A DNA stretch of 34,983 nucleotides, taken from contig JAFVHN010000013.1 of NCBI GenBank assembly GCA_017474515.1, forward strand, positions 1 to 34,983. Direction: 5' to 3'. Shown here piece by piece: positions 1 through 34,983 of the stretch. Under the pieces are notes generated by a model. That model had not been told where the DNA came from, did no database searches, and was given only the letters and a program-made list of their open reading frames with translations. This DNA is from Prevotella sp. Lineage in GTDB: Bacteria; Bacteroidota; Bacteroidia; Bacteroidales; Bacteroidaceae. Both the position numbers and the translations under genes were made by a program. Positions within the stretch are counted from its first letter, which is position 1. Every line of letters starts with the position of its first letter.

Positions 1-2
1 AA

Positions 3-107
3 GCTGAACGCGTGGTAAGTTCCATGCCGAAGTGGATTCCTGGTAAGCAGAACGGCTCGCCGGTACGTGTGAAGTACACTGTGCCTGTTACATTCAAACT
101 CCAGTAA
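3..107 (+). CDS. TonB family protein, C-terminal fragment (5' truncated by window edge)
   Basis: The first 34 codons in frame 3 encode the extreme C-terminus of a TonB energy transducer and end at TAA 105-107. The visible motif is 'MPKWIPGKQNG' followed by 'VRVKYTVPVTFKLQ'. This is the usual last beta strand of the TonB C-terminal domain (PF03544) in Bacteroidota, which contacts the TonB box of outer-membrane transporters. TonB passes proton-motive energy from ExbB/ExbD to TonB-dependent receptors such as SusC-like porins. The gene begins outside the window, so its membrane anchor and proline-rich spacer cannot be seen. The PstS-like gene begins only about 20 nt downstream, so they are probably co-transcribed. 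Confidence 0.85.
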   Translation, partial: AERVVSSMPKWIPGKQNGSPVRVKYTVPVTFKLQ

Positions 108-127
108 TATTGTTACGTAAGTTTATA

Positions 128-1084
128 ATGTACAAGAACTTATTCTACATTTTCGTAGGATTCTCATTTATTTTCGGTTTGTCCTCCTGTGAGGACAAAC
201 CGAAAAATAGTAGAACGGACACCTATTCGTCTGGTTCTATTACTTTCGCAGCCGACGAAAGTTTCAATCCCATCATTAATGATGAAATAGAAGTCTTTGA
301 GAGCATTTACAAGGATGCCCACCTCACACCTATTTATACTGATGAGATAGAGGCGGTTAACCTTCTGCTCAGCGACAGCATTTATCTTGCCGTTACGTCA
401 AGGGATTTCTCAAAGACAGAGTACGACAACCTGAAAGCCAGGGGGTTCATGCCGCGTGCCATCCCTTTGGCCCGTGATGGTCTTGCCCTCATCATCAACA
501 ACTCCAATAATGATTCTTGTATTTCAGTCAAGGATGTAAAGCGAGTTCTTGGTGGAGAAGTCACAAAATGGAGTGAGTTGTTCCCGGGTTCCAAACGTGG
601 CGACATCGTTGTTTGTTTTGACAATAAGCAGTCAAGCACGGTGCATTTCTGTGTTGACTCGCTCCTTGACGGCAAACCCATCAACAGCCCGAATATCACG
701 GCCGTTAAGACCAGCAAGGAGGTCATCGACTACGTTGAAGACACCCCTAATGCCATTGGCATCATTGGCAGCAACTGGCTCAACGACCGTGGCGACACCA
801 CAAATGTCACATTCAACAAGAATATTCGTGTAATGTCAGTCAGCCGACTCGACAGTGCAACATATATGAACAGCTTCAAGCCCTACCAGTATTATCTCTA
901 TAACGGCCGTTATCCGCTGGTCCGCACGGTTTATGCCTTGCTCAACGATCCGCGCAATGGCCTTCCTTGGGGTTTTGCACAGTTCATGGGAAGCTACAAA
1001 GGCCAGCTCATTATCAAGCGTTCAGGCATGCTTCCTTACATTGCCGGTACTAATTATATAGACGTTAAAGTAAATAAACAATAA
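128..1084 (+). CDS. PstS-like substrate-binding lipoprotein
   Basis: A 318-residue protein with a lipoprotein signal peptide: a hydrophobic stretch at residues 6-17 and the lipobox 'GLSSC' with Cys21. The mature part resembles the PstS-like periplasmic binding fold (PBP_like_2): 'GSITFAADESF' near the start, 'LARDGLALIIN' in the middle and a 'GGEVTKWSELF' hinge-like motif. A TTG start at 110 is possible, but ATG 128 gives a better signal peptide. The gene sits between tonB and a TPR protein. This tonB-pstS-like-TPR order recurs in Bacteroidota next to exbB/exbD. No Pst permease or ATPase lies nearby, so a role in phosphate import is not supported. A part in the TonB/ExbBD envelope system is more likely, as inference. 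Confidence 0.8.
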   Translation: MYKNLFYIFVGFSFIFGLSSCEDKPKNSRTDTYSSGSITFAADESFNPIINDEIEVFESIYKDAHLTPIYTDEIEAVNLLLSDSIYLAVTSRDFSKTEYDNLKARGFMPRAIPLARDGLALIINNSNNDSCISVKDVKRVLGGEVTKWSELFPGSKRGDIVVCFDNKQSSTVHFCVDSLLDGKPINSPNITAVKTSKEVIDYVEDTPNAIGIIGSNWLNDRGDTTNVTFNKNIRVMSVSRLDSATYMNSFKPYQYYLYNGRYPLVRTVYALLNDPRNGLPWGFAQFMGSYKGQLIIKRSGMLPYIAGTNYIDVKVNKQ

Positions 1085-1162
1085 TTTTCAGTGTTCGTTT
1101 AAACTTTGACTTTTACTTAAAGTCATACGTTTGAGTATTAACCCATTAAAACATTTAAGGAT

Positions 1163-2593
1163 ATGAAAGCAATCAAATACGTATTCGCAGGTGCTTTGAT
1201 GCTCAGCATCTCTGCCACCTCCATGGCCCAGGATGTAAATCCACAGGTTGAGGCCATCACAAAGGTCATCGTTGATAACAAAGGCAACGCCGCAGCTATC
1301 AAGGCTCCTGTCAAGGAGTTCCTGAAGCTCAACAAGAAGAACCCCGAAGCCCTTGCCGGTTTAGGACGTGCTTTCTTGGAAGTGAAAGACTATGCCAACG
1401 CCCAGCTTTATGCTGCCCAGGCACGCAAGGTTGGCAAGAGCAAGGCTTGTGGCTATATCCTTGAAGGCGACATCGCTGCCGATCAGGACAATGGCGGTGA
1501 AGCAGCCAGCTGGTATCAGCAGGCCACCATGTTCGACCCGCAGGATGCCCTTGGCTATGTGAAGTATGCCCGTGTGTATCAGAAAATCGACCCGAAGGGC
1601 GCCGTTGACATGCTTGAGAACCTCCGCAAGGTGAAGCCCGACTATCCCGTTGATGCCGCCGCCGGCTATATGTATTCGCAGAACGACAGGCTGAAGACCG
1701 CCCTCGAGTATTATAGCAAGGTGAAGGACCTGAACAATGTCGAGGACTACATCCTCTACGATTATGCGCTCACCGCCTTTGTGCTCGACGAGCACGAGAA
1801 GAGCCTTCAGGCCGCTCTCGCCGGCGACCGTAAGGGTAAGTCGAATGCCTTCAGCCGCATGGCCTTCTATAACTACTACAAGATGAAGGACTTTGCCAAT
1901 GCGGAGAAGTTCGCCAACAAGCTTTTTGCTACGAAAAACGACACCGTAAAGTTCAAGGCCAACGACTTCATCTACTATGCCGAGACCTTGGCAGGACTGA
2001 AGAAGTATGAGGAGGCTGTGCAGGCTTACCGTCAGCTTAACACTCTCGAGGAGAAGCGCGACGACGTGAACAAGCTCATCTCCGACCTTTACAAGGAAAG
2101 CGGAAACTACGCAGCTTCTGTTGATTCCTATAAGGCCTATATCAACGACTTGGGTGATGGCGCCAAAGCCGATGTCTATCGCGGACTTGCCAATATTTAT
2201 ATTGCCCAGGCCAACGACGACAACGTGGATGAAGCCACCAAGACGCAGGCTTTGAAGAATGCCGATGATGTATGGGGAACCATTGCTGACCGCTTTGAGA
2301 ACGCCCGTGAGATGGCCCTCCACCAGCGCGCCACCATCAACCACACGCTCGACACCGACGTGAAGAAGGGTCCCGCCAAGCAGTTCTATCTCCAGCTCAT
2401 TGAAATCATTGAGCCGAAAGCAGAGAAGAATGCCACCGACACCCGTCGCCTGAAGGAAGCCTACAACTACCTGGCCTACCACTTCATCCAGAACGACAAC
2501 ATTTCGCAGGCCAAGTTCTATGCCCAGAAGTTGGCAGATGTCGATCCCGGAAATGAAATGGCCAAGCAGATTCTCGACATTAAAGGTAAGTAA
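1163..2593 (+). CDS. Exported tetratricopeptide-repeat protein
   Basis: A 476-residue protein with a cleavable signal peptide (about residues 1-22, ending 'ATSMAQ'). The rest is almost entirely alpha-helical repeats with TPR signatures, for example 'NPEALAGLGRAFLEVKDYANA', 'EAASWYQQATMFDPQDALGY', 'GNYAASVDSYKAYIND' and a final 'SQAKFYAQKLADVDPGNEMA'. TPRs are protein-binding scaffolds. Placed after the PstS-like lipoprotein (78-nt gap) and tonB, it is probably a periplasmic partner of the TonB/ExbBD module. No enzymatic domain is visible. A rho-independent terminator follows at 2616-2643, ending this transcription unit. Confidence 0.85.
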   Translation: MKAIKYVFAGALMLSISATSMAQDVNPQVEAITKVIVDNKGNAAAIKAPVKEFLKLNKKNPEALAGLGRAFLEVKDYANAQLYAAQARKVGKSKACGYILEGDIAADQDNGGEAASWYQQATMFDPQDALGYVKYARVYQKIDPKGAVDMLENLRKVKPDYPVDAAAGYMYSQNDRLKTALEYYSKVKDLNNVEDYILYDYALTAFVLDEHEKSLQAALAGDRKGKSNAFSRMAFYNYYKMKDFANAEKFANKLFATKNDTVKFKANDFIYYAETLAGLKKYEEAVQAYRQLNTLEEKRDDVNKLISDLYKESGNYAASVDSYKAYINDLGDGAKADVYRGLANIYIAQANDDNVDEATKTQALKNADDVWGTIADRFENAREMALHQRATINHTLDTDVKKGPAKQFYLQLIEIIEPKAEKNATDTRRLKEAYNYLAYHFIQNDNISQAKFYAQKLADVDPGNEMAKQILDIKGK

Positions 2594-2615
2594 TTGATAT
2601 TTGAAACCCTAAAGA

Positions 2616-2643
2616 AAAGCCCGCCGAAGAAGCGGGCTTTTCG
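2616..2643 (+). terminator. Rho-independent terminator after the TPR gene
   Basis: A perfect 9-bp stem (AAAGCCCGC / GCGGGCTTT) with a 7-nt loop begins 22 nt after the TPR stop codon. The T run is part of the stem, as is common in bidirectional terminators. Confidence 0.85.
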
Positions 2644-2688
2644 TATTTATGCGGTGTCGTTGTAGAATGCAACAGGCGCTCACTATAT

Positions 2689-2729
2689 AAAAACCGGGAC
2701 AGCCCACGAAAGGGTAGTCCCGGTTTTTT
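2689..2729 (-). terminator. Rho-independent terminator of aldA (bidirectional)
   Basis: A perfect 12-bp inverted repeat (AAAAACCGGGAC / GTCCCGGTTTTT) lies 31 nt beyond the aldA stop codon. On the minus strand the stem runs into T-rich sequence. It can also act as a second terminator for the plus-strand TPR operon. Confidence 0.8.
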
Positions 2730-2759
2730 CATTTGTGGCTGGGCGGCTGGGCCGTTCGT

Positions 2760-4199
2760 TTATTCGTAGTGTGTGTCAAGGTAAACCACCTTTGTCACGA
2801 GATATTCCTCCACGCCGTGCTTGCCGTCGGCGCCGCCGATTCCGCTCTTCTTCACGCCGGCATGGAAGCCCTGGATGGCCTCGAAGTGCATGCGGTTGAT
2901 GTAGGTCTCGCCAAACTGCAGTTCGCGGCAGATGCGCGTTGCGGTGTCGATGTCTTTGGTGAACACCGACGAAGCCAGTCCGTATTCGCAATCGTTGGCC
3001 CACTCGATGACCTGGTCGATGTTGTCGAACTCCACGAGCGGCAGCACCGGTCCGAAGGTCTCCTCATGTATGATGTCCATGTCCTGACGGCAGTTGTCGA
3101 GCACCGTGGCGGGATAGAAGTAGCCCTTTCCTTCTGCCGGCTTTCCTCCGCAAAGGATTTTTGCGCCCTGTTCCACAGCATGTTCCACCTTCCTGGTGAC
3201 GCTCTCCAATGCAGCCTTCTCCACGAGCGGTCCCATGTCCACGTCCTTGTCCACGGCGGGGTTGCCGTAGCGCACGGCCTCGAACTTCTTCACAATGATG
3301 TCGGTAAACGCTTTCTTGATGTCCTTATGCAGGTAAACGCGCTCTGCGTTGTTGCAAATCTGTCCGGTGTTGCCGATGCGACTTTCCAGGATGGCCTGTG
3401 CAGCCAGCTCCAGGTCGGCGTCGGGGAACACGATGGCCGGTGCTTTTCCGCCCAGTTCCAGGCTTACCTTGGTGATGTTGGGTGCAGCGGCTTCCATGAT
3501 TTTCACACCGGCTCCCACGCTTCCTGTCAGGCTTACGATGCCCACTTTGGGATGGCTTGCCAGTGCATTTCCAACCACCGAGCCTTTACCGGTCACCACG
3601 TTGAACAGACCGGCGGGCAGTCCGCTCTCGTCCACGATTTTGCAGAACTCCGTGCAGTTCTCCGGAGTAATCTGTGCCGGTTTGATAACGATGGCGTTGC
3701 CGGTGATGAGTGCTGCCGCAGCCTTTCTTGCAATGAGGAAGAACGGGAAGTTCCACGGCAGGATGCCAGCGGCCACGCCGATGGGCTTCTTCACCAAAAT
3801 CATGGTTTCGTTGGGTGCGTCGCTCTGAATGACCTCGCCCTCGATGCGGCGTGCAAACTCGGCCATGTAGTCGAAATAGGTGGCTGTTACGCCCACTTCC
3901 ACGCCTGCCAATGCCTGTGTTTTTCCCTGCTCGCGCACCAGTATTTCCTGGAACTTGTCGAAGTTCTTCCTGATGCCGTCGGCCATTTTGTGCAGATAGA
4001 CGGCGCGTTCAGCAGCGGGCACCTTGGCCCATTTCTTCTGGGCCTCGTAGGCGGCGTCCACGGCCTCGTTCACGTCTTCCACGGTGCCTGCCGGCTGGCG
4101 GCTTGTCACTTCCTCTGTCGAGGGGTTCAGCACTTCAATCCACTCTCCCGAACGGCTCTCCACGAACCGCCCGTTGATGTACATTTTTAAATCTTTCAT
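2760..4199 (-). CDS. aldA: NAD-dependent aldehyde dehydrogenase, AldA (lactaldehyde/glycolaldehyde dehydrogenase) type
   Basis: A 479-residue, full-length aldehyde dehydrogenase with no signal peptide, so cytosolic. It has the 'GILPWNFPFFLIARK' nucleotide-binding segment (about 145-159), 'TGSVGAG' (215-221), catalytic Glu248 in 'LELGGKAPAIV' and nucleophile Cys282 in 'GNTGQICNNAERV'. The C-terminal 'GFHAGVKKSGIGGADGKHG' and the overall sequence closely follow E. coli AldA, which oxidises L-lactaldehyde and glycolaldehyde to lactate and glycolate during deoxysugar and glycol breakdown. Substrate assignment rests on that resemblance. Other aldehydes, including succinate semialdehyde, are possible. 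No fucose or rhamnose genes flank it. It is monocistronic, with its own -7 box and terminator. Confidence 0.88.
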   Translation of the reverse strand: MKDLKMYINGRFVESRSGEWIEVLNPSTEEVTSRQPAGTVEDVNEAVDAAYEAQKKWAKVPAAERAVYLHKMADGIRKNFDKFQEILVREQGKTQALAGVEVGVTATYFDYMAEFARRIEGEVIQSDAPNETMILVKKPIGVAAGILPWNFPFFLIARKAAAALITGNAIVIKPAQITPENCTEFCKIVDESGLPAGLFNVVTGKGSVVGNALASHPKVGIVSLTGSVGAGVKIMEAAAPNITKVSLELGGKAPAIVFPDADLELAAQAILESRIGNTGQICNNAERVYLHKDIKKAFTDIIVKKFEAVRYGNPAVDKDVDMGPLVEKAALESVTRKVEHAVEQGAKILCGGKPAEGKGYFYPATVLDNCRQDMDIIHEETFGPVLPLVEFDNIDQVIEWANDCEYGLASSVFTKDIDTATRICRELQFGETYINRMHFEAIQGFHAGVKKSGIGGADGKHGVEEYLVTKVVYLDTHYE

Positions 4200-4248
4200 A
4201 CGTAAGTGTGTAGTTTGTTGAAAAAATGGTTATAATGAAATTCTTTCG

Positions 4249-4256
4249 CAAATTTA
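4249..4256 (-). promoter_or_regulatory. Bacteroidota -7 box upstream of aldA
   Basis: The minus strand reads TAAATTTG, matching the TAnnTTTG -7 consensus, about 50 nt before the aldA start. No convincing -33 TTTG lies at the usual 19-21 nt spacing. Confidence 0.5.
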
Positions 4257-4363
4257 GCGATTTATTTTTGAATTAGCATCATAATTCCTCGTTTTTTAGT
4301 ATTTTTTGTGGTTTCGCCGAGGTGTTTTTCCACCTAAAATTCTTCCATTTCAGAATAAATGCC

Positions 4364-4371
4364 TATATTTG
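4364..4371 (+). promoter_or_regulatory. Bacteroidota -7 box for the LamG-like lipoprotein
   Basis: TATATTTG matches the TAnnTTTG -7 element and ends 32 nt before ATG 4404. A clear -33 box is not seen. Its position supports the 4404 start, because an upstream in-frame ATG at 4359 would precede the transcription start. Confidence 0.55.
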
Positions 4372-4403
4372 CACATTGTAAACTGTTATTTAACTATTAT
4401 CGT

Positions 4404-5234
4404 ATGAAAAAATCATTTTTGACAATTTTGTGTATGGCAAGCCTCGCGCTCGTGGTGGCTTGCGGAGGAAAGAAGGCCGACACGGCTGAGGCCGGGGAAC
4501 AGGCAACCGAACAGACCGACGAGGAGCAGCCAGCCGACGAGGCCGAGGCCACCGAGGACGGCGAGGCTCCCGCCAAGCTCGACATCGTGGTTGATGAGAC
4601 CGTGGCCGACGCCCAGAAAGCCATCTACGCCAACGGCGACTTCAAACCCTTCACCGGCGTGTTCTTCAAGGACGACTTCACCGCCGACAAGGTGGGTGAG
4701 TTCCCCGCCAAGTGGTCGCTCAACAACGGTTCTGCCGAAGTGGCCAAGTTCAACGACCGCCAGGTGCTTAACCTCTCGAACAACGACGCCGAGGTGACCC
4801 CCAAAGTGGCCGGCAACAGCAAGTATTACCTTCCCGAGGCGTTCACCTTCGAGTTTGAGTACTTCTGCAACGGCGACGAGGATTTCAACGCCGGTTACCA
4901 CCTGAACTTCGAAACACCGGCTGGCACCGAGGAAATCAACCTGATTACCGAGGAAAACGTGAATTGGAACCTGCCTAAGAAGAATGAGGAGTGGATGCAG
5001 GGCACCTACGAAAAATTGGGCGATGTGGAGAAGAAGAACAGCTGGAACCACTTCGCGCTGTCCTACATCAACGGCACTTTGAAGCTCTACGTCAACGGCA
5101 CTCGCGTGGCCAGCCTGCCCGATGTGTTGGCACCGCGCTGCCTTGCCATCCACGGTGAGGGCTGGGACGACCACCGCTACTACTTCACCAACGTGCGCCT
5201 CACCACTGAGGCTCCCGCCGGGGAAAAGAAATAA
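4404..5234 (+). CDS. Lipoprotein with a LamG/concanavalin-A-like domain
   Basis: A 276-residue lipoprotein. The signal sequence carries the lipobox 'LVVAC' with Cys20. An acidic Glu/Asp/Ala/Thr-rich linker (about 24-55) follows, as in surface-exposed tethers. The C-terminal two thirds look like a jelly-roll domain of the LamG/laminarin-lectin type: 'FEFEYFCNG', 'WNHFALSYINGTLKLYVNG' and 'YYFTNVRL' are typical sheet-forming segments. Related N-terminal domains occur in Bacteroidota OmpA-family proteins, but no OmpA domain is present here. The ligand is unknown and could be a glycan or peptidoglycan. It is monocistronic, with a -7 box upstream and a strong terminator downstream. I chose ATG 4404 because the lipoprotein signal begins there. 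Confidence 0.7.
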   Translation: MKKSFLTILCMASLALVVACGGKKADTAEAGEQATEQTDEEQPADEAEATEDGEAPAKLDIVVDETVADAQKAIYANGDFKPFTGVFFKDDFTADKVGEFPAKWSLNNGSAEVAKFNDRQVLNLSNNDAEVTPKVAGNSKYYLPEAFTFEFEYFCNGDEDFNAGYHLNFETPAGTEEINLITEENVNWNLPKKNEEWMQGTYEKLGDVEKKNSWNHFALSYINGTLKLYVNGTRVASLPDVLAPRCLAIHGEGWDDHRYYFTNVRLTTEAPAGEKK

Positions 5235-5248
5235 CGTCAACGCTAAGA

Positions 5249-5281
5249 GAAAAGGCGGGCGCTGCGCCCGCCTTTTTTTTG
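5249..5281 (+). terminator. Rho-independent terminator after the LamG-like lipoprotein
   Basis: A perfect 12-bp GC-rich stem (AAAGGCGGGCGC / GCGCCCGCCTTT) with a 1-nt centre is followed by a run of T. It starts 15 nt after the stop codon. Confidence 0.92.
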
Positions 5282-5394
5282 TGCTCTCATGTGGCCTTGG
5301 AATTAACGCATGATGACGCTTGCGTGAGGCTTGCGGAAGTCGGTATGTAAAGTTTTTTCAGAAACCGTTGTATATATCAGATAGTATGACGGCA

Positions 5395-5468
5395 ATTTAC
5401 TGGGAGTCAATTGGCGTTTTACTGGGAGTCAATTGGCGTTTTACTGACAGTCAATCCCCAATTTACTG
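5395..5468 (+). repeat. 22-bp tandem repeat, about 3 copies
   Basis: Two exact copies of a 22-bp unit (TTACTGGGAGTCAATTGGCG plus TT) are followed by a diverged third copy (TTACTGACAGTCAATCCCC) and a final TTTACTGC. The repeat is non-coding and lies between a terminator and the next promoter. Confidence 0.85.
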
Positions 5469-5642
5469 CAAGGAATTTGATGTATGCTGATTATCAATGC
5501 GTTAGAAAAACGCTTGAATGATTGTGGAAATGTAAAGTTTCTTTACCATTCTTGTCCCTCTCAGTTTCTTCATTCTTTGACGGCCAACTGGGGATAAAGA
5601 GTTAAATTGTTTGAAATCAGAGCCTGTGTCAAAGATTTTTAC

Positions 5643-5650
5643 TATATTTG
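5643..5650 (+). promoter_or_regulatory. -7 box for the aldo/keto reductase operon
   Basis: TATATTTG fits TAnnTTTG and ends 29 nt before ATG 5680. It argues against the upstream in-frame start at 5611, which lies before the box. Confidence 0.55.
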
Positions 5651-5679
5651 CAACATCTATAAACTATTTACTTTTTTCA

Positions 5680-7047
5680 ATGGAAAACAGCAAGGAAAAC
5701 AAGAAAGGCATGAGCCGCAGGGAGTTCCTGCGGCGCGTCGGACTGGGCGCGGGCTCGGCCGTGGCACTCATGGCCCTTGAACCGCTCAGTGTGCTGGCCC
5801 AGGATGAGAAGAAAACGCCGGCCGCCGGCAACCACATGACCTACCGCGTGCAACACGGCACCGGCGAGCAGATTTCGCTCCTCGGCTTCGGCATGATGCG
5901 CCTGCCCAACAACCAGGACGAGGTGAACGAGCTCGTTGACTACGCCATCGAGCACGGCGTGAACTATTTCGACACCGCACCGATGTACATGGGCGGACGT
6001 TCCGAGGTGATGACCGGCAACGCCTTGTCGCGCCATCCCCGCGAGAAATACCACATCGCCACGAAGATGTCGAACCAAAACCAGCGCCTCTGGTCGGCCG
6101 AAGCCTCCAAGAACATGTACCACCAGTCGTTCGAACGCCTCAAGACCGACTATATCGACTATTACCTGCTCCACAGCATCGGGTCGGGAGGCCTCGACAC
6201 CCTCAAGGGCCGCTTCCTCGACAACGGCATGCTCGACTTCCTCGTCGAGGAGCGCAAGGCCGGACGTATCAAGCACTTAGGATTCTCCTACCACGGCGAC
6301 GTGAGCGTTTTCGACTATCTGCTCGACCACAACGACGACTACCACTGGGACTTCGTGCAAATACAGATGAACTTCCTCGACTGGCAGCACGCCTCGCTGA
6401 GTGGCGGGGGATGGAAGCACGACGCCGATGCCGAGTACCTCTACAACAAATGCAACAAACTCGACATCCAGTGCGTGGTGATGGAGCCCCTCCGTGGCGG
6501 CGCCTTGGGAAAGATGCAGCCCGAACATGCCGAACAGCTGAAAGCCCTCCGGCCCGACGACAGCCCTGCGCGCTGGGCCTTCCGCTGGGTGGGCTCCCAC
6601 GACAACATTCTCACAGCTTTGAGCGGCATGAACCGCATGGACCACCTGAAGGACAACGTAGAAACGTTTTCGCCCCTCGACCCTTGTACCGATAGCGAAA
6701 ACGCCGTGCTGGCATCCATCGCCGATGTCATGGCCGGCGTGCCCACCATTCCCTGCACCACTTGCGGATATTGCATGCCGTGTCCCTTCGGAGTGGACAT
6801 CCCCGGCAATTTCGCGGCCTACAACGAGGCCATCAATGCGCACATACTGCCCCTGCCCGCCGCCACCGCCGCCGATTTTGCCGAGCGTAAACGCCGTTTC
6901 CACGAGGGACTGAAGGCCGCCCTGCCCGACGAAAAGAAGTGGGCACTGGCCTGCATGGATTGTGAGGAGTGCCTCTCCAAGTGCCCGCAACAAATACGCA
7001 TTCCCAATCAGATGGGAAGAATTACCGGCGCACTGACAGGCGATTAA
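5680..7047 (+). CDS. Tat-exported aldo/keto reductase with C-terminal 4Fe-4S motifs
   Basis: A 455-residue protein. The N-terminus has a twin-arginine signal ('SRREFLRR', Arg13-Arg14) and a hydrophobic stretch to about residue 40, so it should be exported folded with its cofactors. Residues 60-330 form an aldo/keto reductase barrel with Asp98 and Tyr103 ('FDTAPMYMGG'), Lys129 and His165 ('YLLHSIG') matching the family tetrad. The C-terminus carries two ferredoxin-like cysteine clusters: C359-x2-C362-x2-C365-x2-C368-P and C425-x2-C428-x2-C431-x3-C435-P. This Fe-S AKR type is common in anaerobes; its physiological substrates are unknown. The start is set by the -7 box and the signal peptide. 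DUF445 follows after 37 nt, probably in the same operon. Confidence 0.88.
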   Translation: MENSKENKKGMSRREFLRRVGLGAGSAVALMALEPLSVLAQDEKKTPAAGNHMTYRVQHGTGEQISLLGFGMMRLPNNQDEVNELVDYAIEHGVNYFDTAPMYMGGRSEVMTGNALSRHPREKYHIATKMSNQNQRLWSAEASKNMYHQSFERLKTDYIDYYLLHSIGSGGLDTLKGRFLDNGMLDFLVEERKAGRIKHLGFSYHGDVSVFDYLLDHNDDYHWDFVQIQMNFLDWQHASLSGGGWKHDADAEYLYNKCNKLDIQCVVMEPLRGGALGKMQPEHAEQLKALRPDDSPARWAFRWVGSHDNILTALSGMNRMDHLKDNVETFSPLDPCTDSENAVLASIADVMAGVPTIPCTTCGYCMPCPFGVDIPGNFAAYNEAINAHILPLPAATAADFAERKRRFHEGLKAALPDEKKWALACMDCEECLSKCPQQIRIPNQMGRITGALTGD

Positions 7048-7084
7048 CGGTCCGACATTTTTTTGACCGCCCACTCTCACACAC

Positions 7085-8011
7085 ATGACATTCCAAATCA
7101 CTTATCTTCTGGGACCTCTCGTTGGTGGCGTCATTGGCTACGTCACCAATGAGATTGCCATTCGCATGCTCTTCCGTCCCCACCGTGCCAAGTACATTTT
7201 CGGCATCCACGTGCCTTTCACGCCGGGCATCATTCCCAAGGAGCGCGGGCGCATCGCCGCGGCCGTGGGACAGGCCATCAGCGAGAACCTGATGAACCGC
7301 GACGTGCTGGAGCGCACCCTGCTGAGCGATGAAATGGTGAACCGGCTGGGCGACAGCGTGGACCGCATGGTGGCACGGCAGCAGGCCAATGGCGAAACGC
7401 TCGAACAACTGCTGCGCCACTATCTCACCCGCGACGAGCTGCAGGCCGTGGTCGAGCAGACCAGCCACGGGCTGGCCACGCTCATTGAGAAGAAACTCAA
7501 CGACGAGCGCCTCGGGCAGACCATTGCCCGGCAGGCCATGGCGGCGGCAAGGGAGAAGATGCACCATACCATGGGCGGAATACTTACCGACGCTTTGGGC
7601 ATCAACAAAATGGTGGAACAGCTCACGGGGCCTGCCGAACAGCTCCTGGCCCGCCATATCAACGACATCATGGCGCACCACGCCGCCGACATGGCTGCCT
7701 CCATGCTCGACGGCGAGGCCGCTCATCTGCTCAGCCAGCCCGTTTGCCAGTTGCTGAAGGGGCACGAGGAACAGCTCGCCAACCTGCGTCCCACCGCCGT
7801 GGGGCTCTACCGCACCGTCATCAACGAACGGTTGCCGCGCATGCTGGCAGCCCTCGACATCAGCCGCGTCATCGAGAACCGCATCAACGAGATGGACATG
7901 ATGGAGCAGGAGCACATCATCCTCGATGTCATGAAGAAAGAGCTCAGGGCGGTGGTGTGGCTCGGCGCCCTCCTCGGATTCGTCATCGGCATTGTCAATG
8001 CCCTGTGCTGA
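7085..8011 (+). CDS. DUF445 family membrane protein
   Basis: A 308-residue protein of the DUF445 family (YheB/YjiN-like). The family's N-terminal signature is clear: 'GGVIGYVTNEIAIRMLFRP' followed by 'HVPFTPGIIPKERGRIA'. A hydrophobic segment at each end (about residues 5-20 and 287-307) suggests two membrane passes with a long helical central region rich in Gln, Glu and Met. The function of the family is not settled; a role in envelope maintenance has been suggested for relatives. It lies 37 nt after the aldo/keto reductase and is probably co-transcribed. No hairpin terminator is seen directly after it, only the repeat block at 8012. Confidence 0.85.
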   Translation: MTFQITYLLGPLVGGVIGYVTNEIAIRMLFRPHRAKYIFGIHVPFTPGIIPKERGRIAAAVGQAISENLMNRDVLERTLLSDEMVNRLGDSVDRMVARQQANGETLEQLLRHYLTRDELQAVVEQTSHGLATLIEKKLNDERLGQTIARQAMAAAREKMHHTMGGILTDALGINKMVEQLTGPAEQLLARHINDIMAHHAADMAASMLDGEAAHLLSQPVCQLLKGHEEQLANLRPTAVGLYRTVINERLPRMLAALDISRVIENRINEMDMMEQEHIILDVMKKELRAVVWLGALLGFVIGIVNALC

Positions 8012-8306
8012 TTTAACCACGGTTTTTTACCATGGTTTTTTTATAACCACGGATTAACACGGACTTTCACGGACTTATCTTTATTACCACGATATTTTTA
8101 TATAACCACGGATTAACACAGACTTTCATGGACTGTAGTAACCCGATAGTCCGTGATAGTCCGTGTTTTTCCATGGTTAAAAATGTCGGTTAAACTCCGT
8201 GTTATTCCGAGTTATTCCGTGGTAAAATAAATCAATGAAAGTCCGTGTTAATCTGTGTTAGTCAGTGGTTAAAAAACTCCGGTGAAGTCCATGCTCTCCG
8301 TGGTCG
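8012..8306. repeat. Period-10 degenerate repeat block in two opposing orientations
   Basis: About 290 bp built from imperfect 10-mers. The left part (8041-8134) reads ACCACGGATT AACACGGACT, then TTCACGGACT, and repeats with variations. The right part (8150-8306) carries the inverse sense (AGTCCGTGAT, AGTCCGTGTT, 'TTAATCTGTGTTAGTCAGTGG'-like text). The whole can fold as a long imperfect inverted repeat. No coding potential is visible. It sits directly after the DUF445 stop codon and abuts the structured repeat at 8310. Confidence 0.8.
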
Positions 8307-8309
8307 TTG

Positions 8310-8520
8310 TTTTGTCAAGATTTTTCATCGTTTTTTAGACTACAAAAGACGTTTTACCGCAAATTTCGGAGAGAGATCTTGAAGATCGAGAGGAGAAATC
8401 TTGAAGATTTCTCCCCGAAATTTGCGGTCAAACCTCTGTCGGTTTTAAACCTGTTGATTATCAATAAGTTACAAAATGACTAAATTTTTGTTGGTTTTGT
8501 CAAATATTTTTACCAATTTT
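8310..8520 (+). repeat. Structured dispersed repeat, copy 1 of 3
   Basis: About 211 bp. It has four parts in order: a left box TTTTGTCAAGATTTTTCAT; a long stem (ACCGCAAATTTCG at 8357-8369 with CGAAATTTGCGGT at 8416-8428) enclosing two purine-rich hairpins whose tips read TCTTGAAGA; the segment TTGATTATCAATAAGTTAC (8454-8472); and a right box TTTTGTCAAATATTTTTACC followed by AATTTT. The same order recurs at 17235-17446 and, inverted, at 28321-28536. It contains no ORF of note. It lies between the convergent ends of the DUF445 gene and the small gene at 8659. Confidence 0.85.
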
Positions 8521-8598
8521 AATCCATTGCCCTATCCACCTTTTTGGCGCAAATAGCGAGCCCCAGAGCCAGGCCGCAACCATTGTTTTGCAAACACA

Positions 8599-8635
8599 AG
8601 CGGAGCCGCCATTCTCATGGAATGGCGGCTCCGCT
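8599..8635 (-). terminator. Strong hairpin, likely terminator of the small gene
   Basis: A perfect 16-bp stem (AGCGGAGCCGCCATTC / GAATGGCGGCTCCGCT) with a 5-nt loop lies 23 nt beyond the small gene's stop codon. The minus-strand tail (TGTGTTTG) is a weak T tract, so termination is likely but not certain. Confidence 0.65.
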
Positions 8636-8658
8636 GTGTCTCTTTTCCTTGCGCAAAG

Positions 8659-8772
8659 TCAGCTGTACCAAATGGTGCTGTTGCTGCTCGGTGTGTAACG
8701 GTCATCGTCGTCGTTGAGGTAATTGTCAAGTTCAAAATCCTCCTGGTTGTGCATTTTCGGTTTTGGTATCAT
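8659..8772 (-). CDS. Small orphan gene encoding a 37-residue acidic peptide
   Basis: A complete small gene. ATG is at 8772-8770 and TGA at 8661-8659. The product begins 'MIPKPKMHNQEDFELDNYL', continues with four Asp residues, and ends 'TPSSNSTIWYS'. It has no signal peptide or membrane segment and is strongly acidic in the middle. Gene-like context is unusually complete: a promoter with both boxes (TTG, 20 nt, TATATTTG at 8842-8812), a leader of about 33 nt, a full AGGAGG site 8 nt before ATG (8781-8786), and a strong hairpin after the stop. Such a Shine-Dalgarno is rare in Bacteroidota. I do not recognise the family. It could be a regulatory small protein or a peptide precursor; no modification or export genes adjoin it. 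Confidence 0.65.
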   Translation of the reverse strand: MIPKPKMHNQEDFELDNYLNDDDDRYTPSSNSTIWYS

Positions 8773-8780
8773 AGCTGTGT

Positions 8781-8786
8781 CCTCCT
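8781..8786 (-). promoter_or_regulatory. Strong Shine-Dalgarno site of the small gene
   Basis: The minus strand reads AGGAGG, then 8 nt, then ATG. It decides the start of the 37-residue gene and is noteworthy because the neighbouring genes lack such sites. Confidence 0.8.
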
Positions 8787-8811
8787 ATAAATAAATTAAG
8801 GTTTGATGTCG

Positions 8812-8842
8812 CAAATATAAATTGTTTTTCTGAAATCTGCAA
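8812..8842 (-). promoter_or_regulatory. Promoter of the small gene
   Basis: On the minus strand, TTG (8842-8840), 20 nt, then TATATTTG (8819-8812) match the Bacteroidota -33/-7 promoter with correct spacing. The expected start site is about 33 nt before ATG. Confidence 0.7.
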
Positions 8843-8970
8843 CTTTTATCGTTCATTTTTCTTCCATTTTATCATTTTTTATACTTTCAGCCTGTCAATT
8901 TGAAAATTGTTGGGATTTGTCGGCTGTTAAAACGATTGCACGGATGCGCCGTAATTGTTTCGTGTCTGTT

Positions 8971-9042
8971 TCACCCTTATTCTGACCGAAAACACTTTTC
9001 GGCTTTCGTCGGGGTGATTTCTGCTTGTCACCCTGCTTTTTT
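8971..9042 (+). promoter_or_regulatory. Attenuator-like hairpins upstream of the amylase gene
   Basis: TCACCC (8971-8976) can pair with GGGTGA (9012-9017), enclosing a perfect 7-bp hairpin (8986-9002, CCGAAAA / TTTTCGG). GGGTGA can instead pair with TCACCC at 9028-9033, which is followed by TGCTTTTTT, giving a terminator form. The two pairings exclude each other, as in attenuators. The only clear amylase promoter box lies downstream at 9154, so the structure may instead end an unrecognised short transcript. Confidence 0.35.
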
Positions 9043-9085
9043 CAATTACTTCAACCAAGTTATAATGTAAAAGAACGCAGGTCTG

Positions 9086-9099
9086 TGCAAACGTTTGAA
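9086..9099 (+). promoter_or_regulatory. Palindromic operator candidate, LacI/PurR type
   Basis: The perfect palindrome CAAACGTTTG (9088-9097) with a central CG sits 57 nt upstream of the amylase -7 box. LacI-family operators, such as the PurR site built around GCAAACGTTTGC, have this form. A sugar-responsive LacI-type regulator for the starch genes is plausible. The regulator is not in the window. Confidence 0.45.
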
Positions 9100-9153
9100 C
9101 AGATTAGTTATGTTTTTTAAATTCAAAACAAAACAACCTATTTATATTTTTTA

Positions 9154-9161
9154 TAAATTTG
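9154..9161 (+). promoter_or_regulatory. -7 box for the alpha-amylase operon
   Basis: TAAATTTG fits TAnnTTTG and ends 58 nt before the amylase ATG. No clear -33 box is seen, which would suit an activator-dependent or regulated promoter. Confidence 0.55.
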
Positions 9162-9219
9162 CAGCGAATAAAAAATTGCCGCCTCGTGCGGTTATGTCTT
9201 AACTAACTTATCCAAATTT

Positions 9220-11544
9220 ATGAAAAAATACTACGCACTGATAACTGTTTTGCTGGCAATGACTTCCAGCACTTTCGCGCAAAGTCCGGGATGGCCCGAA
9301 AACTACGGTGGCGTAATGTTGCAGGGGTTCTATTGGATTGAGGAGCCTGCCAATGCCACCAAGGCGGAGAAAGACTCCATCAAACAGGAATTCAACTCCA
9401 TCAAGTGGACCAGCCTCACCGCGCAGGCCGACGAGTTGTCCGAGTTTTTCAATCTTATCTGGGTGCCCCAGAGCGGTGCCACCAGCAGCAATCCCTCCAT
9501 GGGCTACGACCCCACGAACTGGTTTCTCCAGAACGGCACCTTCGGCACGCCGCCGGAGCTGAGGGCCATGACTGCCGCCTTCAAGCAGCGCGGCACTGGC
9601 ATATTGGCCGACATCGTGCTCAACCACCGCAAGCCCGTCAGCGGATGGCTCACCTTTGCCAACGAGACGAGGAACGGCCATAACTACACGCTCACCTCAG
9701 AGGACATCTGCGCAAACGATGACGGAGGCGCTACGGCCGAATGGGCAGCGAAGAACGGATTCTCCCTGTCGCCTTACAACGACGAGGGCGACGATTTCAG
9801 CGATGCGCGCGATATTGCCCACCAGTCGCAACATGTACAGGAAATTGTCATTGCATACCTGAATTACCTGCTCAACGACATTGGCTACTCTGGTTTCCGT
9901 CTCGACATGGTGAAAGGTTATTCCCCCTATTACACAGGACTTTACAACTTCCAGACAAAACCGCAGTTCTCCGTCGGTGAGTGCTGGGACGGCATGGGGC
10001 ACATTAAGTGGTGGATGGACCAGACACGACGTAACGCCCAGGGTAACCAGGACTCCAACGGCGACGTGCAGAGCGGTGCCTTCGACTTCCCGCTGAAGTG
10101 GAAAATCAATGATGCTTGCATGGGCGGCAACTGGCTTTCGCTTTATCCCGACGGCCAGGAGGCATTGGTTTGGGACAGCTACTGGCCACGGTGGGCTGTG
10201 ACCTTCGTTGACAACCACGACACCTATCGCGAGGGTGACAAGCGATGCACCCAGAATGAACTGGCCGCCAATGCCTACATACTGAGCATGCCCGGCACGC
10301 CCTGCGTGTTCATGCAACACTGGAAGAGGTTCAAACCACAAATCAAACAGCTCATCTACGCCCGTCACCTGGCCGGTGTTACCAATCAGAGCGGCATAGA
10401 GGTGAAGCACAGTTCCCGCGAATGTCTCTCAACAAGGGTGAACGGAAAACTGGAAATTCTCATGGGCAACGGCTTCGGACAGTACGACGCATCAGAGGGA
10501 ACGGACATGGCGCTGGTGGAAAGCGGCGAGAACTTTGCCTTGTACCTCAGCAAGAGCGTCAACGCGCCGTGGGTGAGCCTGCCATCGGGAGAATATGAGG
10601 GCCCCGTCAGGGTGGCTTTCACCGCACTGAGCAACAACACCGACAAACTGGTTTATACCCTCGACGGCACAACGCCCACCGCCCAGAGTCAGCAACTTAC
10701 CAGCGGCGCAAGCATCGTGCTCAACGAGAGCGCCACACTTTGCGTGGGACTGCTCGTGGGCTCTCAGGTGGTCAACGTGCAAACAAGAAACTACACCGTT
10801 ACACCGGGTGAGGAGGAAAACACCACCGTCAACGTGTTTGCACCACAAGGCGCACCCTACCTCTACGCTTGGGACATCAGCGGAACACCCGTCAACGGCC
10901 AATGGCCCGGCACGCCGATGTCGCAGACCATCACAACCAGTAACGGCTTACAATGGTACACCGCAACGTTCAACACCCTGGGCAACCTCAACATCATCTT
11001 CAGCGACGGCAACGGAAATCAGACCGCAGACATCGCCATTGCCGAGCCCGGCACCCACTATTTCACCTACGACGGCGCTACGGGCTACCAGCAGGTAACG
11101 GAGAATTACAGCCTCAACACCATTGCCACCATCAACGTGTCGGCACCGTCGGCACCCAACCTCTACGCTTGGTCAAGCACCGGCGAGCAACTTTGTGGTC
11201 CGTGGCCCGGAAGGCCGCTTTCTGCTACCATCACCCACAACGGAAAGAGCTACTACACCCATAAGCTGATGACCAATGACGACGTGGTGAACATCATCTT
11301 CAACACCGCCAATGGCCAAACGGAAGACATCCTTGGCCTCACCTCCGGCACCTATTTCTACAACTACGACGGCTCTACTGGCTATGAGCTCGAAGAGGTG
11401 CAGTCGGTAGCTACGGGCATCAGGCCGGTGGCCGGACAAGGAAACACGCAGACACTCTACGACTTGCAGGGACGCGCCATACGTGGCAACGTTACTCCGC
11501 AAAAGGGCATCTACGTGAGAAAAGGAAAGAAAATAATTTATTAA
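9220..11544 (+). CDS. Secreted alpha-amylase (GH13) with two starch-binding domains
   Basis: A 774-residue protein with a signal peptide (about 1-20, 'STFAQ'). A GH13 catalytic barrel spans about 25-430 with all four conserved regions: DIVLNH (131-136), 'GFRLDMVKGY' with nucleophile Asp229, 'VGECWDG' with acid/base Glu254, and 'FVDNHD' with Asp334. A chitobiase C-terminal-like domain follows at about 460-525 ('LVYTLDGTTPTAQSQQL'). Two similar CBM26-like modules lie at about 535-625 and 635-725; each has an 'LYAW...WPG' core and a 'YxYDGxTGY' end. The tail (about 742-774, 'LYDLQGRAI...GIYVRKGKKIIY') resembles a short type IX secretion sorting tail. The product should hydrolyse alpha-1,4-glucan outside the cell. 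The starch-binding gene follows after 28 nt. Confidence 0.92.
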   Translation: MKKYYALITVLLAMTSSTFAQSPGWPENYGGVMLQGFYWIEEPANATKAEKDSIKQEFNSIKWTSLTAQADELSEFFNLIWVPQSGATSSNPSMGYDPTNWFLQNGTFGTPPELRAMTAAFKQRGTGILADIVLNHRKPVSGWLTFANETRNGHNYTLTSEDICANDDGGATAEWAAKNGFSLSPYNDEGDDFSDARDIAHQSQHVQEIVIAYLNYLLNDIGYSGFRLDMVKGYSPYYTGLYNFQTKPQFSVGECWDGMGHIKWWMDQTRRNAQGNQDSNGDVQSGAFDFPLKWKINDACMGGNWLSLYPDGQEALVWDSYWPRWAVTFVDNHDTYREGDKRCTQNELAANAYILSMPGTPCVFMQHWKRFKPQIKQLIYARHLAGVTNQSGIEVKHSSRECLSTRVNGKLEILMGNGFGQYDASEGTDMALVESGENFALYLSKSVNAPWVSLPSGEYEGPVRVAFTALSNNTDKLVYTLDGTTPTAQSQQLTSGASIVLNESATLCVGLLVGSQVVNVQTRNYTVTPGEEENTTVNVFAPQGAPYLYAWDISGTPVNGQWPGTPMSQTITTSNGLQWYTATFNTLGNLNIIFSDGNGNQTADIAIAEPGTHYFTYDGATGYQQVTENYSLNTIATINVSAPSAPNLYAWSSTGEQLCGPWPGRPLSATITHNGKSYYTHKLMTNDDVVNIIFNTANGQTEDILGLTSGTYFYNYDGSTGYELEEVQSVATGIRPVAGQGNTQTLYDLQGRAIRGNVTPQKGIYVRKGKKIIY

Positions 11545-11572
11545 CCTATTTATTAACTAAAAATTTAAAGGC

Positions 11573-13090
11573 ATGAAGAAAATTTTTACTTTGATGAGCA
11601 TGGCACTCATGGTGCTGGCTCTCGGCTTCTCGCAGAAAGCGATGGCCGCTGACACCTATGTGGTGGCTGGTTCGCAGGCAATGCTCGGCTCCAACTGGAA
11701 CGGCACAGACGTCAACAACCAGATGACACCTCAGAGCGACGGCACGATGAAACTCGTGAAATCAAGTGTGGCTTTGGCTGCTGGAACTTATGAGTACAAA
11801 ATCGTGAAAAACGGATCCACTTGGATTCCCGACGGAATGGGCAACAACCAGAAAGTTTACATCTCAGAAGAAGGCGCTTACGACATCACCTTCACCTTCA
11901 CTCCTGACGATGCTTCCACCATTAAAGCTGAGGCCGTGAAGACGGGTTCGGCACATGTTGACGTGACATACCTCGTCGCAGGTGTGCCGGCATCTCTCTT
12001 TGGCACAGAATGGGATTCTTCGAATACCGACAACCTGCTCGCTGAGCAAAGCGACGGCAGTTTCTCGAAGACCTATGAAAATGTTGAACTGACTGCTTCT
12101 GTAGGCATACAGTATAAGTTCATCATCAATGGCAACTGGGAAGAAGGCGACAACCATGTGGTTTCTGTTCCCAATTCTGGTATTTACAACGTGAAATTTA
12201 CCTACTGGCCCAGTGACAATTATGGTCAGTGCGATATTGATCCCGTGACAGTTAACCCCCTCGTCATCGAAGTGATGTCAATCACCGGTGAACTGACCGG
12301 CGGATGGGCAAACGGCGATTGGACGAATGAAGGTGCTTGGAGAGACATGACACAGGAGTCGGAAAACGTCTGGACACTGGTGGTGACAGGCGCCGAGATA
12401 GAGGCTGGAACATACTATTACAAGGCCGCCGCTAACCACAACTGGAATGAGTATTGCATTCCTGGAGATGGGAGCAACAAGGAATTCACTTTCGATGAGT
12501 CCGGCATTTACACGCTCAAGTTCGTGGCAAATACAGAGACTGACGAGTTGACGCTGGACGTTGAGAAGACGGGCAACATCGTGGTACCCGATCCCACACT
12601 CTTCATCCTCGGTGAGGCCAACGACAACGGATGGGCTCCCAACGTGGGCGTGGAAATGACATACCTCGACGGTAAGTTCACCGCTGAGGACGTCACCTTC
12701 AAGGGTGCCAACGATGGCTTCTCATACTTCAGCTTCACAACCAAGTTGGCAGATAATCCTGACGACTGGGATTACATTACTCCGTTCCGCATTGGTGCTG
12801 TTTCCGACGGTGACTTCCTGGTTACAGAGGAATTGCTCGGACAGGAAATCTCCCTGACCAGTGATGGTGGACAGGCATTGAAGATCCCCGCTGGCATCTA
12901 CACACTCGGTGTTAACCTCGAAACCATGAAGCTCGTGCTGACAAAGACGGGAACCATCGATCCCACCGCCATCGAGACCGTGGAGGTTGAAACCGCCAAC
13001 AACGTGTACTACAACCTGCAGGGCCAGCGCGTGGCTGCTCCCACCAAGGGCATCTACATCCACAACGGCCGCAAGGTTATCGTGAAGTAA
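11573..13090 (+). CDS. Secreted multi-domain starch-binding protein (X25/SusE-SusF-like)
   Basis: A 505-residue protein with a signal peptide (about 1-25, 'KAMAADT') but no lipobox, unlike classical SusE and SusF. It has tandem beta-sandwich modules at about 28-123, 131-218 and 229-333. The second, with 'YLVAGVPASLFGTEWD' and 'YKFIINGNWEEG', matches the amylopullulanase X25 starch-binding type. A more diverged SusE/F-like module spans about 342-457. The end (about 478-505, 'YYNLQGQRVAAPTKGIYI' then 'HNGRKVIVK') matches the amylase tail, suggesting the same export route. Located 28 nt after the amylase gene and followed by a terminator, it probably holds starch near the enzyme. No SusC/SusD pair is present in the window. 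Confidence 0.85.
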   Translation: MKKIFTLMSMALMVLALGFSQKAMAADTYVVAGSQAMLGSNWNGTDVNNQMTPQSDGTMKLVKSSVALAAGTYEYKIVKNGSTWIPDGMGNNQKVYISEEGAYDITFTFTPDDASTIKAEAVKTGSAHVDVTYLVAGVPASLFGTEWDSSNTDNLLAEQSDGSFSKTYENVELTASVGIQYKFIINGNWEEGDNHVVSVPNSGIYNVKFTYWPSDNYGQCDIDPVTVNPLVIEVMSITGELTGGWANGDWTNEGAWRDMTQESENVWTLVVTGAEIEAGTYYYKAAANHNWNEYCIPGDGSNKEFTFDESGIYTLKFVANTETDELTLDVEKTGNIVVPDPTLFILGEANDNGWAPNVGVEMTYLDGKFTAEDVTFKGANDGFSYFSFTTKLADNPDDWDYITPFRIGAVSDGDFLVTEELLGQEISLTSDGGQALKIPAGIYTLGVNLETMKLVLTKTGTIDPTAIETVEVETANNVYYNLQGQRVAAPTKGIYIHNGRKVIVK

Positions 13091-13112
13091 TTTCCCCTTT
13101 GGCTTAATAAGC

Positions 13113-13158
13113 AAAAATCCCCGGAAGCCGTTTCCTCAGCTTCCGGGGATTTCTTCTT
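13113..13158 (+). terminator. Rho-independent terminator after the amylase operon
   Basis: A long perfect stem (AAATCCCCGGAAGC / GCTTCCGGGGATTT) with a 10-nt loop is followed by a pyrimidine-rich tail, 22 nt after the stop codon. Confidence 0.88.
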
Positions 13159-13178
13159 CCTAAAGGTGGGGCCAAAAT

Positions 13179-13220
13179 AAAGGCCGCAGGAAACTGATTT
13201 TCCGTTTCCTGCGGCCTTTT
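13179..13220 (-). terminator. Terminator of tRNA-Lys
   Basis: A 16-bp perfect stem (AAAGGCCGCAGGAAAC / GTTTCCTGCGGCCTTT) lies directly downstream of the tRNA on the minus strand and runs into TTTATTTT. It can also act on the plus strand. Confidence 0.85.
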
Positions 13221-13222
13221 CG

Positions 13223-13295
13223 TGATCCGCTTGGGGTTCGAACCCAAGACCCCATCCTTAAAAGGGATGTGCTCTACCTACTGAGCTAGCGGATC
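13223..13295 (-). tRNA. tRNA-Lys (UUU)
   Basis: A 73-nt tRNA on the minus strand. The acceptor stem pairs GATCCGC with GCGGATC, followed by discriminator A; CCA is not encoded. The D-arm (GCTCAGTAGGTAGAGC), anticodon arm (CATCC-CTTTTAA-GGATG, anticodon TTT) and T-arm (TTGGG-TTCGAAC-CCCAA) are all standard. It has its own two-box promoter at 13338-13369 and a strong terminator, so it is a single-gene unit. No integrated element is seen at its 3' end. Confidence 0.97.
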
Positions 13296-13337
13296 TACCA
13301 GACGATGTGTAATGCTTCCATTTTCATAAAAGCGGTG

Positions 13338-13369
13338 CAAAGGTAATATGTTTTTTTGAAATGGCCAAA
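13338..13369 (-). promoter_or_regulatory. Promoter of tRNA-Lys
   Basis: On the minus strand, TTTG (13369-13366), exactly 20 nt, then TACCTTTG (13345-13338). Both boxes fit the Bacteroidota consensus. The 5' leader before the mature tRNA would be about 36 nt. Confidence 0.8.
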
Positions 13370-13493
13370 TTATTGGGACTTTTTTTTGTTTTTAGCGCGT
13401 TTTGAGGGCTTGAAAGCGGGGAAATGGGGGCTTTGTCGTGGTGGCATCACCACAAACGGGACGCAGGGGCTTAGGTTCTTTGTAGATGCGGGC

Positions 13494-14723
13494 TTAGGTT
13501 TTTGTGGAGGCGGGCGGCGTTTTGTGCATGTGCCAAACATTGATGATTTTTCGGCGGATGGCGGAGTGGTTGAGAATTGACGTAAGGGCGAAAATGATGA
13601 GGCCGGCGGCGATGGCAGGTACCAGCGTGTAGGCCTCGAATTTCGGGTAAAGCTCGCCAAATCTCGGTAAATAATGTTGTCGAGCCAGGGCGCAAAGGGC
13701 CAGCGAAACGACCAGCGCCAGCGTGTTGACCGTGAGCGCCAGGCGGTTGTAGGGCTTTCCCACGGCTTTCGGCGTATAGCCCATGAGCAGCAGGTTGTCG
13801 ATTTTGTCAGTATGCTTTTGCAAAAGCAGGAAGATGCTGAGCAGCAGGACGTAGAACGCCAGCGCCGTGATGACGCCGCCGGTGGTGCCCACCAGTGTGA
13901 TGATGGTTTTCAAGAGGCTGGCCGTGCGAGCCGCGTCGGCATCGGTCGATTCGGTGTCGTAGTTGTTGTCGCTGAGGAACTTGCTGATGTTTTCATCGGC
14001 CGTTTTGTTCACCTCCACGATAATTCTCGAAGGGCTTGTCGATCTGTCGGGCGACAATTCTCTGTTCATCTCGTCCATGAAGTTTTGCGGCACAAGAATG
14101 GTGTTGAGCCTTTTTGAGAAGGCCACCACGTGCCCCTTCATTTCCTTGCGTGCCGCCGTTCCGCTCAGGATGAGATGTATGCCCACCGCCTTGACGAGTC
14201 CTTCGGAAATGGCCGGCAGTCCGCGGCTTCCGGCAAATCCGAAGTTGTAGAGGTTGAGATAGTTGCGCGGAAGAATGATAGGCAGTTCGTCGGAGCCGGG
14301 CTCATATTTCCATTGAGAAAGGTCCACGTCGATGAACTTGTCGGGAATGGCTTCAAAGAACATTTCCGTTGAGAACTCCATGCCCAGCTTCCGGCTCCCT
14401 ATTGTTGCGAAGACGTCAAATTGCGACGGCGTGAAGGGTGCATAGGCCGTTGTAAAGGACTGTCGGCCAATTTCTTCCGTTTCCTCCTGAGAAAACGTCG
14501 GCGCTTTCCCCGTGAGCGAGGTCAGTGTGCTCACGCGCTTGGCAATGATGATTTGCCCCGGCCTCATGAAGCTGTCGCCCTTGGTAAATAGCGGCACCAC
14601 GTCGAAATAGAATTGCACGGCCGTCAAAATGATGGTCATGCCTAAAATGTTGGCGAGGATGAACCCCGCCAACTGTCCTTTTCCGATATTTTGTCTTAAA
14701 AGCTTGTTCGCCAGCTTTTTCAT
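13494..14723 (-). CDS. FtsX-like ABC transporter permease
   Basis: A 409-residue membrane protein. One transmembrane helix lies near the N-terminus (about 17-40), then a large extracytoplasmic domain (about 41-270), then three helices (about 274-302, 329-347 and 364-384). This is the MacB/FtsX permease topology. The cytoplasmic loop 'TDKIDNLLLMGYTPKAVGKPY' resembles the family's coupling segment. No ATPase is adjacent, so its partner must be encoded elsewhere. It is the last gene of a minus-strand run after tdk and the DUF4836 lipoprotein, with only 6 nt between it and the latter, so translation is probably coupled. Substrate is unknown; lipoprotein handling or peptide export are typical roles of the family. 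Confidence 0.75.
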   Translation of the reverse strand: MKKLANKLLRQNIGKGQLAGFILANILGMTIILTAVQFYFDVVPLFTKGDSFMRPGQIIIAKRVSTLTSLTGKAPTFSQEETEEIGRQSFTTAYAPFTPSQFDVFATIGSRKLGMEFSTEMFFEAIPDKFIDVDLSQWKYEPGSDELPIILPRNYLNLYNFGFAGSRGLPAISEGLVKAVGIHLILSGTAARKEMKGHVVAFSKRLNTILVPQNFMDEMNRELSPDRSTSPSRIIVEVNKTADENISKFLSDNNYDTESTDADAARTASLLKTIITLVGTTGGVITALAFYVLLLSIFLLLQKHTDKIDNLLLMGYTPKAVGKPYNRLALTVNTLALVVSLALCALARQHYLPRFGELYPKFEAYTLVPAIAAGLIIFALTSILNHSAIRRKIINVWHMHKTPPASTKT

Positions 14724-14729
14724 GGCTTC

Positions 14730-16223
14730 TTATTCGGCCATTTTCAGCCCGAAGTCTATGAGCAATTCCAGCAACGTGTGGTCCTTGTCCTTGGTATAGA
14801 CGTTCATGGCTGCCTTTCCTTTTCCAGCATAGGTCACTTCGGCATAATCGAGTTGCTTGATCAGTTCGAGTGCGCTCTCGGCCTGCGGTCCGTTCATCTG
14901 AGAGGCGAACTTATTGAGGAAAGCCGCGTTGGCATAGAAATAGGATCCGGCTCCCTTGATGTCCTCTTTCTTGAAAGGCGCCTTTGCCTTGGCGAAGGCC
15001 GATTCGGCGTTGCCGAGGCAGAAATAGGTGGCGTTTTCCTTCATGCCGAAGTTGAGATAGAAGTTGTCGCCGAGTTCCAGTTCATATTTGTTGTCGCCTT
15101 GTTTCTTCGCGCCACCGGTTATCTGAGCCACCAAGTCCACCAGCGAAGCGTCCTTGGTTGTGATATATGCAAAGAGTTCGGGCATTTTTCTCTCCACGTT
15201 GAAGCCGGTGAGGCTCAGCACCATGTCGCCGTCGAGTGAGCCTATCACCTTCTCAAACATTTCTTTGGAGTTCTTGTCCATCTCCTTGTCGGCGCCCATT
15301 TCCTTAAAGAAATTCAGCGTTTCCTGGCCGTTCATGTTGGCAAAGAGTGCGATGCCGTCTTTTTCCACATAGTCGGCGAAGCGTCCCTTGATGGGCTGTG
15401 CCAGCTTATCGCCCTTGTCGATAATCTGCTTCCATTTGTCCGACTTTGCCAGAATTTCATACGAAAGCGTTCCCGTTCCCTTTTTCATGTCGAGGTCAAC
15501 GATGTATGATGCGTCTTTCAGTTCAAGTCCTTGCGGCAGGGTGTTCTTGGTATTCGACGTTTGGGGCAGGTTTTCCAGGGCTGCTCCCGAAACGAGCATC
15601 TGCATCATTCCCTGCTTTTCGAACAACTTGTTCATGTCCTCGTTGGCGGCCATGGAGTTCTTTTCGTCGGCTTCAAACTTTGCCTGCACGGCCTTTGCCA
15701 TCTTGTTGACGTCTGCACCGGCCTCAATAGCAGTGATGTAGAGCATGTCAGCGTCGAAGAACACGGCAACATTGTTGTTGACGAAGACGTTGAGTTTTTC
15801 CTTTTCCGACACTTTCTCGGCTCCCGACTCCTTGGCCAGGGTGTTGAGCATTTCGGTCAGCTTGTTCTTGTTGTCCACGGCTCCCACCAGCACCGGCGCG
15901 TCTTTTCCCGAGTTGTCCACGAAGATGAACAGGGGTTGCATGAGGTCGATGCCGGCGTTCATGGGGTTGTCCACGATTTCCTGGGCCAGTTTCTTTGCCT
16001 CACTGCTCATTTCTGAGTCCTTGAGGTTTTTCTCAATGAATTTCTTCAGCTTGTCGTTGTTGGCGGCTCCGCTTGCGTCGATGACTTTCTTGGCATCGAT
16101 TTTCACCACCATCATAGCGTTGTCGGGAATGAGCTTGACGTGCTTGGGCGCTTTCGAGCACGATGCAAGGGCAAGGATAAGAAGTGCCAGCCCTGCCAGT
16201 TGGTACAATTTCTTGATGTTCAT
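14730..16223 (-). CDS. DUF4836 family lipoprotein
   Basis: A 497-residue lipoprotein with signal sequence and lipobox 'LASC' (Cys22). The start at 16223 is chosen because the lipoprotein signal begins there; the upstream extension is hydrophilic and implausible. The mature protein begins 'KLIPDNAMMVVKIDAKKVID', the usual opening of DUF4836 proteins, which are restricted largely to Bacteroidota. The domain has no known function; it looks like alternating helices and sheets rich in Lys, Asp and Glu. It lies 35 nt after tdk and 6 nt before the FtsX-like permease gene. It may act with the permease at the envelope, as inference from adjacency. Confidence 0.78.
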   Translation of the reverse strand: MNIKKLYQLAGLALLILALASCSKAPKHVKLIPDNAMMVVKIDAKKVIDASGAANNDKLKKFIEKNLKDSEMSSEAKKLAQEIVDNPMNAGIDLMQPLFIFVDNSGKDAPVLVGAVDNKNKLTEMLNTLAKESGAEKVSEKEKLNVFVNNNVAVFFDADMLYITAIEAGADVNKMAKAVQAKFEADEKNSMAANEDMNKLFEKQGMMQMLVSGAALENLPQTSNTKNTLPQGLELKDASYIVDLDMKKGTGTLSYEILAKSDKWKQIIDKGDKLAQPIKGRFADYVEKDGIALFANMNGQETLNFFKEMGADKEMDKNSKEMFEKVIGSLDGDMVLSLTGFNVERKMPELFAYITTKDASLVDLVAQITGGAKKQGDNKYELELGDNFYLNFGMKENATYFCLGNAESAFAKAKAPFKKEDIKGAGSYFYANAAFLNKFASQMNGPQAESALELIKQLDYAEVTYAGKGKAAMNVYTKDKDHTLLELLIDFGLKMAE

Positions 16224-16258
16224 AACGTTGAATGGATTTAAAGGGTTAAGATGATATT

Positions 16259-16849
16259 TCAGGTGTCTTTCTTTTCGTTTTCGAGGGCTTTTTTGTAACA
16301 TTCGCGGCAGAGCGGTTCATACTCCTGCGTTTCACCCAGCAGCACGCGCTTGTCGTTCTTCACCAGTCGGTGGCTCACGTAGGCCAGTGCCCCGCATTTC
16401 ACGCAGATGGCGTGAACCTTCGTCACTTCGTCGGCAATGGCGCACAGTGCCGGCATGGGTCCGAAGGGCACGCCCTTGAAGTCCATGTCGAGTCCGGCCA
16501 CGATGACTCTTACGCCCCTGTTAGCCAGGTCGTTGCACACGCTCACCAGCCCGTCGTCGAAGAACTGCGCCTCGTCGATTCCCACCACGTCGATGTCGCT
16601 CGTGAGCAACAGGATGCTCGACGAGGAGTCGATGGGCGTCGAGGTGATGGAGTTCTGGTCGTGGCTCACCACGTCGTGGTCGCTATATCGGATGTCGAGC
16701 GAGGGTTTGAAAATTTCCACCCGTTGCCGAGCAAACTTGGCCCGTTTGAGCCGACGGATGAGTTCCTCGGTTTTTCCCGAGAACATCGACCCGCACACCA
16801 CTTCTATTCTTCCGGGGCGGTGCGTTTCCCCCATTGTCTGTTGTGTCAT
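16259..16849 (-). CDS. tdk: Thymidine kinase
   Basis: A 196-residue type II thymidine kinase, which phosphorylates thymidine to dTMP with ATP in the salvage pathway. The P-loop '[10 protein letters not shown]' has Lys26 and Thr27, and 'GIDEAQFF' carries the Asp92-Glu93 metal and catalytic pair. The structural zinc site has four cysteines: Cys149, Cys152, Cys181 and Cys184 ('CVKC', 'CREC'). I chose ATG 16849 because homology begins about 10 residues later, while the longer open frame upstream crosses the promoter and has no family resemblance. Length and motifs are those of the bacterial enzyme. It is the first gene of a run with the DUF4836 lipoprotein and permease. Confidence 0.95.
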
Positions 16850-16942
16850 GATTGCCGTTTTTCCTTGATGCACGGGCATTTCCCGCCCTTTCTCTCCCAG
16901 CCGTCTGAGCAGAGGGGAGAGGGCGCTTGCCCGTTTCGAGTG

Positions 16943-16950
16943 CAAATATA
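16943..16950 (-). promoter_or_regulatory. -7 box for the tdk operon
   Basis: The minus strand reads TATATTTG, matching TAnnTTTG, about 93 nt before the tdk ATG. No -33 box is seen at standard spacing. Confidence 0.5.
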
Positions 16951-17170
16951 AGTAAAAAAAACGAATTAGGAACCAGTAGGCCCAAGTTTTTTTGATTTCT
17001 TTACGGCAAAGCAAAATAATGGTTACTGTTGTTACGTTTTTCCATCGCCTCCGACCGAGGTTTTTTTCATGCTGGAAGGGCAGAAAAAAGGATTCGTGCG
17101 CTGTATGTACCCATGCTGTAGGCAAAATTACGACGCAGAGTCCGTCCGCTTCGGCACACCCGGGTGGTTT

Positions 17171-17195
17171 CGGACATACATGAAGAATATCCCTA
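17171..17195 (-). repeat. Degenerate half-copy of the GGACATAC repeat
   Basis: CGGACATACATGAAGAATAT followed by CCCTA matches one arm of the inverted repeats at 27661-27754, 28645-28736 and 28844-28935, with two substitutions in the 'GAAGTATGTCCC' part. The opposite arm is missing. Confidence 0.6.
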
Positions 17196-17234
17196 CGCGG
17201 AAAACGGCATTTGCGATATTGCGCAGGCCCATCA

Positions 17235-17446
17235 TTTTGTCAAGATATTTCAAAAAAATTATCCACCTGCCATTGGCTTGACCGCAATTTTCGAGGAGAG
17301 ATTTGGCACTTTGAGAGGAGAGATCTTGAAGTTTGAGAGGCGAAAAATGCGGTCAAACTAAGCGTGATTTTTGAGTGCCTGATTATCAAGTAGTTACAAA
17401 AGCGGCCAATTTTGGCCGCTTTTGTCAAGTTTTTTTACCAATTTCA
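17235..17446 (+). repeat. Structured dispersed repeat, copy 2 of 3
   Basis: About 212 bp with the same order of parts as copy 1: left box TTTTGTCAAGATATTTC; stem GACCGCAATTTTCG (17279-17292) with CGAAAAATGCGGTC (17341-17354); purine-rich GAGGAGAG and GATCTTGAAG units; CTGATTATCAAGTAGTTAC; and right box TTTTGTCAAG then TTTTTTACCAATTT. Relative to copies 1 and 3, one stem pair changed from A-T to T-A on both sides. A neighbouring pair is a mismatch. A local hairpin CGGCCAATTTTGGCCG occupies the variable stretch before the right box. Confidence 0.8.
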
Positions 17447-17460
17447 GAGGGGTGAAAAGG

Positions 17461-18534
17461 CTATTTTTTCCTGCCCTTGAAGAACGAGAAAACGGCCAGC
17501 GCGATGACCAGTATCGCCACCAGATAGGCCCAGGTGTGGCTGACCCGCGAGGTGGCCTTGATGACATAGTCGCCGGGGATGAGCCGTTCGCCCGTCAGCG
17601 CATAGAAAATGGTGCCGTCGTGGAGGAGCCCCGAGCCGGTGTCGGTGACCGTTCCCGGCATTGTCAGCGAGTAGGGTGCGTTGAGCCACAGGATGTTGAG
17701 GCGTTTGTACAGCTCCTGGTTCAGCCCTTCGCCCAAGGGGGTGTGGTCGTCGAAGAAGACGTTGTAGGCATCGGAGTGGAAGAAGTCGTGCAACGATTTC
17801 TGGGGCTCCACGTCCAGGATGTTGTCGATGTCCTTCATGACGGTGGCGAACAACGAGTCGTGGAGTTCCACGAACTTTTCGCGGCTGACGGGAGGGTGGG
17901 GGATGGCGTCGTAATGGCTTTCGATATAGTCGAAGCAAACCTTGAACAGGTTGTCGTTCAGCCATTTGCTGACGAATGGCTCCACCTCCTCAATCTTCTG
18001 CGCGGCCTCGGCTCCGCTCATTCCTTCCAGCAGGTTGGGTTGTCCGGTGAACCAAAAACTTATCGTCTCTTTGTCGGCATAGTCGGTGGCCGGGAGCGGG
18101 AACGTGTCGCCCACGCAGGTGAACACCTCGGTGAATGTGTATTCGGTGTAGAACCATCGGAAGCGTTTTTCCAGCGTGGCTTTCGATTGCAGGCGGCTTC
18201 CGTTCAGCAGCAGGGGCGTGGCCTGGCTCATCTGTTCGGCCGAGGGGAAATGGCGGCTGAAGGTGGTGGTTACCGAGTCGCCGGGCCCGATGTCGGTGTG
18301 CCATTGGCTCAGGCTGTCGTTGACGAGGGTTTCGGGCAGGGGGTGTGAAAGGCCGGTGCTGTCGGCCCATAGCGAGTCGCGCGTCTCCTTCGGCATGACG
18401 TTGGTGTAGCTGACCTCGCGGGTACACGAGCCGTCCTCGTGGACTATGGTGTGCATCCTCACTTCGTTTTGGCTGCACGATGCCAGCAGCATGGCGGCTG
18501 CCAGGCAAATCAGGGTGAAATTACTTGTTTTCAT
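17461..18534 (-). CDS. Lipoprotein with a C-terminal membrane anchor, in the sigma factor operon
   Basis: A 357-residue protein with signal sequence and lipobox 'LLASC' (Cys20) and a C-terminal hydrophobic helix (about 333-352) followed by the basic end 'FKGRKK'. It would be held at both ends, with a periplasmic body of about 310 residues that has no motif I recognise ('TIVHEDGSCTREVSYTN' near the start). It overlaps the preceding membrane-protein gene by 14 nt, and the sigma factor gene lies just before that, so the three form one operon. A role as target or sensor of the sigma factor's envelope response is inferred from position only. Its stop codon lies 14 nt from the structured repeat. 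Confidence 0.75.
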   Translation of the reverse strand: MKTSNFTLICLAAAMLLASCSQNEVRMHTIVHEDGSCTREVSYTNVMPKETRDSLWADSTGLSHPLPETLVNDSLSQWHTDIGPGDSVTTTFSRHFPSAEQMSQATPLLLNGSRLQSKATLEKRFRWFYTEYTFTEVFTCVGDTFPLPATDYADKETISFWFTGQPNLLEGMSGAEAAQKIEEVEPFVSKWLNDNLFKVCFDYIESHYDAIPHPPVSREKFVELHDSLFATVMKDIDNILDVEPQKSLHDFFHSDAYNVFFDDHTPLGEGLNQELYKRLNILWLNAPYSLTMPGTVTDTGSGLLHDGTIFYALTGERLIPGDYVIKATSRVSHTWAYLVAILVIALAVFSFFKGRKK

Positions 18535-18922
18535 GGAGCATTTTTCTTAATTGGGTGTAGTTGATTTGTTGATGCAGGCGCTGCCGGCGGTGGCCTGTGT
18601 AAACGTTTTTCAGTGTGCTTCCCTGCGGCCGGCTTGCGATGTCGGCGCCATGAACGGCTTCGGCAGGGCTTTCGTGATTGTCGAAGGGACTGTTTACCAC
18701 GAAGAAAAGTCCAGCCAGCCACAGTGCCGCCACCGACGAAACGATGCGCAGGGCGCGGAGCCACGGCGTGCGGGCCTTGGTCTGCGGCGCGGTGTCTGCC
18801 GCTTTCATGCGCTGCAAGAGGCGGTCGTTCAGTCCGTCGGGCATGGCCGGCAGTTTCTGCTCGCGTCGGCCCACGGCCTCGCGCAGGTTGGTGTCGTGTT
18901 GAAGGGCTTCAATGTCGTTCAT
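18521..18922 (-). CDS. One-pass membrane protein, putative anti-sigma factor
   Basis: A 133-residue protein with a soluble N-terminal part (about 1-52), one transmembrane helix (about 58-77, 'IVSSVAALWLAGLFFVVN') and a short basic C-terminal part. It starts 4 nt after the ECF sigma factor gene ends and overlaps the next gene by 14 nt. This size, topology and location are those of anti-sigma factors, which hold an ECF sigma factor at the membrane until a signal arrives. No zinc-binding HxxxCxxC motif is present, so the anti-sigma assignment rests on context. Confidence 0.6.
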   Translation of the reverse strand: MNDIEALQHDTNLREAVGRREQKLPAMPDGLNDRLLQRMKAADTAPQTKARTPWLRALRIVSSVAALWLAGLFFVVNSPFDNHESPAEAVHGADIASRPQGSTLKNVYTGHRRQRLHQQINYTQLRKMLHENK

Positions 18923-18925
18923 TGT

Positions 18926-19468
18926 TCATAGGGTTTTAATGATTCGGTAGAGTTTCTTGCGGATGCGGCATAGTTGCGAGCCGACGGTCGAGGGTCCGGA
19001 CCCCGTGATGTAGGCAATGTCGGCCAGGCTCAGGCCGTCGTAGTAGAACATGGTGATGAGTGCCTGCTCGTGGGGCGGCAGTTTTTCTATGGCCTCCTCC
19101 AGCTGGCGGATGGTGTGCTCGTCGGGCTGGCTGTCGGCGGGGGTGTCGCTGAGCCGCTCTGCTCCCATGCTGCCTTCGTCAAGATAGACGATTTGCGGTT
19201 TCTTTCCCCTCACTAAGTTCAATGATTCGTTGTAGGCGATGCGTCCGAGCCAGGTGGCCAGCGAAGCCTGCCGGCGGTCGTAGGTGGCTATGCTGCGCAG
19301 GGCTTTCAGGAACACGTCCTGATAGACCTCTTCGGCATCCTCGCGGCGCGGCACTATGCGCTGCACCAAGCGGAACACCGCCGCCCCGTAGTCGGTGAGC
19401 AGGCGCTGGCAGGCGGCGGGGTCCTGGCGCCGCAGGCCGTCAATCAGTGCATCGGTTTTCTGTTCCAT
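18926..19468 (-). CDS. ECF-type sigma-70 family RNA polymerase sigma factor
   Basis: A 180-residue ECF sigma factor. Region 2 includes 'AEEVYQDVFLKALRSIATYD' and 'LATWLGRIAYNESLNLVRGK', which bind core polymerase and melt the -10 region. Region 4 includes 'LPPHEQALITMFYYDGLSLA' and 'IAYITGSGPSTVGSQLCRIRK', a helix-turn-helix for the -35 element. An in-frame ATG at 19519 would add 17 residues; ATG 19468 fits the family length better. No TAnnTTTG box is visible upstream, which is compatible with transcription by itself. It heads an operon with a one-pass membrane protein and a membrane-anchored lipoprotein, typical of an envelope-signal response. Confidence 0.9.
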   Translation of the reverse strand: MEQKTDALIDGLRRQDPAACQRLLTDYGAAVFRLVQRIVPRREDAEEVYQDVFLKALRSIATYDRRQASLATWLGRIAYNESLNLVRGKKPQIVYLDEGSMGAERLSDTPADSQPDEHTIRQLEEAIEKLPPHEQALITMFYYDGLSLADIAYITGSGPSTVGSQLCRIRKKLYRIIKTL

Positions 19469-19559
19469 TGTTCTGCTTTTTTTTGAGGTTGTTCCGAGGG
19501 TGTTGAAACCTTTTTTCATTATTATATACACGGAAAAAAAGGAAAACATTGCATTTTTT

Positions 19560-19656
19560 GTAAACTTTTTTTGATTTTCCTAAGACTTCCAAGGACTTCC
19601 TAGGCTTTCCTAGGACTTCCTATGTCTTCCTAGGCTTTCCTATGTCTTCCTAAAAA
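19560..19656. repeat. Period-10 repeat between the sigma factor gene and rsmI
   Basis: About nine imperfect 10-mers of the form CCTAGGACTT, CCTATGTCTT or CCTAGGCTTT follow one another and end in CCTAAAAAAG. The block fills the divergent intergenic region and stops about 50 nt before the rsmI -33 box. It is unrelated in sequence to the period-10 block at 8012. Confidence 0.85.
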
Positions 19657-19706
19657 AGAAAAAATCCCGCTTTCTCCCCGAAATGAAAAGAAAAACCCGT
19701 TTTCTT

Positions 19707-19737
19707 TTTGCATTTCAATCCTTTCTTCGTAACTTTG
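19707..19737 (+). promoter_or_regulatory. Promoter of rsmI
   Basis: TTTG (19707-19710), exactly 19 nt, then TAACTTTG (19730-19737) fit the Bacteroidota consensus fully. The ATG follows only 8 nt after the -7 box, so the transcript is expected to be leaderless or nearly so. Confidence 0.8.
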
Positions 19738-19745
19738 CCCCCCAA

Positions 19746-20423
19746 ATGGGCATCCTGTATGTAGTTCCCACTCCGGTGGGCAATATGGAAGACATGACGT
19801 TGCGTGCCGTCCGCGTGCTGAAAGAGGCCGACCTGATATTGGCTGAGGACACGCGCACAAGCGGCGTGCTGCTGAAGCATTTCGACATCAAGAACCGCCT
19901 CATGTCGCACCATAAGTTCAACGAGCACGGCACCGCTCACGGAATTGTGGAGCGCCTGCTGGCCGGCCAGACGGTGGCGCTCATCAGCGATGCGGGCACG
20001 CCCGGCATCAGCGACCCCGGCTTCTTCCTTGTGCGCGAGGCGGTGGCTGCTGGCGTGGAAGTGCAATGCCTGCCCGGAGCCACGGCTTTCGTGCCGGCGG
20101 TGGTGAGCAGCGGACTGCCCTGCGACCGCTTCTGCTTCGAGGGCTTCCTGCCACAGAAGAAAGGGCGCATGACGCGACTGGAGGCGCTGAGCAGCGAAAC
20201 GCGAACCATGGTGTTCTATGAAAGTCCCTACAGGGTGCTCAAGACGTTGCAACAACTCGCCGACGTCATGGGAAGCGAGCGGCAGGCCGCCTGTTGCCGA
20301 GAAATATCTAAAATCCACGAGGAAACCGTGAGGGGAACGCTCGGGCAGCTGGTGGAACACTTCACACAGACCGAGCCGCGCGGGGAATTTGTCATCGTGG
20401 TGGCTGGATTTAACCCGAAATAA
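19746..20423 (+). CDS. rsmI: 16S rRNA (cytidine-1402-2'-O)-methyltransferase
   Basis: A 225-residue RsmI, a SAM-dependent enzyme that 2'-O-methylates C1402 in the 16S decoding centre. The tetrapyrrole-methylase fold motifs are clear: 'ILYVVPTPVGNMEDMTLRA' at the N-terminus, 'EDTRTSGVLLKHF', 'ISDAGTPGISDPGF' and 'CLPGATAFVPAVVSSGLP'. I chose ATG 19746 because homology begins at the second residue and the promoter's -7 box ends 8 nt before it. The longer open frame from 19683 would start before the promoter. The C-terminal end is slightly shorter than E. coli RsmI, as usual in Bacteroidota. The neighbouring coiled-coil lipoprotein lies 99 nt downstream. Confidence 0.95.
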   Translation: MGILYVVPTPVGNMEDMTLRAVRVLKEADLILAEDTRTSGVLLKHFDIKNRLMSHHKFNEHGTAHGIVERLLAGQTVALISDAGTPGISDPGFFLVREAVAAGVEVQCLPGATAFVPAVVSSGLPCDRFCFEGFLPQKKGRMTRLEALSSETRTMVFYESPYRVLKTLQQLADVMGSERQAACCREISKIHEETVRGTLGQLVEHFTQTEPRGEFVIVVAGFNPK

Positions 20424-20522
20424 ACTTTTTTCGCCCCGCGGTTTAAACTATCCTGCCCGCGTTCACGTCAACTGATTGAAAATCGTTTTAGGAAATTCAA
20501 TATCAACAAAAAATAGCACATT

Positions 20523-21383
20523 ATGAAAAAGTTATTGTTTGTGGCCGTTTGCCTCATGGCAATGGTTGCGTGTGATCAGAAAAAAACCGAACCCGTAGTG
20601 CCCGATGGCGGACAGACCGATTCGCTGCAGCGCATTATCGACCAGAAGGAGCGTGAATACAACGACCTGATGGGCACACTGCTTGAGATTGAAGACGGCT
20701 TCCGCGAAATCAACGAGGCCGAGCACCGCGTGAACGTGGCCCGCAGTGGCGAAAGGGCCGACAAGGCACAGCAAATCCGCGAGAACATCCAGTTCATCTC
20801 CGACCGCATGAAAAAGAACCGTGAACTCATCGCAAAGTTGCAGAAACAACTTGAGGAGCAGAAGGCTGAAGGCGGGAAAATGGTGGACCAGCTTCAGAAA
20901 ACCATCGACGGGCTGAACAAGCAGATGGAAGACAAGGAGGCAGAAATAAAGAACCTGCAAACACTGCTTGAAGCCAAGGACATCCGCATCAGCGAACTTG
21001 ACGAAACCGTCACCAAGCTCGACAACGACAACAAGAAGTTGCAGACCGAGAGTGCCAAGAAGACCGAGGTCATCAACGAGCAGGATGCACAGCTCCACAC
21101 GGCATGGTATGTGTTTGGCACGAAGAAGGAACTGAAGGAGCACCGCATCCTTTCCGACGGGGAGGTGCTGCAGGGCAACTTCGACAAGAACTACTTCACC
21201 AAGATCGACATCCGCCAGGTCAAGGAGGTGAAGCTCTATTCCAAATCGGTGAAAATGCTTACCTCGCACCCCGCCAACAGCTATGTGCTGGCACAGGATG
21301 CCAACAAGCAGTACACCCTCCGCATCACCAACCCGCAGTCGTTCTGGAGCACCAGCAAGTACCTGGTGATTCAGGTGAAATAA
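20523..21383 (+). CDS. Coiled-coil lipoprotein
   Basis: A 286-residue lipoprotein with lipobox 'MVAC' (Cys17). A long, highly charged coiled coil spans about residues 36-190 ('LIAKLQKQLEEQKAEGGKMV', 'LNKQMEDKEAEIKNLQTLLE'). A compact C-terminal domain (about 195-286) begins 'TAWYVFGTKKELKEHRIL' and includes 'NFDKNYFTKIDIRQVKEV'. This architecture resembles Bacteroidota proteins annotated as Cbp1-type collagen-binding adhesins; I hold that name only as a possibility. It is likely anchored to a membrane with the coil projecting. Function is unknown. It may be transcribed alone, and a strong terminator follows. Confidence 0.75.
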   Translation: MKKLLFVAVCLMAMVACDQKKTEPVVPDGGQTDSLQRIIDQKEREYNDLMGTLLEIEDGFREINEAEHRVNVARSGERADKAQQIRENIQFISDRMKKNRELIAKLQKQLEEQKAEGGKMVDQLQKTIDGLNKQMEDKEAEIKNLQTLLEAKDIRISELDETVTKLDNDNKKLQTESAKKTEVINEQDAQLHTAWYVFGTKKELKEHRILSDGEVLQGNFDKNYFTKIDIRQVKEVKLYSKSVKMLTSHPANSYVLAQDANKQYTLRITNPQSFWSTSKYLVIQVK

Positions 21384-21408
21384 GCCTTTTACGGATATAC
21401 ATCATAGC

Positions 21409-21452
21409 AATCCCCACGGCCGGAAATCTTCCGCGCTGTGGGGATTTTTTTT
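21409..21452 (+). terminator. Rho-independent terminator after the coiled-coil lipoprotein
   Basis: AATCCCCAC pairs with GTGGGGATT, with a small inner hairpin (CGGAA / TTCCG), and a run of eight T follows. It begins 25 nt after the stop codon. Confidence 0.88.
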
Positions 21453-21477
21453 GAGGCCGTGAAAAGCCGGGCGGCAA

Positions 21478-21933
21478 CTATCTTTTCGACTGAAAAAATT
21501 GTTGCATCAACTGGCGACACTCATCCTCGAGCACGCCGGCGGTTACCGTGGCCCGCGGGTGCAGGGCCTGGGGTGCAAAGCGGCGGAAACCGCGCTTGGG
21601 GTCATCACAGCCATATACCACGCGGCGAATCTGCGCCCAGCCGATGGCGCCGGCACACATCACGCACGGCTCAACGGTGACGTAGAGCGTACATTCCGTA
21701 AGATATTTTCCGCCGAGGCCGCCGGCAGCCGCCGTGATGGCCTGCATCTCGGCATGCGCCGTGACGTCGGTCAGCGTTTCCGTGAGGTTGTGGGCGCGGG
21801 CCACGATGCGGTCGCGGCAGACAATGACGGCCCCCACGGGAATTTCGTTTTCGCGAAGAGCGGCCAGCGCCTCGTCGAGGGCACGGCGCATGTAGTATTC
21901 GTCTTTCTTTTGCAGTTCTTCAAGGTGAGTCAT
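21478..21933 (-). CDS. tadA: tRNA-specific adenosine deaminase
   Basis: A 151-residue zinc deaminase that converts adenosine to inosine at the wobble position of tRNA-Arg(ACG). The active-site signature is intact: His60-Ala-Glu62 (HAEMQ) with Glu62 as proton shuttle, and 'PCVMCAGAI' with zinc ligands Cys90 and Cys93. The start at 21933 gives the usual family length; the longer open frame upstream would cross the promoter at 21957-21987. It is transcribed divergently from birA. Nucleoside deaminases are related, but the 'DDPKRGF' segment and length favour TadA. Confidence 0.92.
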   Translation of the reverse strand: MTHLEELQKKDEYYMRRALDEALAALRENEIPVGAVIVCRDRIVARAHNLTETLTDVTAHAEMQAITAAAGGLGGKYLTECTLYVTVEPCVMCAGAIGWAQIRRVVYGCDDPKRGFRRFAPQALHPRATVTAGVLEDECRQLMQQFFQSKR

Positions 21934-21956
21934 GGGCTCGCAATTTTTTTTCGATG

Positions 21957-21987
21957 CAAATTTATGGAAAAACGGGGAAAAAGCAAA
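21957..21987 (-). promoter_or_regulatory. Promoter of tadA
   Basis: On the minus strand, TTTG (21987-21984), 19 nt, then TAAATTTG (21964-21957). Both boxes fit. The leader is about 18-20 nt. Confidence 0.78.
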
Positions 21988-22056
21988 AAGAAAGGTCGGG
22001 AAAAACTGATTTCCACTTGTTCTTCTTGAAGTTGGCCGAGTTTTCGCCCAAAATGT

Positions 22057-22087
22057 TTTGCAGTTAGCGCGAAAAATGCTATTTTTG
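22057..22087 (+). promoter_or_regulatory. Promoter of the birA-pyrH operon
   Basis: TTTG (22057-22060), 19 nt, then TATTTTTG (22080-22087). ATG 22101 follows 13 nt after the -7 box, so the leader is very short. Confidence 0.78.
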
Positions 22088-22100
22088 CAATGCAATAGCC

Positions 22101-22844
22101 ATGAACATCAAGACACTATACCTGAAAGAGGTGGACTCCACCAACAACTTCCTTTTGGACTATGAGCCGGAAAACGGGGAAGACATGACGGTGGCGTGGA
22201 CCGATTTCCAGTCGGCGGGCCGAGGCTGCGGCACCAACACCTGGGAGAGTGAGGCCGGAAAGAACCTCACTTACAGCGTGTTGCTGTTTCCGAAACATGT
22301 GGATGCCCGCAACCAGTTCATTCTCTCCATGGCCAATGCGGTGGCATTGAAACGGGTGCTCGATGCCTATCTTGGCAACGTCAGCATCAAGTGGCCCAAC
22401 GACATTTATTGGCGCGACTGCAAACTTTGTGGCACGCTCATCGAGGCCCGTCTGAAAGGGCAAATGGTGCGGCGATGCGTACTGGGCACGGGCATCAACG
22501 TCAACCAGCGCCGTTTTCTCAGCAATGCGCCCAACCCCGTGTCGCTTTGCCAGGTGCTCGGACACGACGTGGACCGCATGGAGGTGCTCCGGGCGGTGAC
22601 GGAAGAAACGGCGCGGGCCATGCTACAAGTGGAAAACCAGGCATGGGAACCGTTGCGAAACGAATATCGTTCGGCGCTCTACCGCCGCGGGGAAACCCAC
22701 CTGTTCCGACTTCCCGACGGTCAGACGAAAGCCCTCACCCTGGAAACCGTCAGCGACGACGGCCACCTGTTGTTGCGCGAATCATCGTCCGGTGCGCTGA
22801 TGTCCTTCGGCTTCAAAGAAATACAATTCATCATTTCATCATAA
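22101..22844 (+). CDS. birA: Biotin--[acetyl-CoA-carboxylase] ligase
   Basis: A 247-residue biotin protein ligase that activates biotin as biotinyl-AMP and attaches it to carboxylase carrier lysines. Seen are 'VDSTNNFLL', the biotin/ATP loop 'SAGRGCGTNTWES', 'SIKWPNDIYW', 'KLCGTLIEARL' and 'LGTGINVNQ'. The N-terminal helix-turn-helix of E. coli BirA is absent, so it is the monofunctional form and should not repress biotin genes. The adenylate loop reads GRGCGTN rather than the common GRGRRGR, a substitution frequent among Bacteroidota ligases. pyrH starts 2 nt after its stop codon, so the two are translationally coupled. Confidence 0.93.
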   Translation: MNIKTLYLKEVDSTNNFLLDYEPENGEDMTVAWTDFQSAGRGCGTNTWESEAGKNLTYSVLLFPKHVDARNQFILSMANAVALKRVLDAYLGNVSIKWPNDIYWRDCKLCGTLIEARLKGQMVRRCVLGTGINVNQRRFLSNAPNPVSLCQVLGHDVDRMEVLRAVTEETARAMLQVENQAWEPLRNEYRSALYRRGETHLFRLPDGQTKALTLETVSDDGHLLLRESSSGALMSFGFKEIQFIISS

Positions 22845-22846
22845 TT

Positions 22847-23557
22847 ATGACAAGATTTAAAAGAATTTTACTTAAACTCAGCGGCGAGAGCCTGGCCGCT
22901 GGCGGCAAGACGGGCATCGACGAGCAGCGCCTTGCCGACTATGCGCGGCAGATAAAGGAAGTTCACGACATGGGCGTGCAGATTGGCATCGTCATCGGCG
23001 GTGGCAACATTTTCCGTGGGCTGAAAGGGGCCCAGAAAGGCTTCGACCGCGTGAAGGGCGACCAGATGGGCATGATGGCCACCGTCATCAACTCGCTGGC
23101 GCTGAGCTCTGCCCTCGATTCCGTGGGCGTGAAGAACAAGGTGCTCACCGCCATACGCATGGAACCCGTGGGCGAGTTCTACTCTAAATGGAAGGCCATC
23201 GACGCCATGAACGACGGCTTCGTTTGCATCTTCTCGGCAGGAACCGGACAACCCTATTTCACCACCGACACCGGCAGCAGCCTGCGCGGAGTGGAGATTG
23301 AGGCCGACGTCATGTTGAAGGGAACCCGCGTGGACGGCATCTATACCGCTGACCCTGAGAAGGATCCCACCGCCACCAAGTTCACCGACATCACCTACGA
23401 GGAAGTGCTGGCCCGCAACCTGAAAGTGATGGACCTTTCGGCCGTCGTCATGTGCAACGACAACAACCTGCCCATCTACGTCTTCAACATGGACATTGTG
23501 GGCAACCTCAAAAAAGTCATCGACGGGGAAGACATCGGAACGCTGGTGCATCCGTAA
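22847..23557 (+). CDS. pyrH: UMP kinase
   Basis: A 236-residue UMP kinase of the amino-acid-kinase fold, which phosphorylates UMP to UDP in pyrimidine synthesis. Visible motifs are 'RILLKLSGESLAAGG' at the N-terminus, 'IGIVIGGGNIFRG', 'KGDQMGMMATVINSLALSSAL', 'FSAGTGQPYFTTDT' and 'DVMLKGTRVDGIYTADPEKD'. The ATG at 22847 fits the family start; the long upstream frame that overlaps birA is a shadow. The gene is directly coupled to birA and followed by a long perfect terminator stem. Confidence 0.96.
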   Translation: MTRFKRILLKLSGESLAAGGKTGIDEQRLADYARQIKEVHDMGVQIGIVIGGGNIFRGLKGAQKGFDRVKGDQMGMMATVINSLALSSALDSVGVKNKVLTAIRMEPVGEFYSKWKAIDAMNDGFVCIFSAGTGQPYFTTDTGSSLRGVEIEADVMLKGTRVDGIYTADPEKDPTATKFTDITYEEVLARNLKVMDLSAVVMCNDNNLPIYVFNMDIVGNLKKVIDGEDIGTLVHP

Positions 23558-23574
23558 AAGGCATCAGAATTAAA

Positions 23575-23626
23575 AAGAAAGCAGGAGATAAACATCGGTT
23601 GAAGAGTTTATCTCCTGCTTTCTTTA
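23575..23626 (+). terminator. Bidirectional terminator between pyrH and the DUF4834 gene
   Basis: A 19-bp perfect stem (AAGAAAGCAGGAGATAAAC / GTTTATCTCCTGCTTTCTT) with a 12-nt loop lies between two convergent genes, 17 nt after pyrH and 16 nt after the end of DUF4834. Confidence 0.92.
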
Positions 23627-23641
23627 TATAAAACCCTGTGT

Positions 23642-23869
23642 TCACGCTTCCTCGAACTCCACGTATTCGCCTTCGTTATCGGGAACAATTTTGCGGTTCT
23701 GCTCCTCTGGCGGACGCGTGTCGGTGATGGCTGGGCCGTCAACATTGCGGGGGCGCGGCGTTTCCTTGAAAACCTTGCGCACCCGTTTCATCATGGTGAG
23801 CACAATGATGATCACCAGGGCCAGGAAGCCTAAGAAAAGCAGGAGAAGGAAAAGCAGGAAATGCACCAT
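23642..23869 (-). CDS. DUF4834 family small membrane protein
   Basis: A 75-residue protein with one N-terminal transmembrane helix (about 3-26, 'FLLFLLLLFLGFLALVIII') and a polar tail with 'EYVEFEEA' at the end. Size and layout match the Bacteroidota DUF4834 family, whose function is unknown. It starts 6 nt after pssA ends and is likely in the same operon as the phospholipid genes. Confidence 0.8.
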   Translation of the reverse strand: MVHFLLFLLLLFLGFLALVIIIVLTMMKRVRKVFKETPRPRNVDGPAITDTRPPEEQNRKIVPDNEGEYVEFEEA

Positions 23870-23875
23870 GGCTCT

Positions 23876-24601
23876 TTATTTGTCGGCACCGGCCGGTTTT
23901 CTTTCATAAATCATCAGGAAAAGCGACACCAGCACATACCATGCCACCACCAGTGCGATGCCTGCCACGGAGAAGGCCAGGAGCATGAACAGGGCGGTGG
24001 CCGCGAAGACATATTTCACTTCGTTGCCACGCCATCCCCAGTGCTTGAATTTCAAGGCGAACATAGGAATTTCGCTTACCAGCATCCAGCAACTCAGCAA
24101 CATCAGGCCGATAATCAGGGGCACAGCCCAAGAGAGGCTCTCAATGCGCGGTCCCAGTCCCACGAACAACGACCCCCAGAACAGCGCGTTGGCCGGCGTG
24201 GGCAGGCCGATGAACGATGTGGTCTGCCGTTCGTCAAGATTAAATTTGGCCAGGCGCAGGGCAGAGAATGCCGCCATGAGGAACGCCGTGTAGGGAAGAA
24301 TATCGCGTACCCCCGAAAGATAGTCGGGTATGGGCAGCACTTGAAGTTCGTAGAAAATCATGGCCGAGGGCGCCACGCCGAAGGTGACGTCGTCGGCCAG
24401 CGAGTCGAGTTCTTTTCCGATGGACGACGACACCCCGAGCACACGGGCCGACAGGCCGTCGAAGAAGTCGAACACCGCACCTGCCACCATCCAAGCCAGT
24501 GCCGCCTCAAGGTTGCCCCAAAGTGCGCACGTCACGGCAATGCAGCCCGAAATAAGGTTGCAACAGGTAATGGCGTTGGGAATATGTTTGGTGAAAGACA
24601 T
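23876..24601 (-). CDS. pssA: CDP-diacylglycerol--serine O-phosphatidyltransferase
   Basis: A 241-residue integral membrane enzyme that makes phosphatidylserine from CDP-diacylglycerol and serine. The CDP-alcohol phosphotransferase signature is complete: D45-x2-D48-G49-x2-A52-R53-x8-G62-x3-D66-x3-D70 ('DFFDGLSARVLG', 'IGKELDSLADD'). Several hydrophobic helices follow. It acts just before Psd, whose gene lies upstream in the same direction. The 184-bp gap between them is filled by a heptad repeat block. The longer overlapping frames on both strands are shadows. Confidence 0.95.
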   Translation of the reverse strand: MSFTKHIPNAITCCNLISGCIAVTCALWGNLEAALAWMVAGAVFDFFDGLSARVLGVSSSIGKELDSLADDVTFGVAPSAMIFYELQVLPIPDYLSGVRDILPYTAFLMAAFSALRLAKFNLDERQTTSFIGLPTPANALFWGSLFVGLGPRIESLSWAVPLIIGLMLLSCWMLVSEIPMFALKFKHWGWRGNEVKYVFAATALFMLLAFSVAGIALVVAWYVLVSLFLMIYERKPAGADK

Positions 24602-24628
24602 TTTTTATTTGTTTGTTAAAGGAATCAA

Positions 24629-24802
24629 GGAGTTTGGGAGGATGTTGCGCTACGCTAAATGATAAATGACAAATGACAAAGCATTTTAGTTGTGAGTTTT
24701 GAATTATGAATTATGATTTAATGCGGCAGTTTTTTCACCTTTTCAATTATATAATGGCGGCAGCAAATATTTCACTCTTCACTCTTCACTTTTCACTTTT
24801 AA
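24629..24802 (-). repeat. Heptad-type repeat block, copy 1
   Basis: On the minus strand the block starts inside the last codons of psd with GTGAAAAGTGAAGAGTGAA (7-bp period), then 'TTTGCTGCCGCCATTATA', AAGGTGAAAAAACTGCCGC, ATTCATAATTCA (7-bp period), and ends with TTTGTCATTTGTCATTTATC (7-bp period) and TAGCGTAGCGC. The same order occurs at 32893-33115 in the opposite orientation. It fills the whole psd-pssA gap. Confidence 0.85.
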
Positions 24803-25484
24803 GTCGTGCGATAACCGTTTGGTCGCCCGTAGTGCTTTGTCCCATTTTTACGCATATTTCAGTGCCCAGGGGCAAGTAAACGTCCACCCTTGAGCCGAAC
24901 TTGATGAACCCCAGGTGCTCGTCGATGTAGCAGTCCTCGTCGTCCTTGGCGTAGGTGACGATGCGGCGCGCCACGGCTCCGGCCACCTGCCGGCAAAGAA
25001 TTTCCTGGCCGTCGTCGGTTTCCAGCATGATGTCGGCATGCTCGTTTTCCTCGCTCGCCTTGGGAAGCCATGCTTTGTAGAAATTGCCGTTGAAGTGCTT
25101 CACGAATTTCACCCGCCCGTCCACGGGGAACCAGTTGGCGTGAACGTTGAACAGGCTCATAAAGATGCTCACCATAAGTCGCCGGTCGTGGAAGTAGTTG
25201 GTTTCCTCCACTTCCTCAATCACCACCACGCGGCCGTCGGCCGGTGCCACCACGATGCCCTCGGTGTCGGTGGGGAAATAGCGTATCGGGCAACGGAAAA
25301 AGTTCACCATGATGGCATAGACCACCGCCATGACGGCCGCCAGGCACTTGAACCGGAGCCCGCCGTCGTCGAGGCGCCACGCCAGAAGCCCAACGGCAAG
25401 CATGGCAATGCCGACGTAGAGCAACGTGTTGGACCCTTCACGATGAAGGCGTATGTTTTTTATTTTTTTGATTCTTTGTCCCAT
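24786..25484 (-). CDS. psd: Phosphatidylserine decarboxylase
   Basis: A 232-residue phosphatidylserine decarboxylase of the short (archaeal-type) class, producing phosphatidylethanolamine. It has two hydrophobic helices near the N-terminus (about 20-36 and 45-62), '[14 protein letters not shown]', '[15 protein letters not shown]' and the self-cleavage site 'KFGSRVD' with Ser198, which becomes the pyruvoyl group. Its last residues ('LKSEK') and the TGA stop are encoded by the first heptads of the adjacent repeat block, so the 3' end seems to have been replaced or extended by the repeat. pssA lies downstream in the same direction. Confidence 0.93.
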
Positions 25485-25517
25485 GAGATATTTGGGTCGT
25501 AGCTACAAAAACTCGTG

Positions 25518-25525
25518 CAAAGGTA
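25518..25525 (-). promoter_or_regulatory. -7 box for the psd operon
   Basis: The minus strand reads TACCTTTG, a TAnnTTTG match, 33 nt before the psd start. A -33 box is not evident. Confidence 0.5.
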
Positions 25526-25650
25526 CGAAAAAAAATATTTTTACACCTCGTTGTTAAGTTTTTTTTCATTCTTCGCACCTCTTTTCCGTCATTTTCATGC
25601 TTTTGGAACGTTTTTATGGCGAAAAAGGTTCTGTTTTCCGTTTTTTTTCG

Positions 25651-25658
25651 TAACTTTG
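25651..25658 (+). promoter_or_regulatory. -7 box upstream of the secreted protein pair
   Basis: TAACTTTG fits TAnnTTTG. The leader to ATG 25829 would be about 165 nt and would contain the inverted repeat at 25690-25796. Confidence 0.5.
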
Positions 25659-25689
25659 CCATATATTTCTATTTCTATGATGGAGTACA

Positions 25690-25796
25690 GAAGTTCAGAA
25701 GTTGCAGGAGTTCAGACAATAGTCTTTTCCCCAAAGAAAACGGTGGCGTTAAAACTATTGTCTGAACTCCTGCAACTCCTGAACTCCTGAACTCCT
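25690..25796. repeat. Large inverted repeat made of short 8-10 bp units
   Basis: The left arm (AGAAGTTCAGAAGTTGCAGG, then AGTTCAGACAATAGT) pairs with the right arm (ACTATTGTCTGAACTCCTGC, then AACTCCTGAACTCCTGAACT). Each arm consists of short 'GAACTCCTG' units or their complement. The centre (about 25724-25754) is about 30 nt. Confidence 0.8.
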
Positions 25797-25828
25797 AAAA
25801 TATATAAGCACCCTTAAACACCGCCCCT

Positions 25829-26542
25829 ATGAAGTCAAGACCATCCCTCAATCCCCGTTTCCTTTTGGCCCTGTTGTTGTGCATGGCATGGCTGTTTGTG
25901 CGCGCCGCCGGGCCGTCCTACAGCCTCGTGGTTTACACCGTTGACGGATTGCGCACCGCCTACGCCTTCGCCGACCGTCCGGCCATCACCATCGAGGGCA
26001 CCACGTTCCACGTCCGCTCAAACACGATGGACGCCGAATACCCCGCCACCTCCATTCTCCGTTTTACCCTTGAGGCCTCCGACAGCCCCGAGCCCTCCGA
26101 CGGCTATTGGCTCGTGGTTCACACCGCCGGCGACCATGCCGACGGCTATGCCTTCGCCGACCGCCCCGAGGTGCATATCAGCGGCCGGTTGTTCAATGTC
26201 ACCGCCGCCGGTCGCACCGTGGCCTATCCTGCCGCCAGCATAGTGCGTTTCACCATCGACGACCATTACACTCCGCAATCCGTGGCCACCAGTGTGCCCG
26301 CGCCCCGCGAAGTCCGTCCCGCCGCTGATGAGTCGCCCCGTCTGCACCTCTCCCCCGGCACGGTCAGCGTGAGCGGCCTGCAGCCCGCCACCACCGTGCG
26401 CGTGTTCGACGGCGGTGGGCGCCTGGCTTTAACGGCCACTGCCGCTTCCGACGGTTCCCTGAGCTTCTCCACCGACCCGCTCCGCCCCGGCATTTATGTG
26501 GTCAGTATCGGAAAAACCACTTTCAAGATTCTCAGGAAGTAG
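25829..26542 (+). CDS. Secreted protein with two internal repeats and a sorting-like tail
   Basis: A 237-residue protein with a signal peptide (about 1-27). Two similar modules follow: 'YSLVVYTVDGLRTAYAFADR' ... 'YPATSILRFTLEA' (about 31-90) and 'YWLVVHTAGDHADGYAFADR' ... 'YPAASIVRFTIDD' (about 96-150). Each looks like a beta-rich unit with the 'DGxxxxYAF...I.RFT' pattern. The C-terminus (about 170-237, 'TTVRVFDGGGRLALTATA' and 'LRPGIYVVSIGKTTFKILRK') resembles a type IX secretion sorting domain. The function is not recognised. The gene is more GC-rich and proline/alanine-rich than its neighbours. The following gene shares the N-terminal module, so the pair was probably formed by duplication or works together. 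Confidence 0.7.
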   Translation: MKSRPSLNPRFLLALLLCMAWLFVRAAGPSYSLVVYTVDGLRTAYAFADRPAITIEGTTFHVRSNTMDAEYPATSILRFTLEASDSPEPSDGYWLVVHTAGDHADGYAFADRPEVHISGRLFNVTAAGRTVAYPAASIVRFTIDDHYTPQSVATSVPAPREVRPAADESPRLHLSPGTVSVSGLQPATTVRVFDGGGRLALTATAASDGSLSFSTDPLRPGIYVVSIGKTTFKILRK

Positions 26543-26615
26543 TGCCCCGGGAATCCTTTGGAACTATTGTTTAAACACCCGAACTCAAAAAGAAAACACA
26601 TAATCATCAATCATT

Positions 26616-27476
26616 ATGAAAAAGACTTTTATCCTATTCTTCGCCCTTGCCTTGGCCTTTGCCGTTCAGCCGGCCCATTCGCAGGGCATCATTGTGAACA
26701 AGACCGACGGCACATCAGTCCGCTTCAACGCCTCTGAAGTAGAGAGCATCACCACCTTTGGCTATGACGATGGCCCGGCCTCTGAAAATACCTTCACCGT
26801 CAATGGCGTCAGTTTCAAGATGGTGAAGGTTGCCGGCGGCACGTTCCAGATGGGTGCGACATCAGAGCAGGGGAGCGATGCTTCTGACGATGAGAAACCA
26901 GTCCACAGCGTGACGCTTTCCGACTACTGGATTGGTGAGACGGAGGTGACGCAGGCCCTGTGGCAGGCCGTCATGGGCAGCAATCCTTCCTGGTTCACGG
27001 GTGACAGCCAACTTCCGGTGGAGAATGTCAGTTGGAATGACTGCCAGACGTTCATCCAGACGTTGAACGAGCTGACGGGCCAATCGTTCCGCCTGCCCAC
27101 GGAGGCCGAATGGGAGTTTGCGGCCCGCGGCGGCATTTCCACGCTGGGCTACAAGTATGCCGGCAGCAATACGGTTGGCGACGTGGCCTGGTACAAGGAC
27201 AATTCAAGCAGCAAGACCCATCCTGTTGCCACAAAATCCCCGAATGAGCTTGGCCTTTACGACATGAGCGGCAACGTGTGGGAGTGGTGTCAGGACTGGT
27301 ATGGCAGTTACAGCTCTTCAGCCCAGACGGACCCTGTCGGTCCTTCGTCGGGCTCAAGCCGGGTGCCGCGCGGGGGCAGCTGGTTCATCAATGCCGGGGG
27401 CTGCCGTGTGGCGGCGCGCAACGGCTACACGCCCTCTATCCGCTCCAGCGACCTCGGGCTGCGCCTCGCTTTTTAG
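26616..27476 (+). CDS. Secreted FGE-sulfatase/C-type-lectin-like protein
   Basis: A 286-residue protein with a signal peptide (about 1-22). A short module (about 24-50, 'IIVNKTDGTSVRFNASEVES') resembles the repeats of the preceding gene. The rest (about 63-286) is a formylglycine-generating-enzyme (FGE, PF03781) domain: 'FKMVKVAGGTFQMGATSEQG', 'YWIGETEVTQALWQAVMG', 'FRLPTEAEWEFAARGG', 'LYDMSGNVWEWCQDWYG' and 'VPRGGSW...GLRLAF'. Only one cysteine (Cys263) remains near the FGE active site; the position of the first catalytic cysteine is Phe/Ile. FGE activity is therefore unlikely, and a binding role fits better. The last 34 residues resemble variable regions of diversity-generating retroelements. 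It probably shares a transcript with the preceding gene. Confidence 0.82.
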   Translation: MKKTFILFFALALAFAVQPAHSQGIIVNKTDGTSVRFNASEVESITTFGYDDGPASENTFTVNGVSFKMVKVAGGTFQMGATSEQGSDASDDEKPVHSVTLSDYWIGETEVTQALWQAVMGSNPSWFTGDSQLPVENVSWNDCQTFIQTLNELTGQSFRLPTEAEWEFAARGGISTLGYKYAGSNTVGDVAWYKDNSSSKTHPVATKSPNELGLYDMSGNVWEWCQDWYGSYSSSAQTDPVGPSSGSSRVPRGGSWFINAGGCRVAARNGYTPSIRSSDLGLRLAF

Positions 27477-27520
27477 TTCTTCCAAAAAAAAGAAAGAAAA
27501 AAACTATAACAAATAAATTG

Positions 27521-27578
27521 TCGCATAGGCATGATGGAAAAAAGCGGCCATCAAGGCCGCGCCATCATGTCGATGCGA
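27521..27578 (+). repeat. Two-part hairpin downstream of the FGE-like gene
   Basis: TCGCATAGGCATGATGG pairs with CCATCATGTCGATGCGA with two mismatches in 17. Inside lies a perfect GCGGCC / GGCCGC hairpin. It begins 44 nt after the stop codon and is not followed by a T tract, so it is not a standard terminator. Confidence 0.7.
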
Positions 27579-27660
27579 AAATTTTGGCGCAAAAAAGCCC
27601 AGTTTTGCCTCTGTTCTTCCGAATATACAAATTCGGCAGAATGGGGATTTTATCCGCTTG

Positions 27661-27754
27661 TAGGGACATACTTTATGTATGTCCGCCCCCCCGAGACCAT
27701 CCGAAACCATTTGAATATGCCGCGGCGGGCGGACATACATGAAGTATGTCCCTA
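27661..27754. repeat. GGACATAC inverted repeat, copy 1
   Basis: TAGGGACATACTTTATGTAT then GTCCGCC forms the left arm; GGCGGACATACATGAAGTAT then GTCCCTA forms the right arm. Each arm is itself a small hairpin (GGACATAC / GTATGTCC). About 40 nt separate the arms. Confidence 0.85.
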
Positions 27755-27823
27755 CTTTCGTGGAAATTTTCGTTCAGGTGAATTTTTGATTTTTGAACGG
27801 GGTAAAGTTTGTCTGATAGTAGG

Positions 27824-28270
27824 CGACGCTGATAGTAGCCGACGCTTCCAAGCGTCGGACTAACTTTTTTTTACTCCAACGCTTGAAAGCGTCGGCTCCT
27901 GTATCGTCTGGGTATTTTTTATTTACTCCGACGCTCGGAGGCGTCGGCTCCTATTGGCGTCGGTCCCTATTGGCGTCTGTCCCTATAGTATTCGAACTTT
28001 TTTTAGTTACTCCGACGCTTATAGGAGCCGACGCTTCCAAGCGTCGGACTAACTTTTTTTTACTCCAACGCTTGGAAGCGTCGGCTCTTGTATCGTTTGT
28101 TTTTTTATTTACTCCGACGCTCGGAGGCGTCGGCTCCTACCGCGTCGGCTCCTACCGCGTCGGCTCCTACTGCGTCGGCTCCTACCGCGTCGGCTCCTAC
28201 CGCGTCGGCTTCTATAGGCATCGGCTTCTGCTGTCGGCTTTTCCTATTGGCTCCTATGGGCGTCGGCTTT
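27824..28270. repeat. GCGTCGG hairpin repeats and 15-bp tandem array
   Basis: Short hairpins such as CCGACGCTTCCAAGCGTCGG recur at 27839-27858 and 28028-28047, with GACGCTCGGAGGCGTC hairpins between. The block around 27837-27960 is repeated at 28026-28145 with a 189-bp offset. At 28128-28202 five copies of a 15-bp unit (CGTCGGCTCCTACCG) run head to tail, then decay into CGTCGGCTTCTATAG and shorter pieces. Confidence 0.85.
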
Positions 28271-28320
28271 TACTTGATTTTTCATTTGAAAATGCGTGAA
28301 AAGATGGGTAGGATGATGGG

Positions 28321-28536
28321 GTAAAATTGGTAAAAATATTTGACAAAATCGGGTAAAATTGGGTGGTTTTTGTAACGTATTGATAATCAGGTGGTTAAAA
28401 ATGGGTTGGGTTTTGACCGCAAATTTCGGGGAGAAAACTTCAAGATTTCTCCTCTCAATCTTCAAAATCTCTCCTCGAAATTTGCGGTCAAACGTTTTTG
28501 GGGATGTAAAAAACCATGAAAAATTTTGACAAAAGC
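28321..28536 (-). repeat. Structured dispersed repeat, copy 3 of 3 (inverted)
   Basis: Read on the minus strand it matches copy 1 almost throughout: TTTTGTCAAAATTTTTCATG, GTTTTTTA, GACCGCAAATTTCG ... CGAAATTTGCGGTC, two GAGGAGA...TCTTGAAG units, CTGATTATCAATACGTTAC and TTTTGTCAAATATTTTTACC then AATTTT. Length is about 216 bp. The linkers between conserved parts differ from copy 1, while the parts themselves are retained. Confidence 0.88.
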
Positions 28537-28538
28537 AA

Positions 28539-28580
28539 GGCGCTTCGCTAAATGAAAATTGATAAATGATAAATGACAAC
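28539..28580. repeat. Heptad repeat fragment next to structured repeat copy 3
   Basis: GGCGCTTCGCTAAATG followed by ATTGATAAATGATAAATGAC matches the end of the heptad blocks at 24629 and 32893. Only this end is present, abutting the structured repeat. Confidence 0.65.
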
Positions 28581-28629
28581 GTCGGCGGCTATTTTTCTCC
28601 GGCCCTTTGTTCAGGCGAATTTGCTATTT

Positions 28630-28988
28630 GCAGTTCTCCGCTTGTAGGGACATACTTTATGTATGTCCGAAATCAGGCGAATGTGCTGGGGCCGGCGGAC
28701 ATACATAAAGGCGGACATACATAAAGTATGTCCCTACAGTGTGTTTTTTTTCTTTAGCTTCGGCTCCTTTTCTCCGCCTCTCCTTAGAAAACTATTGAAA
28801 ACTATATTTCTCCGCCCCTCTTGTTCATGCGTTTTTCCGCATGTAGGGACATACTTTATGTATGTCCGAAATCAGGCGAATGTGCTGGGGCTGGCGGACA
28901 TACATAAAGGCGGACATACATAAAGCATGTCCCTACAGTGTGGAATTTTGCTTTAGCTTCGTCTCCTTTTCTCCGCCTCTCCTTAGAA
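28630..28988. repeat. 199-bp tandem duplication with GGACATAC inverted repeats (copies 2 and 3)
   Basis: Inverted repeats at 28645-28736 and 28844-28935 share the same spacer (AAATCAGGCGAATGTGCTGG) and the same downstream text (CTTTAGCTTCG, then TCTCCGCCTCTCCTTAGAA). Each right side contains GGACATACATAAAG twice. The offset between copies is 199 bp with few substitutions, so the duplication is recent compared with copy 1. Confidence 0.85.
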
Positions 28989-29139
28989 TACTTCTATAGA
29001 AAAAAAGTTCCTTGGAATAATAGCCCTCCTCTACGAGGAATAGATTATAAATAATGTATAGCCAAAGAGTCGTAAAACGATTTTAGAGTCATTTTCATAT
29101 TTTTCACTTTTCACTTTCCCCCTTTATTGTTTTTCTTTG

Positions 29140-29147
29140 TATCTTTG
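29140..29147 (+). promoter_or_regulatory. -7 box for dnaE
   Basis: TATCTTTG fits TAnnTTTG and ends 30 nt before ATG 29178. It supports that start over the in-frame codon at 29127, which precedes the box. Confidence 0.6.
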
Positions 29148-29177
29148 TGCGCAAATTGGCATCATAAGCGAAGGATA

Positions 29178-32100
29178 ATGGAGGATTTCGTTCATCTTCA
29201 CGTACATACATACTACAGCATCCTCGACGGGCAGTCGCCCATCAAGCGGCTGGTTGACAAGGCCGTGGCCAACGGCATGAAGGGCATGGCCATTACCGAC
29301 CACGGCGACATGTTCGGCATCAAGGAGTTTTTCGACATCTGCAACAGCACCAACAAGAAGCTCAAGGAGGAGGGCCGCCCGCCCTTCAAGCCCATCTTCG
29401 GTTGCGAGATGTATGTGGCCCACCGCCGCATGGAGGACCGCGACAAGGACCGCGGCGACAACAGCGGCTACCATCTCATTGTGCTGGCGAAGAACTACCA
29501 GGGCTACAAGAACCTCATCAAGCTGGTGAGCCGCTCGTGGACCGACGGATACTATTACCGTCCGCGCACCGACCGCGCCGACCTGGAGCGCCATCACGAG
29601 GGCCTCATCGTGTGCTCGGCGTGCATTGCCGGCGAGGTGCCCCACAAAATCCTGAACGGCGATATGGCCGGCGCCCGCGAGGCCGTGGAATGGTATCACC
29701 GCGTCTTCGGCGACGACTACTACCTGGAGCTTCAGCGCCACGAGGTGAAAGACCCCACGGTGCGCGCCAACCGCGAGACCTTCCCCCTGCAGCAGAAGGC
29801 CAACCGCGTGCTCATGGAGCTGGCCCGCGAATACGGCATCAAGGTGGTGTGTACCAACGACTGCCACTTCGTGGACCAGGAGAATGCCGAGGCCCACGAC
29901 CACCTGCTCTGCCTGTCCACGGGCAAGGAGCTCGACGACCCCTCGCGCATGCTCTACTCCAAGCAGGAGTGGATGAAGACGCGCGAGGAGATGAACGAGG
30001 TGTTTGCCGACGTGCCCGAGGCCCTGTCGAACACCATAGAGATATTGAACAAGGTGGAGACCTACGACATTGAGCACGCGCCCATCATGCCCTTTTTCCC
30101 CATTCCCGCCGACTTCGGCACCGAGGACGACTATCGCCGGCGCATCAGCCCCGAGGAGCTCTTCCTTGAGTTCACCAGCGACGAGAACGGCCAGAACCCG
30201 TTGCCCCGCGAGGAAGGCGAGGCCAAGGTGAACAAACTGGGCGGCATCGACAAGCTCTACCGCATCAAGTTCGAGGCCGACTACCTTGGAAAGCTCGCCT
30301 ACGAAGGAGCGCGGCGCCTCTACGGCGAACCCCTGTCGCAAGAGGTTGACGACCGCATACGTTTTGAGCTGCACATCATGAAGACGATGGGCTTCCCGGG
30401 ATACTTCCTCATTGTGCAAGACTTTATCAACTCGGCACAAAAGGAACTCGGCGTCATGGTGGGCCCCGGGCGCGGCTCGGCCGCCGGCAGCGTGGTGGCC
30501 TACTGCCTGGGCATCACGAAGATAGACCCCATCAAATACGACTTGCTGTTTGAGCGCTTCCTCAACCCCGACCGCATCTCGCTTCCCGATATCGACACCG
30601 ACTTCGACGACGACGGGCGCGGCCGCGTGCTCGAATGGGTGGAGGACAAATACGGCCACGACAACTGCGCCCACATCATCACCTACGGCACCATGGCCAC
30701 CAAGAACTCCATCAAGGACGTGGCGCGGGTGGAGAAGGTGCCGCTCGACGTGGTGAACCGCCTGTGCAAGGCCATTCCCGACCGCCTGCCCGAAGGTGCG
30801 AAAATGAACCTCACCAACGCCATCAAGTATGTGCCCGAGTTGCGCGAGGCCGAGGCGTCGCCCGACGAACGCTTGCGCAACACCATGAAATACGCCAAGA
30901 TGCTGGAAGGAACGGTGAGGGGCACCGGCATCCATGCCTGCGGGTTCATCATCTGCCGCGACCCCATCTCCGACTGGGTGCCCGTGTCGGTGGTGGAAGA
31001 CAAAGACGACAAGGGCCACAAGTTGCATTGCACGCAATACGACGGCCACGTCATTGAATCGACGGGACTTATCAAGATGGACTTCCTGGGCCTGAAAACC
31101 CTGAGCATATTGAAAGAGGCGGTGGAGAACATCCGTCTCACCACGGGGAAGGTCATCGACCTCGACACCATTCCCATCGACGACCCGCTGACCTACGAGC
31201 TCTACCAGAAAGGCAACACCATCGGCACGTTCCAGTTTGAGTCGGCCGGCATGCAGAAATACCTTCGCGAGCTGCACCCCACGGTCTTTGAGGACCTCAT
31301 CGCCATGAACGCCCTCTACCGTCCCGGCCCCATGGACTATATTCCCGATTTCATCAGGCGAAAGAAGGACCCGTCGCTCATTTCCTACGACATTCCCTGC
31401 ATGGAGAAATACCTGAAGGACACCTACGGCATCACGGTCTATCAGGAGCAGGTGATGCTTCTTTCAAGGCAGCTGGCCGGCTTCACCCGCGGCCAGAGCG
31501 ACTCGCTCAGAAAGGCCATGGGAAAGAAGAAAATTGCCGAGATGGAGAAGCTGGAGGTGCTCTTCTACCAGGGGGGCGTGAACAACGGCTACGACAAGAC
31601 GGTGCTCAACAAGATTTGGGAGGACTGGAAGAAATTTGCCAGCTACGCCTTCAACAAGAGCCACGCCACCTGCTATTCGTGGGTGGCCTATCAGACGGCC
31701 TACCTCAAGGCCCATTACCCGGCGGAATACATGGCCGCCGTGATGAGCCGCAACTTCAACAACATCACCGAGGTGACGAAGCTCATGGACGAATGTCGCT
31801 CGATGGGCATTCCCACCCTGGGTCCCGACATCAACGAGAGCCGGCAGAAGTTCTCGGCCAACAAGAAGGGCGAGATACGCTTCGGCCTGGCCGCCATCAA
31901 GGGCATGGGCTCGGCAGCCGCCGACGCCATCATTGAGGAACGCGACAACAACGGACCCTTCAAGGACATCTACGACGTGGTGCAGCGCGTGAACCTTCAG
32001 GCCTGCAACCGCCGGGCACTGGAAAGCATGGCGCTGAGCGGCGGATTCGACAGCTTCGGCATCGGCCGCGACCAGTATTTCGGCACCGACAGCAAGGGCA

Positions 32101-32888
32101 CCGCCTTCCTCGACACCCTCATGAAATACGGCAACCTCTTCCAGGTGGAGCAAAAGCAGGCGGCCAACTCCCTTTTCGGAGGGTTCGACGCCGTGGACAT
32201 TGCCACGCCACCCGTTCCCACGCAATATGAGCAATGGAGCAACCTGGAACGGCTGAACCGCGAGCGCGAGCTGGTGGGCATCTATGTGTCGGCCCATCCG
32301 CTCGACGACTTCAGCCTGGTGCTCAAGGGAATGTGCAACACGTCGTGCGTGGAGCTCAACGACAAGGACCTGATGTCGCAAAAAGACGAAGTGACCTTCG
32401 GCGGCATCGTCACCGATATGCGGTCGGCATATACGCGGGCCGGAAAGCCCTGCGGATTTGTGAAGATAGAGGACTTCAACGGGCAGGGCGAACTGGCACT
32501 GTGGGGCGAAGACTGGGGGAAATGGCAAGGAATGCTCAGCCCCGGGAACACCGTCTTCGTGAAAGCCAAGATGGTGCAACGCTTCCGCGACAGCACCATG
32601 AAGGAGATGCGCGTGTTGGACATCCAGTTCCTTCAGACGGTGAAGGAGCAGCGCATAGAGGCCTTCACCATCTGCATCGACTCCGACAACCTTGACGCCA
32701 CCGTGGTGAACGACCTCGACGTCATCTTCTCGGACCATCCCGGGAAAGTGCAGCTCTATTTCCAGGTGAAGGACAATGAGCACAACAAAACCGTTACGCT
32801 CCATGCGCGGGGGAAGTCCATCGACATCAGCCGCGAACTGCTCTCGTATGTGGAGGGGCATCATGCCATGAGCTACAAAATCAACTGA
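29178..32888 (+). CDS. dnaE: DNA polymerase III subunit alpha
   Basis: A 1236-residue replicative polymerase of the DnaE class. The N-terminal PHP domain starts 'HLHVHTYYSILDG' and 'AITDHGDMFG'. The polymerase core has 'VGPGRGSAAGSVVAYCLGIT' and the acidic 'PDIDTDFDDDG' (Asp471, Asp473 and Asp475; the first two match the catalytic pair of E. coli DnaE). Then come 'ALYRPGPMDYIPDFIRRK', 'YQEQVMLLSRQLAGFTRGQS' and 'FNKSHATCYSWVAYQTAYLK'. A helix-hairpin-helix region and an OB-fold ('TFGGIVTDMRSAYTRAGKP') close the protein. It is full length, with no intein. It stands alone, flanked by the repeat cluster upstream and a heptad block starting 5 bp after its stop codon. Confidence 0.97.
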   Translation: MEDFVHLHVHTYYSILDGQSPIKRLVDKAVANGMKGMAITDHGDMFGIKEFFDICNSTNKKLKEEGRPPFKPIFGCEMYVAHRRMEDRDKDRGDNSGYHLIVLAKNYQGYKNLIKLVSRSWTDGYYYRPRTDRADLERHHEGLIVCSACIAGEVPHKILNGDMAGAREAVEWYHRVFGDDYYLELQRHEVKDPTVRANRETFPLQQKANRVLMELAREYGIKVVCTNDCHFVDQENAEAHDHLLCLSTGKELDDPSRMLYSKQEWMKTREEMNEVFADVPEALSNTIEILNKVETYDIEHAPIMPFFPIPADFGTEDDYRRRISPEELFLEFTSDENGQNPLPREEGEAKVNKLGGIDKLYRIKFEADYLGKLAYEGARRLYGEPLSQEVDDRIRFELHIMKTMGFPGYFLIVQDFINSAQKELGVMVGPGRGSAAGSVVAYCLGITKIDPIKYDLLFERFLNPDRISLPDIDTDFDDDGRGRVLEWVEDKYGHDNCAHIITYGTMATKNSIKDVARVEKVPLDVVNRLCKAIPDRLPEGAKMNLTNAIKYVPELREAEASPDERLRNTMKYAKMLEGTVRGTGIHACGFIICRDPISDWVPVSVVEDKDDKGHKLHCTQYDGHVIESTGLIKMDFLGLKTLSILKEAVENIRLTTGKVIDLDTIPIDDPLTYELYQKGNTIGTFQFESAGMQKYLRELHPTVFEDLIAMNALYRPGPMDYIPDFIRRKKDPSLISYDIPCMEKYLKDTYGITVYQEQVMLLSRQLAGFTRGQSDSLRKAMGKKKIAEMEKLEVLFYQGGVNNGYDKTVLNKIWEDWKKFASYAFNKSHATCYSWVAYQTAYLKAHYPAEYMAAVMSRNFNNITEVTKLMDECRSMGIPTLGPDINESRQKFSANKKGEIRFGLAAIKGMGSAAADAIIEERDNNGPFKDIYDVVQRVNLQACNRRALESMALSGGFDSFGIGRDQYFGTDSKGTAFLDTLMKYGNLFQVEQKQAANSLFGGFDAVDIATPPVPTQYEQWSNLERLNRERELVGIYVSAHPLDDFSLVLKGMCNTSCVELNDKDLMSQKDEVTFGGIVTDMRSAYTRAGKPCGFVKIEDFNGQGELALWGEDWGKWQGMLSPGNTVFVKAKMVQRFRDSTMKEMRVLDIQFLQTVKEQRIEAFTICIDSDNLDATVVNDLDVIFSDHPGKVQLYFQVKDNEHNKTVTLHARGKSIDISRELLSYVEGHHAMSYKIN

Positions 32889-32892
32889 TATC

Positions 32893-33115
32893 TTTAAAGT
32901 GAAAAGTGAAGAGTGAAGAGTGAAAAATTTGCTGCCGCCATCATATAATTGATAAGGTGAAAAAGTGAAAAGTGAAGAGTGAAAAATTTGCTGCCGCCAT
33001 CATATAATTGATAAGGTGAAAAAGTGAAAAAACTGCCGCATTAAATCATAATTCATAATTAAATACTCATAATTAAAATACTTTGTCATTTATCATTTAG
33101 CGTAACGTAAACTCC
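32893..33115 (+). repeat. Heptad-type repeat block, copy 2, with internal 59-bp duplication
   Basis: Same order as copy 1 (24629-24802): AAAGTGAAAAGTGAAGAGTG, GAAAAATTTGCTGCCGCCAT, AAGGTGAAAAA, AACTGCCGCATTAAATCATA, ATTCATAATT, TTTGTCATTTATCATTTAGC. A 59-bp segment is present twice (GCTGCCGCCA at 32931 and 32990). It fills most of the dnaE-trxA gap. No trxA promoter box is obvious in it. Confidence 0.85.
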
Positions 33116-33177
33116 AAAAGACAAGCTTGAGGAACTTGAATTATAATCAATATTCATTCATTAAAAAATAGAATCAA

Positions 33178-33492
33178 ATGGAAGTACAAATCACAACTGA
33201 AAACATTGCGGGCTACCTGAACGGTGAACAGCCCCTGGTGGTGGATTTTTGGGCTACATGGTGCGGGCCGTGCCGCATGGTGGCTCCCGTCATTGCCGAA
33301 CTGGCCGAGGAATACGACGGCCGCATTGTGGTGGGAAAATGCGATGTGGAGGAGAACGACGACGTGGCCGCCGAATTTGGCATCCGAAACATTCCTACCA
33401 TCCTCTTCTTTAAAAACGGAGAACTGGTCAACCGCATGGTGGGCGCACAACCCAAGGCAGAACTGAAAAAAGCTATGGAGGCACTGCTATGA
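33178..33492 (+). CDS. trxA: Thioredoxin
   Basis: A 104-residue thioredoxin with the redox site 'WATWCGPCRM' (Cys29 and Cys32) and the cis-proline segment 'IRNIPTILFFKNG'. It has no signal peptide, so it is cytosolic and should reduce protein disulfides using thioredoxin reductase. It follows dnaE across a heptad repeat block. Its stop overlaps the start of the SH3 protein gene (ATGA at 33489-33492), so the two are translationally coupled. Full family length. Confidence 0.95.
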   Translation: MEVQITTENIAGYLNGEQPLVVDFWATWCGPCRMVAPVIAELAEEYDGRIVVGKCDVEENDDVAAEFGIRNIPTILFFKNGELVNRMVGAQPKAELKKAMEALL

Positions 33493-33986
33493 GGAATTTG
33501 CGATTGTCGATGTTCCTTCTGGGGCTTGTGATGGCATTGGGCGTGTCGGCCCAAGGCCGTTGCAAAGGATTTGTGTTCGACACCGACGGCTACGTCAACG
33601 TGAGGAAGTCGCCCACCACCAATTCGCCCGTGGTGCGGAAGATGGACAACGACCAAATCCTCTTTTATGAACCCACCGGCTCCAACTGGTACAAGGTGAG
33701 CCTTACCGAGGCCGGCGCCGTCATTGGCTACGTCTATTGGAACCGCATCGCCGTGGCCGCCGACGACTTGGGCGGTTATGTGGTGACCGACCCCGACGGA
33801 TTTACAAACGTCAGGGCGTCAACATCCACCAAGTCGGCCGTGGTGCAGAAGATGAAACGCAACACCATGTTCACCGGAACACCGGCCTATGTGGGCGGAA
33901 AACGGAGCAATTGGATAGGCGTGCTCGACGAGAACCAGAAGCTCATAGGCTTCGTCTATCTCACTAAAGTAAGGGGCGTGGAATAA
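33489..33986 (+). CDS. Secreted protein with two SH3b-like domains
   Basis: A 165-residue protein with a signal peptide (about 1-22, 'GVSAQ'). Two bacterial SH3-type domains follow: 'GYVNVRKSPTTNSPVVRKMD' (about 34-85, ending 'GYVYWNRIAV') and 'GFTNVRASTSTKSAVVQKMK' (about 100-160, ending 'GFVYLTKVRG'). Such domains bind peptidoglycan or proteins. There is no enzymatic domain. The start overlaps the trxA stop by 4 nt, so expression is coupled with thioredoxin, although the product is exported and thioredoxin is not. Confidence 0.82.
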   Translation: MRNLRLSMFLLGLVMALGVSAQGRCKGFVFDTDGYVNVRKSPTTNSPVVRKMDNDQILFYEPTGSNWYKVSLTEAGAVIGYVYWNRIAVAADDLGGYVVTDPDGFTNVRASTSTKSAVVQKMKRNTMFTGTPAYVGGKRSNWIGVLDENQKLIGFVYLTKVRGVE

Positions 33987-34003
33987 CGCTCCTTTTTTTC
34001 ATT

Positions 34004-34046
34004 CTTCCACATTGCAGGGCCCTCTCACCCTGTAATGTGGAAGGCT
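34004..34046 (+). other. Long hairpin after the SH3 protein gene
   Basis: CTTCCACATTGCAGGG pairs with CCCTGTAATGTGGAAG (one G-T pair) around an 8-nt loop, starting about 18 nt after the stop codon. No T tract follows, so it may stabilise the mRNA 3' end or be a poor terminator. Confidence 0.55.
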
Positions 34047-34082
34047 TGTATTCCATGACTTGAAGAAAAAAACGGACAGAAG

Positions 34083-34114
34083 TTTGGCCGGATGGGATTT
34101 ATTTTGTATTTTCG
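34083..34114 (+). promoter_or_regulatory. Promoter of the HD phosphohydrolase gene
   Basis: TTTG (34083-34086), 20 nt, then TATTTTCG (34107-34114), one base off TAnnTTTG. ATG 34145 follows 30 nt later. Confidence 0.6.
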
Positions 34115-34144
34115 CATCCAAATCGTAAACAACACCTTGTAAAG

Positions 34145-34983
34145 ATGAACAGAAAGACAACAAAATATAACTTGTCCGACAATCCCAGGTTGTACGACGT
34201 GTTGACGCGCATTGTGCTGGCCTTCATCTGTGTGGTCGTCATCGTGTGGGTTCTGCCGCGCATCACCATTCCCCGTTATGAAAGGCAAGTGGGCCAACCG
34301 TGGATGGACGACCTGCTGATAGCACCCGTTGACTTCTCGGTGATGAGGAACCGCGATTTGGTAAAAGCCGAGGAAGACTCCGTGAAGAAGGCCTATCAGC
34401 CCTATTTCAACTACAACGCGAAGGTGGAGGAAGAAGTGCTTGCCAGATTTCATGAGGAGTTCAGTGAGAGCCAAGAAAACATCAGTGCCGAAACTATTCC
34501 CATCGTCGATGAACTGTTGCACTCATGTTATGACACGGGCATCATGAGCCAAAAAGAATTTATTTCCAACAAAGACTCCACGAAGGCCATTCGGGTGCTC
34601 AAGGGAAACGACGCCTCGACACAGACGTTCGACAACCTTTATTCGCCGAGTAAGGCCTGTGATTTAATTTTGGACGATATACGACTGGCCAGCGAGCGGC
34701 CAAAACTGATGCGTCTGAACCTTTCCGACTACATAGAGCCCAACTTGGATTTTGACATCGAAAAGAACAGGGAAGAACTTGAACAGAACATCAGCCTCAT
34801 TCCAAAGTCCGACGGGCACGTGATGGCCGGAGAGAAAATCATCGGAAAGGGCGATGTGGTGGATGAATATACAGACCGCGTCTTGTCAAGCCTGGAAGAG
34901 AAATTGAAAAAAGACAGTGCGCTGGAAGACAACGGCTATTCAATCCTGGTGGGGCAGATTGTCTTCGTGGCAGTGCTCATTCT
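34145..34983 (+). CDS. 7TM receptor-type HD phosphohydrolase, N-terminal part (3' truncated by window edge)
   Basis: The first 279 codons of a gene that runs off the window. The start (ATG 34145) begins 'MNRKTTKYNLSDNPRLYDVL'. A transmembrane helix follows (about 23-40, 'IVLAFICVVVIVWVL'). The extracytoplasmic 7TMR-HDED domain (PF07697) is seen at about 45-265 with 'GQPWMDDLLIAPVDFSVMRN' and 'VMAGEKIIGKGDVVDEYTDR'. A second hydrophobic segment begins at about 270. This layout is that of PgpH/YqfF-like proteins, whose cytosolic HD domain hydrolyses cyclic di-AMP. The HD domain lies beyond the window, so the enzymatic assignment rests on the N-terminal part. Confidence 0.85.
   Translation, partial: MNRKTTKYNLSDNPRLYDVLTRIVLAFICVVVIVWVLPRITIPRYERQVGQPWMDDLLIAPVDFSVMRNRDLVKAEEDSVKKAYQPYFNYNAKVEEEVLARFHEEFSESQENISAETIPIVDELLHSCYDTGIMSQKEFISNKDSTKAIRVLKGNDASTQTFDNLYSPSKACDLILDDIRLASERPKLMRLNLSDYIEPNLDFDIEKNREELEQNISLIPKSDGHVMAGEKIIGKGDVVDEYTDRVLSSLEEKLKKDSALEDNGYSILVGQIVFVAVLI

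Follow-up and report, generated by a model that had tools for sequence, protein, structure and literature searches.

A dispersed intergenic element with near-rigid spacing and 22-bp units in a Prevotella genome

Porphyromonas gingivalis, a member of the Bacteroidales, carries BrickBuilt, the nearest published relative that we found of the element described here. The parts of its description used here present BrickBuilt as an intergenic minisatellite/MITE with 23-nt tandem units between a non-repetitive leader and tail, a unit number that varies between strains, 19 copies in ATCC 33277 and IS5-type terminal inverted repeats (PMC4596501). The same parts report 22-nt tandem repeats in P. gingivalis strain W83 (PMC4596501). 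According to the sections of a second paper drawn on here, IHF, gyrase and Pol I interact with BIMEs, which have been proposed to help organise the chromosome (PMC2817692). In the portion of a third source cited here, plasmid iterons are direct repeats with lengths from 17 to 22 bp (R6K and pPS10 have 22), and moving two iterons apart by half a helical turn abolishes cooperative binding (PMC4980987). Titles and abstract openings in the open-licence literature gave no account of our element or of 22-bp arrays in Prevotella.

The window, the whole stretch of DNA analysed here, comprises 34,983 nt of a Prevotella sp. genome (assembly GCA_017474515.1, contig JAFVHN010000013.1, positions 1 to 34,983). 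It holds four copies of a non-coding element of ~235 bp, built in the order of a box TTTTGTCAA, a long inverted repeat (HP2), a palindrome TTGATNATCAA (HP3), a second box and a tail. The arms of HP2 surround two units that lie 22 bp apart, centre to centre. The features are listed by position, strand and kind.

8310..8542, + strand: copy 1, whole element, profile score 220.6 bits
8310..8328, + strand: copy 1, left box (DR1) TTTTGTCAAGATTTTTCAT, with a sharp left edge
8351..8433, + strand: copy 1, HP2, enclosing two dyad units spaced 22 bp
8376..8386, + strand: copy 1, core of unit 1, ATCTTGAAGAT
8398..8408, + strand: copy 1, core of unit 2, ATCTTGAAGAT, 22 bp from unit 1
8437..8481, + strand: copy 1, HP3 palindrome, centred on TTGATTATCAA
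8495..8520, + strand: copy 1, right box (DR2) TTTTGTCAAATATTTTTACCAATTTT, 185 bp from DR1; the tail runs to ~8542
17235..17447, + strand: copy 2, with a diverged tail, 171.6 bits; Tandem Repeats Finder gives period 22 at 17293-17340
28301..28534, - strand: copy 3, whole element, 215.6 bits; the lower coordinate (~28301) is approximate
5346..5564, + strand: copy 4, divergent, with scaffold and 185-bp pitch kept, 38.4 bits
5396..5455, + strand: copy 4, array of unit ACTGGGAGTCAATTGGCGTTTT, two identical and one diverged, period 22 by Tandem Repeats Finder

Three of these copies had been reported in an initial annotation made from the letters of the window, and they lie where it put them, starting at 8310 (+), 17235 (+) and 28534 (-). 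Their likeness is far beyond chance by blastn (copy 1 against copy 3, E 2.4e-58; a query containing copy 2 against copy 3, E 2.7e-30). Its starts agree with ours apart from 28536, which is off by two bases, and its right end falls ~22 bp short. The end boxes are direct repeats, as it held. What it took for two purine-rich hairpins with TCTTGAAGA tips is better described as two dyad units 22 bp apart within one inverted repeat. Missing from it were the ~240 copies estimated below, the fourth copy in the window and the connection with arrays of 22-bp units in further species. Copy 4 carries a direct-repeat array in place of HP2, with 22 of 22 matches at lag 22; the module is thus exchangeable, at least once, and the quantum of the exchange is 22 bp. 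A third period-22 row of the window, found by Tandem Repeats Finder at 13467-13515, overlaps an ORF end. The left edge of the element is sharp: across 110 anchored copies, information rises from ~0.2 bits per column just before TTTTGTCAA to as much as 2.0 after it, where the box columns are forced by the anchor TTTGTnAA and the subsequent AGATTTTTCA columns are not. The tail ends near TATCC(A/G)(C/T)CT, at a right edge that is less clear-cut than the left one; the two edges read TTTTGTCAAG at the left and ...TATCCACCT at the right.

Other repeats were also seen in the window. Beside copy 3 (27813-28214 and 28629-28992) lie GCGTCGG-rich tandem repeats with units of 15 and 16 bp, and near the same copy a 165-bp direct duplication at 28629/28828 is 93% alike. 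A 10-bp unit (TTCCTAGGAC) is repeated about 7.6 times at 19576-19655, with higher order of 20 and 30 bp. An inverted pair at 24663-24803 and 32892-33099, with overlapping arms of 83 and 73 nt that are 92-95% alike, contains AAAGTGA-type 7-bp repeats.

In its own genome the element is abundant. A 389-kb sample holds 27 copies, or one per ~14 kb, which corresponds to ~240 in 3.5 Mb. It consists of C94 and C84 in full and of portions of C66 and C25, contigs chosen for their length and already known to carry matches. A sequence profile (R1) found at least 150 copies in the same genome, the weakest among the matches listed having an E value of 6.1e-41. Outside it, blastn of the consensus matched none of 23 congeners and gave a single 36-bp match (E 3.2e-4) in 16 more distant genomes. 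The initial annotation had proposed a search with a structure model; the model built here (R2) was run on 149 other congeners and matched 22 of them weakly (best E 4e-9). The 19 R2 loci inspected are arrays or long hairpins of other sequence, most of them adjoining an HP3-like palindrome, and they look like something else of the same build; in the congener with the best match (L091) the boxes stand 224 bp apart, not 185. The element was not found in phage and plasmid records, and viral contigs were negative with one exact pattern. The initial annotation's description of a dispersed non-coding family is borne out. The sole Rfam match at gathering score in the window is a tRNA at 13223-13295. 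Permissive Rfam searches of five stretches gave matches that were all below gathering score and mostly to generic hairpin (microRNA) models. HP3 taken alone, with two mismatches allowed, occurs at 30 sites in the own genome versus 0 for the control; at least one site is present in 107 of 296 other genomes, with no more than 10 in any of them. HP3 was accordingly rejected as a phylum-wide marker. Among the stretches with exact HP3-like palindromes (L136-L191), 34 of 56 come from one Microscillaceae MAG (Prado074), some of them paired (L142, L145); this is a separate expansion of a similar palindrome outside the Bacteroidales.

The copies are diverged in sequence and nearly fixed in length. Among 110 of the 122 flanked copies, pairwise identity has a mean of 0.685 and a maximum of 0.898, with a median of 0.80 to the nearest neighbour; since no pair exceeds 0.898, no fresh copies are seen. 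Conservation is concentrated in 85 of 235 columns that carry at least 1.5 bits, and the linkers are randomised: in the 24 least informative columns, chosen as such, pairwise identity is at chance (0.309 vs 0.299 expected). Of 105 copies (from the same 122; here as in the set of 110, those left out have no recognisable box), 69 have their boxes 185 bp apart and 32 have them 186 bp apart, with the rest at 174, 184, 187 and 198; the HP3 centre stands at 144 from the left box in 101 of the 105. HP2 and HP3 columns are gapless in the 31 rows of alignment A2 and in the 75 rows of A4, which were pre-filtered to a segment length of 150-170 bases and consist of 74 of 75 held-out copies passing the filters and one training-set reference row. 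A bare rule (TGTnAA, then TGTnAA at 185 or 186, with TGAnnnTCA before the second) picks out 112 places in the own-genome DNA examined and 0 at eight control spacings. In L018, L029 and several A4 rows HP2 has its inner loop flipped with respect to the boxes, as though its arms had recombined.

Debris of the element was also absent from the DNA examined. All but one of 125 profile matches span more than 190 of the 235 model positions, and the remaining one is cut by a stretch border. All 27 copies of the 389-kb sample run from model position 3 or lower to 206 or higher (one split by a stretch border); the other own-genome stretches were selected around full-length matches, which disfavours partial copies. 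Free sequence, near-frozen length and no debris are hard to obtain from a decaying transposon and easy to obtain from a rigid complex. For 13 of 110 copies the nearest neighbour is on the same contig, versus 2.6 expected (0 of 2000 permutations), which raises the possibility that copying is in part local; on average, same-contig pairs are not more alike (0.681 vs 0.685).

The surroundings of the copies were examined with gene calls from an in-house ORF caller, the intergenic background being taken from stretches chosen around copies. None of 114 placed copies lies inside an ORF, with an overlap of up to 80 bp tolerated; 11 further copies are at stretch ends. Placed copies lie between co-directional (46), divergent (45) and convergent (23) genes. 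In a first sample of 25 placed copies there had seemed to be a bias to the promoter side, and 10 of the 12 tandem copies pointed the same way as the genes. A promoter element was rejected on the 114 copies, of which 28 are co-oriented and 18 opposed and which occupy all three intergenic kinds. For 60 of the 91 available genes that start beside copies, 93 Pfam families were recorded; a functional regulon was rejected, as no family occurs in more than two of the 60 proteins. No transposase or integrase family is present among these 60 genes (50 with a Pfam family, 10 without). In a single case, a copy lies upstream of a gene for DNA gyrase/topoisomerase IV subunit A (L218:9299-11944).

Related species carry 22-bp arrays built of other units. 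In 200 kb of one congener (G138), 34 clusters of another unit are present and 49 of 62 same-strand neighbours are exactly 22 apart; many of these clusters are adjoined, by eye, by HP3-like palindromes at a similar distance. Across 20 congeners, sampled at 20 kb each (bases 20001-40000 of contigs known from earlier matches; the G069 stretch holds an R2 match elsewhere), period 22, 44 or 66 was best in 18 of 42 tandem-repeat clusters, 12 of the 20 genomes had such a cluster and no other period exceeded three clusters. In 20 stretches from other genera (279 kb), these periods account for 3 of 10 clusters, all in two genomes of the same family, and for 0 of 7 clusters in the 18 stretches from other families. 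A stricter scan of larger samples speaks against this: period 22 came first in one 200-kb part of G138, but it ranked second in another part of G138 (after 41), in G091 (after 44) and in the own genome (after 14). In the second 200 kb of G138 (L252-L261), period 41 is slightly commoner than 22 (13 vs 11 clusters).

Unit sequences differ between most species. In G044 alone, the 22-bp units fall into three or more unrelated families, so that no single sequence-specific protein can recognise every one. Over 42 units, some of them non-independent, dyad symmetry averages 5.74 of 8 vs 4.89 when shuffled; 9 of the 42, including those of G138 and P. brunnea, fall below their own shuffled mean. Prevotella corporis and P. 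brunnea are among the named relatives that bear arrays, and over 395 bp G093 shares 80.5% identity with a locus of Hallella mizrahii. The P. brunnea stretches (L242, L244-L249) have arrays in which AAAAAGTACTATCGTTTT units recur every 22 bp, and several of these sit close to the end of a contig; the same sequence adjoins the array in L242 and L248, and some arrays are near IS-like sequence. In a loose comparison of tdk-locus orthologues, two congeners have arrays with other units and several have short spacers.

Arrays are kept at some orthologous sites of sister species. Two such genomes, G044 and G060, are colinear over ~62 kb with aligned pieces 68-87% identical, and this block contains six arrays, two shared and four in one species only; the count leaves out one further G060 array at the very edge of the block. 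Some sites are thus retained and others turn over. The first shared array has three units in G060 and one in G044 and retains HP3, whose centre reads TTGAAAACCAA in G060 and CTGGAAACCAG in G044, making the outer pair T-A in the former and C-G in the latter. At the second shared site, both species have arrays, whose units (for example GCGAAAGGGCATCAATGGGAAT for G044, GCGAAAGGTCATCTTTCGGAGT for G060) are more alike within than between species, the G060 units being mixed; we infer from position that the two arrays are homologous. None of the four single-species arrays faces a clean empty site in the other sister species.

One can ask whether the element acts as RNA. A structured RNA family (regulatory RNAs come first among the options of the initial annotation) or intrinsic terminators formed by the long HP2 hairpin would account for the strong folding of HP2 and for its covariation in A4, which is mostly held-out copies: 116 cells have both sides changed, against 73 +/- 10 when shuffled and 10-42 when slid, and cells and score are above all 500 shuffles. 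The counts of double-changed pairs and pair types argue otherwise, since 476 and 303 of 500 shuffles, respectively, are at least as high. Much of the HP2 signal comes from two dyad-symmetric unit subtypes, ATCTTGAAGAT and ATTTGGCAAAT; dyad units would also yield such covariation, and dyad protein sites on double-stranded DNA fit at least as well as an RNA stem. HP3 has double changes in 10 of 20 pairs in the first 31 copies, RNAalifold on these copies reduces it to a 3-pair core and gives a covariation term of only -0.27, and its held-out pairing is marginal (63.7 vs 62.0% paired, 2 of 500 shuffles). To this are added rigid linkers, a consensus with no T-run directly after HP2, the 45 of 114 copies between divergent genes and the lack of any Rfam family at gathering score for the element in the window. 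A regulatory RNA is disfavoured by the marginal HP3 covariation, the rigid spacing, the occurrence in all intergenic kinds and neighbours of no common function, and we consider RNA or terminator function very unlikely. The main alternative is mobility. A non-autonomous MITE- or REPIN-like element, moved by a putative trans-acting transposase or recombinase that requires boxes, hairpin and HP3 at fixed distance, would explain the high copy number, the sharp left edge and the 0 of 23 congeners matched by blastn; arrays that one sister species has and the other lacks, the occurrence of similar copies on one contig and the flipped inner loop of HP2 in some copies point the same way, and in P. brunnea (L248) a Transposase_mut ORF lies ~0.9 kb from a 22-bp array. 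Target-site duplications were not seen, the best-scoring offset reaching 4 of 105 at k=4, although one at another offset could be missed, since the right end is defined less clearly than the left one. Direct end boxes also count against mobility, and on their account the initial annotation held that the element does not look like a standard MITE. The DNA examined shows no truncated copies, no pair exceeds 0.898 identity, no transposase family occurs among the 60 adjacent genes (10 of which have no Pfam family), and Y1 transposase is absent from the array-bearing genomes G091, G003 and G042. We regard a mobile element as rather unlikely on balance.

It is also conceivable that the 22-bp period is a by-product of replication or repair that duplicates two-turn segments, with the arrays being neutral minisatellites and the own-genome element an amplified fossil. 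The independence of the period from sequence, the coexistence of several families, array edges that decay by eye and units more alike within a locus than with the sister species are all consistent with this. Such a process leaves unexplained the invariant boxes and HP3 at near-frozen pitch in ~105 copies, as well as the HP3 that adjoins arrays in several species, and we judge it improbable. Taken together, RAYT/REP, a TSD-making MITE, a terminator and a structured RNA fit less well than a rigid, iteron-like assembly site for a putative DNA-binding protein, which is our best reading and one that we hold tentatively. Counting against it are the turnover of arrays between the sister species, the three or more unit families of G044, the mixed leading periods of the stricter scan, the 9 of 42 units with symmetry below their shuffled mean, the 224-bp box distance of L091 and the excess of nearest neighbours on one contig. 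The initial annotation had named a REP-like element and a nucleoid site among its options, and its interpretation is supported in part.

As an assembly site, the element would offer fixed-geometry DNA on which one or more putative host DNA-binding proteins assemble. The 22-bp units, at about two turns, would be bound in the manner of iterons, all on the same face of the helix and arranged head to tail or inverted, and HP3 and the two boxes would recruit additional subunits or partners at set distances. Between genes, hundreds of these complexes would serve the whole chromosome as domain boundaries, supercoiling sinks or nucleoid anchors, a role like the one proposed for BIMEs. We infer protein binding, one kind of protein across species and the chromosomal role. 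A broader proposal, which we find possible but doubtful, is that Prevotella and near relatives share a class of site in which unit length (22 bp) and scaffold geometry are selected and unit sequence is free, both within and between genomes. If so, the assembly protein would read helical phase and symmetry rather than sequence, and each chromosome would carry hundreds of regular nucleoprotein complexes. A protein-bound element would be a major unstudied chromosome organiser in common gut and rumen bacteria; a mobile one would be a family without known ends or enzyme. Under either reading, a sequence-independent 22-bp period in one bacterial family demands explanation.

Set beside BrickBuilt as the cited parts of its description portray it, the element shares an intergenic location and tandem units (of 23 nt in BrickBuilt). 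It differs in its direct boxes, its 22-nt unit, its ~240 copies, its near-fixed 185-bp scaffold and HP3, and in that congeners carry unrelated unit families. An IS5-like terminal inverted repeat such as GAGACCTTTGCA, given for BrickBuilt in those parts, is not present at the element edges TTTTGTCAAG and ...TATCCACCT, and MITE terminal inverted repeats in general are not present, the end boxes being direct and HP2 and HP3 internal. REP/BIME sequences, as the cited sections characterise them, resemble it in having more than 100 extragenic palindromic copies, species-specific sequences, both orientations and hybrid arrays (PMC2817692); the 22-bp period and near-fixed pitch set our element apart. 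RAYT/REPIN was rejected as a general mover, since G091, G003 and G042, each 99% complete and each bearing arrays, lack PF01797. A single weak PF01797 match (C24:23184) is present in the own genome, and the rejection does not extend to the own-genome family alone. From plasmid iterons, within the account cited above, the element differs in being chromosomal, in its hundreds of sites and in its many inverted units. The likeness to iterons lies in the spacing, for here too the tandem units stand about two helical turns apart.
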